NCBI GenBank assembly: GCA_021776825.1
Contig: JAJFFG010000017.1
Span: forward strand, 1 to 64,000
Source of the DNA: Planctomycetota bacterium
Lineage (GTDB): Bacteria > Planctomycetota > JAJSAM01 > JAJVHW01
DNA length: 64,000 bases
Reading direction: 5' to 3'
Shown: in pieces, positions 1-64,000 of the stretch
How positions within the stretch are numbered: the stretch's first letter is position 1
How the letters are laid out: each line of letters opens with the position of its first letter
The notes under the pieces: model-generated
The model's input: only the letters and a program-made list of their open reading frames with translations
Told to the model about the DNA's origin: nothing
Databases searched by the model: none
Program-made: the position numbers and the translations under genes

Positions 1-57
1 CTCCGTGGGAGGCGGCGCGGCCGGTGGTGTCAGCGGATCCGGAGTTGCTCAGGCGCT

Positions 58-2253
58 CTACCGGAACGTGAAGGGGATGGTCAGCGTGTCGACCGACGGG
101 CTCGTCTGCGTGGTCAGGTTGTTCTGCAACGTGACACGGAAGCGGACGAACGGGTTGCTGGCCAACGACCGGATGTCATTCGTCCACGCGGAGAGCGTCG
201 ACGGATCGAGCACCACGGGGTTATTGACGTCGGCGCGACCGCCCTGCCACTCGATCAGGACCACGGTGCCCTGGGGCTGCGTGAACGGAACCACCTGCTG
301 CGGCACGTAGCGCACGGTCGAGTGCTGCGTGTTGTAGAACTGCGACTGCGCCTCAGCGCCCGGAGTCAGGAAGTTGAGCTGCAGCGAGTGGTACCAGGGC
401 TGACCCTGGATCACCGGCGGGTTGTCCTGGAACAGCGAGAACGTCATCGCGTTCAACGGGTAGGCGTTGTCGATCTGCCAGTTCTCGGCCAGGTTGCCCG
501 CGGTCCCGTTGCCGAAGTGCTCGAGCTCGAGGATCACGCCGCTCTGGCCGTCGGTGTTGAAGTTCGACGACCAGATCGGTCCCGGCGTCCGCCTGAACAA
601 CTCACCCGGCACGAGCCCCGTCGCGGGGATGGTGTAGTTCGACGGAAGCGAGACGACCACAGGGGTCTCACCATAGTGCGACGCCTGCGGTCCCGGAGGA
701 GCGGTGCCCCCACCGAAGCCGCCCGACGCGATGATCTCGGAGGCGTTGCCGATGGTGACCTTGGTGCTCGGGTAGGTCAGGTTCAACTGCGTGCCGTCCT
801 GGAACCAGCTGAAGCCAGTCAGCGTACGCGGGCGACCACCCATGTCCGTGCTCGTGAACAGCATCTGCCATCGCACGGCGCGCGGGAACCACACATTCGT
901 GAAGCTGCCCGGGGCCGGTCCGGTGATGTCGAACGCGGTCTCGGTCACCTGGGTCGTGAGCTCGCCGGGGAACGTCGGGCTGTTCCAGTCGGCCAACACG
1001 TTGTCCGTCGTCGGGCTGGGCGTGAAGGTCTGGTCGAGCTGCGCGATGCCGTCGAAGGTCTCGACAGTGTCCCCGATGAACTCGGCGAGCAGGTTCTCTT
1101 CGGTCGTGAAGACGAACTGCTGCTGACGAATGATGTTGTTGCCCGAGAGGTCGGTCACGCCATCCGTGATGGTGACCTGGATCTCGTGGGGTCCGCGGCC
1201 GAAGCCCTGCAGAGGACGGAGCTGGACAACGTTGCCCGCTGTCTGTGGCTTCACGCGCACGGAGGCGAGAACGTCGTTGCCGGCGAGCGCGCCATTCAGC
1301 GGCGACTGCGTGTACGCGACCTGGACGGTCGCGGCGGTGTCGCCGAGGAAGCGAGGCAACTGGAAGGTCGCCACGTCCATCGGCTCGTTGAAGGCGATCT
1401 CGATGTCGTCGTCGCTCGGCACGTTGGGCGTGCCGTCGGTCGGCGACGTCGTGCGGATCTCTGGACGTGTGAAGTCCTGCACGTATCGATCTGACGTGGT
1501 GAACGTCGTCGTGAAGGCCTGCGACAGCGGGATTCCGTCGAGGTTCGTCACGAGAGTGAGCAGGTTCGTCGCGCCGGGACCGCCGTCGATCGAGACGGCG
1601 AACGGCGTCAGCGCGTCGAAGCCGTCCGGGTTGTAGTCGATCTCGTTCGGCTGGTTGAACGTCGCGACCACGAAGCGCGGGTTGAAGACGAAGCGGTTGC
1701 CGACGTAGCGACGCCGGCGCGGCTTGCGCACCTTGAAGAACACGCCGCGAGCCTGCGTCTCACCGCCACCCGCCGTGCTCACGATGCGGACGCTGTCACT
1801 GCTCACCGAGCCGGTGGCAACGACGCGCGCCGTCGTGTCGGGGTTGCGGCGACGCGTGATCGCGCCGGGATCGAAGGTGGAGTTCGGATCGCCGCCGAGC
1901 TCCTTGAAACGTCGCTGCTCAGCAGGCGTCGCCGTGCCCTCGTTCAACTTCAGCCGCAGGCCCTCGAGCTCGGACTGCTCGGCCAGCGTGAGCGGCAGTG
2001 TCGAACGGAGGTTCGCACCCGTGTCGACCGCGCCGGAGAAGATGAACATCAGGACCGCGTTGCGATCGACGTTCGTCGCCCCGCGACCGGCCACGGGGAT
2101 GAACTTCCCGCTTCGGGCGAAGTAGCCGGCCTGGAATCGAACCAGGACGATCGACTTCTGCCGCGCCATCGCGACCTCGTGGGCGCCCATCGCTCCGAAG
2201 CCGGCGAGTGCGCCAGCCACGAGCCCGAGGACCAAGCCTCTGCGCTTCGTCAT
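58..2253 (-). CDS. Secreted protein with a bacterial Ig-like (Big_5) domain
   Basis: A 731-residue exported protein of unknown function. The start at 2253 is chosen because GGAGG lies five bases upstream and the next residues form a signal peptide (basic TKRR, hydrophobic core, ending near AMA). The in-frame start 14 codons earlier would spoil the signal. Residues about 260-385 carry a Big_5/SbsA-type Ig-like domain, recognisable from TSPTDGTPNVPSDDDIEIAF followed by NEPMD. A poorer Big_5-like stretch may lie near the N-terminus (VLMFIFSGAVDT). The rest is beta-rich, with no catalytic motif, C-terminal anchor or sorting tag that I can identify. Such Ig-like secreted proteins are frequent in planctomycetes and related phyla. 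It is monocistronic as far as the window shows. Confidence 0.85.
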   Translation of the reverse strand: MTKRRGLVLGLVAGALAGFGAMGAHEVAMARQKSIVLVRFQAGYFARSGKFIPVAGRGATNVDRNAVLMFIFSGAVDTGANLRSTLPLTLAEQSELEGLRLKLNEGTATPAEQRRFKELGGDPNSTFDPGAITRRRNPDTTARVVATGSVSSDSVRIVSTAGGGETQARGVFFKVRKPRRRRYVGNRFVFNPRFVVATFNQPNEIDYNPDGFDALTPFAVSIDGGPGATNLLTLVTNLDGIPLSQAFTTTFTTSDRYVQDFTRPEIRTTSPTDGTPNVPSDDDIEIAFNEPMDVATFQLPRFLGDTAATVQVAYTQSPLNGALAGNDVLASVRVKPQTAGNVVQLRPLQGFGRGPHEIQVTITDGVTDLSGNNIIRQQQFVFTTEENLLAEFIGDTVETFDGIAQLDQTFTPSPTTDNVLADWNSPTFPGELTTQVTETAFDITGPAPGSFTNVWFPRAVRWQMLFTSTDMGGRPRTLTGFSWFQDGTQLNLTYPSTKVTIGNASEIIASGGFGGGTAPPGPQASHYGETPVVVSLPSNYTIPATGLVPGELFRRTPGPIWSSNFNTDGQSGVILELEHFGNGTAGNLAENWQIDNAYPLNAMTFSLFQDNPPVIQGQPWYHSLQLNFLTPGAEAQSQFYNTQHSTVRYVPQQVVPFTQPQGTVVLIEWQGGRADVNNPVVLDPSTLSAWTNDIRSLASNPFVRFRVTLQNNLTTQTSPSVDTLTIPFTFR

Positions 2254-2370
2254 GAGTCCTCCATCATGTGACTCTCGTGAGTCACACACGACCACGCTAA
2301 CCCACGTGCCGCAGCACGTGGAAACCTGAAAGCCCCAGCCGCCTCGATGATAGAGGCGGTGCCCCCCATG

Positions 2371-4176
2371 TCAAGCGGACCTAATCCCGTCCCCGGGCTC
2401 GTTGCCGGTCTCCGCGGGCGAGGCCACGTCGAGCTGGAGAGACAGTTCGACCAACTGCGCCGGATCCACCGTCGACGGAGCGCCGCTCATCAGGTCCGCC
2501 GCGCTCGTCGTCTTCGGGAACGCGATCACGTCGCGGATCTGCTCCAGGCCGAGGAGCGAGGCTGCCAGCCGATCGAGACCGGAAGCGCAGCCACCGTGCG
2601 GAGGTGCCCCGTATCGGAGAGCCTCCAGGAAGAAGCCGAACCGCTGCTGAGCCTCGTCGGCTCCGATCCCCAGCAGTTCGAAGACGCGCGACTGGACGTC
2701 GTGCTGGTGGATGCGGATGCTCCCGCCGGCGACCTCCTCGCCGTTCAGCACGAGATCGTAGGCCAGCGCGCGCACGCTCTTCGGGGCGCTGTCGAGCAGA
2801 GGCACGTCCTCGGGCAGCGGTGCCGTGAACGGATGATGCGCCGCGTCGAGCCGCTGTTCGTCCTCGTTCCACGCGAAGAGCGGGAAGTCGACGACCCAGA
2901 GCAGTTCGTAGCGCGCCGGGTCGCGGAGTTCGAACAGCTTGCCGAGGTGCACGCGCAGATCGCCCGACGCGGGGACGACGACCTCGGAAGGACCAGCCAG
3001 GAACAGGGCGATCCCGCCCTCCTGCAGGCCGAGTGCCTCCGTCAGCCCGCTCTGCTCAGCATCCGTCAGATGCTTCGCCGCCGCACCGGACCACCCCTCG
3101 GCCTTGATCCGAACCCACGCGACGCCGCGCGCGCCGCGGTCGGCAACGGCGGCGGGGAGCGCATCCAGCTTCTTGCGGCTGAGCGGGTGCTCCGGCCCGA
3201 GTGCGATGGCGCGGATGCGACCTCCGGCCTTCGCGGCGCCGCTGAAGACGCCGAACGCGCAGTCCTGGAGGATCTCCGTGACGTCGACCACGGGGAGCCC
3301 GAAGCGCAAATCGGGCTTGTCGGTGCCGTAGCGCGCCACAGCCTCCGCGTACGGCATGCGCCGGACCGAACTGGGGATCTCGACGCCGGCGATCTCGCGG
3401 ACGAGGCGCACGACGAGCGACTCGACGACCTCGAGGACGTCGTCCTGTTCGACGAACGACATCTCGATGTCGAGCTGCGTGAACTCGGGCTGGCGGTCGG
3501 CGCGAAGGTCTTCGTCGCGGAAGCAGCGCGCGATCTGCCAGTACCGGTCCATCCCCCCCACCATCAGGATCTGCTTGAGGATCTGCGGCGACTGGGGCAG
3601 CGCGTAGAAGGAGCCCGGATGGACCCTGGACGGCACGAGGTAGTCGCGGGCGCCCTCGGGCGTCGAGCGCAGCAGGATCGGGGTCTCCACCTCAACGAAC
3701 GCCTGCGCGATCATGTGCTCGCGGATGATCTGGTTCATCCGTGCCCGCGTCTCGAGCGCGTTGCGGACCTCGGGGCGCCGCATCTCGAGGTAGCGGTAGC
3801 GAAGACCCAACTCCTCGGAGCTGCGCTCCTCACCGGTCACGGCCACCGGGAGCGGTGCCGAAGCCGAGAGGACCTCGAACTCCTCGAGCACCACCTCGAT
3901 CTGACCGGTGGACCGGTCCTTGTTGCGGTTGGCGTCCGGACGTGTGCGCACGACTCCGGTACCCCGCACGACCCATTCGAGTCGGACGCGATCGGCGGCA
4001 GCCCCGGCCTCCGGAAACTCCGGCTCGGTGACCACCTGCGTGACGCCGTAGCGATCGCGGAGGTCCAGGAACAGCAGCCCACCGTGATCACGGCGGTTCT
4101 GGACCCAGCCGCAGAGCGTCACACGCTCTCCGTCGTTCGCCGCTCGCAGCTCACCGCAGGTGTGGGTTCTCAGCAT
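2371..4176 (-). CDS. aspS: Aspartyl-tRNA synthetase
   Basis: Class IIb aminoacyl-tRNA synthetase of 601 residues, charging tRNA-Asp in the cytoplasm. The N-terminal OB-fold carries GWVQNRRDHGG (residues 23-33). The class II core shows motif 1 (FVEVETPIL, 160-168), motif 2 (FRDEDLRADRQPEFTQLD, 219-236) and motif 3 near the C-terminus (PHGGCASGLDRL). The bacterial GAD insertion occupies the middle, so this is the bacterial-type enzyme. Motif 3 reads GCASG where GIAFG is usual, a mild deviation. The start has GGAGG five bases upstream. I cannot tell from sequence alone whether the enzyme is discriminating or also makes Asp-tRNA-Asn. Divergent from ndk. Confidence 0.97.
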   Translation of the reverse strand: MLRTHTCGELRAANDGERVTLCGWVQNRRDHGGLLFLDLRDRYGVTQVVTEPEFPEAGAAADRVRLEWVVRGTGVVRTRPDANRNKDRSTGQIEVVLEEFEVLSASAPLPVAVTGEERSSEELGLRYRYLEMRRPEVRNALETRARMNQIIREHMIAQAFVEVETPILLRSTPEGARDYLVPSRVHPGSFYALPQSPQILKQILMVGGMDRYWQIARCFRDEDLRADRQPEFTQLDIEMSFVEQDDVLEVVESLVVRLVREIAGVEIPSSVRRMPYAEAVARYGTDKPDLRFGLPVVDVTEILQDCAFGVFSGAAKAGGRIRAIALGPEHPLSRKKLDALPAAVADRGARGVAWVRIKAEGWSGAAAKHLTDAEQSGLTEALGLQEGGIALFLAGPSEVVVPASGDLRVHLGKLFELRDPARYELLWVVDFPLFAWNEDEQRLDAAHHPFTAPLPEDVPLLDSAPKSVRALAYDLVLNGEEVAGGSIRIHQHDVQSRVFELLGIGADEAQQRFGFFLEALRYGAPPHGGCASGLDRLAASLLGLEQIRDVIAFPKTTSAADLMSGAPSTVDPAQLVELSLQLDVASPAETGNEPGDGIRSA

Positions 4177-4359
4177 GGCATCCTCCGTTGCTTCGAGCCC
4201 GGGAGGCTACCGCCGCGTTCGTGGCCCGGGACGAGTTCCCGCGCCGCCGCGACGCTTTCCGGTCGACCCGCCCCGCACGACGCCTGGAAATGCCTCTCGG
4301 GGGGCTCCGAGCGCGCCGAGACTCGGCGGCTTCATCGGACCCGACGACGGAGAATCGCC

Positions 4360-4827
4360 ATGGAGACCTCGCTCATCATCATCAAGCCCGACGGCGTTCA
4401 GCGCCGGCTCGCGGGCCGCATCCTCACGCGCTTCGAGGAGAAGGGGCTGGCGATCGTCGGCGCCAAGATGATGCGCATCCCGCTCGAGCTCGCCGAGACG
4501 CACTACGAGGCGCACCGCGAGCGCCCGTTCTACCCGGGTCTCGTGCAGTACATGACGTCGCAGCCCGTGCTCGTCGTGGCGCTCCGCGGCAAGAGCGCGA
4601 TCACCGTGATCCGCAAGATGCTCGGCGCCACTTTCGGCTCTCAGGCGGACCCCGGGACCATCCGCGGCGACTTCGCCATCAGCGACGGCTACAACCTCGT
4701 GCACGCGAGCGACTCGCCCGAGGCCGCCGAGCGCGAACTGGGGCTGTTCTTCGCCGACGGCGAGGTGCAGGACTACGAGATGCACGACACGCCGTGGGTC
4801 TACGACACGTCTTCGGACCTCCGCTGA
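4360..4827 (+). CDS. ndk: Nucleoside diphosphate kinase
   Basis: Transfers the gamma phosphate of ATP to NDPs through a phosphohistidine. 155 residues, slightly longer than the usual 140-150. It begins METSLIIIKPDGV. The phosphorylated His is H115 in YNLVHASDSPEAA, where the more common sequence has Gly in place of the Ala after His. The nucleotide-binding PGTIRGDFA is intact at 98-106. The start follows GGAG at suitable distance. It is divergent from aspS and followed closely by a lipoprotein gene on the same strand. Confidence 0.96.
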   Translation: METSLIIIKPDGVQRRLAGRILTRFEEKGLAIVGAKMMRIPLELAETHYEAHRERPFYPGLVQYMTSQPVLVVALRGKSAITVIRKMLGATFGSQADPGTIRGDFAISDGYNLVHASDSPEAAERELGLFFADGEVQDYEMHDTPWVYDTSSDLR

Positions 4828-4877
4828 TCCGCCTCCGTGACCCGAGGGTGACGCGAGCGGCCAGCATGGGAGACCTC

Positions 4878-5930
4878 ATGCGGACAACCAGAGCGTCTTT
4901 GCGTCTCGTCGCCCCCCTGCTCGTGCTTGCGCTCGGCGCGTGCTCGACGCTGGGGAGCGAGGACCGCACCCGGCTGACACTGCACCTCGAGAACGCGGCG
5001 CAGTACTACGATCAGCGTCACTACGAGCGGGCGTACCAGCAGTGGGCGAAGGCCCTCGAGCTCGAGCCGCTGAGCGACAAGGCACGGCTCGGTCAGGGCA
5101 TGGCGCTGTACCAGCTCGGGCTGGACGCCTCCGAGACCGGCGTGCAGCGACTCGCTCAGGCCGAGGAGTTGCTCGACGAGTTGCGCGAGCAGGACATGGA
5201 CGGCCAGGAGTGGAAGGCCGAACTCGGCTACGCGCTCGTCCAAGAGCACTGGGTCGAGCTCCACGACCTGAAGGTCCGCATGTTGAAGGCGCGCCTCGCC
5301 CGCAGCGAGGGCGGGGACCGCGCAACGGAGGACGAACTCCGTGTTGCGAGCAATGAGCTCATGCGCCACATCGGGCTGGCCGAGAACAGTTTCAAGCGCG
5401 TGCTCAAGAGCGGCGAGCAGGAGGCCCAGTACCAACTGACCTGCATGCTCGGCCTCTCGAAGATGTCCGCCTTCAAGGGCGACTGGCCTGAGGCGCTGGA
5501 GCGTGCGAAGGGCTACGAGAGCCAGGTGGTCAAGTCGAAGCAGCTGTGGAACGACGCGATCAAGCGCTTCCCGCGCGAGGCGCCCCTCTACGAGCAGAAG
5601 CTCGCCGGCGCCAAGGCCAAGGAGGCCGAACTGCGCGACCTGCTCGGGAACGTGCTCTTCAAGATGGGCCGTCTCGAGGAGGCGGAGCGCGAACTCAACG
5701 TCGTCATCGAGCTCGACCCCGATCGCTCGTCGGCGTTCCTGAACCGCGGCATCGTCCGCCAGGCGCGCGAGGACTGGGACCGCGCACGCCACGATCTGCG
5801 GACGTTCCTGGCCATGACGAAGCGCGACGAGAACGACCCCTCCGTCCTCGAGGCATCCGAGCGCCTGATCGCCGTCGAGGCGAAGTTGCGTGACGAGGAC
5901 GAGATCCTGCGCCTCCGCGACGGCGGGTAG
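4878..5930 (+). CDS. TPR-repeat lipoprotein
   Basis: A 350-residue lipoprotein of unknown role. The start at 4878 has GGGAG six bases upstream; an in-frame ATG at 4866 is less well placed. The signal peptide ends in the lipobox LALGAC with Cys22 as the lipidated residue. TPR units are seen at residues about 30-75 (AAQYYDQRHYERAYQQWAKA) and 255-310 (LLGNVLFKMGRLEEAERELN, then DPDRSSAFLNRGIVRQ). The centre is helical and charged. TPR lipoproteins usually scaffold envelope assemblies, as BamD or PilW do, but nothing here assigns this one. Confidence 0.85.
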   Translation: MRTTRASLRLVAPLLVLALGACSTLGSEDRTRLTLHLENAAQYYDQRHYERAYQQWAKALELEPLSDKARLGQGMALYQLGLDASETGVQRLAQAEELLDELREQDMDGQEWKAELGYALVQEHWVELHDLKVRMLKARLARSEGGDRATEDELRVASNELMRHIGLAENSFKRVLKSGEQEAQYQLTCMLGLSKMSAFKGDWPEALERAKGYESQVVKSKQLWNDAIKRFPREAPLYEQKLAGAKAKEAELRDLLGNVLFKMGRLEEAERELNVVIELDPDRSSAFLNRGIVRQAREDWDRARHDLRTFLAMTKRDENDPSVLEASERLIAVEAKLRDEDEILRLRDGG

Positions 5931-6035
5931 CGACCAGCGGATTCGAGTGTTCCGTGCCCCACGTTGGGGCCGGATCGGCGATACTGAGCGTCGGCGCAAC
6001 CGCGGACCGTGCGCCGGATAGAGAGGTACCCGGTC

Positions 6036-7133
6036 GTGATCACTGGCCCGACGTCGAACCGTGATAGGTCGCTTCGCCCGTTCCTGGCAGGACTCGCAGC
6101 GCTGCTGCTGCTCGCTCCGGCACTGATCTCTTCGGCTCTGGCTGGCGAGGTCATCAAACTGCGCAATGGTGATCTCGTCCCGGGCGAGGTCGTGTCGCTC
6201 GACGACCAGGCCGTGGTGTTCGACCGCGAGGCCGGCGGGCGCGCCAAGATCGCGTGGACCGAGATCCTGCCGTTGTCCCGCTACGAGCTCTGGGAATCCA
6301 CGCTCGCCGCCGACGATGCCGACGGGCGCGTCGAGCTCGCGGGTTGGGCGCTCGAGCAGGGCCTCTTCGTCTACGCGCGCAAGGAACTCTTGAAGGCCAA
6401 GGGGCTCGGCGTCGACGACCTCCCAGCCCTCGAGAAGCTGCTCATCGGCGTGGCCAAGGCAGAAGCCAACGCGACGATGGACGAGGTCGACCGGCTCCTG
6501 GAGACCGGTGACCCCGAGGCGGCGCTGGTGCGCGTCCGTCGCTACCTCCGTGTGGCGCCGCCGGGGGCCGACGCCGATCGCGTCCGCGGCCGTGTGCCCG
6601 ACATCCTCGTACGGATCGAGCAGCGTGAGGCCGTCGAAGCGGAGGCCGAGCAGAGCGACGCTGATCGCCGCAAGGCCGAGAAGCGTCAGAAGTGGATCGA
6701 CGACAAGGTCGCCGACGCGCTCGCCGACAAGCAGAAGGCCGCCGAGACCTCGATCGAGGCGTTCGCTTACCTGGCGAAGGGCAACCAGACGCGTGCGCGT
6801 CGCGCGCTGACCAAGTCCGAGAAGGGCTTCATCGCCTGCCGCACCACGCTGATGAAGGTGAAGCGCGTGGTCCAGCCCGGCGAAACGCGCGAGCTCTGCG
6901 TCCGGGAGATGGACGACTGCGACCGGCGGATGCTCGATCTGCTGACGCGGTGGGGACGCCTGGAGGTCGGCAACAAGTCGTGGAAGCGCGCGTCGGCCGT
7001 CGTCGACCGTGGGCTGCGCATCGACGCCGTGCACACCGAGCTGCTCGACCTCCGCCGCGAGATCGATGAGAACTGGCTGCGACGCCGACTCTCGGACATC
7101 ACGAACGCTGAGGGCCGCGAGTCCGGTCAGTAG
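6036..7133 (+). CDS. Secreted protein with N-terminal beta-barrel-like segment and coiled coil
   Basis: 365 residues from a GTG at 6036, preceded by GAGAGG. An in-frame GTG at 6009 would add nine residues and has no ribosome-binding site. A signal peptide ends near SSALAGEV. It is followed by a small beta segment (VIKLRNGDLVPGEVVSLDDQ), a pattern common at the N-termini of planctomycete secreted proteins. Helical repeats follow at about 90-210, then a long Glu/Lys/Arg-rich coiled coil (215-260). The C-terminus looks TPR-like. Function unknown. It ends 53 bases from the convergent ribD. Confidence 0.75.
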   Translation: MITGPTSNRDRSLRPFLAGLAALLLLAPALISSALAGEVIKLRNGDLVPGEVVSLDDQAVVFDREAGGRAKIAWTEILPLSRYELWESTLAADDADGRVELAGWALEQGLFVYARKELLKAKGLGVDDLPALEKLLIGVAKAEANATMDEVDRLLETGDPEAALVRVRRYLRVAPPGADADRVRGRVPDILVRIEQREAVEAEAEQSDADRRKAEKRQKWIDDKVADALADKQKAAETSIEAFAYLAKGNQTRARRALTKSEKGFIACRTTLMKVKRVVQPGETRELCVREMDDCDRRMLDLLTRWGRLEVGNKSWKRASAVVDRGLRIDAVHTELLDLRREIDENWLRRRLSDITNAEGRESGQ

Positions 7134-7186
7134 CCGACGTCCCTGGCCCTGCATCGTCCACGAGGGGGCCGCGCGAACGCTGCGGA

Positions 7187-8320
7187 CTACGCTGGCAGAG
7201 CCGGCCAGTAGCCCTCGAGCAGGGCGTCATCTCCGATCGCCGTTACGCGCGGTGACAGCAGGCGTGGGGCGGAACTCATCGGCCATCCGTCGCCTGCGAA
7301 CGGTGAGCGTGCCGGCTCGCCGCCGATCACGACCGGTGCCGTGAACGCCATGATCTGCTGCGCTCCGGAGACTCGGAGCACGGTCCCGAGCAGCCGGCCT
7401 CCCGACTCGAGCAACACGCGCCGGACTCCGCGCGCATGCAGGAGTTCCCATGCGGCCCGGGGGTCCACTCTCCCGTCCTCGTCGGCCGCGACGACAGCGA
7501 CCTCGACTCCGGCCGCCTGAAGAACGGCTCGTCGATCGGGATCCGACGCCGACGTCGCGATGACGAGCGTCGGCGCGGCGTCGGGTTCGGCGAGCAGACG
7601 GGCGGTCGTCGGCACCCCGAGTCGACTATCGAGGACGACGCGCAACGCCGGTCGCGCCAGCGCGGGGCCGTCAGGCCGCCGACAGGTCAACTGCGGATCG
7701 TCGACCTCGACTGTTCCGCGCCCGACGACGATCGCCTCGACCCGTCCACGGATCTCGTGAACGAGATCGCGCGCCGCGGCGCCCGTGATCCATCGGGAGC
7801 GCCCCACCGCATCGGCCACGCGTCCGTCCGCCGACATCGCCCATTTCGCAATGACCCACGGTCGCCCACGCGCCAAGTGCGCCTCGTAGTGACGCAACGC
7901 GAGACGGCACTCCTCGCCGAGCACGCCCTCCTCGACCTCAATGCCGGCTGCGGCGAGCGCCGCGGCTGCGCGCCCGGTGGTCGCTCGGTTCGGATCGGGG
8001 GAGCCGACGACCACACGGGCGATCCCCGCTTCCCGCACGGCCGCCACACACGGTGGCGTCTTCTTCTCGTCGTGCGCGCACGGTTCGAGCGTGACCACCA
8101 ACGTGGCGCCACGCGCCGACTCGCCGGCATCTGCGAGCGCATGGACCTCGGCGTGCGGTCCGCCGTACTCGCGATGGAACCCTCGTCCGAGGACCTCCCC
8201 GTCGCTCGAGACGACCAGCGCGCCGACGCACGGGTTGGGTTCCACGCGAAAGCGACCGCGCTCCGCCAACGCGAGGGCTTCGGCCATGAGCTCCCGCAGT
8301 CGCTCGATCCCGACGCTCAT
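7187..8320 (-). CDS. ribD: Bifunctional riboflavin biosynthesis deaminase/reductase RibD
   Basis: Deaminates the pyrimidine product of GTP cyclohydrolase II, then reduces the ribosyl side chain: the second and third steps of riboflavin synthesis. 377 residues. The deaminase domain (1-150) shows the zinc/catalytic set H56-A-E58, C81 and C91 (LEPCAHDEKKTPPC). The reductase domain starts at about 155 (VIAKWAMSADGRVAD) and ends with ALLEGYW. Its ATG lies seven bases downstream of the miaB stop, so the two are co-transcribed. No other rib gene is in the window. Confidence 0.95.
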   Translation of the reverse strand: MSVGIERLRELMAEALALAERGRFRVEPNPCVGALVVSSDGEVLGRGFHREYGGPHAEVHALADAGESARGATLVVTLEPCAHDEKKTPPCVAAVREAGIARVVVGSPDPNRATTGRAAAALAAAGIEVEEGVLGEECRLALRHYEAHLARGRPWVIAKWAMSADGRVADAVGRSRWITGAAARDLVHEIRGRVEAIVVGRGTVEVDDPQLTCRRPDGPALARPALRVVLDSRLGVPTTARLLAEPDAAPTLVIATSASDPDRRAVLQAAGVEVAVVAADEDGRVDPRAAWELLHARGVRRVLLESGGRLLGTVLRVSGAQQIMAFTAPVVIGGEPARSPFAGDGWPMSSAPRLLSPRVTAIGDDALLEGYWPALPA

Positions 8321-8327
8321 GCCGTGA

Positions 8328-9716
8328 TCAGTGCTCGCTACCCGGCACCAGCGTGCCGTAGAGGGCGGCGGCCGTCGCGCGCTCCACCCGGACGCGGATG
8401 AAGCGCCCCGCCAGGTCCTCCGACCCGTCGAAGATCACCATGTGACTGCCCTCCGCGCGGCCGGACAGACGGGCGGCGTTGCGCGGAGACGGTCCGTCGA
8501 CCAGAACGTGCACGTCGGTCCCCACGAGTCGCTGGTTGCGGGCGATGGAGATCCTCTCCTGCACCGCGAGCAGCTCGTTCTTCCGATCGCGCTTGACCGC
8601 GTCCGAGACGTCGTCGACCAACTTCTCGGCCGCCGCGGTACCCGGCCGCGGCGAGTACTTGAAGATGTAGACCTGCTTGAACTGCACGGTCTCCATCAGC
8701 GAGCGCGTCGCCTCGAACTCCTCCTCCGTTTCGCCGGGGAAGCCGACGATCAGGTCGCTGGCGAGCTCGATCCCAGGACACAGCCGTCGCGCCGTCTCGC
8801 AGACCTCCAGATACCGTTCGCGCGAGTACCCGCGGTACATACGCCTGAGCACGTCTGAGTGACCGTGCTGCGCGGGGAAGTGGAGGTACCCGGCGGCAGC
8901 CGGTGTCTCGGCCATCGCCTCGAGAAGTTCGTCCTCGATGTCCATCGGATTGCTGGTGAGAAAGCGGATGCGTTCGATGCCCGGAACCTGATCGACGGCT
9001 CGGATCACGCCGCCGAGCGTCGGACGATCCGGGAGGTACCGGCCGTACGTGTTGATGTTCTGCCCGAGCAGCGTGATCTCGCGGACCCCGTCGGCCGACA
9101 ACCGCCGAACCTCGCTAACGACGTCGTCGAACGGGCGATCCACCTGCGTCCCCCGCGTGCGCGGCACGATGCAGTACGAGCACCTGTGGTCGCAGCCCCG
9201 CATGACGGAGACGTACGCGCGATGACGCTCCGGACGGATGCGCACGTCACGGACGACGTCGACGAAACCGTCCACCTCGACCGCGAGAACCTGGCCTTCC
9301 GTCTCGGCGCGCTCGACCAGTCGATGCATCTCTTGGAAACGACGCGTGCCGCAAACGAGATCGACGTGCGGCATGCGCTTCAAGATCTGCGCCGCTTCGC
9401 GCTGTGCCATGCAGCCCATCACGCCGATGAGCAGTCCCGGATCGCGGGCCTTGCGCTCCCGCAGCGCTCCGAGGCGCGACCAGACCCGGTTCTCACTCTG
9501 GTCGCGAATCGAACACGTGTTGAACAGGATGAGGTCCGCGGCCTCGGCATCCGCGGTGCGCGCCCAGCCATGATCGGAGAGTCGCGAGACCGCGAGTTCA
9601 CCGTCGAGGAAGTTCATCTGGCAGCCGAAGGCCTCGACGTACACGCGCCGTGTGATCGCGGCACGTGCCGGATGCACCACCCCCACCGCTTCAGGAACCG
9701 TCAACTCTGCGTCCAT
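8328..9716 (-). CDS. miaB: tRNA-2-methylthio-N6-dimethylallyladenosine synthase MiaB
   Basis: Radical-SAM methylthiotransferase that converts i6A37 of tRNA to ms2i6A37. 462 residues. The N-terminal domain has the three ligands of the auxiliary cluster: C32 (FGCQMN), C68 (NTCSIRDQSENR) and C102 (GCMAQRE). The radical-SAM triad is C175-x3-C179-x2-C182 (CDHRCSYCIVPRTRG). A TRAM domain forms the C-terminus. The stretch HFPAQHGHSDVLRRM is longer than the usual HLPVQSGSD-type sequence. The ATG is three bases after the preceding gene's stop, so translation is probably coupled. miaE, which acts after MiaB, lies at 44.2-44.8 kb. Confidence 0.96.
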   Translation of the reverse strand: MDAELTVPEAVGVVHPARAAITRRVYVEAFGCQMNFLDGELAVSRLSDHGWARTADAEAADLILFNTCSIRDQSENRVWSRLGALRERKARDPGLLIGVMGCMAQREAAQILKRMPHVDLVCGTRRFQEMHRLVERAETEGQVLAVEVDGFVDVVRDVRIRPERHRAYVSVMRGCDHRCSYCIVPRTRGTQVDRPFDDVVSEVRRLSADGVREITLLGQNINTYGRYLPDRPTLGGVIRAVDQVPGIERIRFLTSNPMDIEDELLEAMAETPAAAGYLHFPAQHGHSDVLRRMYRGYSRERYLEVCETARRLCPGIELASDLIVGFPGETEEEFEATRSLMETVQFKQVYIFKYSPRPGTAAAEKLVDDVSDAVKRDRKNELLAVQERISIARNQRLVGTDVHVLVDGPSPRNAARLSGRAEGSHMVIFDGSEDLAGRFIRVRVERATAAALYGTLVPGSEH

Positions 9717-9719
9717 GGA

Positions 9720-10541
9720 TCAGTCCAGCGCCAGAGCGCGTTCCTTTCGACGTTCGAGGTTGCGCCGTTGAACCGCCAGGTCCTCGCGCCCCCGGGAGTC
9801 GGATCCGCCGCCCTCCTCGCCGTCTTCGCCCTGAGCGATCCGTCGCACGTCGAGGACCTGGATCGCGCGCGAGTAGGCCGCGGCTGCCTCGGTCGCAAAG
9901 CCGCCCTCGAGGAATGAGTCCGCCGCGAGCGTGTAGCCCGTGAGGGCTCCGCCGTTCGGATACATGTGACCGTAGAACTCGTCGAGCCCACCGGGATAGA
10001 CGCCACGGAACAGCCGCTCCCCGAACAGGTAGGCCGATCGCACCATAATCTTGTTGCGCGCGAACGCCGGCAGGAGCACGGACTCGAGGCGACGACGCGC
10101 CTTGCCGTACAGGTTGCGGACGTGTCGCAGCCGGCGTGGGTAGTAGACGTTGACCTCGCGGTAGTACCGGTCGTACGCCTCGGGGTCCTTGCGCAGGACC
10201 TCCTCGCGCATCGTCCAGTGCTCCTCCTTCAGGAGGGAGACCTCGTGGTAGATGTTCGTCACGTGGCTGTCGAACGCATCCGGCCGGTCGTGCCCGCGGA
10301 ACAACTGGTGCCCGACCTCCTTGAGCGTCTCGAGCTCCTCGTCCCGCAGCGCCTCGATCGCGTTCGAGTCGAAGAGCGAGTAGAGCTCGTCGGGCTTCAA
10401 CTTGATCTCGCGGCGGTCCTCGCGGTACGACGAGGTGAACGCCGCGACGCGACGCTCGTACTGCTCGAAGATGGCATGGAACGATCGATAGGACCGGTAG
10501 AAGGCCCGAATGAGGTTCCAACGGCGTTCGTCGGTGCGCAC
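9720..10541 (-). CDS. Conserved hypothetical protein downstream of rplQ
   Basis: 273 residues from a GTG preceded by GGAGAC. I do not recognise the family. It is highly charged and helical, rich in Arg, Glu and Tyr (for example YRSYRSFHAIFEQYERRVAA), with no signal peptide or membrane segment. A TPR-like pair near 195-240 (GYTLAADSFLEGGFATEAAA) precedes an acidic/glycine linker and an Arg-rich tail. It lies 106 bases after rplQ and runs directly into miaB. It is therefore probably read from the alpha-operon transcript or a promoter in that spacer, which hints at a translation-related role. That role is inferred from context only. Confidence 0.75.
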   Translation of the reverse strand: MRTDERRWNLIRAFYRSYRSFHAIFEQYERRVAAFTSSYREDRREIKLKPDELYSLFDSNAIEALRDEELETLKEVGHQLFRGHDRPDAFDSHVTNIYHEVSLLKEEHWTMREEVLRKDPEAYDRYYREVNVYYPRRLRHVRNLYGKARRRLESVLLPAFARNKIMVRSAYLFGERLFRGVYPGGLDEFYGHMYPNGGALTGYTLAADSFLEGGFATEAAAAYSRAIQVLDVRRIAQGEDGEEGGGSDSRGREDLAVQRRNLERRKERALALD

Positions 10542-10647
10542 GTCTCCGATTCAACACGACCCGGCCGCCGGACGCGAAGACGGGTGCGACGTCCCGGGGC
10601 ATTCCCCGGAGCACCGCACCCGTCAGGTCACGATCCAGTCGAGAAGA

Positions 10648-11103
10648 CTAGGCCGACTCGGCCGCCTCCTCCTCGGGAACCTCGAGAGACTCGAGGGACT
10701 CCGGGTTCGGATCGAAGGTCACGAGCTCGAACAAGGCCGTCGGCGCATTGTCCCCAAGCCGCCCCTTGGCGTGCTGGAGGATGCGCGTGTAGCCACCCGG
10801 GCGGTCGGTGAACTGCGGCCCGATCTCCTCGATCAGGTGCGCGACGATCGACTCGTCGTGCAGCTCCTTCAGGAGCCTGCGGTACGCGTTCAGCGCGGTG
10901 ATCGTATCGTCGGCGGCGCGCGCTGCCGCGCCCCGCTTGGCGATCGTGATCATCTTCTCGGCGTAGGGACGGAACTCCTTCGCCTTCGCTAGCGTGGTCG
11001 TGATCCGCCCATGGCGGAACAACGCCTTCACCACGTCACGCCGTAGGGCGCGACGCGGGTCTGTCTTGCGTCCGAACTTCCGCCCGCTCTTGCGATGCCG
11101 CAT
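10648..11103 (-). CDS. rplQ: Ribosomal protein bL17
   Basis: Large-subunit protein near the tunnel exit, 151 residues. It starts with MRHRKSGRKFGRKTDPRRAL, diagnostic of L17. The family's core ends near residue 125; the extra acidic tail (SLESLEVPEEEAAESA) is lineage-specific. Last gene of the alpha operon, 18 bases after rpoA, the usual neighbour. Confidence 0.98.
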   Translation of the reverse strand: MRHRKSGRKFGRKTDPRRALRRDVVKALFRHGRITTTLAKAKEFRPYAEKMITIAKRGAAARAADDTITALNAYRRLLKELHDESIVAHLIEEIGPQFTDRPGGYTRILQHAKGRLGDNAPTALFELVTFDPNPESLESLEVPEEEAAESA

Positions 11104-11121
11104 CGTGCTCTCCCTTGAACG

Positions 11122-12135
11122 CTAGGCGTTCAGGATGGCGTCCACGTCCATGCCGAGATCGAGGTCGAGCTCCTTGAGCTTCTTCTCGATCTCGCGCAGC
11201 GACGTCTTGCCGAAGTTCTTCACGTTCAGGAGCTCGTCCTTGCTCCGACCGACGAGCTCGCCAACCGTCTCGATCTCCTGCTCGGCCATGCAGTTCGCAG
11301 CGCGAACCGAGAGGTCGAGTGACGAGATCGCACGCATCATGATCTCTTTGAGCGACGTCGTCGCCGAGCCCTCGTCACCACTGGGCGTCGCCAGTGGCGA
11401 GAAGATGCTCGACGGAGCCGCCGGACCCGCATCGCCCGGGAGGACGAATGGGTTCAGGTGCTTGCGGTAGATCTTGGCGGCCTCGAGCAGCGCCATCTCA
11501 GGCGTGACCGTGCCGTCGGTCCAGATCTCGGTGACGAGCTTGTCGTAGTTCGTCATCTTGCCCACACGCGTCGCGTGGGTGCTGTAGCGCACACGCTGGA
11601 CCGGCGAGAAGATGGAGTCGATCGGGATGACTCCCAACTCCATGTCCTCGTCGTAGTTCTCATCGGCGGTCACGTAGCCGCGGCCGCGGCGCACGGTGAC
11701 CTCCATGTCGAGTTCCACGTCGTCACCAGAGATGGTGCAGATGTACAGATCGCGGCTCACGACCTCGCAGTCCGACGTGTCCGTGAAGTCGCCAGCCGTG
11801 ACGGCACCCTTGCCCGACTTGCGAAGACGCAGCGTGCGAGGGTCGTTCGTCTCAAGACGGACGAGCAGCTTCTTCATGTTCAGGACGATCTCGGTCACGT
11901 CCTCGAGGACGCCTTCGATCGTCGAGAACTCGTGCTCGACCCCGCCGATCTTCAGGTGCGTCGGAGCCGCACCCTCGAGGGAGGACAGCAGCACGCGCCG
12001 GAGGCCGTTGCCGACGGTCGTCCCGAAGCCCTTCTCGAAGGGCTCGGCGATGAACATGCCGTACGTGTCGCTGCTGACGGTCTCGTCACGCACGACCCTG
12101 TTCGGCAGCTCGAACTCGCGCCAACGAATGCGCAT
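11122..12135 (-). CDS. rpoA: RNA polymerase subunit alpha
   Basis: 337 residues. The N-terminal assembly domain includes GFGTTVGNGLRRVLLSSLEG. The C-terminal domain (about 255-337) has the helix-hairpin-helix LLNVKNFGKTSLREIEKKL that contacts UP elements and activators. The linker is Ala/Pro/Ser-rich. It lies between rpsD and rplQ as in most bacteria, with a 105-base spacer from rpsD. Confidence 0.98.
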   Translation of the reverse strand: MRIRWREFELPNRVVRDETVSSDTYGMFIAEPFEKGFGTTVGNGLRRVLLSSLEGAAPTHLKIGGVEHEFSTIEGVLEDVTEIVLNMKKLLVRLETNDPRTLRLRKSGKGAVTAGDFTDTSDCEVVSRDLYICTISGDDVELDMEVTVRRGRGYVTADENYDEDMELGVIPIDSIFSPVQRVRYSTHATRVGKMTNYDKLVTEIWTDGTVTPEMALLEAAKIYRKHLNPFVLPGDAGPAAPSSIFSPLATPSGDEGSATTSLKEIMMRAISSLDLSVRAANCMAEQEIETVGELVGRSKDELLNVKNFGKTSLREIEKKLKELDLDLGMDVDAILNA

Positions 12136-12240
12136 CCCTGGAACCTCCCAGCGCCCGCAATTGGGGCGCCTAGCGTGCCGGCTCGGCCGGCAGTCCTCGT
12201 CTTGTCCTGATCCTGACTGGAGTCTGGTCGGGGCCTCTCG

Positions 12241-12858
12241 CTAGCGCGAGCAGGCCTCGACCACGAGCAGCTCGTTGATGTCGATCGGGACGGCGTCCCG
12301 CGCCGGAAGCGCGACCACATTGCCGGTCAACTTCTGGTCGTCCACCGCCACCCACGACGGCGGCGAGCGCAGGCTGCGAGAGAGCTCGAGCCCGCCCCTG
12401 GCGAGGTTCTGAGAGCCCTCGACAGCCTTCACCGAGATCACGTCGGCCGCACTCACGAGCATGCTTGGTCGCGTGGCCTTCTTGCCATTCAAGAGAATGT
12501 GCCCGTGAACGACCAACTGGCGCGCCATCGGCCGGGTGCTGCCGTAGCCCATGGCGAACACAGCGTTGTCCAGCCGACGCTCGAGGAGGCCGAGAAGGTT
12601 CTGACCGGAGTTGCCCTTCTGGCGGCGCGCCATCTCGTAGAAGCGGCGGAACTGCTTCTCGAGCACGCCGTACAGACGCTTCACCTTCTGCTTCTCACGC
12701 AGACGGATTCCGTACTCCGAGAGCCGTCGACCGCGACGACTCCGAATCCCCTTTCCGGGGACGGTCTCACGTCGGAGGAGCGCCGACTTCTTCTTGCCGA
12801 AGAGTTCGACACCCTCGCGCCTCGAGATGCGGTCCTTGGGACCCGTGATCCTGGCCAT
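12241..12858 (-). CDS. rpsD: Ribosomal protein uS4
   Basis: Small-subunit assembly initiator that binds 16S rRNA and in many bacteria represses the alpha operon. 205 residues. The S4 RNA-binding domain (about 90-155) is clear from ERRLDNAVFAMGYGSTRPMA and RQLVVHGHILLNGKKA. There is no N-terminal zinc site: the first residues are MARITGPKDRISRREG, the C-minus type. Sits between rpsK and rpoA. Confidence 0.97.
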   Translation of the reverse strand: MARITGPKDRISRREGVELFGKKKSALLRRETVPGKGIRSRRGRRLSEYGIRLREKQKVKRLYGVLEKQFRRFYEMARRQKGNSGQNLLGLLERRLDNAVFAMGYGSTRPMARQLVVHGHILLNGKKATRPSMLVSAADVISVKAVEGSQNLARGGLELSRSLRSPPSWVAVDDQKLTGNVVALPARDAVPIDINELLVVEACSR

Positions 12859-12935
12859 TACTCACCTGTCCTCGCAGGGCTCCGTGAAGCCCGTGGCTCG
12901 GTTCGTTCTCGTACTCGTTCTCGTCGTCAGTTCGG

Positions 12936-13313
12936 TTAAACGCGGCGGCGCTTGCGCGGCCGGCAACCGTTGTGCGGGATCGGGGTGCGGTCCTCGATCG
13001 CGCGGATCTTGATGCCGTTCGCCGAGAGCGATCGGATCGCTGACTCGCGACCGGCGCCCGGGCCCTTGACCCGGACCTCGGCCTCGCGCACGCCCATCTT
13101 CATCGCCTTGTCAGCGACGCGCTCAGCGGCCTTCTGAGCCGCGAACGGGGTGCTCTTGCGCGAGCCCTTGTAGCCGATCGTTCCGGCCGAGTCCCAGCAG
13201 AGCACCTCTCCGTTGGGATCGGTGACCGTGATGATCGTGTTGTTGAAGCTCGCCTGGACGTGCACCACAGCGCGGGGCACGTTCCGCTTGACCTTGCGCT
13301 TCGACTTCGCCAT
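12936..13313 (-). CDS. rpsK: Ribosomal protein uS11
   Basis: Platform protein of the 30S subunit, 125 residues. Typical sequences are [20 protein letters not shown], and at the C-terminus [20 protein letters not shown]. Its ATG is four bases after the rpsM stop, the normal alpha-operon arrangement. Confidence 0.98.
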
Positions 13314-13317
13314 CGGT

Positions 13318-13698
13318 CTACCGCTCCTTCACGGACTTCTTGCGCGCGACGGTCCGCTTCGGACCCTTCCGCGTGCGTGCGTTTGTCTTGGTCCGTTGTC
13401 CGCGAGCCGGCAGACCACGGATGTGGCGCAGACCGCGATAGCAGCGGATCTCCTTCAAACGCTGAATGTTCTGCAGCATCTGGCGACGCAGTTGACCCTC
13501 GGTCACGAAGCTCCGCTCGATCAGCTGATTCAGCTGCGAGACCTGCTCGTCCGTGAGATCCCTCGCCCGCATCTCCGGCGCGATCTTCGACTCGGTCAGC
13601 AGTTGCTGAACGACGTTCGGACCGACGCCATAGATGTAGGTGAGCGCGATGTCCACCCGCTTGTTCGGGGGGATGTCGACTCCATTCACACGTGGCAT
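13318..13698 (-). CDS. rpsM: Ribosomal protein uS13
   Basis: Head protein of the 30S subunit contacting the 50S subunit and P-site tRNA, 126 residues. It starts [20 protein letters not shown]. The C-terminal [20 protein letters not shown] tail is the tRNA-contacting region. Directly downstream of rpmJ. Confidence 0.98.
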
Positions 13699-13704
13699 TG
13701 CTGC

Positions 13705-13818
13705 TTACCCCTGCCGCTGCTTGTGACGTTTGTTCTCGCAGATCACGAACACCACCCCACGGCGGCGCACGACCTTGCACTTGTCACAGATCCGTCTAAC
13801 GGACGTTCGTACCTTCAT
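13705..13818 (-). CDS. rpmJ: Ribosomal protein bL36
   Basis: A 37-residue zinc-binding 50S protein. It starts at the ATG at 13818 ([20 protein letters not shown]). Zinc ligands C11, C14, C27 and H32 are all present, so it is the zinc-dependent form. Its position between infA and rpsM is canonical. Confidence 0.96.
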
Positions 13819-13870
13819 CGTTCCAGCTCGCTTCGTGACGTTCTCGCGTTTGCGACTGCGCCGTCGCTTC

Positions 13871-14101
13871 TCACCGCCCGCGCGTGTCGCGCGGACGCCC
13901 GACGATGCGGCAGAACCCGGCGTCGCGTGATGCGACCTCGACCTCAACCTCGTCGCCCGGTACCAGGCGTGTCAGAAGCGCTCTCGCCTTGCCAACAACG
14001 TGGCCCGACAGGACGCGACCGCCCGGCAGCTCAACCCGGAACATCGCGTTCGGCAGGATTTCCCGCACGACTGCCTGTGACCGGGCTCGGCTCTCGCTCA
14101 C
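13871..14101 (-). CDS. infA: Translation initiation factor IF-1
   Basis: A 76-residue S1/OB-fold factor that occupies the ribosomal A site during initiation. The core [20 protein letters not shown] and GRIV-like end ([10 protein letters not shown]) are diagnostic. The start is a GTG at 14101 whose last bases overlap the map stop (GTGA). GGAGG lies about 13 bases upstream. Start chosen because it gives the family length. Confidence 0.93.
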
Positions 14102-14853
14102 AAGACCGTCATCACCTCCGCACCAGTGTCTCGGATGGCGATCGTGTGTTCGAAATGGGCGGACAAAGTACCGTCGCGGGTAACGACCGTCCAACCATCG
14201 TCGAGCACGCGGACCTCCGGGCCACCGACGTTCACCATGGGTTCGATGCAGATCGCCATCCCAGGCTTCAGGACATGGTCCCGATGCCGCAGGAGGGGAT
14301 CGACGTAGTTCGGGACCGACGGCTCCTCATGCATTCGCCGGCCGATCCCATGGCCCGCGTACTCACGCACGAGCGTGTAGCCGCGAGCCTCGGCGTGCTT
14401 CTGGACCGCAGCGCCGATCGCCGAGAGGCGCACGCCGGGTCCGCAGACGCCGATTGCGAGGTCAAGACACTCGCGTGTGGTGTCGAGAAGGCGCTGAGCC
14501 TCGTCGGTCACCGCTCCGACGGCGAGAGTCAGGGCCGCGTCTCCCACGAAACCGTGGATGCGGGCACCGACGTCCACGCCGATAATGTCGCCGTCCGCCA
14601 GCACCCGGGATCCCGGGATGCCGTGTACGACCTCTTCGTTGACGGACGCACAGATGCTCGCGGGGAACCCGTGATACCCCTTGAACTCCGGCGTCGCGCC
14701 CTCGTCGCGGATGATCTTCTCCGCCGCGGCGTCGATGTCGCTGGTCAAGACGCCTGGCTGCACGTTCTCGCGCATCCAGGCGTGGACCATCGCCACGATC
14801 CGACCGGCATCCCGCATGGCGTCGAACTCGTCGTTGGTCTTGATGGAGATCAT
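14098..14853 (-). CDS. map: Methionine aminopeptidase, type I
   Basis: Removes the initiator Met from nascent proteins. 251 residues. The dinuclear metal ligands are D94, D105, H168, E204 and E235, and catalytic H77 is in VVHGIPG. There is no N-terminal zinc/SH3 extension, so it is the minimal type Ia. The start overlaps the adk stop (ATGA), and the stop overlaps the infA start, so adk-map-infA are translationally coupled. Confidence 0.97.
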   Translation of the reverse strand: MISIKTNDEFDAMRDAGRIVAMVHAWMRENVQPGVLTSDIDAAAEKIIRDEGATPEFKGYHGFPASICASVNEEVVHGIPGSRVLADGDIIGVDVGARIHGFVGDAALTLAVGAVTDEAQRLLDTTRECLDLAIGVCGPGVRLSAIGAAVQKHAEARGYTLVREYAGHGIGRRMHEEPSVPNYVDPLLRHRDHVLKPGMAICIEPMVNVGGPEVRVLDDGWTVVTRDGTLSAHFEHTIAIRDTGAEVMTVL

Positions 14854-15416
14854 ACGGATCTCCCGTTGACCGAGCCCGCGACGCGAGCCGCAACGTCGTC
14901 GATCGATCCGAGACCGTCGACACGGCGCAGGAGACCGCGCTGGTCGTACAGTCCGGCCAGCGGCGCCGTCTGATCGGCGTAGACCTCGAGCCGGTGCCGA
15001 ATGACGTCCGGCTGGTCGTCCGAACGGCCTTCGCCACGCGAGGTGAGACGCTGGAGGAGCTCGTCCTCGTTGACCTCGATGAGCACCGCCGCGTCGATCG
15101 CGAGATCGAGTCCCGAGAGGGCCCCGTCGAGAAGCTCTGCCTGAGCAAGCGTTCGGGGGAAGCCGTCGAGGAGGAACCCGGTCGAGCAGTCGTCGGCCTG
15201 GATGCGCTCCGCGACCAGGTCCGCAATGACCTGATCCGGCACCAGCTCGCCACGATCGAGGTAGCCCTTTGCTTGGCGCCCCACCTCGGTCCCCTCCGCG
15301 ACGGCAGAACGCAGCATGTCACCCGTGCTCACGTGCGCGATGCCATGAGCCGTCGCGAGACGCTGTGCCTGGGTGCCCTTACCAGCGCCGGGAGGTCCGA
15401 GGAAGACGAGGTTCAT
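14850..15416 (-). CDS. adk: Adenylate kinase (short-lid form)
   Basis: Interconverts ATP+AMP and 2 ADP. 188 residues from the ATG at 15416 (MNLVFLGPPGAGKGTQAQRL); the P-loop GPPGAGKGT is at 7-15. The AMP-binding region (VSTGDMLR) and GFLLDGFPRT are intact. It has the short lid (RLTSRGEGRSDDQPDVIRHR) and lacks the roughly 27-residue lid insertion of the long bacterial form. It begins 11 bases after secY and overlaps map by four. Confidence 0.96.
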   Translation of the reverse strand: MNLVFLGPPGAGKGTQAQRLATAHGIAHVSTGDMLRSAVAEGTEVGRQAKGYLDRGELVPDQVIADLVAERIQADDCSTGFLLDGFPRTLAQAELLDGALSGLDLAIDAAVLIEVNEDELLQRLTSRGEGRSDDQPDVIRHRLEVYADQTAPLAGLYDQRGLLRRVDGLGSIDDVAARVAGSVNGRSV

Positions 15417-15427
15417 GAGATCCGCGG

Positions 15428-16813
<1,386 letters not shown>

Positions 16814-16869
16814 CGTGGGCCGCCCTTCGTGCCCGTGGTGGAACGGAGCGTCGCACGAGAATGCGAGAC

Positions 16870-16899
16870 ACCGGAGCCGGCGCGGGCGCCGGCTCCGGT
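16870..16899 (-). repeat. Perfect 14-bp inverted repeat between rplO and secY
   Basis: Arms 16870-16883 and 16886-16899 are perfect reverse complements around a GG centre, giving a very stable GC-rich hairpin in the mRNA. No T-run follows, so it is not an intrinsic terminator. It could set the secY/rplO expression ratio, act as a processing site, or be a protein-binding palindrome. Confidence 0.75.
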
Positions 16900-16946
16900 C
16901 GTCGCCTCGCGGCGCTCCGGGTTCGAGCAGGGAACAGAGGGAGCGG

Positions 16947-17414
16947 TCACTCCGACGTCTTGCCCTTCTGAGCCTCGATCACGGTCGCGGTTCCGCCGGC
17001 GGCCTCGATCTTTGTGATCGCGGCCTTGCTGAACGCGTGTGCGTGCACGTCGAGCTTCTCGGTCAGATCACCACCGGCCAGCACCTTGACGCGTTCGGAG
17101 CGCTTCTTGAGCATCCCGCGCTCCTTCAGGAGGTCGGGAGTGATCAACTCGCCCGCGAACTGAGCGAGACGGTCAACGTTGATCGCCTCGTACTCGATGC
17201 GGAAACGGTCGTTCGAGAAGCCACGCTTCGGGATTCGACGGATGAGCGGCATCTGACCGCCCTCATGATGCAGAAGCCCGCTGAAACCGGTACGCGCAGC
17301 GGCGCCCTTGGAGCCACGGCTCGACGTCTTGCCAGCGCCCGAACCGGTGCCCCGGCCCTTGCGGCGCTTGCGGCGACGGCCGACGTCTACTCCGACTGCC
17401 TTGGAGATGTCCAT
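16947..17414 (-). CDS. rplO: Ribosomal protein uL15
   Basis: 155 residues, a core 50S protein. The N-terminal glycine/arginine extension (RRKRRKGRGTGSGAGKTSSR) and GFEGGQMPL-like HHEGGQMPLIRRIPKRGF are typical. Its start overlaps the rpsE stop, so the rpmD gene that usually lies between rpsE and rplO is absent. Confidence 0.97.
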   Translation of the reverse strand: MDISKAVGVDVGRRRKRRKGRGTGSGAGKTSSRGSKGAAARTGFSGLLHHEGGQMPLIRRIPKRGFSNDRFRIEYEAINVDRLAQFAGELITPDLLKERGMLKKRSERVKVLAGGDLTEKLDVHAHAFSKAAITKIEAAGGTATVIEAQKGKTSE

Positions 17415-17920
17415 TAGATGCTCACTCCCCGGAGCGCGGCCACCTGCTCCATCGTCCGGAGCTGCAGGAGGCCGTCCATCGTCGCGCGAACGACGTTCAC
17501 CGGATTGCAGGACCCATAGTTCTTGGTGAGGATGTCGCGGACGCCCGCCGCCTCGAGCAGCGCGCGCACCGAGTGTCCCGCCGTGACGCCCGTACCCGGC
17601 GATGCGGGGCCGAGGAACACGGTGGTCGCGCCGAAGCGCCCCTTCACGGGATGCGGCACCGACGCACCGACGAGCGGCACGCGGACCAGGCGCTTCTTGG
17701 CGTCCTTGACGGCCTTCTCGACCGCCATGGGCACTTCCTTCGCCTTGCCGAATCCGTAGCCGCAGACGCCCTGGCGATTGCCCACCACGACGAGCGCGCT
17801 GAACGAGAACCGGCGGCCGCCCTTGACGACCGTGGCGCAGCGATTGATCTTCACGACGTTGTCGTCGAGGGTGAGACCCCCGGCGTCGACGAAGTCGAGG
17901 TTGCCGTACTTGTCCTTCAT
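17414..17920 (-). CDS. rpsE: Ribosomal protein uS5
   Basis: 30S protein at the mRNA entry site, involved in accuracy; 168 residues. It has the KH-like N-terminal domain ([20 protein letters not shown]) and the C-terminal [12 protein letters not shown]-type region ([20 protein letters not shown]). Followed directly by rplO. Confidence 0.97.
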
Positions 17921-17957
17921 GGATGTTCCCGTCGTGTGGCTGGGGTGAGACCCCTGC

Positions 17958-18332
17958 TCAGAACTTCAGTCCGCCTTCGCGCGCCGCATCCGCGAGCGCC
18001 TTCACGCGCCCGTGGTACCGATACCCTGCTCGATCGAACGAGACTGTCGAGACGCCGGCATCGAGAGCGCGCTTGGCGATCTCGGCACCGACGACCACCG
18101 CACCGGTCAGGTTGCCACCGTTGGAGTCGCCCAAGCCGCCGGACTTGGCGAGCTGGAGCGACGAGGCGGAACAGAGCGTGTGGCCGCGCACGTCGTCGAT
18201 GACCTGCGCGTAGATCTGCTTGTGAGAGCGCGTCACCACGAGGCGCGGGCGCTCGGCAGTGCCGCTCACCTTGCCGCGAATACGGCGGTGACGCCGCTTC
18301 TGCATCATCTGCTTCTTTGCTGCACGTCGCAT
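17958..18332 (-). CDS. rplR: Ribosomal protein uL18
   Basis: 5S rRNA-binding protein of the central protuberance, 124 residues. Features are [18 protein letters not shown] and the C-terminal [20 protein letters not shown]. Canonical spc-operon position between rplF and rpsE. Confidence 0.97.
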
Positions 18333-18353
18333 GATCGTTCCCTCCTTGCGTGG

Positions 18354-18899
18354 CTATCCGGCCGACGCGAAGGACTTGCCCGCCTTCCTCTGAATGCGCT
18401 CGTTCTGATAGCGGATGCCCTTGCCGTTGTAGGGCTCGGGCGGCCGCACGCGGCGAATGCGGGCCGCGAACTCACCGCACATCTGCTTGTCACAGCCGGT
18501 GACGATCATCTGGATCGCGGACGGGGTGGTGACATCCACGCCGTCCGGGAAGGCGAGCACGACCTCGTTCGCATAGCCGACCTTCAACGCGATCGAGCGC
18601 CCGCGGATGTTCGACGTGTAGCCCACGCCGACGATCTCGAGGGTGATCGCGTACGGCGTCGAGACGCCGTGGACCGCGTTGCCGAGCAGGCGACGCGCAG
18701 TGCCGTGCGCTGCCTTGTCCGCCTTCGAGTTCGAGAGACGGTTCACCGTCAGCTCTCCGTCGGCAGCGTCCACGCGGACACCGGCGGGCATCACGAACGT
18801 GACTTCACCCTTGGGGCCCTTCACGCGCACGTTGCGACCATCGACGTTCACGTCGACACCCGCGGGTGGCTTCAGGGGCAGACTTCCGATACGCGACAT
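18354..18899 (-). CDS. rplF: Ribosomal protein uL6
   Basis: 181 residues with two L6 repeats; starts MSRIGSLPLKPPAGVDVNVD. The C-terminal RRVRPPEPYNGKGIRYQNER is the signature near the GTPase-associated centre. Between rpsH and rplR as usual. Confidence 0.97.
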   Translation of the reverse strand: MSRIGSLPLKPPAGVDVNVDGRNVRVKGPKGEVTFVMPAGVRVDAADGELTVNRLSNSKADKAAHGTARRLLGNAVHGVSTPYAITLEIVGVGYTSNIRGRSIALKVGYANEVVLAFPDGVDVTTPSAIQMIVTGCDKQMCGEFAARIRRVRPPEPYNGKGIRYQNERIQRKAGKSFASAG

Positions 18900-18913
18900 G
18901 TGTCTGGCTCCGC

Positions 18914-19312
18914 CTAGATGACCCGGCAGAGGATTTCGCCCCCGGCCTTCTTCTCTCGTGCTTCGCGATCGGACAGGACGCCTTGGTCCGTCGAGACCAC
19001 GTAGACACCCAGTCCGCCGACCGGCGACGTGAGGTCCGCGACGCCGCGGTACACGCGACGTCCCGGCTTCGACACGCGCTCGATGCGACGAATGATGTGC
19101 TGCCCTTCCGGGCCGTACTTCAGCGTCAGCCGCAGCAGCGATCGCGTACCGGCCTCAATATCGAGGAAGTCCTCGATGTAGCCCTCACGCTTCAAGACGT
19201 GGGCAATGCCCGTCTTCAGCTTCGATCGGGGCACGTCAACCGTCCGACGCTTGATCACGTTGGCGTTGCGGATGCGGGTCAACATGTCCGCGATCGGGTC
19301 AGTCATACTCAT
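18914..19312 (-). CDS. rpsH: Ribosomal protein uS8
   Basis: 132 residues; binds helix 21 of 16S rRNA and represses the spc operon in E. coli. It starts [20 protein letters not shown]; an alternative ATG lies two codons in. The C-terminal [20 protein letters not shown] is the S8 signature. Confidence 0.97.
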
Positions 19313-19334
19313 CGTCTGCTTCTCCGCTCGTGCG

Positions 19335-19523
19335 CTACCAGGAGGCCTTCATCACGCCGGGGATTTCCCCAAGGTGGGCCTTCTTTCGGAAGCAGATCCG
19401 GCACATGCCGAACTTCCGCATGAAGGCACGCGGGCGACCGCAGAGGCGGCACCGGCGACGGTGCTGAACCTCGTACTTCTCCCGCTTCTCGAACGACTTG
19501 ACGCGCTGGCTGGTCTTAGCCAC
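19335..19523 (-). CDS. rpsN: Ribosomal protein uS14, zinc-binding type
   Basis: 62 residues from a GTG at 19523 with AGGAGAG upstream. Zinc ligands C25, C28, C41 and C44 (CRLCGR and CRICFR) define the short zinc-dependent type. No zinc-independent paralogue is in the window. Its start overlaps the rplE end by eight bases. Confidence 0.95.
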
Positions 19524-20094
19524 GGATCTCTCCTGGTGTTCTCGACTCGTCCGATCGGAACGGCACTCCGAACATCCGCAGCAGCGCGAGGGACTCCTCA
19601 CGACTCGAGCGACGGATGACCATCGTGATGTTCATGCCCTGCACGTTCTCGACGCGATCGGCCTGGATCTCCGGGAACACGAGCTGATCGCTCAGTCCCA
19701 TCGAGTAGTTGCCGGCTCCGTCGAACGACTTGGTCTTCAGCCCGCGAAAGTCGCGGATACGCGGGATGACCACGCTGACGAGTCGGTCGAGGAACTCGTA
19801 CATGCGAGCGCCACGCAGCGTGACCATGCAGCCCGAGATGTTCCCCTCACGAAGGCGGAAGTTCGAGACCGACTTCGTTGCCCGCGTGACGAGACACTTC
19901 TGTCCCGTGATGGTCGTCATGTCAGCCGTGGCCGACTCGATCAGCCGCTTGTTCTCGGTCGCCTTGCCGACGCCCATGCTCACGACGATCTTCTCGAGAC
20001 GCGGCACGGCGAACAGGTTCGGGCAGCCGCGCTGCTCGAGGAACGCCGGGACGATCTCGGTCTTGTACTTCTCTTGAAGTCGAGGCATCACCAT
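19516..20094 (-). CDS. rplE: Ribosomal protein uL5
   Basis: 192 residues, 5S rRNA-binding protein. It contains [20 protein letters not shown] and [20 protein letters not shown]. The start could be 20094 or the ATG two codons later (MPRLQEKYK). The C-terminal tail after MFGVPFRS is a little longer than usual and overlaps rpsN. Confidence 0.97.
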
Positions 20095-20102
20095 CTCTGC
20101 AC

Positions 20103-20429
20103 CTACGACTCGCCGTCGCCAGGCTTCAGGACGACGCTGCCGTCCTCTGCCCGCGAGGCTTGGCGGACGGAGACGGCATCGCCGCCACCCGTCACGACCA
20201 TGACATTGCTGAGTGCGACCGACATCTCACGCTCGAGGCGCCCACCCTGGGGGTGCTGCTGCGACTTCTTGAGATGCTTGACGCGCATGTTGTGGGACTC
20301 GACCCACACACGGCCCTTGCGGCGGTCGATGCGGAGCACGCGACCGCGCGTCGACGGCTTCTCGGGGTTCCGGTTGCGGGAACCTCGAGCCACCTGGACC
20401 GTGTCACCGATTCGGATGGAGAACTTCAC
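20103..20429 (-). CDS. rplX: Ribosomal protein uL24
   Basis: 108 residues, an assembly initiator at the tunnel exit. The KOW motif is at the N-terminus (IRIGDTVQVARGSRNRNPEK), followed by GRVLRIDRRKGRVWVESHNM. rplN ends two bases upstream of its start and rplE begins eight bases after its stop. Confidence 0.96.
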   Translation of the reverse strand: MKFSIRIGDTVQVARGSRNRNPEKPSTRGRVLRIDRRKGRVWVESHNMRVKHLKKSQQHPQGGRLEREMSVALSNVMVVTGGGDAVSVRQASRAEDGSVVLKPGDGES

Positions 20430-20431
20430 GG

Positions 20432-20800
20432 CTAGACCACCTCCGATGCGAGCGAGATGATCTTCATGTAGTTCTTCGCGCGCAGCTCACGGGCGACGGC
20501 GCCAAAGATGCGCGTGCCCTTGGGATTGCCATCGGTATCGACGATGACGCACGCATTGCGATCGAAGCGAACGTACGAACCGTCCTCGCGACGAACCGCG
20601 CTGCGGGTCCTCACGACGACGGCGCGGACGACGTCACTCTTCTTCACGGACCCGTGCGGCAGCGCCTTCTTGACGGCGCAGACGATGACGTCCCCGATCC
20701 CGCACGTCCGGCGGTTGCCGGAGCCCAGGACTCGGATGCACTGAGCGCGCTTGGCACCCGTGTTGTCCGCCACGTCGAGCATCGTCTGGGCCTGAATCAT
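20432..20800 (-). CDS. rplN: Ribosomal protein uL14
   Basis: 122 residues, the exact family length, from the ATG at 20800 ([20 protein letters not shown]). Contains the L14 signature [19 protein letters not shown] and ends [19 protein letters not shown]. Lies at the inter-subunit face of the 50S. Confidence 0.97.
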
Positions 20801-20801
20801 C

Positions 20802-21095
20802 TCAGCCCTCCTTGGCGCCGCGCGGGGATTCGCGCAGCACGCGGACGAGTCGCCACCGCTTCGTCTTCGAAAGCGGTCGCGTCTGCGTGATCTCGACCTC
20901 GTCGCCGTCACGCGCCGAGTTCTCGGCGTCGTGGCAGACGTACTTGGTCGAGCGCTTGACGTACTTCTTGTAGAGGGGGTGCTTCACGCTCCGGTCGCGC
21001 TGAACGAGGATGGTCTTGTCCATCTTGTCGCTCACGACCTTGCCGACCACGGTCGGCCGCGCGGTGCGCCCCTCGTCGTTGTTGCTGTCAGTCAC
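20802..21095 (-). CDS. rpsQ: Ribosomal protein uS17
   Basis: 97 residues; primary 16S rRNA binder. Diagnostic [18 protein letters not shown] and [19 protein letters not shown]. Its start overlaps the rpmC stop (ATGA), and rplN begins one base after its stop. Confidence 0.97.
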
Positions 21096-21307
21096 TTGGT
21101 CTGTCCTCGCTCGATGCCGAGCTCGCGCTCGCGCAGGACGGTCAACATGCGCGCGACCTGGCGCCGCAGTTGACGGATCTTGGAGGGGTCTCCGGCCTTC
21201 TCACTGTTGCGCTGGAACCGCAGGTCCCAGATCTCGCGCTCGGAGGTGGCAATGTCGCGAAGCAGGTCGTCACCGCTTCGTTCTCGGATGGTGGCGATGC
21301 GGCTCAC
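21092..21307 (-). CDS. rpmC: Ribosomal protein uL29
   Basis: 71 residues, two-helix protein at the tunnel exit that contacts SRP and trigger factor. Contains [20 protein letters not shown] and [16 protein letters not shown]. Overlaps rplP by four bases upstream and rpsQ by four downstream. Confidence 0.95.
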
Positions 21308-21723
21308 AGCTGTGGCCTCCTCTTCGCCATCCGGACGCGGAACGGCATCTTGTGAGCCATGCGGTTGAGGGCCACTTTGGCCTTCTCCTCGCTGACTCCA
21401 CCGATCTCGTAGAGAATCGTTCCGGGCTTCACGACCACGACCCAGCGGTCGACATCGCCCTTGCCGGTGCCCATGCGGACCTCGGCGGGCTTCGACGTCA
21501 CCGGCTTGTGGGGGAAGACGCGGATCCAGATGCGGCCCTCACCACGCAGGAAGTGGTTGGCCGCAATGCGGCCCGCCTCGATCTGTCGGGCATTCAGCCA
21601 GCCACGCTGCGTGGACTGCAGGCCGAACTCGCCGAACGCGACCGTATGGCCTCGCGTGGCGCGTCCCTTCATTCTCCCGCGGTGCTGCTTGCGCCGCTTC
21701 ACCCGTTTCGGCATCAAAGCCAT
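21304..21723 (-). CDS. rplP: Ribosomal protein uL16
   Basis: 139 residues, near the A-site tRNA elbow. It starts [20 protein letters not shown], with the usual MLMPKR start carrying one extra residue. Contains [20 protein letters not shown] and [19 protein letters not shown]. Follows rpsC by three bases. Confidence 0.97.
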
Positions 21724-21726
21724 CGT

Positions 21727-22374
21727 CTACCTCCCCCTCAGCAGCGCACCCTTGCGGATGGGGCCTTTGTAGATCCAGCACTTCACGCCGATGCGGCCGT
21801 ACGAGCAGCGCGCCTCAGCAAACCCGTAGTCAATGTCGGCCGACAGCGTGGTCAGCGGGATGGAGCCCATGATCTGGGTCTCCACACGCGCGATCTCAGC
21901 GCCACCGAGTCGACCGCCGATGCGGAGCTTGATGCCCTTGGCACCACGGTCCATCGTCTGCTGCAGCGCGCGCTTGAGCGCACGGCGGAACGACGCACGA
22001 CGCTCGAGCTGCTCGCCCACGTTCTCGGCCACGAGCTGAGCGTTCAGCTCCGGCTGCGTGATCTCGTGGATGTTGAGCGTGATCTCCTTGCCGGAGAGCT
22101 TCTCGAGCTGCTCCTTCAGCTTGTCGACCTTGACGCCCTTGCGGCCGATGAGCACGCCCGGACGCGAGCAGTGGACCAAGATCATGATCTGGTCGCCCTT
22201 GCGCTCGATCTCGACCTTCGGGATGCCCGCGAAGTAGTACTCCTGCTTGATGAAGCGGCGGATCTTGTGATCCTCGATCAGCAGGTCGGCCATGGAGTGC
22301 CGGTTAAACCAGCGGGAGTCCCAGTCGCGCGTGATGCCGACGCGGAACCCGTTCGGGTGGATCTTCTGGCCCAT
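21727..22374 (-). CDS. rpsC: Ribosomal protein uS3
   Basis: 215 residues, mRNA-entry helicase component of the 30S head. The KH domain shows SRPGVLIGRKGVKVDKLKEQ. The C-terminal domain has GRLGGAEIARVETQIMGSIP. It begins three bases after rplV. Confidence 0.97.
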   Translation of the reverse strand: MGQKIHPNGFRVGITRDWDSRWFNRHSMADLLIEDHKIRRFIKQEYYFAGIPKVEIERKGDQIMILVHCSRPGVLIGRKGVKVDKLKEQLEKLSGKEITLNIHEITQPELNAQLVAENVGEQLERRASFRRALKRALQQTMDRGAKGIKLRIGGRLGGAEIARVETQIMGSIPLTTLSADIDYGFAEARCSYGRIGVKCWIYKGPIRKGALLRGR

Positions 22375-22377
22375 CGT

Positions 22378-22887
22378 CTACTCGTTCCCTTCGGAGCCGC
22401 TGTCGGCTGCCTGATCGGACACTGCCTGATCGGACCCTGCTGCGGACGCCGCTGGGGCCGCTACGGCCTGGGCCTTGCGCGAAGCCGCCACACGTGCGGA
22501 GCGGCTGCGATCCTTGCGCCCAGTGCGGGTGCGCTTCGGCGCCGGGTCCCGCTCACCGAGCACGACCGTCAGGTGCGAGTAGCGCAGCAGCAGCGGGTAC
22601 ATCTGACCGCGCGAGCGAGGCGTCCAGCGCTTCACGGTCATGCCGTCGTCGGAGCGCGCATCGATGACGTGCAGCCGGCTGTGGTCGCAGCCCGCATCGA
22701 GTTGGGCGGAGGCGAGCGCGCTCATCACGATCTTGGTCAGAAGCGGGGCAGCGCGCCGCGGGCAGAAACGCAGGATGTCCAGCGCTTCGTTCACGGGCTT
22801 GCCGCGGATGAGATCCACGACGTACCGCGCCTTGCGGGGCGTGACCGGCGACTGCCGATGGAGGGCGCGAAAGGTCTTCTCGGACAT
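22378..22887 (-). CDS. rplV: Ribosomal protein uL22 with low-complexity C-terminal tail
   Basis: 169 residues; the L22 core fills about the first 115 (VTPRKARYVVDLIRGKPVNE, ending RYSHLTVVLGERD). The remaining 50 residues are an Arg-rich then Ala/Ser/Asp-rich tail absent from standard L22. Part of the tail is encoded by a 15-bp tandem duplication at 22407-22436. Such tails in high-GC bacteria are usually surface-exposed and dispensable. Confidence 0.95.
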   Translation of the reverse strand: MSEKTFRALHRQSPVTPRKARYVVDLIRGKPVNEALDILRFCPRRAAPLLTKIVMSALASAQLDAGCDHSRLHVIDARSDDGMTVKRWTPRSRGQMYPLLLRYSHLTVVLGERDPAPKRTRTGRKDRSRSARVAASRKAQAVAAPAASAAGSDQAVSDQAADSGSEGNE

Positions 22888-22899
22888 CGTTCGACCGTC

Positions 22900-23163
22900 C
22901 TACTTCCTGCCCTGGTGGCCACGGAACATGCGGGTCGGCGCGAACTCGCCGAGCTTGTGACCGACCATGTCCTCGGTGACGAACACGCGCACGAACATCT
23001 TGCCGTTGTGCACGGCAAACGTGTGACCCACGAAGTCCGGGATCACGGTGCACGCACGCTTCCATGTCTTCAGCGGCTCGCGGTTCCCGCCGTCCTTCTG
23101 GGCGCGGACGCGGCCCCAGAGGCGCTCATCGACGTTCGGGCCCTTCTTCAGAGATCTCGACAT
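22900..23163 (-). CDS. rpsS: Ribosomal protein uS19
   Basis: 87 residues, head protein of the 30S. It starts [20 protein letters not shown] and contains [20 protein letters not shown] and the [11 protein letters not shown] signature. Standard S10-operon place between rplB and rplV. Confidence 0.97.
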
Positions 23164-23169
23164 CGCCGA

Positions 23170-24012
23170 CTACCTCCTCTTCTTCTTGCGACCGCGAATG
23201 ATCAGCTTGTTGCTGGCCTTCTTCTTCGGTCGTGTCTTGCCGCCCTTCGACGGCTTGCCCCACGGAGAGCAGGGACCGCGACGGCGCCCAGCGCCCGCGC
23301 GGCCCTCACCGCCGCCCAGCGGGTGGCAGTAGGGGTTCATCGCGGCGCCACGCACCTTGGGACGACGGCCACGATGGCGGTTGCGGCCCGCTTTGCCGAT
23401 GCGCACGAGCGCGTGATCCGCATTGCCGACCTGACCGATCGTCGCGCGGCACGTCTCGCGCACAATTCGCATCTCGCCGGACGGCATCACCAGCGTCGCC
23501 ATGCCCGCGTCGCGAGCGGCGAGCTGGATCTGCGTGCCGGCAGACCGGGCCATCTGGCCACCCTTGCCGGGCGTCATCTCCACGTTGTGGACCATGAGGC
23601 CGAGCGGGATGTCCTTGAGCATCTTCGAGTTGCCGACGCGCGGCTCCGCCGTCGGTCCCGACATGACCTGCTGCCCGACCTGGATGCCCTTGGGCGCCAG
23701 GATGTAGCGCTTCTCGCCATCGGCGTAGTGCAGCAGCGCGATGCGGGAGGAGCGGTTCGGGTCGTACTCGATGGACGCGACCTTGGCCGGGATCCCGTCC
23801 TTGTCGCGCTTCCAGTCGATGATGCGGTAGCGGCGCTTGTGACCACCGCCCCGTCGACGGGAGGTGATGCGACCGTACGAGTTGCGCCCGGCCTTGCGGA
23901 CCAGCGGACGCAGCAGCGACTTCTCGGGATCCTTGGTCGTGATCTCCTTGAAGTCGGAGACCGACGAATTCCGGCGGCCCGGCGAGGTCGGCTTGTAGAC
24001 GCGAATACCCAT
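23170..24012 (-). CDS. rplB: Ribosomal protein uL2
   Basis: 280 residues, needed for peptidyl-transferase activity and subunit joining. It starts [20 protein letters not shown]. The C-terminal [18 protein letters not shown] contains the universally conserved His of the catalytic region. Ends in a basic tail. Confidence 0.98.
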
Positions 24013-24036
24013 GGCGGTTCTCCTCGGCTCCTCTCG

Positions 24037-24318
24037 TTAGAAGAGCTCGATCACGTCCTCGTCGCGGAGCGTCACGAAGGCCTTCTTCCACGCCGCCGTC
24101 TTGAAGACGACGCGGCCGCGACGACGCGGCTTGCCGGGCACCTTCGCGGTGTTGACCTTGGTCACTTTGACGTCGAACAAGCGCTCGACCGCATTGCGGA
24201 TCTGCACCTTGTTCGCCTTCATGTGGACGGAGAACACGTAGGTGTTCCCACCGTCGAGCAGCGCCATCGTCCGCTCGGTGACGAGCGGCCGCTTGATCAC
24301 GTCGTAGATCTGAATCAT
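24037..24318 (-). CDS. rplW: Ribosomal protein uL23
   Basis: 93 residues, tunnel-exit docking site for trigger factor and SRP. Contains VIKRPLVTERTMALLDGGN, NKVQIRNAVERLFDVKV and the GRV-type C-terminus. The start overlaps the rplD stop by four bases. Confidence 0.96.
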   Translation of the reverse strand: MIQIYDVIKRPLVTERTMALLDGGNTYVFSVHMKANKVQIRNAVERLFDVKVTKVNTAKVPGKPRRRGRVVFKTAAWKKAFVTLRDEDVIELF

Positions 24319-24956
24319 GCGGAGATCTCCCCGGCGCCGACTCGAGCGCGCAGCGCGTCGAGCGACTCCTGCGTGACCAGCAGGTTGCGGTGGCGCAGCA
24401 CCTCGTGCGCGTTCACGTCCGAAGCCTGCATCACCGTGACGCCCGGCAGGTTGCGCATCGACTTCCAGGCGTTCTCGTTGCGCACGAGCGTGACGACGAG
24501 GCAGCCGCGCTCAGCGCCCACTGCCGCGATCATCTTCGCCGCGGCGCGGGTGCTCGGTGCGTCGAAGTAGATCGCATCGGCGACGATGACCTCGCCGTCG
24601 ATGAACTTGCCGGCGATCGCGGCGCGCGTCGCGACGCGCAGAGCCTTACGCGGAAGGTGGTACGTGTAGTCGCGCGGCCGGGGCCCGTGTGCAATGCCGC
24701 CGCCACGCCAAATCGGCGAGGACTTGCGGCCAGCGCGAGCGCGACCGCCGCCCTTCTGCTTCCAGGGCTTCTTGATGCTCGCCGTGATCTCGGCGCGCGT
24801 CTTGGTCGACGCCGTGCCCGACCGGGCGTTGGCCTGATACATCAGCACGGCCTCGCGCTGCACGCGACGCGGCGAGCGAGTGCCGAACGCGGACGTGTCC
24901 ACGTCCACGCTCCCGACGCTTCCGTCTGCTGAGTTGAAGAGCTTGCAGTCGCCCAT
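24315..24956 (-). CDS. rplD: Ribosomal protein uL4
   Basis: 213 residues, lines the exit tunnel; in E. coli it represses the S10 operon. The tunnel loop is recognisable as KKPWKQKGGGRARAGRKSSP. The C-terminal part shows VTVMQASDVNAHEVLRHRNL. The N-terminus is acidic and more divergent. Confidence 0.96.
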   Translation of the reverse strand: MGDCKLFNSADGSVGSVDVDTSAFGTRSPRRVQREAVLMYQANARSGTASTKTRAEITASIKKPWKQKGGGRARAGRKSSPIWRGGGIAHGPRPRDYTYHLPRKALRVATRAAIAGKFIDGEVIVADAIYFDAPSTRAAAKMIAAVGAERGCLVVTLVRNENAWKSMRNLPGVTVMQASDVNAHEVLRHRNLLVTQESLDALRARVGAGEISA

Positions 24957-24965
24957 CGATCGCTC

Positions 24966-25622
24966 CTACTCGCCCTTCGGCATCAGCTTGGCCACAGCGT
25001 GGCGGATCACAATGAAGCTGGTGTCACAGCCAGGCACCGGACCAGCGACCAGGATGCGCCCGTTCTCGGCGTCGACCTTGACGATGCGGAGGTTCCGCAC
25101 CGTGCGGCGCTTGCCGCCGTGACGACCCGCCATGCGCTTGCCCTTGAACACGCGACCCGGGTAGGTCGAGTGACCCGTCGAGCCGGGCTCTTTGTAGTTC
25201 TTGGAGCCGTGCGACGCGGGGCCGTACGAGAAGTGGTGGCGCTTGCGCACACCCTGGAACCCGTGGCCGCGGCTGGTGCCGACGACGTCGACCCACTGTC
25301 CGTCCTCGAAGACGTCGGCGACGCCGACAGCGGCCCCGAGGTCAACGTCGGTGTCGCCCGAGCAGCGGACCTCGCGAACGAGCTCGCCAGCGGCGGGGAG
25401 GCCGGCCTTGTCGGCCTCGGCCTTCTGCGGCCGCGAGACGCGCGACTCGCGTCGCTCGCCGCACTGCAGGACCACTGCGTCGTACCCGTCTCGCTCGGCC
25501 GTACGGCGCCCGAGGACGCGGTTCGGCTCGATTGCGAGCACGGTGACGCCGAGCATCGCGCCCGCCTCGTCAAAGACGGACGTCATGCCGGCTTTTCTAC
25601 CGATCAACGCCGTGACAGCCAT
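24966..25622 (-). CDS. rplC: Ribosomal protein uL3
   Basis: 218 residues, early 50S assembly protein reaching the peptidyl-transferase centre. It starts MAVTALIGRKAGMTSVFDEA. Contains SRGHGFQGVRKRHHFSYGPA and the PGRVFKGKRMAGRHGG loop. AGGTGG lies upstream of the ATG. Unusually, it is separated from rpsJ by 256 bases. Confidence 0.97.
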   Translation of the reverse strand: MAVTALIGRKAGMTSVFDEAGAMLGVTVLAIEPNRVLGRRTAERDGYDAVVLQCGERRESRVSRPQKAEADKAGLPAAGELVREVRCSGDTDVDLGAAVGVADVFEDGQWVDVVGTSRGHGFQGVRKRHHFSYGPASHGSKNYKEPGSTGHSTYPGRVFKGKRMAGRHGGKRRTVRNLRIVKVDAENGRILVAGPVPGCDTSFIVIRHAVAKLMPKGE

Positions 25623-25645
25623 CGTTCACACCACCTGCTTCGCGG

Positions 25646-25681
25646 GAAGCCAACTGACCCTCGGAAGCCAACCAACCCTCG
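25646..25681 (-). repeat. 18-bp tandem direct repeat in rpsJ-rplC spacer
   Basis: Two copies, 25646-25663 and 25664-25681, differ at two adjacent bases only. The repeat begins 24 bases upstream of the rplC start codon on the transcribed strand and follows the hairpin at 25692-25720. Confidence 0.8.
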
Positions 25682-25691
25682 AACGAATGCG

Positions 25692-25720
25692 CGGGGAACC
25701 TCGAGAGGCGAGGTTCCCCG
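25692..25720 (-). promoter_or_regulatory. Strong hairpin in rpsJ-rplC spacer
   Basis: Arms 25692-25703 and 25709-25720 form a perfect 12-bp stem with a five-base loop. No T-run follows on the minus strand, so an attenuator, RNase site or ribosomal-protein target is more likely than a simple intrinsic terminator. A second hairpin lies upstream at 25810-25829. Confidence 0.6.
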
Positions 25721-25809
25721 TGCGTCCGTCCGCTGGACGCTCCCCATGTGGACCCCGGCCATGGCTTCGTTGCCATGCCGACCCAGACCACACCGGACGG
25801 GACGTATTC

Positions 25810-25829
25810 GAGCGGGCCAAAGCCCACTC
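25810..25829 (-). promoter_or_regulatory. Small hairpin following rpsJ
   Basis: Arms 25810-25817 and 25822-25829 pair over eight positions (one G-U) around a four-base loop, 50 bases after the rpsJ stop. Probably part of the same leader-like element as the 12-bp hairpin. Confidence 0.4.
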
Positions 25830-25878
25830 AAGCGGCCCTGCCGGCATCCCGTGCCCGGCAGAGCCCCTTGCGCGTCAC

Positions 25879-26184
25879 TCAGACGCGGATGCGGATGTCC
25901 ACCCCGGCCGGCATGTTCAGCTTGGCCAGTGCGTCCATCGTCTTCGCGGTCGGCTCCGTGATGAAGATCAGGCGCTTGTGCGTCCTGATCTCGAACTGCT
26001 CACGTGACTTCTTGTCCACGTGCGGAGAGCGAAGAACCGTGAAGCGCTCGATCCGCGTCGGCAGGGGCACAGGCCCCGACACACGTGCGCCCGTACGCTT
26101 GGCGGTCTCCACGATGTCACGAGCGCTCTGATCGATCGCTTCGTGATCATACGCTTCCATACGGATCTTGATCTTGGGCTGCAT
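25879..26184 (-). CDS. rpsJ: Ribosomal protein uS10
   Basis: 101 residues; 30S head protein that also pairs with NusB in antitermination. It contains [19 protein letters not shown]-type sequence and [20 protein letters not shown]. First gene of the S10 operon. It is preceded by the fusA terminator and a 240-base leader, and followed by an unusually long spacer before rplC. Confidence 0.97.
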
Positions 26185-26428
26185 CTGCTCCGCTCGACTC
26201 TGGCGACACTGTCCGCCGCCACTTCACCCACAAAACGAGGGCGAAGCCGCCGATTTCAGCGCCGCCCACAAGGGGCGACAAGTTTTCCGTGTGCCACGGG
26301 TTACGCAGGGACTGCGTGCTCCGAAAACACGGCTTCCAGGCTCGTCGCGAATGGCCTCAGAACGCTCTGAGAGCCTCCTCGCGACGTCGAACCGCAGACT
26401 CTAGCGACGCGAGCCTGACCGAGCCGAG
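26185..26428 (-). promoter_or_regulatory. Probable S10-operon promoter and leader region
   Basis: 244 bases between the fusA terminator and rpsJ, without a credible ORF. A short dyad (26303-26308 with 26312-26317) may form a hairpin in the leader. The terminator just upstream makes an independent promoter here likely, but I cannot point to a convincing -35/-10 pair. Confidence 0.4.
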
Positions 26429-26469
26429 AAAAAGGAGCCGAGATCGGGATCGAACCCGAGCCGGGGCTC
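26429..26469 (-). terminator. Rho-independent terminator after fusA
   Basis: On the minus strand a GC-rich imperfect stem-loop (GAGCC/GGCTC base and CGGG/CCCG top, 26435-26469, overlapping the fusA stop) is followed by CTTTTT (T-run 26429-26433). It separates the str operon from the S10 operon. Confidence 0.65.
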
Positions 26470-28552
26470 ACCAGGCGAAACGGTCGGCGACCTCGGGCGG
26501 GACGGGCGCGTAGGAGTGGGGCTCCATCGAGTAGGAGGCGCGCCCCTGGCTCTGGCTGCGCAGGGAGGTCGAGTAGCCGAACATCTCCGAGATGGGGACC
26601 GTGCCGCGGATGCTGCGAACACCGTCTTCGTCGAGCATCTCGGAGATCTCCGCCCGACGCCGGCTCAGGTCCCCAAGGACGTCGCCCATGTACTGCTCAG
26701 GCGTCTGGACCTCGAACTGCATGATCGGCTCGAGCACGACGCAACCGGCGGCCTCGAATGCATCGGAGAACGCCCGATTGGCCGCGGCCTCGAACGCGGC
26801 CTCGGTGCCGTCTCCGTCACGCGTGGCGGCGGCGAGCAGCGTCACGCGCAGTTGCACGCAGGGGTAGCCGTAGCCCACGCCGCCCTCGGCTGACGAGAGC
26901 GCGCCGCTCTTGACGTTGGGCAGGAACTTGCGCGCCGACGAGTCCATCTCGCCGAACTGGAAGAACTCGGTCCGAGCGAGATCCGGCACCGGATCGAGAC
27001 GCAGGCCGACACGCGCGTACTGGGTCTTCTCCCCGACCTCGCGCTCGAACTCTCGCTCGGCCTGCGAGCTCGATGCCACGGTCTGGCGATACGCGACGCG
27101 TGGCTTGCCCGTCTGGACGCGCACGCGGTACTCCTCGTCGAGCCGGCGCACCAACACCTCGAGGTGCAGCTCCCCCATGCCGTTGATGATCGTCTGGCCC
27201 GTGTCCTCGTCGATGTGAGTCGAGAACGTCGGATCGTCGCGAGCCAGCTTCTCGAGGGCTGTCTCGAGGTTGTCCTTGTCCGCGCTCGAGCGGGGCTCGA
27301 TGGCCAACGAGATGACCGGGTCGGCGAAGTTCATGCTCTCGAGCAGGATGGCCTGGTTCTTCGGGCAGAGCGTGTCACCTGTGACGGTGAAGCGGAGCCC
27401 CACCACGGCGGCGATGTCACCGGCGCGCACTTCGTCGACGGGGATGCGATCGTCCGCGTGCATCTGCACCAGTTTGCCGATGCGCTCCACGCGGTCGCAG
27501 CGCGGGTTGTAGACCTGGTCCTTCACGCGAAGCACGCCGCTGTAGACGCGGACATACGTCAGATCGCCGTGCGAGTCCCCATGCGTCTTGAAGGCAAATG
27601 CCGAGACCGGTTCGTCCGCACGCAGCTTGCGCAGAATCGGTTTCTGGCTGCGCGGGTCGGTGCCCGTCACGGACTCGACGTCGAGCGGCGACGGCAGGTA
27701 GGCAACGACCGCATCGAGCACCAGCTGAACACCCTTGTTCTTGAGCGCGGAGCCGCAGAGCACGGGCTGCATCTGCATCGCGAGCGTCGCGGCGCGGATC
27801 GCCGAGCGCAGATCGTCGGCCGCGAGGTCGCCGTCCTCGAGATACCTCTCGAGGACGTCGTCACCGGCGTGATCTGCGGCGGCCTCGACCAGCTCGGCCC
27901 TCGCCAGTTCGGTGTCGTCAACGAGCTCGTCGGGGATCTCGCGCCGCGAGACCTCTCGCCCCAGCGTCTCCTCGTCGAACGTGACGTATTCACGCGTGAC
28001 CAGGTCGACGATCCCCAGCACCTCCTGCCCGTTCATGTGCGGGATGGTGATCGGGACGGGGTTGCTCTCCAGGCGTCGGCGAATGCTCTCGACCGAGCGT
28101 TCGAAGCTCGCGCCGATGCGATCGAGCTTGTTCACGAAGCAGAGACGCGGAACGCGGTGGCGATTGGCCTGGCGCCAGACCGTCTCGGATTGAGCCTCCA
28201 CTCCGGCAACGCCATCGAAGACCACGACGGCTCCGTCGAGGACGCGCAGGCTGCGCTCCACCTCGGCGGTGAAGTCGACGTGACCTGGAGTGTCGATCAG
28301 GTTCAGACGATGACCGGCCCACTCGAACGTGGTGCACGCGCTGGTGATCGTGATCCCGCGTTCCTGCTCCTGCGTCATCCAGTCCATGCGGGCGAGGCCT
28401 TCGTGGACCTCCCCCATCTTGTGCTCTTTCCCCGTGTAGAAGAGCACGCGCTCGGTGACCGTGGTCTTGCCGGCGTCGATGTGCGCGATGATGCCGATGT
28501 TGCGCAGTCGGCTCACGTCGTCGCGGGTGGCAGCGGGCTTCTTCTTGGCCAT
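26468..28552 (-). CDS. fusA: Elongation factor G
   Basis: Translocation GTPase of 694 residues. G1 AHIDAGKT is at 23-30; the switch [11 protein letters not shown]3 DTPGH and G4 NKLD follow. Domains II-V are complete (domain [17 protein letters not shown]; domain V with [17 protein letters not shown]). Followed by a terminator rather than by tufA, so this str operon carries no second tuf. It is 101 bases after rpsG. Confidence 0.97.
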
Positions 28553-28653
28553 GGGGCTCCGTCAGAGGCTCTGTTCATGCCGAGAGCCGCGCAGGACCTG
28601 GGACCGGCGCGGCTCTCGTGCGTCCACCGGCCCACCAGGGCTGGCAGGTTCGG

Positions 28654-29130
28654 CTACCAGGCGAAGTGGCTGAACGCCTTGTTCGCCTCGGCCATCTTGT
28701 GGGTGTTCTCGCGCTTCGTGTAGGCGGCGCCCTCACGACGGAACGCCGCGAGGAGTTCCTCGGCCAGCGTCGCGGCGAAGGTGCGACCGCGGCGGGTCTT
28801 GCGCGTGACGTCGAGGATCCAGCGGAACGCCAGCGCCTGCTGACGCCGACGCGTGACCTCGATGGGCACCTGATAGGTGGCACCACCGACGCGCTTGCTC
28901 TTCACCTCGACGTGCGGCTTCACGTTGTTGATCGCCTCGGTGAAGATCTTGAGGGGATCTTCGTCCGGGATGCGCTCGCCGATGATGGCGAGAGCGCCGT
29001 AGACGGCGCGCTGCGCGGTGGACTTCTCACCACTCTTCATGACGCAGTTGATGAACTTCGCGAGGAGCAGACTGTGGAAGCGCGGATCGGGCTTCAGGAA
29101 CTGCTCGGTGGACTTGAACTTGCGCGGCAT
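28654..29130 (-). CDS. rpsG: Ribosomal protein uS7
   Basis: 158 residues from the ATG at 29130 (MPRKFKSTEQFLKPDPRFHS). 30S head nucleator that contacts the E site. Contains KPHVEVKSKRVGGATYQVPI and the C-terminal KMAEANKAFSHFAW. Follows rpsL by 17 bases. Confidence 0.97.
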   Translation of the reverse strand: MPRKFKSTEQFLKPDPRFHSLLLAKFINCVMKSGEKSTAQRAVYGALAIIGERIPDEDPLKIFTEAINNVKPHVEVKSKRVGGATYQVPIEVTRRRQQALAFRWILDVTRKTRRGRTFAATLAEELLAAFRREGAAYTKRENTHKMAEANKAFSHFAW

Positions 29131-29147
29131 CTGGATCTCCGTCGCGA

Positions 29148-29519
29148 CTACTTGGGCCGCTTCGTGCCGTACTTGGAGCGGCTGCGGCGACGGCCGTCGA
29201 CGCCCGTCGCGTCGAGCACTCCGCGCACGATGTGATAGCGAACACCGGGCAGATCCTTCACGCGACCACCGCGCACGAGCACGATCGAGTGCTCCTGCAG
29301 GTTGTGGCCCTCGCCGGGGATGTACGCGGTGATCTCCTTGCCGTTCGAAAGCCGGACGCGCGCAATCTTGCGCAACGCCGAGTTCGGCTTCTTGGGCGTC
29401 ATGGTCTTCACCTGGACACAGACGCCGCGCTTGAACGGGCACTTCTCCAGGACCGCACTCTTTGACTTCTTGACGGGACGCTTGCGCCCCTTGCGGACGA
29501 GTTGATTGATCGTCGGCAT
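29148..29519 (-). CDS. rpsL: Ribosomal protein uS12
   Basis: 123 residues from the ATG at 29519 ([20 protein letters not shown]). Decoding-centre protein. The loops [10 protein letters not shown] and [18 protein letters not shown] carry the lysines where streptomycin-resistance changes occur; both are wild type. First gene of the str group, 155 bases after rpoC. Confidence 0.98.
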
Positions 29520-29674
29520 GTGTGAGGTTCTCTTCCGTGTGTGTCCGTCGCGAGACGTCCGCAGCGCACTTCCGGCGCCATACGAACGAAGACCGCGCAC
29601 TCTAGCCCTCCGTCCGGCGACCGGTCGAATTCCTTCGCACCGGTACGCACGGACGGCCTGGCCTCGGGAACGGT

Positions 29675-33787
<4,113 letters not shown>

Positions 33788-33851
33788 CGCTGCTCCTTGG
33801 TCGACGCCGTGACGTCGTGGGAGTTCGAGGAGTGACGTTCGCGCGGGTTCA

Positions 33852-36800
33852 CTAGAAGGCCTGGCGGTCCAGCTCGATGTTGAGCGCCAGCCCCTTGATC
33901 TCGTTGCAGAGCACCTCGAAGGAGACCGGCGTGCCGGCCTCGAGGAGGTTCTCGCCCTTGACCATGGACTCGTAGATCTTCGTGCGACCGTCGACGTCGT
34001 CCGACTTGACGGTCAGCAGCTCCTGGAGGATGTACGCGGCGCCGTACGCCTCGAGCGCCCAGACCTCCATCTCACCGAAGCGCTGGCCGCCGAAGCGGGC
34101 CTTGCCGCCAAGCGGCTGCTGGGTGATCAGGCTGTAGGGGCCCGTGGCACGGGCGTGCACCTTGTCGTCGACCAAGTGGTGCAGCTTCAGCATGTAGATG
34201 ATGCCGACGGTGACTTCCTGGTCGAACGGCGTGCCCGTACGGCCGTCGTTCAGGCGGCTCTTGCCGGTGCGGGCCAGTCCGGCCTGGTCGAGCATGTCCT
34301 CGATCTGGGACTCGCGGCAGCCGTCGAAGACGGGCGTCGCGACGCGCTTGCCCAGCCGCTTGGCGGCCCAGCCCACGTGCGTCTCGAGGATCTGTCCGAC
34401 GTTCATTCGCGACGGCACGCCGAGCGGGTTCAGGATGATGTCCACCGGAGTGCCATCGTCCAGGTACGGCATGTCCTCGATGGGCAGGATGACGGAGACG
34501 ACACCCTTGTTGCCGTGGCGGCCGGCCATCTTGTCGCCCACCGACAGTCCACGCTTGGTGGCGATGTAGACGCGCACCATCTCGAGCACACCAGTCTGCA
34601 GCTCGTCACCGCGCGAGAGGCGGTTGACGCGCTTGTTCTTCTCGTTCTCGAGCGTGTCGATGCGGTCGTACAGGTCCTTCACGACGCGCAGCCCACGGTC
34701 CTTCGACGCCCCGTCGCCGGCGTGGATGATCGTCGACTTCAGGCGGTCGCGCAGATCGCGCACCTCGTTGACATTCGCATCGCCGAGGATCACGAACGCC
34801 GTCTGGGTGGCCGGGTCCTCGAGCTTGCCCTTGTAGGCGGTCTGGACCTTCTCGACGCACTCGCGCATGAGGTTCTTCAGGTCTGCGGTGAAGCCGCGCT
34901 CGAGACGCTTGATCTCGGCGAGGTTCTTCTGCCGCTCCTCTTCCGTGAGGTTGACCTTGCGCGTGAACTTCTCGGCATCGATGACGATGCCGTCGACGCC
35001 CGGAGGTACCTCCAGGCTGTCGTTCTTCACGTCTTCACCGGCGCGACCGAAGATCGCGTGGAGCAGCTTCTCCTCGGGGGAGAGCTCGCTCTTCGACTTC
35101 GGCGCGACCTTCCCGACGAGGATATCGCCGGGCTTGATGCGCGTGCCCATGCGGATGACGCCGGTCTCGTCGAGATTGCGCAGCGCCTTCTCGGAGACGT
35201 TCGGGATGTCCCGCGTGAACTCCTCGCGACCGAGCTTGGTCTCGCGGATCTCGATCTCGAACTCCTCGATGTGGATCGAGGTGTAGACGTCCCGCTTGAG
35301 CAGGCTCTCCGAGACGATGATCGCGTCCTCGAAGTTGTAGCCCTCGAAGCTCATGAAGGCGACGAGGACGTTCTTGCCGAGGGCGAGCTCGCCGTTCAGC
35401 GTGCCGCCACCGTCCGAGATGACCTGGCCCTTCTTGACCTTCTGGCCCTCGATGACGCAGGGCTGCTGGTTGAGGCAGGTGCGCTCGTTCAGCCCGACGA
35501 ACTTGCGGAGTCGGTACTCCTTCTCGTCGACCAGGATGCGCTTCGAGTCGACATAGGTGACGGTGCCCGAGTTCTCGGCCACGACCACCATGCCGGAGTA
35601 GCGCGGAACCTCGGACTCCATGCCCGTGCCCACGACCGGCGGGTCGGTCCAGATCAGCGGGACCGCCTGTCGCATCATGTTCGAGCCCATGAGCGCGCGG
35701 TTCGCGTCATCGTGCTCGAGGAACGGGACGAGCGACGCCGAAACGCCCACGACCTGTCGCGGCGACACGTCGAGGAACTCGACGTCCATCGGCGAGACGA
35801 GCACGAAGTCACCGGCCTGGCGGGCCAGGACCTGGTCGGATGCCAGACGTCCCTTCTCGTCGATGTCAGCATCGGCCGGACCCAGCGTGCCGGCAGCCTC
35901 CTCGTCGGCGCGCAGGAGTCGGATCTCGTCGGTGACCTTGCCGTTCTTCACCACGCGATAGGGCGTGACGAGGAAGCCGTAGTCGTCGACCGCGGCGTAG
36001 ATGGCGAGCGAGCTGATCAGACCGATGTTCGTGCCTTCCGGCGTTTCAATCGGGCAGATGCGGCCGTAGTGCGAGATGTGCACATCGCGCACCTCGAAGC
36101 CGGCGCGCTTGCGGTTCAGGCCGCCCGGGCCGAGGGCCGAGAGACGACGCTCGTGCGTGAGCTGCGACAGGGGGTTCGTCTGGTCGACGACCTGCGACAG
36201 TTCGCCACGACCGAAGAAGTACTCGATCGCGCTGGAGATGGTCTTCGAGTTGATCAGAGCGCGCGGCGTGAGCTTGGACGGATCGTCCATGTTCATGCGC
36301 TCCTGGACGGTGCGGCGGAGCTTGAGGAAGCCCTTGCGCAGTTCGTCCGACGCCAGCTCGCAGATCGAACGGACGCGACGGTTGCCGAGATGGTCGATGT
36401 CGTCCGTCTCGCCCTCGTTCTTCCGGAGCTTCATCAGGTACTTGATGCAGTTCAGGATGTCTTCGGGCTTGAGCGTCTGCTCCGTCTCGGGGATGTCGAT
36501 GCCGAACTTCCGGTTCAGGCGGAAGCGACCGACCTTGCCGAGGCGGTAGCGCGACGAGTCGAAGAACTTGTCGCGGAACAGGTCCTTGGCCTTCTCGACG
36601 TTGGGCGGGTTGCCCGGACGCAGGCGGCCGTAGATCTTGAGGAGCGCTTCCTCGTGCGAGGTCGTCGTGTCCTCGGAGAGCGCGTTGAGGATGAGCGGAT
36701 CGTCCACTTCCTCGACGACCTCGACCTCGGTCACGTTGGCCTGAGCGACGACGCCGGCCAGGTCCTCGTTGATGATCTGCAGCGCGTCGACCAGGATCTC

Positions 36801-37541
36801 GCCGGTCTCCTCGTCCACGATGTCGCCCGTCGGGCGCTTGTTCGTGATCTGCGCGCGGAACGTGCGCGCTGTCCGCTTCACCGTGTTGGTCTTGTAGAAG
36901 AGCCGGATGATGTCGGCGTCGGTGGAGTAGTCCTCCGACAGCGCGCGCAGGAGCGACGTGCAGGGGAACTTGCCGCTCTGGTCGATGCGGACCTGGAGGA
37001 TGTCCTTCTTCGAGACGTTCAGCTCGATCCAGGAGCCGCGCTCCGGGATGATCCAGCACGAGTGCAGCTTGCGCTCGCCCGTCTCGACGACCATCGAGAA
37101 GTCCACGCCCGGCGACCGGTGCAGCTGCGTGACGATCACGCGCTCGGCGCCGTTGATGATGAACTCACCCCCACCGAGCATCAGCGGGATCTCGCCGAGG
37201 TAGACCTCCTCCTCGATGGAGTCTTCCTTCTCGAGTCGCACGCGCACCTTGAAAGGTGCCCCGAACGTCATGCGGAGACGACGGCACTCGTCCGGCGTGT
37301 ACCGGGGTCGGCCGAGCTCGAATCCGACGTACTCGAGCGCGATCTCGCCGTTGAACGACTTGATCGGGAAGATCTCGCGCAGGATGGCCTCGAGACCGAC
37401 GTTACGGCGTTCGCCGTAGGGGACGTCGGCCTGCAAGAAGTCACCGTACGAACGAGTCTGGAGCTCGACGAGGTTCGGCACCTCGAGAACGTCCGCGACG
37501 CGGCCGAAGGACTCGACAGCGGGAACTGCCCTGATGGTCAT
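33852..37541 (-). CDS. rpoB: RNA polymerase subunit beta
   Basis: 1229 residues. The rifampicin region reads [20 protein letters not shown] then RLSALGPGG. Relative to E. coli it has Val at the positions of F514 and M515 and Thr for N518, while D516, H526 and S531 are conserved. The C-terminal clamp and switch segments ([20 protein letters not shown]) are complete. A 183-base spacer with a hairpin separates it from rplL. Confidence 0.98.
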
Positions 37542-37620
37542 CTCAGCTGCACTCCGATGGGTTCGGGTCGCCGCGCGAGGGCGCGGCCGAGGGAACGGCA
37601 GAAGGCCGATCCGGGAACGG

Positions 37621-37660
37621 GGCGGGGCGGACCGGGGGGCATTACGTCCCTCGGCCCGCC
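37621..37660 (-). promoter_or_regulatory. Hairpin in rplL-rpoB spacer (possible attenuator)
   Basis: GGCGGG (37621-37626) pairs with CCCGCC (37655-37660), with a further imperfect inner stem. E. coli has a partial terminator and an RNase III site in this same spacer. The equivalence here is inferred from position only. Confidence 0.4.
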
Positions 37661-37724
37661 TTGCGGACCTCCGAAGAGGTGGTCGAGATCAGGAGTCTCA
37701 GGCACCAGGTGCGCCGCAGATCCT

Positions 37725-38099
37725 CTACTTGAGAACCACGGTCGCGCCGGCGGCCTCGAGCTCACCCTTGAGCTTCTCGGCCTCTTCCTTGCCAGCATCT
37801 TCCTTGATCGTCGACGGGCAGCCATCGACCAGGGCCTTGGCGTCCTTCAGACCGAGACCGGTCGCGGCACGCACGGCCTTGATGACCTGGATCTTGTTGG
37901 CGCCGAACTCCTTGAGCTCGACCTTCCACTCGGTCTTCTCTTCCTCTTCCGGCGCCGCGTCAGCGGGTCCGGGTCCGGCCATCATCGGGGCGGCGGCGGT
38001 CACGCCAAACACGTCCTCGATCTGGTTCTTGAGCTCGGCGAGCTCGAGGGCCGTCATGTCCTTGAGGGTCTCGATGACCGATGCAACCTTGTCCGACAT
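37725..38099 (-). CDS. rplL: Ribosomal protein bL12 (L7/L12)
   Basis: 124 residues from the ATG at 38099 ([20 protein letters not shown]). The N-terminal dimerisation domain, acidic/Ala hinge and C-terminal factor-binding domain ([20 protein letters not shown]) are all present. Stalk protein that recruits EF-Tu and EF-G. Confidence 0.98.
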
Positions 38100-38246
38100 C
38101 GTGGATGTCCTCCTGCTACGTGCGTCCGCGGCCTGATGTCCGCTCGTATGGACGCGCCTGGTGCCAGCCCCCTTCGGGGCTCTTGCTCTGATCCTGATTT
38201 CTAGTGCGACGCGGCGCTCTGCACCGTGCCGCACGACCGACGGCGA

Positions 38247-38786
38247 CTAGCCCTCGGCCGACTCCTTCTGCTCGCGAACGGCATCCACGGCGCGAGCCAC
38301 GGACGCAATCATCTCGTTCAACTGGGCAGCGATGGACTGCATCGGGGCGACGACCACGGATGCGATCATGCCCAGCAGCTGGTCCTTCGACGGCAGGGTC
38401 GCCAGCGTCTCGACGTCGGCCGCAGACAGCACCTTGCCGTCCATGTAGCCGCCGAGAACGGTGAGGCCGCCCTTCTTGTTCGCCTTGGCCCAGTCGGTGA
38501 GGATTCGAGAGACGCTCAACACGCCCTCGTCTCCGCCACCGTGAGCGACGGCGCTCATGCCGTCGAGCACGTCGCCGAGCCCGTCCATGCCGAGCTCGTC
38601 GAAGGTCTTCGTGGCGATGCGGTTCCGGATCACCGTCATCCGCGCACCCTCCGCGCGCAACTTGGCGCGAAGGTCGTTGGCCCGATCGACCGTCATGCCA
38701 CCGACCTGGACGACCACGAGAGCGCGGTCGTCACCGAGACGGTTGCTGAGATCGGCGGCCAGGAAGCGCTTGAGTTGTTTGCTCAT
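38247..38786 (-). CDS. rplJ: Ribosomal protein uL10
   Basis: 179 residues, base of the L12 stalk. Contains DDRALVVVQVGGMTVDRAND and the C-terminal helix that carries L12 dimers. Its ATG is two bases after the rplA stop, so the long rplJ leader used for L10 autoregulation in E. coli is absent. The 147 bases after it, before rplL, show no obvious ORF. Confidence 0.96.
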   Translation of the reverse strand: MSKQLKRFLAADLSNRLGDDRALVVVQVGGMTVDRANDLRAKLRAEGARMTVIRNRIATKTFDELGMDGLGDVLDGMSAVAHGGGDEGVLSVSRILTDWAKANKKGGLTVLGGYMDGKVLSAADVETLATLPSKDQLLGMIASVVVAPMQSIAAQLNEMIASVARAVDAVREQKESAEG

Positions 38787-38788
38787 GG

Positions 38789-39475
38789 CTAGGCGATATC
38801 CAACCTGAGGCCAGGTCCCATGGACGAGGCGATCGACACCCGGCGGATGTAGATACCACGCGCTGAGGCCGGCCTCGCAGCATGCACGCTGTCCATGAAG
38901 GCGTTCACGTTCTCGGTCAGTTTGACTGCCTCGAACGATGCCTTCCCGACGGGGCCGTGAACGTTCGCGCCGGAGTCGACGCGATACTCGACCTTGCCCG
39001 CTTTGTAGGCCGTGACGGCCGCAGCGACATCGTTCGACACGGTGCCGGCCTTGGGTGAGGGCATCTTGCCCTGCGGGCCGAGCACGCGGCCGAGCTTGCC
39101 GACGTGACGCATCATGGCCGGGACGGCGATCGCGACATCGAAGTCGGTCCAGCCGCCCTGGATCTTCTCGACGAGGTCAGCACCACCGACGAAGTCGGCT
39201 CCCGCCGCCTCCGCCTCGGCCGCCTTGTCGCCCTCGGCGAAGACGAGCACGGTGCGCGCCTTTCCGCCGAGTCCGTGGGGCAGCACGACGCTGCCACGCA
39301 CCTGCTGATCGCCCTTGCGGGGATCAACACCGAGGCGCACGGACACCTCGACCGTCTCGTCGAACTTCGCTGTCGCGAGCTCTTTGACGAGCGTCACGGC
39401 ATCCGAGAGGCCATACCGCTTCGTGCGGTCCACCTTCTCGTGCGCCGCCGTGAAGCGCTTCGATCTCTTTGCCAT
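38789..39475 (-). CDS. rplA: Ribosomal protein uL1
   Basis: 228 residues from the ATG at 39475, with GAGGTGA upstream; an in-frame GTG two codons earlier is less likely. Contains [20 protein letters not shown] and [20 protein letters not shown]. Mobile L1-stalk protein. Downstream of rplK. Confidence 0.97.
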
Positions 39476-39571
39476 TCTCACCTCGCTCCCCAGCGGGCCG
39501 CGTCACAGCGCGGGGCCGGGTCCGAACGCGAACACTTCGAAACTACGTAACCTGGGCGAAGCCGGGTTGGC

Positions 39572-40006
39572 TCAGCCCACGACCTCGATTCCGGCCGAAC
39601 GCGCTGTGCCCGCAATCATGCGAACGGCGGCGTCCATGGAGCCGGCTCCGAGGTCTTCCATCTTGATCTTGGCGATCTCCTCGAGATCGGCGCGCGTGAC
39701 TTTGCCGACCATGTCGCCGATGCCCGGAGTCTCCGAGCCCTTGGCGATCTGGGCCGAACGCTTCAGCAGCACCGCAGCAGGTGGCGACTTGATGATGAAG
39801 TCGAAGCTGCGGTCCTTGTAGACGCTGATGACGCACGGCAGGACCAGGCCCGGGCGATCGCCGGTCTTGTCATTGAACATCTTCACGAACTGGCCGATGT
39901 TCACGCCGTGCTGGCCGAGCGCCGGACCGACCGGGGGAGCAGGCGTCGCCTGTCCGCCCGGGATCTGGAGCTTGATCAGCCCGGTGAGTTCCTTCTTCTT
40001 CGCCAT
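39572..40006 (-). CDS. rplK: Ribosomal protein uL11
   Basis: 144 residues, GTPase-associated centre and thiostrepton target. Contains [20 protein letters not shown] and the C-terminal [14 protein letters not shown]. Separated from nusG by a repeat-rich 124-base spacer. Confidence 0.98.
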
Positions 40007-40042
40007 GGTGCGTCTCCGCTGGGCTCCGCTGGATGGAGCCCC

Positions 40043-40123
40043 GTGTGTTTCTCGCCCGCGTGCCCGTGTGTCTCTCGTCCGCGTGGACCGGACTAGCCTG
40101 CGTGGGCTGGACTAGCCTGCGTG
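40043..40123 (-). repeat. Two tandem duplications in the nusG-rplK spacer
   Basis: A 20-bp unit occurs at 40043-40062 and 40066-40085 (two mismatches). A different 15-bp unit occurs at 40090-40104 and 40109-40123 (identical). Together they fill most of the spacer. Confidence 0.75.
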
Positions 40124-40130
40124 AATCGAA

Positions 40131-40655
40131 CTAGATGGTCTCGACCTGCCAGTACTCGAGCTCGACCGGCGTCGGGCGACCGAAGATCGTGACGATGACC
40201 TTCACGATGCCCTTCTCCGGGATGACCTCGTCGACGATGCCGTCGAAGCTCTCGAAGGGGCCTTCCTTGACCTTGACGGACTCGCCCTTCTCGAACTGGA
40301 TCTTCACCTTCGGCTTCTCGGAGGTCTTCTCCATCGTGCCCAGGACCGCCTCGACCTCGTGCGGCTCCATCGGGGCGGGTCGACCGTGTGCCCCCACGAA
40401 GTCGCCGATGCCCGGGGTCTCGCGGATCAGGAACCACACGTCGTCGGTGATCTCCATCTCGCAGAGCAGGTACCCGGGGTAGATCTTGCGCTTGTAGTTG
40501 CGCTTCTTGCCGTTCTTGATCTCGGAGACCGTCTCGGTCGGAACGAGGACCGTCTTGACGATGGCCTCGAGATCGGCAGCTTTGATCCGCTTACGGAGAT
40601 TCTCCGCGACGCGATCCTCACGTCCGCTCTGGACGCGCAGCACGTACCAGTTCAT
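40131..40655 (-). CDS. nusG: Transcription antitermination/pausing factor NusG
   Basis: 174 residues. The NGN domain starts NWYVLRVQSGREDRVAENL; the KOW domain shows ESVKVKEGPFESFDGIVDEV. Links RNA polymerase to Rho or the ribosome. Canonical position between secE and rplK, 13 bases after secE. Confidence 0.97.
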   Translation of the reverse strand: MNWYVLRVQSGREDRVAENLRKRIKAADLEAIVKTVLVPTETVSEIKNGKKRNYKRKIYPGYLLCEMEITDDVWFLIRETPGIGDFVGAHGRPAPMEPHEVEAVLGTMEKTSEKPKVKIQFEKGESVKVKEGPFESFDGIVDEVIPEKGIVKVIVTIFGRPTPVELEYWQVETI

Positions 40656-40668
40656 CGCTCGACCTCCG

Positions 40669-41136
40669 TCACGCCTGCCAGAGCCCGAGGAACATGCGAA
40701 TCACGACGTCGTAGACGAACATCGTGCCTACGAGAACGGCCGTGAAGCCGGTGACGATCAGCGTGCTCTGCCACGCATCGGACGCCGTCGGCCACGAGAC
40801 CTTCTTCAGCTCCGTCTCCATCTCGATGAGCAGGTCGGCCCACTTCGGACGGTTCAGGAAGCGCCACCACCAGAGCCCACCGATGACCAGGATCAACAGC
40901 GAGATCAGGAAGGCCGGATTGAGCGGGGTCTCGAAGAGGAGCACGTCGAGGCGATAGCCCTCGCCGGGCTGGGCCCATTCGAACGTCTCGTCCAGGCCGC
41001 GCTCGAGGAGCGCGTGAGCTCGCTTCAGCGCCAGCGTGAGCGCAGCGCTGCCCCAAATGAGCAGAACGGCGCCTGAGAGCATCACGAGCGTACGTGACGT
41101 CTTCCCCTGGTCGGGTTTGTAGGACTCGAAACTCAC
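40669..41136 (-). CDS. secE: Preprotein translocase subunit SecE
   Basis: 155 residues with three hydrophobic segments, two N-terminal (about 18-36 and 75-92) and one C-terminal. The conserved amphipathic motif [20 protein letters not shown] precedes the last helix. The three-helix form resembles proteobacterial rather than minimal SecE. It lies between tRNA-Trp and nusG; no rpmG is present there. Confidence 0.94.
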
Positions 41137-41221
41137 CGCGCCGTCGTTCTCCGATCTCCGTTGGCAGCCGATCCGCTTCGCGCAGCCAGCACGTCGAGGA
41201 CCCGGGGTCCGTCTGCGCCGG

Positions 41222-41294
41222 CAGGACGCGAGGGAATCGAACCCCCAACCTTCCGGTTTGGAACCGGATGCTCTACCAGTTGAGCTAGCGTCCT
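41222..41294 (-). tRNA. trnW: tRNA-Trp (CCA)
   Basis: 73 nt cloverleaf with 7-bp acceptor AGGACGC/GCGTCCT, anticodon stem TCCGG/CCGGA and loop TTCCAAA (anticodon CCA). The T-arm is GGGGGTTCGATTCCC. Discriminator G; the terminal CCA is not encoded. Position tuf - trpT - secE is the classic arrangement. Confidence 0.97.
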
Positions 41295-41309
41295 TCAGCC
41301 GGCTCGAGT

Positions 41310-41337
41310 GCCCGGGCAGGGATGTCCCCGCCCGGGC
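41310..41337 (-). other. Hairpin between tuf and tRNA-Trp
   Basis: Two identical self-complementary octamers (41310-41317, 41330-41337) can pair around a 12-base loop. There is no T-run on the transcribed strand. Perhaps an mRNA/tRNA processing signal. Confidence 0.4.
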
Positions 41338-41392
41338 GGAATGTCGTTCAGATGATCCGAATGACGTCCGTCAGGACGCCGAGCGGACGTCG

Positions 41393-42595
<1,203 letters not shown>

Positions 42596-42636
42596 CGTGT
42601 TCTCTCCATCCTCCGTCAAGAGCGTGTCGGGCCGCC

Positions 42637-42711
42637 TGGAGCTGCCGATGGGACTTGAACCCATGACCTCCTCCTTACCAAGGAGGTGCTCTACCACTGA
42701 GCTACGGCAGC
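42637..42711 (-). tRNA. trnT: tRNA-Thr (GGU)
   Basis: Acceptor GCTGCCG/CGGCAGC, anticodon stem CCTCC/GGAGG with loop TTGGTAA (anticodon GGT). T-arm GGGTTCAAGTCCC. Discriminator U followed by an encoded CCA (42637-42639). Immediately upstream of tuf, the thrT position of E. coli. Confidence 0.97.
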
Positions 42712-42876
42712 GATCGCTCCGGGCACCCCGCACATCCGGGCCCGTGCCCGACACTGCGACTGCCGTTCTGACCTGTTGATCCACTGAAGAGAGGCCCGGC
42801 GCGCTCGCCTGCGGCGACCGACCCGAAACCGGACTCTCACAACCTCAAAAGTCCCTCACCCGACCGGCACGCGTGC

Positions 42877-42950
42877 TGGAGCGGGCGAAGGGAATCGAAC
42901 CCTCGTGAGTAGCTTGGAAGGCTACCGCTCTACCATTGAGCTACGCCCGC
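42877..42950 (-). tRNA. trnG: tRNA-Gly (UCC)
   Basis: Acceptor GCGGGCG/CGCCCGC, anticodon stem GTAGC/GCTAC, loop CTTCCAA (anticodon TCC). T-arm AGGGTTCGATTCCCT. Discriminator U with an encoded CCA. Corresponds to E. coli glyT next to thrT-tufB. Confidence 0.97.
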
Positions 42951-43025
42951 TCGGCACGCCCGAGCCAACACCGATCACGGACACGCGTCGCGCGATGGCG
43001 ACGCACGCCTGAATGGTCCCGGTGA

Positions 43026-43066
43026 GGGTTTGGAGCGCCGGACCGGCGCGAAACCCCGAGACTGTA
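43026..43066 (-). promoter_or_regulatory. Dyad and possible promoter upstream of tRNA-Gly
   Basis: The 288 bases between mscS and tRNA-Gly hold no gene. A long dyad (GGGTTT 43026-43031 with AAACCC 43051-43056, inner arms 43035-43041 and 43043-43049) could end mscS transcription, though no T-run follows. TACAGT at 43061-43066 on the minus strand is a -10 candidate for the tRNA-tuf unit. A further dyad lies at 43121-43137. Confidence 0.35.
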
Positions 43067-43238
43067 GGGTCACCCCCAAGGTGGTCCACCTTTTTCGAGG
43101 ACGGTTTCCTGCGCTTGACCGAGCCCGGAACGGGCTCGTGCGTATCGCCTGCGACACGCTCTGACAGCGGTGTCCGCCGCCCGCTGGCGTGAGCGCGGGG
43201 GTGCATGGCACGCCCCGCGCCCCAGCGGCGTCGCCTCC

Positions 43239-44126
43239 CTACGAGGAGGTCGGCTGCATGTGCACGTCCCGCTGCGGGAACGGGATCGAGACCCCGGCCT
43301 CGTCGAACGCCTTCTTCACGGCCTCGTGCGTGTCGAACCACACGCCCCAGTAGTCCGTCGCCGCGCACCACGGGAAGCACGCGAAGTTGACGCTGCTGTC
43401 GCCGTGGCCCGACACGGCGACCGTCGGTGCCGGGTCCGCGACCACGCGCGGGTCGGCCTCGAGGATGCGCATCATGACGGCCTTGGCCTGGTCGATGTCG
43501 TCGTCGTAGCCGATTCCGAACGTCATCTCGACGCGGATGGCTCCGTTGACCGTGAGGTTGGTGATGTTGTCGGCGGTGATGGCACCGTTCGGCACGATCA
43601 CGCGCTTGCCGTCCGCCGTGTGGATCGTTGTCGCGAACAACCCGATCTCCTGGACGTCGCCGAATGCGCCGCCAGCCTTGATCTTGTCCCCGACCTTGAA
43701 CGGCTGGAAGAACACGAGCATGACGCCCGCCGCGAAGTTGCCGAGCGAGCCCTGCAGGGCGAACGCGATGGCGAAGCCGGCGGCCGCGATGATCGCGGCG
43801 ATGCCCTTGGTATCGACGCCGAGCTGCTCGAGCGCCGCCAAGACGACGAAGACCATGAGCAAGCCGTGGGCGATGTTCGCGAAGAAGCCGACGAGCGTCT
43901 CGTCGATCTTCGCCCGCCGCATCACCTTGCGCAGGATGTTGGTGACGATCCCCGCGACCCACTTGCCGATCAGGAAGATCAGCGCCGCGGCGAGCAGGCT
44001 CTTGCCCAGCCCGAGCCCGAGCTCAGCGAGCTTCTCGGGGTCCTTCAGCGTGTCCATGATGCTGCCGCTCTCGTCGGCGGCCGCCACCGCGTTCTCGACA
44101 CCCTGCGCGAGTACGATCCAGTTCAT
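43239..44126 (-). CDS. mscS: MscS-family small-conductance mechanosensitive channel
   Basis: 295 residues, releases osmolytes under hypo-osmotic stress. Three transmembrane helices lie in the first 150 residues. The pore helix is AAAGFAIAFALQGSLGNFAA, with the GVMLVFFQPFKVGD signature at the membrane-beta domain junction. The C-terminal cytosolic domain includes VIVPNGAITADNITN. The length matches E. coli MscS (286). GGGGAG precedes the start. Last gene of the accessory segment before tRNA-Gly. Confidence 0.93.
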   Translation of the reverse strand: MNWIVLAQGVENAVAAADESGSIMDTLKDPEKLAELGLGLGKSLLAAALIFLIGKWVAGIVTNILRKVMRRAKIDETLVGFFANIAHGLLMVFVVLAALEQLGVDTKGIAAIIAAAGFAIAFALQGSLGNFAAGVMLVFFQPFKVGDKIKAGGAFGDVQEIGLFATTIHTADGKRVIVPNGAITADNITNLTVNGAIRVEMTFGIGYDDDIDQAKAVMMRILEADPRVVADPAPTVAVSGHGDSSVNFACFPWCAATDYWGVWFDTHEAVKKAFDEAGVSIPFPQRDVHMQPTSS

Positions 44127-44237
44127 CCGACTTCTCCCCTGTCCCGAGGTCCACCCGGGCGCTCCCAGGTCCCGTCACGGCGAGCAGGATGCCGCGACGA
44201 CACGTGCGGTTGCGAGCGTTCTTTCCCGGGCCGATCG

Positions 44238-44828
44238 TCAGGCGTGGAGACGCGGCTCAGGTGGCAGTGCGGCGAGGACGCGTGCCTCGTGCTGCGCGAG
44301 CTCGGCGGCGCGCAAGCGGATCTCGTCGGCTGAGAACAGGTCCGTGGCGCGCGCGAGATCCTGATACGTCGCGTGATGCCGGGCCTCGGCGGCGAGCAGG
44401 CCGCGATACAGCGTGGCCAACTCCGGCTCACCCGCTGCCGGGAGCGCATCGGCGAGCAGTTGCATGCGCTCACAGCTACGCGCCTCGATGAGTGCGCAGC
44501 AGAGCAAGGTGTCCAGAAGACGTCCGGGCTCTGTGTCGCGGCAGCCGCCCATGAGGCGCGCGGCGTAGGCGCTCGGATGCACGCGGCGGAACGGGATGTC
44601 GCGCTCCGCGAGAGCTCGCAGCATCTCCTCGAAGTGCGCCAGCTCCTCACGCGCGAGTGCGGAGAGCGGCTCCATCAGCATGGGGTGGTGCGCGTAGCGG
44701 AAGATCAGGTTGACGGCCGTCGACGCCGCCTTCTTCTCGCAGTGCACGTGGTCGAGGAGCACCTCGTCGAGCGAGCCGAGGGCGCGCTCGGTCCACTCTG
44801 GTCCGGTGACCGAGGCAAGGCCGAGCAT
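44238..44828 (-). CDS. miaE: tRNA-(ms2io6A)-hydroxylase MiaE
   Basis: Non-haem diiron oxygenase that hydroxylates ms2i6A37 of tRNA. 196 residues, ferritin-like four-helix bundle. The iron ligands are in LLDHVHCEKKAASTAVNLIF (E31), REELAHFEEM (E61/E62, H65), ALIEARSCERM and EARHHATYQDLA. It is the enzyme downstream of MiaB, also in this window. Just upstream, six bases away, lies a small lipoprotein gene. Confidence 0.9.
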   Translation of the reverse strand: MLGLASVTGPEWTERALGSLDEVLLDHVHCEKKAASTAVNLIFRYAHHPMLMEPLSALAREELAHFEEMLRALAERDIPFRRVHPSAYAARLMGGCRDTEPGRLLDTLLCCALIEARSCERMQLLADALPAAGEPELATLYRGLLAAEARHHATYQDLARATDLFSADEIRLRAAELAQHEARVLAALPPEPRLHA

Positions 44829-44834
44829 GCCGAG

Positions 44835-44993
44835 TTAGCCGCCGGGGCGGTCGGCTGCGGGCGGAAGCGCAGCGGCGGGGACATCACCGATGTCGGCGGT
44901 GATCCATGTGGTCTCGCGCGGCACGACGGCGCACGCGGCGAGCAGGCCGATCGACAGGACGAGGAGGGAGAGGGCGAGCAGTCGTCGCAGCAT
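44835..44993 (-). CDS. Small lipoprotein
   Basis: 52 residues from the ATG at 44993, with GGGAG upstream. Hydrophobic signal LLALSLLVLSIGLLAAC with lipobox LAAC; the mature part is about 30 residues, proline-rich with a WITADIG segment. Function unknown. Probably co-transcribed with miaE. Confidence 0.65.
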   Translation of the reverse strand: MLRRLLALSLLVLSIGLLAACAVVPRETTWITADIGDVPAAALPPAADRPGG

Positions 44994-45371
44994 CGTCGCT
45001 CCCTTCTCGGTCTGTCTGGAGGCCATCCGGACTACCCGGCGGCCTCACCACTAAATGGCCGCAGACGGCGCTCCGCTTTTCCTGCATCTGAGGGCCCAAC
45101 ATCTGAGGCCCCTGCCTCTGAGGCCCCTGCATCTGAGAGCCCGGTCAGACCGGAGATGCCTGCGTGCCGGGCACCACACCCGACGAGGCGTCAGGTTATG
45201 CAGACAGGGGCGCGAGCGGTAGACGCGATTCCAGCGGCGCGTGGGTTCCGACCCGAGGCCGTGAACAGGACGCGCGGCGGGCGTCGGTGCGGCGCGGGCG
45301 ACACTCCACGTGCCCCCGCGCCGACCTCCCCGACCCGGGAGGCCCCGACGCACCGAGTATCGGGAGATCCC
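44994..45371. other. Intergenic region with 15-bp minisatellite
   Basis: 378 bases between the small lipoprotein and dinB. No credible ORF. It holds four tandem 15-bp units at 45082-45141 (first, third and fourth most similar; the second begins CAAC). The remaining sequence should contain the promoter of the lipoprotein-miaE pair, which I cannot define. Confidence 0.6.
45082..45141. repeat. 15-bp tandem repeat, four units
   Basis: Units 45082-45096, 45097-45111, 45112-45126 and 45127-45141 share the core CTGAGG/CTGAGA and diverge at a few positions. The period is a multiple of three, but no supported gene covers it. Confidence 0.75.
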
Positions 45372-46559
45372 TTAGGACTGTCTGAAGTCGATGGATTCGC
45401 GCTCCGACGTGGCCCCGCGACGGATCGCCGCGCTTCCGAACCGGTCGCGGATGCCGTCGACCACGTCGTCGAGCCGCCGCTCGCGCTCGGTGCCCGCATC
45501 GCCGAAGAGCTCGAGCTGACCGGGACCGTCCTGGAGTCGGCCGGCGGTGGCGCCGATCAGTCGCACCGGTCGGAACGAATGCTCCACCCAGTGCTGGAAG
45601 AGTTCCTGCGCCGCCGCACGCAGCTCCGCGCTCACGGCGCTCGGACGCGGCAGGGTCGACGACCGCGTGATGGTCTGGAACGCGCCGTAGCGAATCTTCA
45701 CGGTCAGCGTCCGGGCGCTCAGCCCGGAGCGCCGGAGTCGCCGCCCCACCGAGTCGGCCTGCCGCAGCAGCACGACGAGGACGTCGCGCGGATCGACGAG
45801 GTCCTCGGAGAATGTGCACTCCTGGCCGATGCTCTTCGCCGCCCCGTCCGGGACCACGGGACGATCGTCCTCGCCGCGACTCAGGTGGAACAGCCGCACG
45901 CCGAACGCGCCGAAGCGACGCACGAGGTCGTCCCGCGTCAGTTCCCGAACGTCGGCGAACGTGCGCAGCCCAGCCGCGTGAACGCGCTCCGCCGTCGCCG
46001 GTCCGACGCCCCACAGTCGCTCGATCGGGAGCGGACCGATCCGTTCGAGTACCGAGTCAGCGCGGATCACGGTCAGCCCGTCGGGCTTGTCGAGGTCCGA
46101 GGCCAGCTTGGCGAGGAACTTGTTCGGCGCCACGCCGACGGAGGCCGTCAGTCGCGTCTCGTCGAGGACCCGCGCCCGGATGCGTCGCGCGACGGTGACC
46201 GGATCTCCACGGGCGCGCTCCATCCCGGTCATGTCGAGGAACGCCTCGTCGATGCTCAGGGGCTCCACCAGCGGTGACTCGTCGCGGTAGATCGCGAAGA
46301 TCTGCTCCGACGCCTCGACGTACCGCCGCATGTCGCCCCCGACGATCACCGCCTCGGGACAGAGCCGCTTCGCGACGGAGATGGGTTGTGCTGACCGGCA
46401 GCCGAAGCGGCGCGCCTCGTACGACGCCGCAGCAACGACCCCGCGCGCCCCGTCGTGACCGACCAGCACGGGGCGTCCGCGCAGCTCGGGGCGATCGCGT
46501 TGTTCCACGGATGCGAAGAACGCATCCATGTCCGCATGCAGTATTGAGCGAGCCAGCAT
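45372..46559 (-). CDS. dinB: DNA polymerase IV (Y family)
   Basis: Translesion polymerase of 395 residues. The catalytic carboxylates are D10 in HADMDAFFASVEQ and D104/E105 in LSIDEAFLDM. The steric-gate region FF and the helix-hairpin-helix LWGVGPATAERVHAAGLRT are present, and the little-finger domain follows. A beta-clamp-binding peptide QLELF lies near residue 355. On the minus strand TAGGAT lies nine bases before the ATG, a possible -10. No lexA-type box seen. Confidence 0.95.
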   Translation of the reverse strand: MLARSILHADMDAFFASVEQRDRPELRGRPVLVGHDGARGVVAAASYEARRFGCRSAQPISVAKRLCPEAVIVGGDMRRYVEASEQIFAIYRDESPLVEPLSIDEAFLDMTGMERARGDPVTVARRIRARVLDETRLTASVGVAPNKFLAKLASDLDKPDGLTVIRADSVLERIGPLPIERLWGVGPATAERVHAAGLRTFADVRELTRDDLVRRFGAFGVRLFHLSRGEDDRPVVPDGAAKSIGQECTFSEDLVDPRDVLVVLLRQADSVGRRLRRSGLSARTLTVKIRYGAFQTITRSSTLPRPSAVSAELRAAAQELFQHWVEHSFRPVRLIGATAGRLQDGPGQLELFGDAGTERERRLDDVVDGIRDRFGSAAIRRGATSERESIDFRQS

Positions 46560-46628
46560 CGCGCCGCGATCCTAGCCCGCGTCAGGGACCGGGGTTGACT
46601 GCTCGGCCCGCTTCCTCAGGATGCGCGG

Positions 46629-47018
46629 TCAGGTCGACTGGCGGTTCATGAGGAAGGTCGAGACCTCCCCGAAGAACCGGCGCAGGAACGCGGCCACGGC
46701 CTCGGGGAGTTCAGCATCCTCGAGCGCGAGCGACATGTGCGCCATCCACGCATCCCGAGCAGCCTGGTCGATCGGGAACGGTCCGTGCCGTATCCGCAGC
46801 CGCGGATGGCCGCGCTCCTCGATGTAGCGCTGCGGGCCACCGAAGCGTCCGACGAGGAAGTCGCGCAGGCGTTGCTCCGCACCAATCACGTCGTCCTCCA
46901 CGTACATCGGGGCGAGCAAGGGGTCCGCGGGGACGCGCTCGTAGAACGCCCGCGCGAGACGGGCGAACCCCTCCTCGCCGATGAGCGCGTAGATCGACTG
47001 CTCCGGGCTCGCCTCCAT
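46629..47018 (-). CDS. Truncated haemoglobin, group II
   Basis: 129 residues from the ATG at 47018; in-frame starts further upstream would add a tail without similarity. The 2/2 globin fold is indicated by YALIGEEGFARLARAFYERV, by LRDFLVGRFGGPQRYIEERG and by RLRIRHGPFPI, which holds the proximal His. The Trp in ARDAWMAHM matches the TrpG8 of group II. Members bind O2/NO and take part in oxidative or nitrosative defence. Substrate not predictable. Confidence 0.9.
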   Translation of the reverse strand: MEASPEQSIYALIGEEGFARLARAFYERVPADPLLAPMYVEDDVIGAEQRLRDFLVGRFGGPQRYIEERGHPRLRIRHGPFPIDQAARDAWMAHMSLALEDAELPEAVAAFLRRFFGEVSTFLMNRQST

Positions 47019-47308
47019 CGCGGCTAGCCCGACCTTCTCACCACGTCGCCACGCCTGACACATCGCGGGGACCACGATCTCTGCGTTGACACAGCTCGTC
47101 GGGGGGGATCAGCCCCTGACCACGCAGCGTCCGCCTTGATCTCGCGGCCCCCGCTCGGTCAGGACGCTCTGTCCTTGGTCCAGCACCAGTCCTCACGTCG
47201 ACCATCCCTCGTAGCTCCTGCCGCCCTGCCGCATGCCGTGCCGACGTGGCGAGAAGGGCGGGCAAGGTATCTCGTCCCGGCGGTGTGTCTTGCTAGAAGG
47301 AAACGAGT
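47019..47308. other. Divergent intergenic region
   Basis: 290 bases between the globin gene and the Rid gene. No credible ORF. TTGACA at 47086-47091 matches a -35 hexamer on the plus strand, but no -10 follows at the right distance. AGAAGG lies just before the Rid start. Confidence 0.4.
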
Positions 47309-47710
47309 ATGACGTTCGAGCGGGTCTTCTCGGGTGCGCCGTGGGAGCGCGAGGTCGGCTACTGCCGCGCGGTGCGCGCCGGTGGCCACATCTACGTGAC
47401 GGGCTGCGCTCCCGTTGCGGTGGGAGGCGGCGTCCATGCGCCGGGTGACGCTCGCGCTCAGGCGGAGCGTTGCTTCGAGATCATCCGCGAGTCGTTGCAG
47501 GGGCTCGGTGCCGATCTGCACCACGTGGTTCGGACGCGGATGTTCGTCACGGACATCTCGCGCTGGGCCGAGTACGGCGCCGCACATCGCGCGGTCTTCG
47601 CCGACTCGCCGCCCGCCACGACCATGGTCGAGGTCGCGGCGCTGATCGATCCGGCGATGCTCATCGAGATCGAGGCGGACGCCGTGGCGCCGCCGCGTGA
47701 CGACGCGTGA
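47309..47710 (+). CDS. RidA/YjgF-family protein lacking the catalytic Arg
   Basis: 133 residues with the Rid fold: FSGAPWEREVGYCRAVRAG, GHIYVTGCAPV and the C-terminal MLIEIEADAVAP. RidA enamine/imine deaminases have an Arg in VEVARL; here it is VEVAAL. That places it in one of the Rid subfamilies without that activity, so no substrate should be assumed. AGAAGG precedes the ATG. Overlaps the next gene by four bases (GTGA). Confidence 0.9.
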   Translation: MTFERVFSGAPWEREVGYCRAVRAGGHIYVTGCAPVAVGGGVHAPGDARAQAERCFEIIRESLQGLGADLHHVVRTRMFVTDISRWAEYGAAHRAVFADSPPATTMVEVAALIDPAMLIEIEADAVAPPRDDA

Positions 47711-48279
47711 AGGGCGGCGCCGTGGTGACGGCCTCGGCCGTCGTGCTGATGCTTGCGCTGGTCGGGTCCGGGTGGATGCTCCTCGAGGCGAAGCGGACGC
47801 TCGAGGACTCCGACCGCCCGGCTGAGACGCGCATCGCCACCGAGCACGCGGAGCAGGAGCGCGCGCGGCTGTTCTCGTCGCTGGCGCGCGTGCACCTCGC
47901 GTCGCTCCCTCGGAGCCACGACGACGTGGACTCACTGCGCGCAGCACTGGAGCGCGTGACCGACGAGATGCGGCGAACCCCGCACACGCCGTCGGGACCT
48001 GCCCGCCGAGCGATGGCCTGCATCGCCATCGAGCGTTCGTCCGAGAGCGCGGACCTCATTGATTGGACGCTCACGCCACTCGACGACGCCGATCGTGAGT
48101 GGGTCGGCGTGTCGCTGGCGGCGCTGGTCACACAAGGGCTCGACGGGCAGCGCCACCGCGTGGAGTCGCATCGCGTGCGGGGCGTCGCCTATCGCGCGGT
48201 ACTCGTCGGCGAGCGGGCGCACGCAACGGCCATCTACTGGATCGTGTCGCGGGACGCGCCGTCGCCCTCCGACGACTGA
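47707..48279 (+). CDS. Hypothetical single-pass membrane protein
   Basis: 190 residues from a GTG that overlaps the Rid gene stop, so the two are coupled. An N-terminal transmembrane anchor (VVTASAVVLMLALVGSGWML) is followed by an acidic helix and a domain I do not recognise. The C-terminus (GVAYRAVLVGERAHATAIYW) resembles a small beta domain. Its last 46 bases overlap the convergent MFS gene. Confidence 0.65.
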   Translation: MKGGAVVTASAVVLMLALVGSGWMLLEAKRTLEDSDRPAETRIATEHAEQERARLFSSLARVHLASLPRSHDDVDSLRAALERVTDEMRRTPHTPSGPARRAMACIAIERSSESADLIDWTLTPLDDADREWVGVSLAALVTQGLDGQRHRVESHRVRGVAYRAVLVGERAHATAIYWIVSRDAPSPSDD

Positions 48280-49538
48280 CGCGCGCGCAGCAACCAGAGC
48301 GTCCACAGCGCCGCGGGGACGACGGCGACGCAGGCCATCGCCGAGAGCATCCCGTCGATGCCGACGCCGGGCAGCCCCAGCACCCACCCACCGACGAGCG
48401 CGCCGATCGCGCCCAGCAGCGTGAGCAGCGCGAACTCGGTCCCGAACACGCGACCGCGCACGTGATCCGGCACGAGCATGAGCATGAGCTGCGTCGAGAA
48501 CACCCATCCGGTCCCGCCGCCGATGCCGCGTAGTACGGAGCCGACGAGGACGACCGCAAACGAGTCCGTGTGACCGATGGTGAGGAGGCCCGCCGCGGAG
48601 AGCAGGTACGAGAACGCCAGCGCGATCCGAAGTCGCCCCATGTCGTCGCCCGTGATCGTCCGCAGCACGATCGGACCGAGTCCGGTGCCGATGCCGACGC
48701 AGCCCATGATGAGCCCTAGGCCGAGCGCGCCGTCCTCGCCGATCACGAACACGTTCTTCGCGAGCGACACCTGCACGACCTGGAACGGTGCGGCGATGAG
48801 CACCGAGTTCGCGGCCTTGTGCAATCCGACGACGGCGATGTCCTTGTGGCGCTTCAGATAGCTCAGTCCGTCCAGGTACGCGCCGAACGCACCGCGCCCG
48901 GAAGGGATCGCCGCGGTCTCCTTGGCTGGCACGCTGATCCCGAACAGGAAGCAAGCCGAGACGATGAACGTGAGCGAGTCGATCGCGAACGCGGCGGACA
49001 GCCCAAACTCTGCCGCGACGACGCCGCCGAGCGCCGCGCCGACGGCGAGCATCGTCGACCACGTCGCCGCCGTCAGTGCGTTCGCCGTGCCGAGGTTCTC
49101 GCGCCGCACGAGGTCCGGCAGCAGCGCCTTGTTGGCGGGGAAGTAGAAGCCCGACAGGGCGAGCTGCACGAACGTCAGCGAGTAGAGGATCCAGACCTCG
49201 CTCGGCTCGTCGACGAACAGGAACCCGAGCACGGTCACCGCGCGCAGCACGTCGCTGAGGATCAGGATGCCGCGCCGCGAGAAGCGGTCGGCGGCGACGC
49301 CGGCGAGTGGCCCGACGAGGAACGGCGCGAGCATGCGCACCGCGAACAGCCCGCCGATCGCGAGTCCGGATCCGGTCAGCTTCTCGACCAGCGTCGCCGT
49401 GGCGATCAGGTTGAACCAGTCGCCGAGCAAGCTGACGATCTGCCCGCACCAGAGCTTGCGGAAGTTCCGGTTCGTGCGGACGAGGGCGACGTAGCCGAGA
49501 GGGCGCGGCGGGTCGTCAGGAGGGGCGTCGTCGTCCAC
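48234..49538 (-). CDS. MFS transporter (EntS/MFS_3-like)
   Basis: 434 residues from a GTG, about 12 transmembrane segments. The N-terminal FRKLWCGQIVSLLGDWFNLI and the loop GVAADRFSRRGILILSD are typical of the EntS-like MFS_3 exporters. The second half repeats the pattern with PDHVRGRVFGTEFALLTLLG. Substrate unknown; members export siderophores or drugs. Convergent with the preceding plus-strand gene. Confidence 0.9.
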   Translation of the reverse strand: MDDDAPPDDPPRPLGYVALVRTNRNFRKLWCGQIVSLLGDWFNLIATATLVEKLTGSGLAIGGLFAVRMLAPFLVGPLAGVAADRFSRRGILILSDVLRAVTVLGFLFVDEPSEVWILYSLTFVQLALSGFYFPANKALLPDLVRRENLGTANALTAATWSTMLAVGAALGGVVAAEFGLSAAFAIDSLTFIVSACFLFGISVPAKETAAIPSGRGAFGAYLDGLSYLKRHKDIAVVGLHKAANSVLIAAPFQVVQVSLAKNVFVIGEDGALGLGLIMGCVGIGTGLGPIVLRTITGDDMGRLRIALAFSYLLSAAGLLTIGHTDSFAVVLVGSVLRGIGGGTGWVFSTQLMLMLVPDHVRGRVFGTEFALLTLLGAIGALVGGWVLGLPGVGIDGMLSAMACVAVVPAALWTLWLLRARQSSEGDGASRDTIQ

Positions 49539-49609
49539 GGTCCCGCGCAGGCTCGGTCAGTCCCGGAGGATCGCCAAGGCCTGCGCGGTCACCGCGTCAT
49601 CGCGCGCGC

Positions 49610-50107
49610 TCAGGAGGCGCGCGTGTAGTCGTAGTGGAACATCATCACCTCGCTGCCGTCGGGCATCGTGGTGTACATCTCGAACGCCCGCTGGTCAGCA
49701 TCGACCCGCGTCTCGACCGTGCGGAAGTCCGTCATCTCGCCGGTGGCCATGCTCGGACCGCGGCAGTGCATCGTGAGCACCTTGCCGGCCTCGTCGTAGC
49801 CGCCCTTCATGATGAACATGTGCGGGCTCATCGAGTCCACCCACGTGCCGATCCACTGGCTCTCATTGGCGTCGTAGCCGACTGTGCAACGACCGACGAA
49901 CGGCTGGCCCATGAAGTCGGCCTCGAACTTGGAGACGCCCCAGAACGGACCGAGCATCTCGACGGTCTCGGTCGCGCTCATCTTCATCGGGTCCGGGCCC
50001 ATGTAGTACGTGCAGTCCACGTCCCATGTGCCGGCGGCCTCGAGGAGCATCTCGTGCTCCGGTGAGGCGGTGGGCATCTGGCAGTCCTGGGTCTGGTCGT
50101 CGGACAT
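49610..50107 (-). CDS. DUF1579 family protein
   Basis: 165 residues. The pattern EHEMLLEAAGTWDVDCTYYM and the central GRCTVGYDANESQWIGTWVD then SMSPHMF match DUF1579, a lipocalin-like beta-barrel family of unknown function. No signal peptide. AGGAGAG precedes the start, so it is SD-led, unlike several neighbours. Confidence 0.85.
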   Translation of the reverse strand: MSDDQTQDCQMPTASPEHEMLLEAAGTWDVDCTYYMGPDPMKMSATETVEMLGPFWGVSKFEADFMGQPFVGRCTVGYDANESQWIGTWVDSMSPHMFIMKGGYDEAGKVLTMHCRGPSMATGEMTDFRTVETRVDADQRAFEMYTTMPDGSEVMMFHYDYTRAS

Positions 50108-50181
50108 CGTCGCTCTCCTGGTTGCCGGTCAGCGCGCCCCATCGGGCAGCGGGCCGCACAGCGTAGCGTCCCGGGGGTCGA

Positions 50182-50841
50182 TCAGTCGCGCCACTCGGCA
50201 TAGACGTCGCGCCACTCGGTCCAGACGACGACGCTCCCACTGGTGGTGACCGCATTCGCCGCTGCCTCGATCCGTGCGTAGCGCGTTCCCCTCCCGCGCC
50301 AGTGCCCGAGCAGTTCGTGGCGCAGCCAGGGAAGCGGATGGGCGGGGCTGATGACGGACATCTCGGTAGCTTCGTCCACGTCGGCGGGCACGACCCACAT
50401 CCCGCTCGGGCCGAACCAGCCCGAGAGCGCGGCGTCGTAGCCCTCGATCCCGTCTCCGCCGCGAGTCGTCGCGACGCGCACCACGTTCGGCCCGGACGTG
50501 GCGATCCACACACGAGCCGGCGCGTCCGGGATGTCGCGGCTCGCGATCGCGAGGACCTCCAGAGCGAGCAGCGCCACGAGGAACGCCCCCTGCAAGACCG
50601 CCGCCACCGTGCGCCCGACGACGAACGAGTGGCGCCGCTCAGCACCGGGGCGCATGGGCGCTGACGTCCGGCGCATGCGCCGCAAGACGGGCGGCCCGAA
50701 CATCACCAGGATCGCCGCGACGAGGAGCACCGGCGCCCACGCGTAGAGGTCGTCCTGCGGTGCCAACATAAGGAACACGAGGTTCACGCCGATCAGCGCC
50801 GCTGCCAGCCGCAGCAGCGCGCGCAACCGAGCCGGCGTCAA
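50182..50841 (-). CDS. Hypothetical membrane protein
   Basis: 219 residues if translation starts at the TTG overlapping the upstream stop (TTGA, 50838-50841). Three hydrophobic helices (about 8-28, 33-50, 74-94) precede a soluble C-terminal domain with GGDGIEGYDAALSGWFGPSG and an aromatic end VVVWTEWRDVYAEWRD. No recognised family. Translationally coupled to the gene at 50838-51464. Confidence 0.6.
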   Translation of the reverse strand: MTPARLRALLRLAAALIGVNLVFLMLAPQDDLYAWAPVLLVAAILVMFGPPVLRRMRRTSAPMRPGAERRHSFVVGRTVAAVLQGAFLVALLALEVLAIASRDIPDAPARVWIATSGPNVVRVATTRGGDGIEGYDAALSGWFGPSGMWVVPADVDEATEMSVISPAHPLPWLRHELLGHWRGRGTRYARIEAAANAVTTSGSVVVWTEWRDVYAEWRD

Positions 50842-51464
50842 CGCGGTTCGTCCGGAGCGAGCCAGGCGTCCGGGCGCTCCGTGTCGTCGAGAGGCGCGCG
50901 GCCCTGCGACTGTTCCGCGTGCAGGTGCTGCACCAGTGCCGCGAGCATGTGCTGGATGACGGATCGTCCAGCGGGGACCAGGGGCGGTGCGGGAGCGCCC
51001 GTGTCGACCGGGAGGATGGCCGCGAACGACGCGTCGCGCATATGGATCACCGCGGTGCCGTCGTCGCACGCCAGAGAAATCACCAGCCTGCGCATGCGCG
51101 CCGGCCTCGTGGGCGCTGGCGGCGTCCCTGCTTGCGGGTTCGGTACGACGACCCATCGGATCGGTGGTGCCTTCCCCACCGAGGGTGTGGAACCTGCCGG
51201 ACTCCAGTCGAACAGGAGCTTCCGCGGCCTCACTCCGTGCTCCGCCGCAATCAGCTCCCGCTCGCGGGGGATGCGCAGGTCGTAGACGCGCGGGTCGCCC
51301 TCCATTCGAATGCAGCAGCGGTCGTTCACTGCCACGAGCCCGATCGCCACGACGCGCTCAGGCCACGCGACGAACGCAATCAGCCAGAGGAACGCGAGAC
51401 CGTGGAGCACCGCGCCGATCAGGCGCAGCGGCGCAACGCGACGGGGCTTCTGCGGCGGACGCAT
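50838..51464 (-). CDS. AWP-type single-pass membrane protein
   Basis: 208 residues, family unknown. The N-terminus RRVAPLRLIGAVLHGLAFLW runs into a membrane segment ending AFVAWPER. A Cys pair, a YDLRIPRER segment and a C-terminal stretch MRDASFAAILPVDTGAPAPP follow. Both ends resemble the small protein at 59720-60166, which has FVAMVAMVAWPER and YRDASISVILGRFAGSVLP. TACGAT lies exactly six bases before the ATG with no SD, so the mRNA is probably leaderless. Confidence 0.65.
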   Translation of the reverse strand: MRPPQKPRRVAPLRLIGAVLHGLAFLWLIAFVAWPERVVAIGLVAVNDRCCIRMEGDPRVYDLRIPRERELIAAEHGVRPRKLLFDWSPAGSTPSVGKAPPIRWVVVPNPQAGTPPAPTRPARMRRLVISLACDDGTAVIHMRDASFAAILPVDTGAPAPPLVPAGRSVIQHMLAALVQHLHAEQSQGRAPLDDTERPDAWLAPDEPR

Positions 51465-51470
51465 GCGCCC

Positions 51471-51476
51471 ATCGTA
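51471..51476 (-). promoter_or_regulatory. -10 box of a probable leaderless promoter (TACGAT)
   Basis: TACGAT followed by six bases and the ATG at 51464; transcription would start at or next to the A of the ATG. Confidence 0.65.
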
Positions 51477-51542
51477 CCCACTCCGTTGACTCCCCCGCCG
51501 CGGGAGGTCACCCTCGCTCCCAGGGAACACCCGGAGGTCCAG

Positions 51543-52580
51543 ATGCACCCAGTCCTGCGCGCCGCAACCGCGGCCATCGTCGTCCTCGCCGCCGCTGCGC
51601 CAGCGCTCGCTCTCGAGCTCGGCGACGAGGCGCCCGAGCTCGAGGTCACCAAGTGGATCCACGGCGAGGCGGTCACGCTGGCCGACAACCCTGACAAGCG
51701 CATCCGGGTGCTGCAGTTCTGGAACACCGTCGACCGCAACTGCATCGAGACCGTGAAGACCCTGAACGAGCTGCAGGATGAGCTCGGCGAGAAGGGCCTC
51801 GACATCATCGGCATCACCACGCAGGGACCGACGTCGGTCGGTGACTTCGTGAAGGACAACGAGGTGAAGTACCGCCTCGCCGTCGATGAGTACGACAACA
51901 CCAACGCCGTCTACATGAAGGGCATCCGCAAGCTGCCGTACGCGTTCGTCGTCGCACCGGATGGTCGCATCGCGTGGCAGGGTGATCCCCGCACCGGGAT
52001 GAAGCGCGTCATCGAGAAGATCATCGGTGGCACCTACGACCTGGAAGCGGCCGTGAAGCTCCAGGGTCTCGAGAAGGCGCTCGGCCAGGCGCTGCGTCCG
52101 CCGATGGATCTCGACAAGTGGGCCAAGGCAGCCGACGACCTCCTCGCCGTGGACGCGGGTCACGAGAACGCGCTGAACATCCGCATCGCCGTGTTCCAGC
52201 GCAACGACGATCCCGACGCCTACAAGACGTGGGTCGCCGCCCACATCGCCAAGATCCAGGACGACGCCGACACGCTGAACAACCTCGCGTGGCGTCTCAT
52301 CACCAACGGCAATCGCGACTGGTGCGATCCAGCGGCGTCGCACGCGGCGGCCAAGCGCGCCGTCGAGGTCTCGAAGGGCGAGGAGGCCGACCACGTCGAC
52401 ACCTATGCCCGTGTGCTGTTCGAGATCGGGATGCTCAAGGAGGCGGTCGCGGAGCAGAAGAAGGCGGTGAAGATCGACGAGGAGTCGAAGTCGCTCAAGC
52501 GGACGCTGCGTCACTACGAAGCGTGTTTGAAGCTGCGCGACGAACTGGCGAATTCGGGCGGGAAGAAGAAGCGCCGCTAA
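51543..52580 (+). CDS. Secreted thioredoxin-fold/TPR protein without CxxC
   Basis: 345 residues; a perfect GGAGG lies five bases before the ATG. A signal peptide ends at about residue 24. A TlpA/redoxin-like domain fills about 26-165 (FWNTVDRNCIETVKTLNELQ). The position of the nucleophilic Cys in WCxxC is Asp64, and only the second Cys (C67) remains. The cis-Pro region is RKLPYAFVVAPDGRIAWQG. The C-terminal half (185-330) is TPR-like. It therefore cannot act as a dithiol oxidoreductase and may bind or sense instead. Ends KKKRR. Confidence 0.8.
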   Translation: MHPVLRAATAAIVVLAAAAPALALELGDEAPELEVTKWIHGEAVTLADNPDKRIRVLQFWNTVDRNCIETVKTLNELQDELGEKGLDIIGITTQGPTSVGDFVKDNEVKYRLAVDEYDNTNAVYMKGIRKLPYAFVVAPDGRIAWQGDPRTGMKRVIEKIIGGTYDLEAAVKLQGLEKALGQALRPPMDLDKWAKAADDLLAVDAGHENALNIRIAVFQRNDDPDAYKTWVAAHIAKIQDDADTLNNLAWRLITNGNRDWCDPAASHAAAKRAVEVSKGEEADHVDTYARVLFEIGMLKEAVAEQKKAVKIDEESKSLKRTLRHYEACLKLRDELANSGGKKKRR

Positions 52581-52590
52581 GCCGGATCAC

Positions 52591-53160
52591 TCAAGAGAGC
52601 GACGCCACGGCGACAACGCGGCCGGCGATCTCGATCGACGCGACACCGTCCTTCGCGACGGCGATCGGTGCAGGGCGAAACGCGCCGATCAGTCGACACG
52701 AGTCCGCGCCGGTGACCGGGATGCGGACGCGCGTCACCACGGCGTCGCCCTGCGGAGGATCGGTGGTCTCGTGCACCTCGATCAACGCACCGGCGCCCGG
52801 ACGTGCGAGCCACGCGGTGCGACCCGCCGCGAGCGTGCGAACTGTCGCCGGGTGCAAGAGCCAGCCGGTTCCTGCGATGCGCGCCAGGAACGCGTCGATA
52901 TCCGGCACGTCGAGCGCGACGTGATGGAGTCCCGGTCCCCGTCGAGCCAGGGCGCGCGCATACGGCCCGGAGTCGCCGAGCGGCTGCATCAGGAGCAGCC
53001 GAGCGCGCTGCCCTTCTTCGCCGACGTAGACCTCGCGCGTGCCCTCGCCGGGGAAGTCCTGCACCGATCCGACGGGATGACCGAACGCGACGGCAGCAAC
53101 GCAGGCGGCATCGACGTCGCGGACGAGGAGCGCGACGTGATCGAGGACGGGATCGGACAT
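52591..53160 (-). CDS. VOC-superfamily protein, methylmalonyl-CoA epimerase-like
   Basis: 189 residues with two beta-alpha-beta-beta-beta modules. LDHVALLVRDVDAA and GLHHVALDVPDIDA supply two metal-binding His; a Glu follows in GALIEVHE. RARLLLMQPLGDSGPYARAL matches the epimerase pattern LLxPLGxxSP. A 50-residue C-terminal extension is unusual. TACCGT lies six bases before the ATG, so it is probably leaderless. Confidence 0.75.
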   Translation of the reverse strand: MSDPVLDHVALLVRDVDAACVAAVAFGHPVGSVQDFPGEGTREVYVGEEGQRARLLLMQPLGDSGPYARALARRGPGLHHVALDVPDIDAFLARIAGTGWLLHPATVRTLAAGRTAWLARPGAGALIEVHETTDPPQGDAVVTRVRIPVTGADSCRLIGAFRPAPIAVAKDGVASIEIAGRVVAVASLS

Positions 53161-53166
53161 GGCGTC

Positions 53167-53172
53167 ACGGTA
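53167..53172 (-). promoter_or_regulatory. -10 box of a probable leaderless promoter (TACCGT)
   Basis: TACCGT, six bases, then the VOC gene ATG. It abuts the stop codon of the preceding gene (53173-53175). Confidence 0.55.
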
Positions 53173-53637
53173 CTACCGCAACGCACCGTTCCCGAAGAGC
53201 GCGTCGTAGCGGCGCCACGTCCCGCCATCGGCGTCGCGCGTCTCGTCGGTCTGGATGTACACCTGCCACTCGTCATCGCGGTCGAAGCCCAACTGCTGGA
53301 TAAGCTGCCACACCAACGATTGGCGACGCTCCCCATGGATGCCGTTGAACGGCACGCCGTTCGACGTACCCGTGGTCCTGAACCAGCGTCCTGAGAGCGG
53401 TGAGGCGTTCTCCGGCGTTCCCCGGACTTCTTCGGCCTTCCACCGCGGGGGCCCCGTGAGCGGCGGCGCGACGTCGACGACCCAGATCGTCGTCGGCCAC
53501 GACAGCGCCGCACCGGGTCGCGAGAGCGCCACGCCCGCAATCGTCGCGAGCAGCAGAACGAGCCCGACGAGCCACACCGTGCGCTGGATGCGTCGCGACC
53601 GCGTTGCGCGCTCCCGGATCAACCGCCCAGCCGTCAT
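53173..53637 (-). CDS. Hypothetical single-pass membrane protein with WRRYD end
   Basis: 154 residues, start chosen at the ATG at 53637 because TACGCT lies six bases upstream. A basic N-terminus precedes one membrane helix (TVWLVGLVLLLATIAGVAL). The C-terminus includes WQVYIQTDETRDADGGTWRR then YDALFG. The TWRRYD motif recurs in the protein at 62006-62395, so the two may be distant relatives. Function unknown. Lies between the Ada-like and VOC genes, 12-22 bases from each. Confidence 0.6.
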   Translation of the reverse strand: MTAGRLIRERATRSRRIQRTVWLVGLVLLLATIAGVALSRPGAALSWPTTIWVVDVAPPLTGPPRWKAEEVRGTPENASPLSGRWFRTTGTSNGVPFNGIHGERRQSLVWQLIQQLGFDRDDEWQVYIQTDETRDADGGTWRRYDALFGNGALR

Positions 53638-53643
53638 GCATCC

Positions 53644-53649
53644 AGCGTA
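53644..53649 (-). promoter_or_regulatory. -10 box of a probable leaderless promoter (TACGCT)
   Basis: TACGCT, six bases, then the ATG at 53637; it lies just after the stop of the upstream Ada-like gene. Confidence 0.6.
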
Positions 53650-53659
53650 GCGGCTCGCC

Positions 53660-54505
53660 CTACGCACGCCCGACCTCCAGCGCCAGCAGAGCGCGCTTAC
53701 GGTCGGTGCCCCACCGGTACCCGCCAAGTGCCCCATCGGAACGCAGCACTCGGTGGCAGGGGATCAGGACGGCGAGCGCGTTCCGTGCGACGGCCGAGCC
53801 GACCGCCCGATGGGCCCGGGGGCGATCCAGTCGTCGCGCCAAGTCGCCGTAGCTGACGGCCGTACCCGCCGGGATGCGCAGCAGCGCGCGCCAGACCTGC
53901 ACCTGGAAGTTCGTCCCGCGGACGAGGCAGCGTAGTTCGCCCCGCTGCCGGTCGTCGGGGGAGAAGATCGAACGCGCGAGGTCGCCGGCGCCGGCGAAGT
54001 CAGCGAGCAGATCGGCAGCCGGCCAGTCGCTGGCCAGACGACCCTCCGCGGCCTCCCCGTCATCGTCGAGCAACTCGACACGGCAGACGCCGCGCGACGT
54101 CCAAGCGACGAAGCACGCGCCGAGTGGCGACGCGGCGATGCCATGCTTCACGGTCACACCCGCGCCGCCCGTCCGCACCTCGCCCGGGGTCAACGCCTCC
54201 AGCGTCACCAGGTGATCGTGCAGCCGCCCCGGCCCGGAGAGTCCGCTGCCGAACGCCGCGTCGAGCACCGTCGCCGAGTCGCGCAGCAGGTCCTTCGCGT
54301 GCTCGCTCGTCAGGTGTTGCAGGAAGCGTTTCGGCGAGAGCCCGACGCAGCGCTGGAACACGCGCTGGAAGTGCGTCGGAGAGAGATCCACCCACGCCGC
54401 GGCCTCGGCCAGCGCGGGTTGCTCATCGGCCCGTTGCGACAGGTAGCGGATGCCCTCGGCAGCGCGCTCTAGATCTGCACTTCTTGGCGCCGTGGACGTC
54501 GTCAT
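53660..54505 (-). CDS. AraC-type/O6-methylguanine-DNA methyltransferase fusion
   Basis: 281 residues. Residues 1-110 form an AraC-type helix-turn-helix domain (TTHFQRVFQR-like SPTHFQRVFQRCVGLSPKRF). Residues about 115-280 are an Ogt/MGMT domain with the alkyl-acceptor Cys250 in IPCHRV and the arginine-finger region AHRAVGSAVARN. The zinc-binding N-terminal domain of Ada, which senses methyl-phosphotriesters, is missing, so adaptive induction of the E. coli kind is unlikely. TACGCT lies six bases before the ATG (leaderless). Confidence 0.93.
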   Translation of the reverse strand: MTTSTAPRSADLERAAEGIRYLSQRADEQPALAEAAAWVDLSPTHFQRVFQRCVGLSPKRFLQHLTSEHAKDLLRDSATVLDAAFGSGLSGPGRLHDHLVTLEALTPGEVRTGGAGVTVKHGIAASPLGACFVAWTSRGVCRVELLDDDGEAAEGRLASDWPAADLLADFAGAGDLARSIFSPDDRQRGELRCLVRGTNFQVQVWRALLRIPAGTAVSYGDLARRLDRPRAHRAVGSAVARNALAVLIPCHRVLRSDGALGGYRWGTDRKRALLALEVGRA

Positions 54506-54511
54506 GGCAGG

Positions 54512-54517
54512 AGCGTA
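54512..54517 (-). promoter_or_regulatory. -10 box of a probable leaderless promoter (TACGCT)
   Basis: TACGCT, six bases, then the ATG at 54505 of the AraC-MGMT gene. Confidence 0.6.
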
Positions 54518-54563
54518 GGCGCGGCGAGGGGGCGCCGCGACCCGGATCTTGCGACCGGCGCCG

Positions 54564-55115
54564 TCAGACCAAGAGGAACCCGAGGAAGAGGAGTCCGCCG
54601 AGAGCCGCGTCGATGGCGCCGACCGTGATTCCGACCGCGGCCTTCCAGCCCGCACCGCGAGCCATCTTGACGCTCGCTCGGACGATGCCCGCCGGGGCAT
54701 CCTCGACGTCGGGCCCGCGGCCGACCCGGTGCAGCGTCCAGAGTCCCAGGATCCCAAGTAGGCAGGAGAGCAAGCCGGCCGCGAGGAGAACCGCCGCGAT
54801 GACCCCGGGCAGCGCGACACACTGCAACACGATGCACGCAGGGATTGCCACGGTCGCCAGGTACATGGAGCTCGCGCACCGTCTGGCCCCGCGTGCGCGA
54901 TCGTGCGCGTCGTCCTTGTCAGGATCAACGCCGCGCGGCGACTCGCGGCGACCGCGGGCGTCGCGTCCTCGCTTCAACTTCGCCGGTCGCGGGGTTCGCT
55001 CGTCGTCTGGCGCCGCTGCGTTGGCCTCACACGCGTCGCAGAGCCGCGCGTCTGCGTCACTGACTGCCAGCGGCAGAGCCTCCCCGCAACCGGTGCACGA
55101 GTTGGAGTCCGCCAT
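54564..55115 (-). CDS. Zinc-ribbon membrane protein
   Basis: 183 residues from the ATG at 55115, preceded by GGAGGGTGACG. An N-terminal zinc ribbon (CTGCG, then CDAC) and a charged linker are followed by about three hydrophobic helices (MYLATVAIPACIVLQCVALP; AAVLLAAGLLSCLLGILGLW; C-terminal ALGGLLFLGFLLV). The layout matches DUF4190-like proteins, function unknown. SD-led. Divergent from the large TPR gene. Confidence 0.7.
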   Translation of the reverse strand: MADSNSCTGCGEALPLAVSDADARLCDACEANAAAPDDERTPRPAKLKRGRDARGRRESPRGVDPDKDDAHDRARGARRCASSMYLATVAIPACIVLQCVALPGVIAAVLLAAGLLSCLLGILGLWTLHRVGRGPDVEDAPAGIVRASVKMARGAGWKAAVGITVGAIDAALGGLLFLGFLLV

Positions 55116-55355
55116 CGTCACCCTCCGCTGGAACGGGACGATCGTAGCGACCGTCGTCCGCCGGCGCTGCTCTGCCGTGCCATGCCCGGCCCTGGAGTGG
55201 AGTGGCGACGCACCCTCCCGCACCGCAGCCGCAGGATCCGCGACCACGTCATCAACGTGTGAGATCGCACACACCTCCCCGGCAGTTCGCAGCACGGCAC
55301 GGGCACCGCTCCCGGCCGCCCGCTACGCTGGCTCGCGAATCCCGGAGTGAACACG

Positions 55356-58283
55356 ATGACGCGTCAACGGATGAGCGAGGGCGAGACCCTGGAGATGCGG
55401 TTCCCGGAGCTGGACTTCAGAAGGACCTCTCCTGGGCTGTTCCGCCTGAACGGATGTGGGCTCGGCCTGTACTTCTCGAAGGACCGCGACCGCGAGACGG
55501 GCACGTACGTGAAGTCCCACTGCGCATGCGTGCTCTGGATTCCGATCTTCCCGATCGCTGAGTACCGCGTGGCCGATGCGGACGGCGGCGGGTGGTACAT
55601 CGTCGGCCGCAATCCGCTGAACGGCCTGCATCGTGCCGTCCGCGGCATCGCGCTCGCAGCCGTCGCTCTGGTGGTCGCCGGGATCGCGTTCAGCATGTAC
55701 ACGTCCAGTGACAGCTACCAGGATGCGAAGGCACTCGACCGTGGCACCGAGCTGGTGGACCGGGGCGACTTGGACGACGCAGCACGCACGTACCGGCGCC
55801 TCGCCAAGCGCGGAGGCGACGTGGCCGTGTCGGCGCGAGAGGAGCTCACCGCGTTGGTTGCGAAGGTCGGCCCGGACACCGATGTGGAGATGGCGCGCAT
55901 CGTCTTCGAGTCCGCCCATACGCCCGGCGACGGTCTTGGCCCCGTCGTGCCGAGCGTCTGGAGCAACGCCGTCGCGTGGGTCGGCAAGAACGACGCACTT
56001 CGCACCCGCGAGGCTCTCGATGCCCTCGAGTTGTTCAGCAGCGTCGCAGAGGACGAGGCGGCGGTCTCCACGGCACAGCGAGACCTTCTCGAACGCATCG
56101 TGAGTTCGCGTCCGACCGACATCGACGCGGCCTCGGAGCTCGCGGTGCTGCTGGAGTCCGGCGAGGAGTTGGCTCGGGCGGTGAGCATCCTGGAGCCGCA
56201 CGCGCTCCGGCTCGGGGCCCGTGAGGGTGCGCGCGTTCTCGGACAGGCCTACGCGGCGATGGGGCGCTTCGAGGACGCACTCCCGCTGCTGCAGGGATAC
56301 ACCAACGCGCGGCTCGCGACGCTCTCGAAGGAGGGCCCCGCGTTCGAGGAGGCCATCGCGAGGGCGCAGAAGCGCGCGTTCGCGCACCTCGATCGCGGCA
56401 ACGCCAAGGCCGCCTGGTACCAGGCGTACGACCGCGCGTCCGAGGCGGAGCAGCAGGAGATGATCGCCGCGCAGGTGTCGAAGCTGCTCGAGGACGACGA
56501 TCAGTTTGTCGCGGCGCGCACGCGGTACGTGGAAGCATCCGCCGTCGTGCCCGTCGCGATGGATCTCGGCATCGTCCGGATGCAGCGAGCGCATGGGATG
56601 ACCGACGAGTTCGCCGCGCGACGCGAGATGGAGGCGGCGGAGCAGACGTTCAGCGCGATCCACGGGGCGGCGCAGGGCGACCCGGACTTCCTCCTCGCCA
56701 GTGCTCGAGTCGCATTCTGGCTCGGCAAGCGCGACCAGTGCCGTGCCCTTCTCGACGAGGTGCTCGTCGTCGGCGGAGAGGCGTTCGACGTGCGGTACGC
56801 GGTCGGCGGGGTCCTCCGCGCGCTCGGAGAATCTCGTGCCGCGTTGGAGACCTGGGAGGCGGCCTACTCCGTAGCGACGTCGGACGAAGAGAAGCAGGAG
56901 GTGGCGAGTTCCATCGGTGCGATCCTCGGCGATCCGCACGAGGCCTCGAAGTGGTTCCAGCGATCCGATCCCGACGATCCCCTTGTGCGCGCCCTCCATG
57001 CCGACTGCCGCGCGCGCCTCGCGATGCTCGCCGGAGACCTGGTCGCGGCGCGCCGCGAGTTCACTGCGTGCATCGAGGCATACGATCGCCTTCCCCGCAG
57101 CGCGGTCACGCTGCACAACAGCGGCGTCGCCGCGTACTCGTTGGTGAGCATCACGGGCGAAGTCGCACTGCTCGACGATGCCGTCAAGCGCCTGCGGGCC
57201 GGGCTGGCGGAGATGCCGACCGACGTGTCCGTGATGACCAATACGGCCCGAGCACTTGCCACATCCGCGTGGTCACACGCGCTCGCGGGCGACATCGATC
57301 TCCGCACCGGTCTCCGCACGTTGATCTCGCTCTCCTACGATAATGCCGAGCAACGTGGGTCGTTGCGCGCGAGTGTCCGCGAGAGTGCCGAGATGCAGGA
57401 GGCGACACAGATCCTCGAACGCGCGCTCGCGCTCGGCGCCCGAGGGGTTCCCGTGATCACGTTGCGCGCGGAGATCGCCAACGACTTCGACGACGTGGCG
57501 CGACTACGCGCCCTGCTTGCACGCGTGATCGACGGCGGAGTGGAACTGGCCAACGCCGAAGACGCCCACGCGGCGGCGCGGGCGGCGGCCGCCGACACGA
57601 CGTCGCTCGGGAAGCTCATCGCAGAGTCGGAGCGTTCTCTCGCAGAGAGTCGAGCGGAGAAGGGCTCACCGACGCGGGTTGCGCTGCGACTGACGATGCT
57701 CCAATTGCAGAGGGCTGCCGTCAGTCAGGGGATCGATGGCGACCTGAACACGGTGGATCAGCTGGCGCAGGCCCTCTACCGGGAGCATCCGTCCTCGTCG
57801 ACTCGCGCCACGGTGTCACGCACCGCCGGACTGCAACTCCACACGGCGCTCCTCGCGTCGAACGAGCGATACGCCAGCGAGTGGAAGCGATGCTCGGTTC
57901 ACGTCGACGTGACCGGGTTCCTCGCGGAGGCGCTGCACCGAGACGAGGCGCTGCGGTCCAAGGCGGTGACGACGCCTGAGTTCCAACGACTCCTCGGCCT
58001 GTACGACGAGTCGGCACGCAGGTTTCCGCGATCGGAGAGCCCCCGACGCTGGGCGATCACGCGGTTTGGGACCAGCGAACAAGCTGCGCGAGCGCTCGCC
58101 TCGGTCCGCGCCAACGAGACAGGCCCGCTCTCTACACAGATCCATCACCACTGCGCCCCACACCAACTCTCGGCGGCGCTGGCAGAGGCCTGGCGCCGTC
58201 GCGTGTCCGGAGACGAGTCGGGGGCCGACGCCGTCCTCGATGGCTGCGCCGCCCTCGGAGCACCGATCCCGTACCGCGAGTAG
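55356..58283 (+). CDS. Large TPR membrane protein
   Basis: 975 residues. The ATG at 55356 has GGAG at suitable distance; a GTG at 55347 is in frame. An N-terminal beta domain (FRLNGCGLGLYFSKDRDRET; HCACVLWIPIFPIAEYRV) precedes one membrane helix (IALAAVALVVAGIAFSMYTS, about 90-110). I have seen this N-terminal pattern in other large bacterial membrane proteins. The rest is a helical-repeat solenoid with many degenerate TPRs. TACGCT at 55324-55329 may be its -10, giving a short leader. Probably a scaffold; partners unknown. Confidence 0.8.
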   Translation: MTRQRMSEGETLEMRFPELDFRRTSPGLFRLNGCGLGLYFSKDRDRETGTYVKSHCACVLWIPIFPIAEYRVADADGGGWYIVGRNPLNGLHRAVRGIALAAVALVVAGIAFSMYTSSDSYQDAKALDRGTELVDRGDLDDAARTYRRLAKRGGDVAVSAREELTALVAKVGPDTDVEMARIVFESAHTPGDGLGPVVPSVWSNAVAWVGKNDALRTREALDALELFSSVAEDEAAVSTAQRDLLERIVSSRPTDIDAASELAVLLESGEELARAVSILEPHALRLGAREGARVLGQAYAAMGRFEDALPLLQGYTNARLATLSKEGPAFEEAIARAQKRAFAHLDRGNAKAAWYQAYDRASEAEQQEMIAAQVSKLLEDDDQFVAARTRYVEASAVVPVAMDLGIVRMQRAHGMTDEFAARREMEAAEQTFSAIHGAAQGDPDFLLASARVAFWLGKRDQCRALLDEVLVVGGEAFDVRYAVGGVLRALGESRAALETWEAAYSVATSDEEKQEVASSIGAILGDPHEASKWFQRSDPDDPLVRALHADCRARLAMLAGDLVAARREFTACIEAYDRLPRSAVTLHNSGVAAYSLVSITGEVALLDDAVKRLRAGLAEMPTDVSVMTNTARALATSAWSHALAGDIDLRTGLRTLISLSYDNAEQRGSLRASVRESAEMQEATQILERALALGARGVPVITLRAEIANDFDDVARLRALLARVIDGGVELANAEDAHAAARAAAADTTSLGKLIAESERSLAESRAEKGSPTRVALRLTMLQLQRAAVSQGIDGDLNTVDQLAQALYREHPSSSTRATVSRTAGLQLHTALLASNERYASEWKRCSVHVDVTGFLAEALHRDEALRSKAVTTPEFQRLLGLYDESARRFPRSESPRRWAITRFGTSEQAARALASVRANETGPLSTQIHHHCAPHQLSAALAEAWRRRVSGDESGADAVLDGCAALGAPIPYRE

Positions 58284-58467
58284 ATCGAACGCCCGCAAGC
58301 GCGCGGCCGGATCCAGCCGACCGGATCCACGCCATCGGGCCGCGGGATCATCACCCCCGAACGGCGATGAGCCAACGCAGCGCTGGCCCGGATCATCCGC
58401 GTGGGCGGCGCGAGATCGGGTGCCGGACCCCGCGAGGCGCGGCGCCCTCAGGAACGATGCGGGGTAG

Positions 58468-58473
58468 TACGCT
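58468..58473 (+). promoter_or_regulatory. -10 box of a probable leaderless promoter (TACGCT)
   Basis: TACGCT, six bases, then the ATG at 58480. Confidence 0.65.
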
Positions 58474-58479
58474 GGAGAC

Positions 58480-58884
58480 ATGCACCGGGTTGTCCGATGG
58501 GGCTCGCGCCTCCTCGCTGTGGCGCTCCTCATCGGCGCCGTGACGTGGCTCCGGATGGCGTCCACCCCGCCGGAGGTGCTCTGGCTGCGCGACGGAGGGG
58601 GTGGGCCGTCGAGCTGGCTCGTGAGCTACTCACCGAGTCTCGACACTCCGTGCATCTGGAAGATTCGCGGAGCGGGCCACGCTGGACCCAGTGGAGCTGC
58701 GCGGGATCGGGCGGTCCGACTGGTGGAAGATGCCGGCTGGATCGGCGCCTTCCGCGAGGCCATCGGGCAAACGCCAGGGGACGGCATCGCGCGTGGGTAC
58801 AGCGAGACGGGCACGACCGCCGTCGTCGAAGGAACCGTGTGGTTCGAGCTGAAGCGCGATCTCAGGTGGGAGGACGGCTGGTGA
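58480..58884 (+). CDS. Hypothetical single-pass membrane protein
   Basis: 134 residues. The N-terminal helix (LLAVALLIGAVTWLRMA) is a membrane anchor or uncleaved signal. The soluble part has SSWLVSYSPSLDTPCIWKI and ends VWFELKRDLRWEDGW. No family recognised. Preceded by a 196-base spacer after the TPR gene, with its own leaderless-type promoter. The 213 bases that follow, up to the next gene, contain fragments of open frame but no supported gene. Confidence 0.6.
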   Translation: MHRVVRWGSRLLAVALLIGAVTWLRMASTPPEVLWLRDGGGGPSSWLVSYSPSLDTPCIWKIRGAGHAGPSGAARDRAVRLVEDAGWIGAFREAIGQTPGDGIARGYSETGTTAVVEGTVWFELKRDLRWEDGW

Positions 58885-59085
58885 GCGTCGCAGCCCCCTG
58901 ATCGGCGGATGGCAGCGAGCCGTCGGCCCGCACTGCGACTCAGCTCTGCTGGACGTTCGAGGGACGGGTGATCGTGCGGCGATCGTCGGGCCGGTCGCTC
59001 TCGGGCTAGTCGGCGGGTACTTCGAGTTCGTGGACGTCGCTCTCCGACTCGTCTCGGCCCTGACCGACGGCCCGGCCTCGCCCGG

Positions 59086-59091
59086 TACGAT
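59086..59091 (+). promoter_or_regulatory. -10 box of module copy 1 (TACGAT)
   Basis: TACGAT, six bases, then the ATG at 59098. The block 59069-59100 is repeated at 60949-60980 with two mismatches, so the promoter was duplicated with the genes. Confidence 0.7.
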
Positions 59092-59097
59092 GAGCGG

Positions 59098-59340
59098 ATG
59101 ACCGCGGACCAGGTCCCGCCGCCGAGGAAGCCGAGAGGGGCGCGCGTGCTCGTGCCGGCGTTGGCGATCCTCGGGGGGCTCGTCCTCGTCGCCGCACCGC
59201 AGCGGCCTCGCTTCTCGCCAACCAGGCTGGCTGCGGCGGGCCCGGTGGTTCACTTGAAGGAGCGCTGGGACGCGAAGCCCGGCTGGCGGGCGGCAGTCGT
59301 CGCGAGGAGGGCGCTCCTGAGAGTGCCGAGCAGGAGGTGA
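59098..59340 (+). CDS. Small membrane protein A1 (module copy 1)
   Basis: 80 residues. VPPPRKPRGARVLVPALAIL leads into a single membrane helix (GGLVLVAAP). The C-terminal half is basic and divergent. The first 25 codons match A2 at 60978. Its stop overlaps the start of B1 (GTGA). No known family; real because of the paired copy, the conserved promoter and the tight overlap. Confidence 0.6.
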   Translation: MTADQVPPPRKPRGARVLVPALAILGGLVLVAAPQRPRFSPTRLAAAGPVVHLKERWDAKPGWRAAVVARRALLRVPSRR

Positions 59341-59735
59341 TCCCCCGCCGCCCCGCTCGCTGGTCCTGGAGCGTCCTCGGGGGCGTCGTGCGCGGCGTGG
59401 GCTACGCGCTGGTCGTCGTCGTCGCCACCGCGGCGATTGCGTGGCCGGTGCGACTACGTTCCATCGCGATGCGATACCCGAACGCTCCCCTCCCCGAGCC
59501 AGACTGGCTAGCGCGACACCGTGTGACCAGCCCGCTGTGGAACTCGATCGACATTGACGAGAATCGCGTGCTCGAGTCCGGACTCCCCACAACCGACGAC
59601 GTGTTCAAGCGGCTGAACGTGCCAGCGTCACGGTGCTTCTTCGTAGAGGGGCCACGGCGACCGGGACCGCCTCCGCCGTACGACTTCAGCGATCGCGAGT
59701 ACGTCGTGTGGCGGCAGTCGTGGCTGACCGAGTAG
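59337..59735 (+). CDS. Small AWP-type membrane protein B1 (module copy 1)
   Basis: 132 residues from a GTG. RRPARWSWSVLGGVVRG precedes a helix ending AAIAWPVR; the outer part contains SPLWNSIDIDENRVLESGLP and ends YVVWRQSWLTE. The N-terminal 17 codons are nearly identical to B2 at 61223. Overlaps A1 by four bases and C1 by 16. Function unknown. Confidence 0.62.
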   Translation: MIPRRPARWSWSVLGGVVRGVGYALVVVVATAAIAWPVRLRSIAMRYPNAPLPEPDWLARHRVTSPLWNSIDIDENRVLESGLPTTDDVFKRLNVPASRCFFVEGPRRPGPPPPYDFSDREYVVWRQSWLTE

Positions 59736-60166
59736 CCCCCCGTCGCCCCCGTCGCTGGAGCTGGGCCGTCCTACGAGCGGCCGTCCTCGGCCTCGGGTTC
59801 GTCGCGATGGTGGCGATGGTGGCTTGGCCGGAGAGGCACACCCTCCTCAGGTTCTTCCCCGGGGGCGGGAGTTCAGTTCAGTGCCACGTCCAGACCATGT
59901 CAGGCGAATGGCAGGAGATCGACGCCCGCTGCCACTTTCGGCCCAACGCCGCGACGCTCCGCTTCTCGGGCCCCGATGCGCCACGCCTGCTGATCTCGCC
60001 AGACCCTCGGGCTGGTGAGCTGCACGCCTACCGAGACGCCTCAATCTCCGTCATCCTCGGACGTTTCGCCGGTTCCGTTCTCCCCGCCACCGTCGCTCCG
60101 GCCGGCGCCGGCTTCATCGCCGCCGTCGAACCGGCCGTCCCCGCCTCCGCCGTGCTGGCCCTCTGA
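59720..60166 (+). CDS. Small AWP-type membrane protein C1 (module copy 1)
   Basis: 148 residues from a GTG inside the end of B1. RRPRRWSWAVLRAAVLGLGF leads to a helix ending VAMVAWPER. The outer part has a Cys pair (SVQCHVQ, DARCHF) and YRDASISVILGRFAGSVLP, which resembles the protein at 50838-51464. The last 126 bases overlap the convergent lipoprotein gene at 60041-60571. Confidence 0.6.
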   Translation: MADRVAPRRPRRWSWAVLRAAVLGLGFVAMVAMVAWPERHTLLRFFPGGGSSVQCHVQTMSGEWQEIDARCHFRPNAATLRFSGPDAPRLLISPDPRAGELHAYRDASISVILGRFAGSVLPATVAPAGAGFIAAVEPAVPASAVLAL

Positions 60167-60571
60167 CCTCAAGGTCTCCGCCATCGCACGTAGCGACATC
60201 CAGCCCCGCTGGCTGGCGTCGGCGTCTTCGTGCGCAGCGCGCCCTGCCCCTCCTTCGTTGCCACCACGCGATGCGACCCCACGTCCGTCACCTGCCTCGT
60301 CGCCGCCATCGCGATCATTCCCGTGCGAGGTTCCCTCGCCAGGCGAGATGGCCGCCGTCTGAGTCCCGAAGACACCGTCGAACCACTTCGGGATGTCGAG
60401 GACGTGCTTCGTGGTGCCGCCGTCGCCTGTCTCCTGACCGGCCGTCCGAGTGCTGGCCCCGATCTGGGTGGCTCGTCCGTCAACCCCTCCACCCTGCCCA
60501 GCGCAGCTCGTCGTGCCGAGCGTCGTCAGTCCAAGTGCCACAACACCAAGCGTGATGATGCGTGTCGTCAT
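60041..60571 (-). CDS. Gly/Asp-rich lipoprotein
   Basis: 176 residues from the ATG at 60571, with GGGAGG just upstream. Signal peptide with Cys23 in GTTSCAG. Only HVLDIPKWFDGVFGTQT and GWMSLRAMAETLRSEGQ look ordered; the rest is Gly/Asp/Glu-rich. Function unknown. The low-complexity tail is antisense to the end of C1, so the true extent of one of the two is uncertain. Confidence 0.55.
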   Translation of the reverse strand: MTTRIITLGVVALGLTTLGTTSCAGQGGGVDGRATQIGASTRTAGQETGDGGTTKHVLDIPKWFDGVFGTQTAAISPGEGTSHGNDRDGGDEAGDGRGVASRGGNEGGAGRAAHEDADASQRGWMSLRAMAETLRSEGQHGGGGDGRFDGGDEAGAGRSDGGGENGTGETSEDDGD

Positions 60572-60651
60572 TCGTACCTCCCGCGCAAACGATACGGGGA
60601 GTCGAGTCCTGCGGCGTCGTAGCGCCGAACGCTGGCCGCGACCTCGCCCAG

Positions 60652-60657
60652 TACGAT
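60652..60657 (+). promoter_or_regulatory. -10 box of a probable leaderless promoter (TACGAT)
   Basis: TACGAT, six bases, then the GTG at 60664. Confidence 0.6.
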
Positions 60658-60663
60658 GTCTCG

Positions 60664-60936
60664 GTGTCGCCTGGCAGCATCCACGACCCACAGAAGCCGG
60701 CGACGACAGATGGCGAGCGGGTCGCATCGGTGTTCTTCGGCCTGAGCGCCTCGCTCGTGGGCGCCCTCATGGTCCTGCTGGGCATCGTCGGAGCCGTCGG
60801 CGGTTCCCGTACTGCACTCGCCCACCACGGCAACCTGGAGCTCGGCGACCTGGGGGGACTCGCGTTCTGCCTCGGGCTCACGCTCGCGGGTGGCCTTGCG
60901 TGTGCGATCGGAGCCCGGCTCATCGCGAGACGCTAG
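60664..60936 (+). CDS. Small two-helix membrane protein
   Basis: 90 residues from a GTG placed by the TACGAT-N6 promoter. Two hydrophobic helices (VFFGLSASLVGALMVLLGIV; GLAFCLGLTLAGGLACAIGA) joined by a short loop. No recognised family. Lies divergently from the lipoprotein gene and directly upstream of module copy 2. Confidence 0.55.
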   Translation: MSPGSIHDPQKPATTDGERVASVFFGLSASLVGALMVLLGIVGAVGGSRTALAHHGNLELGDLGGLAFCLGLTLAGGLACAIGARLIARR

Positions 60937-60965
60937 TCGAGTGCAGATGGCCCGGCCTCGCCCCG

Positions 60966-60971
60966 TAGGAT
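60966..60971 (+). promoter_or_regulatory. -10 box of module copy 2 (TAGGAT)
   Basis: TAGGAT, six bases, then the ATG at 60978; a duplicate of the element at 59086-59091 with one change in the hexamer. Confidence 0.65.
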
Positions 60972-60977
60972 GAGCGG

Positions 60978-61214
60978 ATGGACGACGCCCGCGTCCCGCC
61001 GCCGAGGAAGCCGAGGGGCGCGCGCGTTCTCGTTCCAGCCTTGGCTTTGGTGGGCGGGTTCTGCCTCACGGCCTTCCCCGCTAGCCCCCGGTACGACCCG
61101 TGGGGGCAGTATCACGACAGCATCATTGTCTCCGACACCCTGACCGGGCGCTGCTGATACGTGTTCGACGACGGTCGACCGCCAGAGGACTGGTTGACGC
61201 GCGGCGACTACTAG
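60978..61214 (+). pseudogene. Small membrane protein A2 (module copy 2), interrupted by TGA
   Basis: The start MDDARVPPPRKPRGARVLVP matches A1. Translation meets an in-frame TGA at 61155-61157 after 59 codons. Beyond it the same frame stays open to a TAG at 61212 (YVFDDGRPPEDWLTRGDY), which would give 78 residues, close to A1's 80. This suggests a recent nonsense mutation. A real 59-residue product, or a sequencing error, is possible. Confidence 0.5.
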
Positions 61215-61222
61215 GTCCGACC

Positions 61223-61483
61223 GTGAACCCCCGCCGCCCCGCCCGCTGGTCCTGGAGCGTCCTCGGGGGAGTCGTCCGCGGCGTGCTGTTCGTGTGGGTG
61301 GTCGCGCTCGTGGCGTGGCCAGTCGAGCCGTGGGGCTGGTGGTACCCGTGCGACGAGGTGGATCATGGGGCACAGGCACCTCCAGCGCCTTCCAAGTGCA
61401 AGTGCGTTCCGTCGCTCCGGGGTGTAGCGAGCTGGCGATCCTGGCCCTGCCGCCTCATCGACGGCCGCCGGTACGGCTGGTAG
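61223..61483 (+). CDS. Small AWP-type membrane protein B2 (module copy 2)
   Basis: 86 residues from a GTG. RRPARWSWSVLGGVVRGVLF and a helix ending ALVAWPVE are near-identical to B1 at the N-terminus. The outer part is different and Cys-rich (four to five Cys, including SKCKCVP). Nine bases after the A2 frame ends. Confidence 0.55.
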   Translation: MNPRRPARWSWSVLGGVVRGVLFVWVVALVAWPVEPWGWWYPCDEVDHGAQAPPAPSKCKCVPSLRGVASWRSWPCRLIDGRRYGW

Positions 61484-61489
61484 TACGGC

Positions 61490-61908
61490 GTGCCGACCGC
61501 CCCCCGCCGCCCCGTCGCTGGAGCTGGGCCGTCCTCCGCGCCGCCGCCCTCGGCCTCGGGATCGTCGCGATGGTGGGGTGGCCAGTCAGGGCCACGTGCG
61601 ACCTCAGGGAGTTCTCTGGCGGACTTGGCGTTCGGCTCGGTCCCGCTCCGACCATCGACTGCGACTGGTGGAATGCGGGACCTGGAGGGTGCGAGGACGC
61701 CGTGAACTGTGTTGCGTCGATCCCGTGGGCGCTTATCGCCGCGCGTACGGGAGAGGCCATGGACGACGACGGGGCGCCGCGGAAGCACCGGCTCAGGGCC
61801 ACTGTGGACGCCTGTGAGCGCTCCATCTCTGGCTACGAAGGTGCCAGCCGGCGACGAGCTCGTGGGGACCCGCTCGAGTGGCTCGTGGGGTCCCCCGCCG
61901 GAGGTTGA
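61490..61908 (+). pseudogene. Small AWP-type membrane protein C2 (module copy 2), frameshifted
   Basis: The sequence RRWSWAVLRAAALGLGIVAM then VGWPVR matches C1, but the matching GTG start at 61490 is in another frame. Between start and WSW motif C1 has five C in a run and C2 has four (near 61510-61513). Restoring one C joins the frames. The downstream frame then stays open to 61908 with a Cys-containing outer domain unlike C1. Either a frameshifted gene or a homopolymer sequencing error. Confidence 0.5.
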
Positions 61909-61993
61909 GGGCGGGGTCTCCGGTGCGAGATCAAAGGCGTGAACACCCTGCAGGTCATCGGTCCCCCGCGCGAGACGCTCAGCCGCTCGGCGC

Positions 61994-61999
61994 TATGAT
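61994..61999 (+). promoter_or_regulatory. -10 box of a probable leaderless promoter (TATGAT)
   Basis: TATGAT, six bases, then the ATG at 62006; the closest to the TATAAT consensus in this set. Confidence 0.65.
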
Positions 62000-62005
62000 C
62001 GCCGC

Positions 62006-62395
62006 ATGACGCGCATCCGCACCGTCGCTGTTGCCCTCGCGATGGTCGTCGCAGCGGCGGTGGCTCTTGGTCTCTTGGGTGCCGCGCCGACAGCTGCCCC
62101 GGCGTCCGTCTGGGGCGTCGGAGCGACCGTCCCCGGGGAGCCGTGGCTCTGGATGCCGACGGAGTACCGGCTTGGCCCTGCTCGAACCGAGCCGAACCTC
62201 GAGGACCTCGGGTGGACTGAGAGGCTCCTCGAGAACAACGACCTCCTTCGGCTCGGTCGTTCCACGACCCGGCTAGACGACCTACGACGTCTCCTGCGCC
62301 TCAGGTCTCGGTCGTACGGCGACTACCATCTCTCTGACGGACTCGTCGAGGACGGCGACCTGACTTGGCGGCGATACGATCTCGACGAGTACTAG
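62006..62395 (+). CDS. Hypothetical exported protein with WRRYD end
   Basis: 129 residues. N-terminal signal or anchor (VAVALAMVVAAAVALGLLGA). A Leu/Arg-rich middle (RLLENNDLLRLGRSTTRLDD) precedes a C-terminus ending LTWRRYDLDEY. The TWRRYD motif is shared with 53173-53637. Function unknown. Its end overlaps the convergent gene by four bases. Confidence 0.6.
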   Translation: MTRIRTVAVALAMVVAAAVALGLLGAAPTAAPASVWGVGATVPGEPWLWMPTEYRLGPARTEPNLEDLGWTERLLENNDLLRLGRSTTRLDDLRRLLRLRSRSYGDYHLSDGLVEDGDLTWRRYDLDEY

Positions 62396-63132
62396 CTCGG
62401 AGATGGCTCGCTCCCCCCCGAGGCGCGCACTCGCGTGACGTCCACACCGAGCAGCCCTCCGGCCTCGGCGAGTATTGCCCGGTACGCGCTCGGCACGATC
62501 TTGCATGCGAGCATCGCCTGGCTGTGGCTGAGCACGGCGTCGGTGTCGCGGTGACGGGCGAGCGTGGAGTAACTCCAGTGCGGGCCACCCGACAGCGCCG
62601 GATACACGTCGTAGCTCCCCTCTCCCCCAACGGCCTCCGCGATCTGTCGCCGATCGGGGAGGAACTTCACGTCGCTGTCGATGACCGTGGCGAGCGCGTC
62701 GGCCTCGTCCTCCGGGAGTGCGATGCCCGCCGCTGCGACACCCTTGAGGAACTGCCGCACCGCGTTCTTCTCCACGCGAGCCAGTCGAGCATCTGGGTCT
62801 TGGGCCACCCAGCCGATGAGAAACGCGCCCTCCCAGAGCTGCCGCGCGAGAAGGATGTTCGCTGCGACATGGATCTTTCGATCGGGAGCCGGCGGGTCCG
62901 GCGGGGCCAGCAGCGCCAAGAACGCATCCACGACTTCATCGGCCTCGCACCACGCGAGGAGCGCGAACACCGGCACGCCAGCATCGGCACGTCGAGGGCG
63001 TAACTCTCGAGAGAGAGCGCGCAGCGCCAGCGTGTCGGACTCCGCTCGCGCCAGTGCGATTGTGTCCGAGGCTGTGAAAATGGCGCGCTGCTCGGCCGCC
63101 GGGGCGGGATCTCCGGGTGCGGTCTGGCTCAT
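62392..63132 (-). CDS. Hypothetical cytoplasmic protein, possibly DUF5677-like
   Basis: 246 residues, largely helical, without signal or membrane helix. HVAANILLARQLWEGAFLIG, then WVAQDPDARLARVEKNAV, and GPHWSYSTLARHRD resemble DUF5677-type proteins, but I am not sure. TAGCCT lies six bases before the ATG (leaderless type), and an inverted repeat lies just upstream. Confidence 0.6.
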   Translation of the reverse strand: MSQTAPGDPAPAAEQRAIFTASDTIALARAESDTLALRALSRELRPRRADAGVPVFALLAWCEADEVVDAFLALLAPPDPPAPDRKIHVAANILLARQLWEGAFLIGWVAQDPDARLARVEKNAVRQFLKGVAAAGIALPEDEADALATVIDSDVKFLPDRRQIAEAVGGEGSYDVYPALSGGPHWSYSTLARHRDTDAVLSHSQAMLACKIVPSAYRAILAEAGGLLGVDVTRVRASGGSEPSPS

Positions 63133-63138
63133 GCCTGC

Positions 63139-63144
63139 AGGCTA
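63139..63144 (-). promoter_or_regulatory. -10 box of a probable leaderless promoter (TAGCCT)
   Basis: TAGCCT, six bases, then the ATG at 63132. Confidence 0.5.
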
Positions 63145-63157
63145 TGCACCCCAGCAG

Positions 63158-63196
63158 ACGTGTTACCTACCGTGTTACCGATCTCGGGTAACACGG
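63158..63196 (-). promoter_or_regulatory. Operator-like inverted repeat with an extra half-site
   Basis: CCGTGTTACC (63170-63179) and GGTAACACGG (63187-63196) are perfect reverse complements around seven bases. A further half-site GTGTTACC lies at 63160-63167. It sits 14 bases upstream of the predicted -10 of the gene at 62392-63132, over the -35 position. This is typical of a transcription-factor site. Confidence 0.55.
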
Positions 63197-63244
63197 CGGT
63201 ATCTCGGGTGATCTCAAGTCACATCGGAGCCCCATCAACGAGAA

Positions 63245-63274
63245 CAGGCGCAAGAGCCTAAACCCTTGCGCCTG
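63245..63274 (-). terminator. Terminator of the tRNA-Tyr transcript
   Basis: CAGGCGCAAG (63245-63254) pairs perfectly with CTTGCGCCTG (63265-63274), with a ten-base loop, 14 bases after the tRNA 3' end. On the minus strand it is followed by TTCTCGTT, a weak T-rich tract. Confidence 0.6.
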
Positions 63275-63288
63275 CTGATCTTATGCGG

Positions 63289-63374
63289 TGGTGGGCGGTG
63301 CTGGATTTGAACCAGCGAAGGCGTACGCCGCCAGATTTACAGTCTGGTCCCATTGACCACTCGGGCAACCGCCC
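63289..63374 (-). tRNA. trnY: tRNA-Tyr (GUA)
   Basis: Acceptor GGGCGGT/ACCGCCC, anticodon stem CCAGA/TCTGG with loop CTGTAAA (anticodon GTA). Long variable arm and T-arm CTGGTTCAAATCCAG. Discriminator A with an encoded CCA (63289-63291). Corresponds to E. coli tyrU. Confidence 0.96.
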
Positions 63375-63425
63375 ACCGTTGATGTCGCACACCCCCCGGA
63401 GGGGGTCTCGGAGCGCGGCCGGCGG

Positions 63426-63497
<72 letters not shown>

Positions 63498-63537
63498 CAC
63501 AACTCCGAGCGGCGCATTCTGGGCCAGCGCGCGGGAG

Positions 63538-63556
63538 GCCGGGAAGGATTCCCGGC
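63538..63556 (-). other. Hairpin between aroC and tRNA-Thr
   Basis: GCCGGGAA (63538-63545) pairs perfectly with TTCCCGGC (63549-63556) around a three-base loop. No T-run on the minus strand. May end aroC transcription or mark tRNA processing. Confidence 0.4.
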
Positions 63557-63611
63557 GTCGACTTCGACGAGACCTCTCAGGCCGCGCTCGTGCCGCCGTC
63601 AGGCAGCCGTC

Positions 63612-64000
63612 TCACGCTCGAAAGAGCTCGTCGCACGCACGCCGGTGCGCCTCGAGCCGCGTGTGCACCTCGGCCAACGAATCGCCGCCCGTCTTCTCGA
63701 GGACGACGCGCGCCAACTCGAAGGCGACGACGCACTCGGCGACGACCGACGCCCGCGGCGCCGCACACACGTCGCTGCGCTGTCGCGCCGCGTCGACTTC
63801 CTCGCCCGTTCGCACGTCGACGCTGCGGAGCGAACGACGCAGAGACGCGAGGGGCTTCATCGCCACACGGACCACGACGTCCTCGCCGTTCGTCATCCCA
63901 CCCTCGATGCCACCGGAGCGATTCGTGGGTCGGCGCGTCCCGCCCTCGCCATCCGGCACGATCTCGTCGTGCACCTCGGAGCCGGGCAGGCGTGCACTGG
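63612..64000 (-). CDS. aroC: Chorismate synthase (C-terminal part)
   Basis: Last enzyme of the shikimate pathway, making chorismate from EPSP with reduced FMN. Only the last about 129 codons are in the window; the gene continues past its right edge. RSGGIEGGMTNGEDVVVRVA is the family signature. It is followed by MKP and, further on, RSDVCAAPRASVVAECVVAF. It ends ACDELFRA. Upstream of tRNA-Thr(UGU) on the same strand. Confidence 0.93.
   Translation of the reverse strand, partial: SARLPGSEVHDEIVPDGEGGTRRPTNRSGGIEGGMTNGEDVVVRVAMKPLASLRRSLRSVDVRTGEEVDAARQRSDVCAAPRASVVAECVVAFELARVVLEKTGGDSLAEVHTRLEAHRRACDELFRA

Follow-up and report, generated by a model that had tools for sequence, protein, structure and literature searches.

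Do ten genes clustered within 11.7 kb of a Planctomycetota genome, each with the hexamer TANNNT ahead of its start codon, give rise to leaderless mRNAs, and is the hexamer their promoter -10 element? The genes lie in a window of 64,000 nucleotides (positions 1-64000 of contig C42) in a draft genome of 6.88 Mb and 133 contigs (G000). The GC content of the window is 67.2%, compared with 69.0% for a 1.6 Mb sample of the same genome (~23% of the total, with 904 called genes), which serves as the test sample for what follows. Genes were called with a custom codon-model caller that makes no use of upstream signals. The spacing d is the number of bases between TANNNT and the start codon, so that d=6 places the box at -12..-7. 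The 16S rRNA of G000 bears a canonical anti-Shine-Dalgarno sequence; Shine-Dalgarno (SD)-directed translation is therefore available, and both modes of initiation are possible.

All ten boxes that the first-pass annotation had described are present at -12..-7 of an ATG or GTG. On the minus strand, TACGAT (51471-51476; feature 51462..51476) lies 6 nt ahead of the ATG at 51464 of gene 50838-51464, whose 208-aa product resembles at its N-terminus the RWSW small membrane protein family discussed below; TACCGT (53167-53172; 53158..53172) precedes ATG 53160 of gene 52591-53160, which encodes a glyoxalase-superfamily protein (Pfam); TACGCT precedes ATG 53637 of gene 53173-53637 (box 53644-53649; 53635..53649; 154 aa, without Pfam match) and also ATG 54505 of gene 53660-54505 (box 54512-54517; 54503..54517), in which Pfam finds an AraC-type HTH and an O6-methylguanine-DNA methyltransferase (MGMT); and TAGCCT (63139-63144; 63130..63144) precedes ATG 63132 of gene 62392-63132 (246 aa, without Pfam match). 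On the plus strand, TACGCT (58468..58482) precedes ATG 58480 of gene 58480-58884 (134 aa); TACGAT precedes both ATG 59098 of gene 59098-59340 (59086..59100; 80 aa, the first gene of a duplicated cassette) and GTG 60664 of gene 60664-60936 (60652..60666; 90 aa); TAGGAT (60966..60980) precedes ATG 60978 of gene 60978-61157 (59 aa, opening the second cassette copy); and TATGAT (61994..62008) precedes ATG 62006 of gene 62006-62395 (129 aa, without Pfam match). Under a codon model trained on G000, each of the ten ORFs scores higher in its own frame than in any of the other five, the score being weak for 59098, 60978 and 62006; some of the ten are short. A Pfam scan of nine of them (all but the 59-aa ORF 60978) matched two and left seven without a match. 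The ten starts lack an SD, as had been noted: the AGGA that an SD regular expression flags at 60978 was rejected since it sits within the TAGGAT box itself. Upstream GGAG or GGAGG is likewise confirmed for the neighboring genes named as SD-led (49610-50107, 51543, 55115, 60571).

The scan of genome starts that had been proposed as a check, run on 23% of the genome, yields a sharp peak at d=6, so the lack of enrichment that had been named as refuting the idea is not what the genome shows. TANNNT occupies this position at 4.87% of the 904 called starts and at 0.02% of internal in-frame ATG/GTG codons, a ~240-fold difference; the earlier estimate of one chance occurrence in 200 starts was thus conservative. 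(Over all ATG/GTG triplets the frequency is 0.17%, a count in which the real sites are included.) At d=7, 8 and 9 the frequencies are 2.2%, 1.0% and 1.4% (~4.7% combined); they are 0-0.7% at each other spacing between 0 and 30, and 0% at d=5. The enrichment recurs in a caller-free count of boxes that lead into an ORF of 55 codons or more (107 at d=6 versus 12 at d=5 in the 1.6 Mb sample) and in whole-genome counts of TANNNT-Nd-ATG (354 at d=6, 55 at d=5 and 58 at d=3). The shifted spacings 5 and 3 served as control in place of a reversed pattern because reversal alters codon content. Genes with d=7 usually have C at the nominal +1, followed directly by the start-codon purine, a pattern that favors a transcription start on the start codon. 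With start-calling error allowed for, 126 of 904 genes (14%) have a start at d=6-9; false positives, estimated from the internal-start rate at roughly 1-3%, reduce this to 11-13%. The leaderless share would accordingly be put at roughly 11-14% of genes, or about one in eight. These are not simply short genes, a notion rejected because the share is 13-17% for length classes spanning 150 to 700 aa. A genome of the same family (G025) has the box at d=6 in 4.4% and at d=7 in 2.8% of 181 genes.

The presence of the box goes with the loss of the SD and with position in the transcription unit. SD-like sequences are found ahead of 3% of the genes with d=6 versus 48% of the remaining genes, and the SD genes, among those that are first-gene-like, carry the box mostly further out, at d=26-35; between d=10 and d=17 it is rare in first-gene-like genes of both the SD and the non-SD class. 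The box would seem either to abut the start codon or to leave space for an SD leader, as a -10 element would. The share of genes with the box is 23.3% among divergent genes versus 4.3% among genes that follow a same-strand neighbor by less than 30 nt; box-abutted starts occur preferentially at first or single genes and are rare within operons. A search upstream of the boxes found no -35 consensus above shuffles.

The AraC-MGMT gene allows the box to be located relative to something other than its start codon. An operator-like motif, AAGATCCGGGT, lies at 54540..54550 on the minus strand; its first base is 33 nt upstream of the first base of the 54505 box. Variants of this motif (AAGAATCGGGT / AAGATCCGGGT) recur at a fixed 32-34 nt from the AraC-MGMT box in many phyla (loci L097-L176, inspected upstream), TANNNT being found at that distance in 30 of 41 motif-bearing MGMT loci, again from many phyla. 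In 17 of these 30 loci the first long-ORF start is at d=6-8 and in 10 at d=26-34; the other three comprise two artefactual upstream TTG/GTG codons and one start at d=48. The distance between motif and box is constant while the start moves; the box is therefore keyed to the operator and not to the start codon. Judged by this geometry, the MGMT box is a promoter -10 element, and the gene, judged by its box-to-start spacing, has a leader in certain lineages and none in others. Relative to the inferred transcription start, the motif is predicted to span about -45 to -35. It is presumably bound by the encoded AraC domain, and an activator at this site could take the place of a -35 element.

Box, spacing and start are also retained between G000 and G025 in genes whose flanks appear unrelated. 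Among 60 reciprocal-best pairs (median identity 48%), four of the seven leaderless G000 genes are leaderless in G025, versus five of the 53 others (Fisher P=0.007, for a small ortholog sample). SD loss, the preference for divergent and first genes, the reciprocal position of the box in SD genes, ortholog conservation and an operator-to-box distance that is independent of the start all argue for the leaderless reading offered by the first-pass annotation: TANNNT is very probably a -10 element that, when placed six (to nine) bases ahead of the start codon, generates a leaderless mRNA translated without an SD, in a genome where such genes are mixed with SD genes. Wherever the box abuts the start codon, RNA polymerase would start on its A or G or no more than a few bases away, and the leaderless mRNA would be translated without an SD, presumably by 30S subunits loaded with initiator tRNA or by 70S ribosomes; this architecture would coexist with that of the many other genes that have a leader and an SD. 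Within this scheme we infer exactly where transcription starts, which sigma factor acts and which ribosomal route is taken.

That TANNNT might instead be a translational signal, recognized by the ribosome or by protein S1 on leadered mRNA, is suggested by its occupying the position of the SD and replacing it, and Nakagawa et al. 2017 (PMC5397173) did not exclude that S1 causes upstream biases. However, the MGMT box holds its distance to the operator motif though the start shifts by at least 20 bases, and on this ground a translational role is rejected; SD genes also have the box, further upstream, and it is scarce at closely spaced same-strand genes, so that a translational signal must be regarded as very unlikely. 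The possibility that chance and duplication suffice, one accidental TANNNT having been copied along with duplicated ORFs, has in its favor that 59098, 60664 and 60978 have a common promoter sequence, which they share with copies on contig C12. At least seven of the ten starts are nevertheless without a shared promoter, and the excess over internal starts, like that of d=6 over d=5, refutes this explanation for the genome as a whole, leaving it a negligible probability.

The -10 reading of the box is not itself at issue in a further alternative, according to which the boxes are real -10 elements and most of the protein comes from longer transcripts started upstream, with leaderless translation a minor contribution. 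Several promoters per gene are common in bacteria, and 60664 and 60978 do lie close behind other genes. Against this, the SD frequency of only 3% in these genes means that a leadered transcript would be without the usual ribosome site, and the alternative is unlikely to be correct.

The ten starts had been described as a block. The 51-63 kb region is indeed a true density outlier, the densest patch in the 1.6 Mb sample (10 sites in 11.7 kb versus a mean of ~0.8); what does not stand is its separateness, since it is only the densest patch of a feature that is scattered throughout the genome, with duplication contributing. The ten starts are not ten independent events, because duplication generated shared promoters and cassettes; the genome-wide enrichment is independent of them. 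In the cassette, small membrane genes of the PRRPxRWSW type come after a PPPRKPRGARVLVP-type gene. Two copies lie in the window and more on contigs C111 and C12; in the copies from all three places the first cassette gene keeps TA[CG]GAT-N6-ATG. Gene 60664-60936 has a paralogue with the same promoter on C12, and the 59-aa gene 60978-61157 is shorter than its C111 paralogue. The small membrane-protein family (PPPRKPRGARVLVP and PRRPxRWSW..VAWP) is expanded in tandem cassettes, diverges strongly in its C-terminal parts and is without a Pfam match. Its members are at 59098-60180 and 60978-61900 in the window, at ~18.4-19.6 kb of C111 and ~33 kb of C12, with related RWSW genes at ~10 kb of C62 and one relative in G025 (its contig C6, ~2.5 kb). 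The RWSW reading frame near 61490 is apparently shifted relative to its paralogue.

Several other features of the patch and its surroundings can be recorded. tRNA genes are a usual insertion place, and those for tRNA-Tyr and tRNA-Thr (63289-63497) directly adjoin the patch; no GC island signature was seen at the patch. TANNNT-N6-start sites reach their second highest density in the 1.6 Mb sample at ~16-40 kb of contig C51, where the genes are apparently unrelated. The segment 58407-58467, directly adjoining the TACGCT box of gene 58480, is the remnant of an interspersed, MITE-like repeat, the full form of which is ~241 bp long with similar inverted ends (CTAGCCCG..GTTCACGAGG; e.g., C51:100101-100341) and has ~25-30 matches in the 1.6 Mb sample, almost all of them intergenic and some at contig ends. 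The repeat was rejected as a mobile promoter donor, there being no box at that end in the seven other copies whose flanks were inspected. The predicted RNA folding of 58395-58475 is not more stable than that of shuffled sequences.

A survey of 99 Planctomycetota genomes from 56 families, in which excess is defined as a d=6 count at least twice that of the larger shifted control with P<1e-6, finds a strong d=6 excess in 23 genomes and 13 families, G000 being the strongest, and about half of the 99 genomes without a d=6 excess. The d=6 ratio drops steeply with background (Spearman -0.90), so that the test is weak in AT-rich genomes and absence cannot be claimed for them; G014 and G075 have a fairly low background, yet almost no d=6 excess. 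Three genomes of family f4 (G002, G032 and G087) present another profile, with d=5 versus d=3 counts of 239/73, 223/51 and 307/101 and d=6 nearly as high, possibly reflecting a different box-to-start distance or an effect of composition. As a tentative generalization, for which the odds are somewhat unfavorable, several high-GC and mostly uncultured Planctomycetota lineages may use leaderless and SD genes side by side, a system that others in the phylum may have lost or in which AT-richness may hide it, and the AraC-MGMT gene may lack a leader in many phyla, its regulator sitting at the -35 position, so that induced repair could use SD-free translation in alkylation stress. The spacing-resolved evidence points to widespread leaderless genes in Planctomycetota lineages that are known mainly from metagenome assemblies. 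Gene starts in such genomes are correctable by the -10 box as well as by the SD motif, and AraC-MGMT provides a clean comparative case, with one promoter architecture that is leaderless or leadered by lineage.

Leaderless TANNNT genes are established in other bacterial phyla and little documented in Planctomycetota. Mycobacterium tuberculosis reportedly has TANNNT promoters and many leaderless mRNAs. Its leaderless transcriptome was mapped experimentally by transcription start site sequencing (PMC3898074), whereas that of G000 is deduced from sequence. For one planctomycete, a non-SD bias upstream of starts has been described that would fit leaderless mRNA and/or S1 (Nakagawa et al. 2017, PMC5397173); that analysis concerns a single species and gives no spacing-resolved motif, whereas the present one shows the spacing lock, the gene context and the distribution over 99 genomes. 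A literature search on leaderless planctomycetes or Planctomycetota and on planctomycete dRNA-seq, with most subscription papers and the GeneMarkS-2 paper outside its scope, yielded no mapped or spacing-resolved study. In Deinococcus-Thermus the ORF-adjacent box has been shown experimentally to be the promoter -10 region, with specific spacing requirements (PMC12340547). The same box lies at the same spacing, a few bp before the ORF, in G000, in further support of the -10 reading; G000 differs in phylum, in its lower share of such genes and in that its evidence comes from sequence. PMC12340547 also includes a scan of species across the bacterial domain (supplementary figure), which may cover Planctomycetota. 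TA-led leaderless genes have been reported in Actinobacteria, Deinococcus-Thermus, Acidobacteria and others (Zheng et al. 2011, PMC3160421), Planctomycetes being absent from the text and phylum table of that paper. The genes of G000 resemble those in having TANNNT ~12 bp upstream, high GC and no SD, and in being mixed with SD genes; their share is near that of Acidobacteria (13.3%) and below those of Actinobacteria (19.2%) and Deinococcus-Thermus (39.4%).

Follow-up and report, generated by a model that had tools for sequence, protein, structure and literature searches.

Within the window, the whole 64,000-nucleotide stretch of planctomycete DNA that was analysed, two modules of small genes (A1-B1-C1 and A2-B2-C2) lie on the same strand, separated by a conserved gene on the opposite strand and by a short gene here called P, and a more distant gene of the same type stands alone elsewhere in the window. 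Every encoded protein combines a short basic N-terminus and one hydrophobic helix (together, the anchor) with a tail of about 43-175 residues. Relatives elsewhere in the genome are designated by class letter and contig, so that the array on contig C12 contains A_12, B_12, C_12 (also C12_C) and D_12 (also C12_D). The features are as follows.

50838..51464, minus strand: solitary distant member, 208 aa, with the same anchor, WPER and a TACGAT-type start
59069..59100, plus strand: promoter-like block of module 1; TACGAT hexamer beginning 12 nt before the ATG at 59098, leaderless-like
59098..59340, plus strand: A1, 80 aa, of which 47 form the outer region; basic N-terminus and TM 15-33
59337..59735, plus strand: B1, 132 aa; PRRPARWSWS anchor, TM 17-35, outer region of 97 aa
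59720..60166, plus strand: C1, 148 aa, GTG start at 59720; chimera of a C-type anchor and a D-type outer domain
59735..59837, plus strand: C-type anchor segment of C1; 89% nucleotide identity to C12_C and 70% to C12_D
59838..60070, plus strand: D-type outer segment of C1; 97% nucleotide identity to the C12_D outer region, with the RDASISVILGRF motif at its end
60041..60571, minus strand: conserved gene separating the two modules, with a Gly-rich, secreted or lipoprotein-like product; homologue in the C12 array
60664..60936, plus strand: P, located upstream of A2 and encoding a small protein in which two stretches are hydrophobic; 53% amino acid identity to the gene upstream of A_12
60949..60980, plus strand: promoter-like block of module 2; hexamer TAGGAT, two differences from 59069-59100
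60978..61157, plus strand: A2, 59 aa to the in-frame TGA at 61155-61157; the frame runs on to 61214 (YVFDDGRPPEDWLTRGDY)
61223..61483, plus strand: B2, 86 aa; anchor 89% identical in nucleotides to B_12
61480..61908, plus strand: conserved frame of C2; anchor intact in sequence, without an in-frame start nearby

The initial annotation had described this region as a duplicated three-gene module with a common gene order and near-identical 5' coding sequences, and in-window blastn on the three gene pairs confirmed that the duplication is real. The anchor-coding DNA of the two modules is 84-94% identical (E 1e-22 to 1e-26), with matches between 59066-59165 and 60946-61045 (84%, E 2e-26), between 59337-59399 and 61223-61285 (94%, E 1e-22) and between 59735-59813 and 61499-61576 (91%, E 8e-26). 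The promoter blocks carry exactly two mismatches in 32 bases, as claimed, and the proposed conservation of the cytosolic tail and membrane helix, with divergence of the remainder, agrees with the basic N-terminus and single hydrophobic helix found in every gene. Two other parts of the description stood only in part: the overlaps hold for module 1 (4 nt between A1 and B1, 16 nt between B1 and C1) but not for module 2, where A2 ends at its TGA, and the three-gene unit holds in the window, whereas the fullest arrays elsewhere in the genome have four genes. No cysteine directly follows the helix in A1, B1 or C1. The AlphaFold model of C1, made from five window proteins, has low confidence and is reliable only around the helix, with pLDDT below 50 from residue 39.

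Module 2 looks damaged, both by the in-frame TGA of A2 and by the lack of a start codon near the conserved frame of C2. Past the TGA, the A2 frame carries FDDGRPP, a motif also present in A_111, and the outer regions of A2 and A_111 match with E 7e-4 (blastp). In C2, where a run of C is one C shorter than its counterpart in C1, the GTG at 61490 is one base out of frame; the closest start codon in frame is a GTG at 61294, inside B2. Both lesions could be real or could be sequence errors.

The TACGAT-GAN-CGG-ATG arrangement of module 1 is also found upstream of A_12 and A_111. On the plus strand of the window, a TANNNT hexamer located 8-15 nt upstream is found for only 5 of 757 ATGs. Such hexamers lie about 12-14 nt before the start codons at 59098, 60978, 51464 (minus strand) and 62006 of the window, at 34059 (minus strand) of contig C12 and at 18429 of contig C111, a spacing that corresponds to a leaderless-type arrangement.

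The family has about 20 members dispersed in the 6.9-Mb genome (G000), a count that depends on the cut-off used and includes many members that were themselves in the query alignment. Contigs C12 and C111 carry A-B-C-D arrays and C62 a C-D pair, and single members are found on C113, C35, C74 and C27 (the last one weak), besides the one on the minus strand of the window at 51464. This window member scored E 5e-22 in the profile search, whose query alignment already included it, and E 0.12 against C1 alone. In the A/B/C/D anchor family, a PRRPxRWS-type basic N-terminus precedes a single helix that ends in AWP(E); the anchors of the B, C and D classes are similar to each other, and anchors group by class in nucleotide identity (0.71-0.90 between B anchors, 0.61-0.90 between C anchors and 0.70-0.73 between D anchors), the weakest of the C class being that of C2 (0.61-0.73 to the other C anchors). 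A C-terminal RDxSxSVILG motif is seen in C1, C_12, C_111, C_62, D_12 and D_111, and is absent or unrecognisable in D_62 and C2. On contig C113, a 242-bp inverted repeat (1-242 and 1282-1523, 90% identical) flanks the solitary member at about 443-559. The conserved order and the overlapping genes of C12, C111 and window module 1 would fit A, B, C and D being obligate subunits of one membrane complex, their divergence reflecting subunit co-evolution, but the single or paired members on C62, C113, C35 and C74 and at 51464 of the window, together with the movement of outer domains between classes (see below), make this highly improbable.

The surroundings of the family members are not constant. 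No partner gene common to all arrays was found, and the flanking genes tested vary from locus to locus; a flanking 246-aa gene is absent from the family relatives, and therefore synteny could not be traced through it. P and the divergent Gly-rich gene are common to the C12 array and to the second window module. The gene at 60041-60571 (minus strand) has its sole family-associated homologue upstream of P in the C12 array (86% nucleotide identity over aligned columns, with segments of 87% and 73% amino acid identity), and its tail is of unequal length in the two copies. Near the members on contigs C62 and C35 lie two genes whose secreted products, 438 and 434 aa long, look alike and match nothing in Pfam (10693-12009 and 33945-35249, respectively, both on the minus strand, in contig coordinates). 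In general layout, small membrane paralogues that stand in tandem and vary in their outer domains are like arrays of immunity genes, and the present arrays might, by analogy, be orphan immunity or anti-toxin arrays whose tandem membrane proteins neutralise toxins acting in the periplasm. This is very unlikely, given that no gene next to the arrays was recognisable as one for a toxin or for secretion and that the tested flanks differ between loci.

The outer domains, which the initial annotation had suspected to be swapped, have been reassorted among the copies, and C1 is the clearest case. The 123 informative sites in C1 change affinity at the WPE codons: left of the break, 26 are C-like and 8 D-like, and right of it 2 are C-like and 87 D-like (maximum chi-squared permutation p 5e-5, with 0 of 20,000 shuffles reaching the observed value). 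The outer segment is only 39% identical to that of C_12, near the shuffled level. At about 60074, the point corresponding to the end of its paralogue D_12 (GRFAE followed by a stop), C1 does not have that stop and reads on, and its last approximately 30 codons run antisense to the conserved gene at 60041-60571. An assembly artefact could in principle produce such a chimera, since C1 and C12_D share exact repeats of 73 and 114 nt and the genome is assembled in 133 contigs. Nevertheless, C1 differs from C12_D between and around these repeats (at 59918, 59936, 59937, 59946, 60061 and 60064), which requires a second D-like copy, and the reassortment at C111 and C12 stands without C1; we consider the artefact very unlikely.

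This independent reassortment is visible in the outer bodies compared without their C-terminal motif, which fall into a type I (C1, C_111 and D_12) and a type II (C_12 and C_62). Type I is found on both C and D anchors, and C anchors that are 90% identical bear unrelated bodies of one or the other type, so that the outer type does not track anchor class. A resemblance of the D_111 outer body to those of C_12 and C_62 was not significant once the shared C-terminal motif had been removed. Comparing window module 2 with the C12 array, the flanks and anchors are 65-89% identical in nucleotides over aligned columns, and the outer domains of A2 and B2 are near the shuffled level, that of B2 not being alignable to B_12 above it. 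A1 matches A_12 (G000:C12:34059-33826) with 69% amino acid identity over 79 of 80 residues, and no relative of the 97-aa outer region of B1 was detected.

Based on these comparisons and on database searches, this single-pass membrane-protein family is small, previously undescribed and lineage-restricted. The earlier statement that no known family was recognisable holds for Pfam, NCBIfam and PHROGs, which gave no family above the curated cut-off or with E <0.001. A profile scan of genome contigs with the C-type alignment gave no relative, the viral contigs and plasmids searched gave no match, and nothing relevant was found in the literature on planctomycete small-protein families. A secure homologue is present in one of 148 related genomes (149 searched, including its own), that of a sister-genus species (G003), in which the homologue has the family anchor and a YRDAxxxVLL end. 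Weak matches (E 5e-4 to 8e-3) occur in eight genomes of the same phylum, and none of those inspected, from some of these genomes, looked like a family member. Two checks of the planctomycete affiliation did not confirm it: rpoB matched a MAG at 62%, and PF07596 was found neither in this genome nor in the controls. The array around the G003 homologue (1069-3701 of G003:C6:1-9000) belongs to another family of small single-pass proteins, which end in CIAVEEWW(M/L)NR; this family was matched nine times in G003 and not at all in G000. These proteins are like the A/B/C/D family in their small size, basic N-terminus (PPRKPRG.RRWPW type), single helix and conserved C-terminal motif, but both the helix and the motif are different. 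A Resolvase-domain fragment (1885-2310) lies beside this array.

Codon-usage scores are weak for A1, B1 and B2, and those of A1 and B1 were equalled by an antisense frame containing one stop; coding was therefore judged by codon-position substitution patterns. In pairwise comparisons, anchor differences at codon positions 1/2/3 number 53/40/97, the pattern expected of coding DNA under constraint, and the anchors are coding and constrained, with dN/dS of about 0.2-0.5 in most close pairs (0.64 for B1/B_12). The outer-domain differences show no bias (208/174/200). In both sets the pairs are non-independent, and many outer pairs align poorly. Homologues do exist, and the codon-position evidence favours coding over frames that behave like antisense. 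The diversifying pressure proposed for the outer parts was not borne out: where the alignment is secure, their dN/dS is about 1 (0.39/0.37 for A1/A_12 and 0.039/0.042 for C1/D_12, the latter resting on few changes), which fits neutral drift equally well, so that selection for diversity is not required.

These values bring forward the main rival, a strong one which explains much of the same evidence: relaxed constraint, or neutral turnover with partial decay, in which anchors duplicate and stay inserted in the membrane, while outer regions with little or no selected function drift, recombine and decay. Besides the outer dN/dS and the missing codon-position bias, it would accommodate the TGA in A2, the lack of a nearby start in C2, the loss from C1 of its paralogue's stop and the near confinement of the family to one genome. 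Against it, paralogues retain the RDxSxSVILG motif, part of which is also found in the sister genus, several four-gene arrays are intact, and the swapped outer domain of C1 is still an open frame. We give relaxed constraint an appreciable, though minority, probability.

Families with a constant leader and variable domains are best known in pathogens such as mycoplasmas. The Vpma lipoproteins of M. agalactiae and the Vsp lipoproteins of M. bovis are paralogues with conserved 5' regions and signal-peptide coding sequence, the rest of the coding sequence being divergent or mosaic and the set being reshaped by recombination (PMC2268961). The A/B/C/D family is similar in its conserved upstream and N-terminal coding region and its divergent remainder. 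It differs in that a transmembrane anchor takes the place of the lipoprotein signal peptide as the constant part, and in that several arrays have a promoter-like block of their own; phase switching belongs to the Vpma/Vsp side of the comparison. In the partly annotated flanks of the window arrays, no gene for a site-specific recombinase was recognised.

In the reading that we favour, a constant cassette, formed by a short basic cytosolic tail and one membrane helix ending in AWPE, carries a variable domain of roughly 45-175 residues that lies beyond the membrane and, in the C/D class, often finishes with [Y/H]RDxSxSVILG. The fullest unit is an A-B-C-D operon with a leaderless-type promoter, and in two arrays P and a secreted-protein gene in divergent orientation are also present upstream. 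The family is dispersed through the genome, its outer domains are exchanged at a boundary marked by the shared anchor-coding DNA, and the exchange itself was probably caused by homologous recombination between anchor-coding segments. The topology is predicted to be N-in, with the outer domain in the periplasm, and, as their most likely role, the proteins might serve as a limited set of membrane-tethered domains that bind or recognise fast-changing targets. We are confident of the architecture and of the reassortment of outer domains. The recognition role is possible but doubtful. Taken as a whole, a constant-anchor family with exchangeable outer domains, evolving by duplication and ectopic recombination and serving in recognition, is a reading that we hold with about even confidence; it has against it that none of the outer domains shows a recognisable fold, that an outer dN/dS near 1 does not call for selection for diversity, that module 2 looks damaged and that the arrays lack a common partner gene. 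More speculatively, and in our judgement improbably, recombination in the anchor DNA may keep supplying membrane proteins with new outer domains that follow changes in external partners, phages or competitors among them, with parallel systems on unrelated anchors operating in sister genera.

The family shows an uncultured bacterium reshuffling membrane-anchored domains, in which the anchor is constant and the outer part is lost, replaced or swapped. The visible exchange boundary and the recent chimera would make it possible to test directly whether selection acts on such shuffling outside host infection. Orphan small-protein genes in genomes of this kind need not be random open frames but can be reassorted modules.
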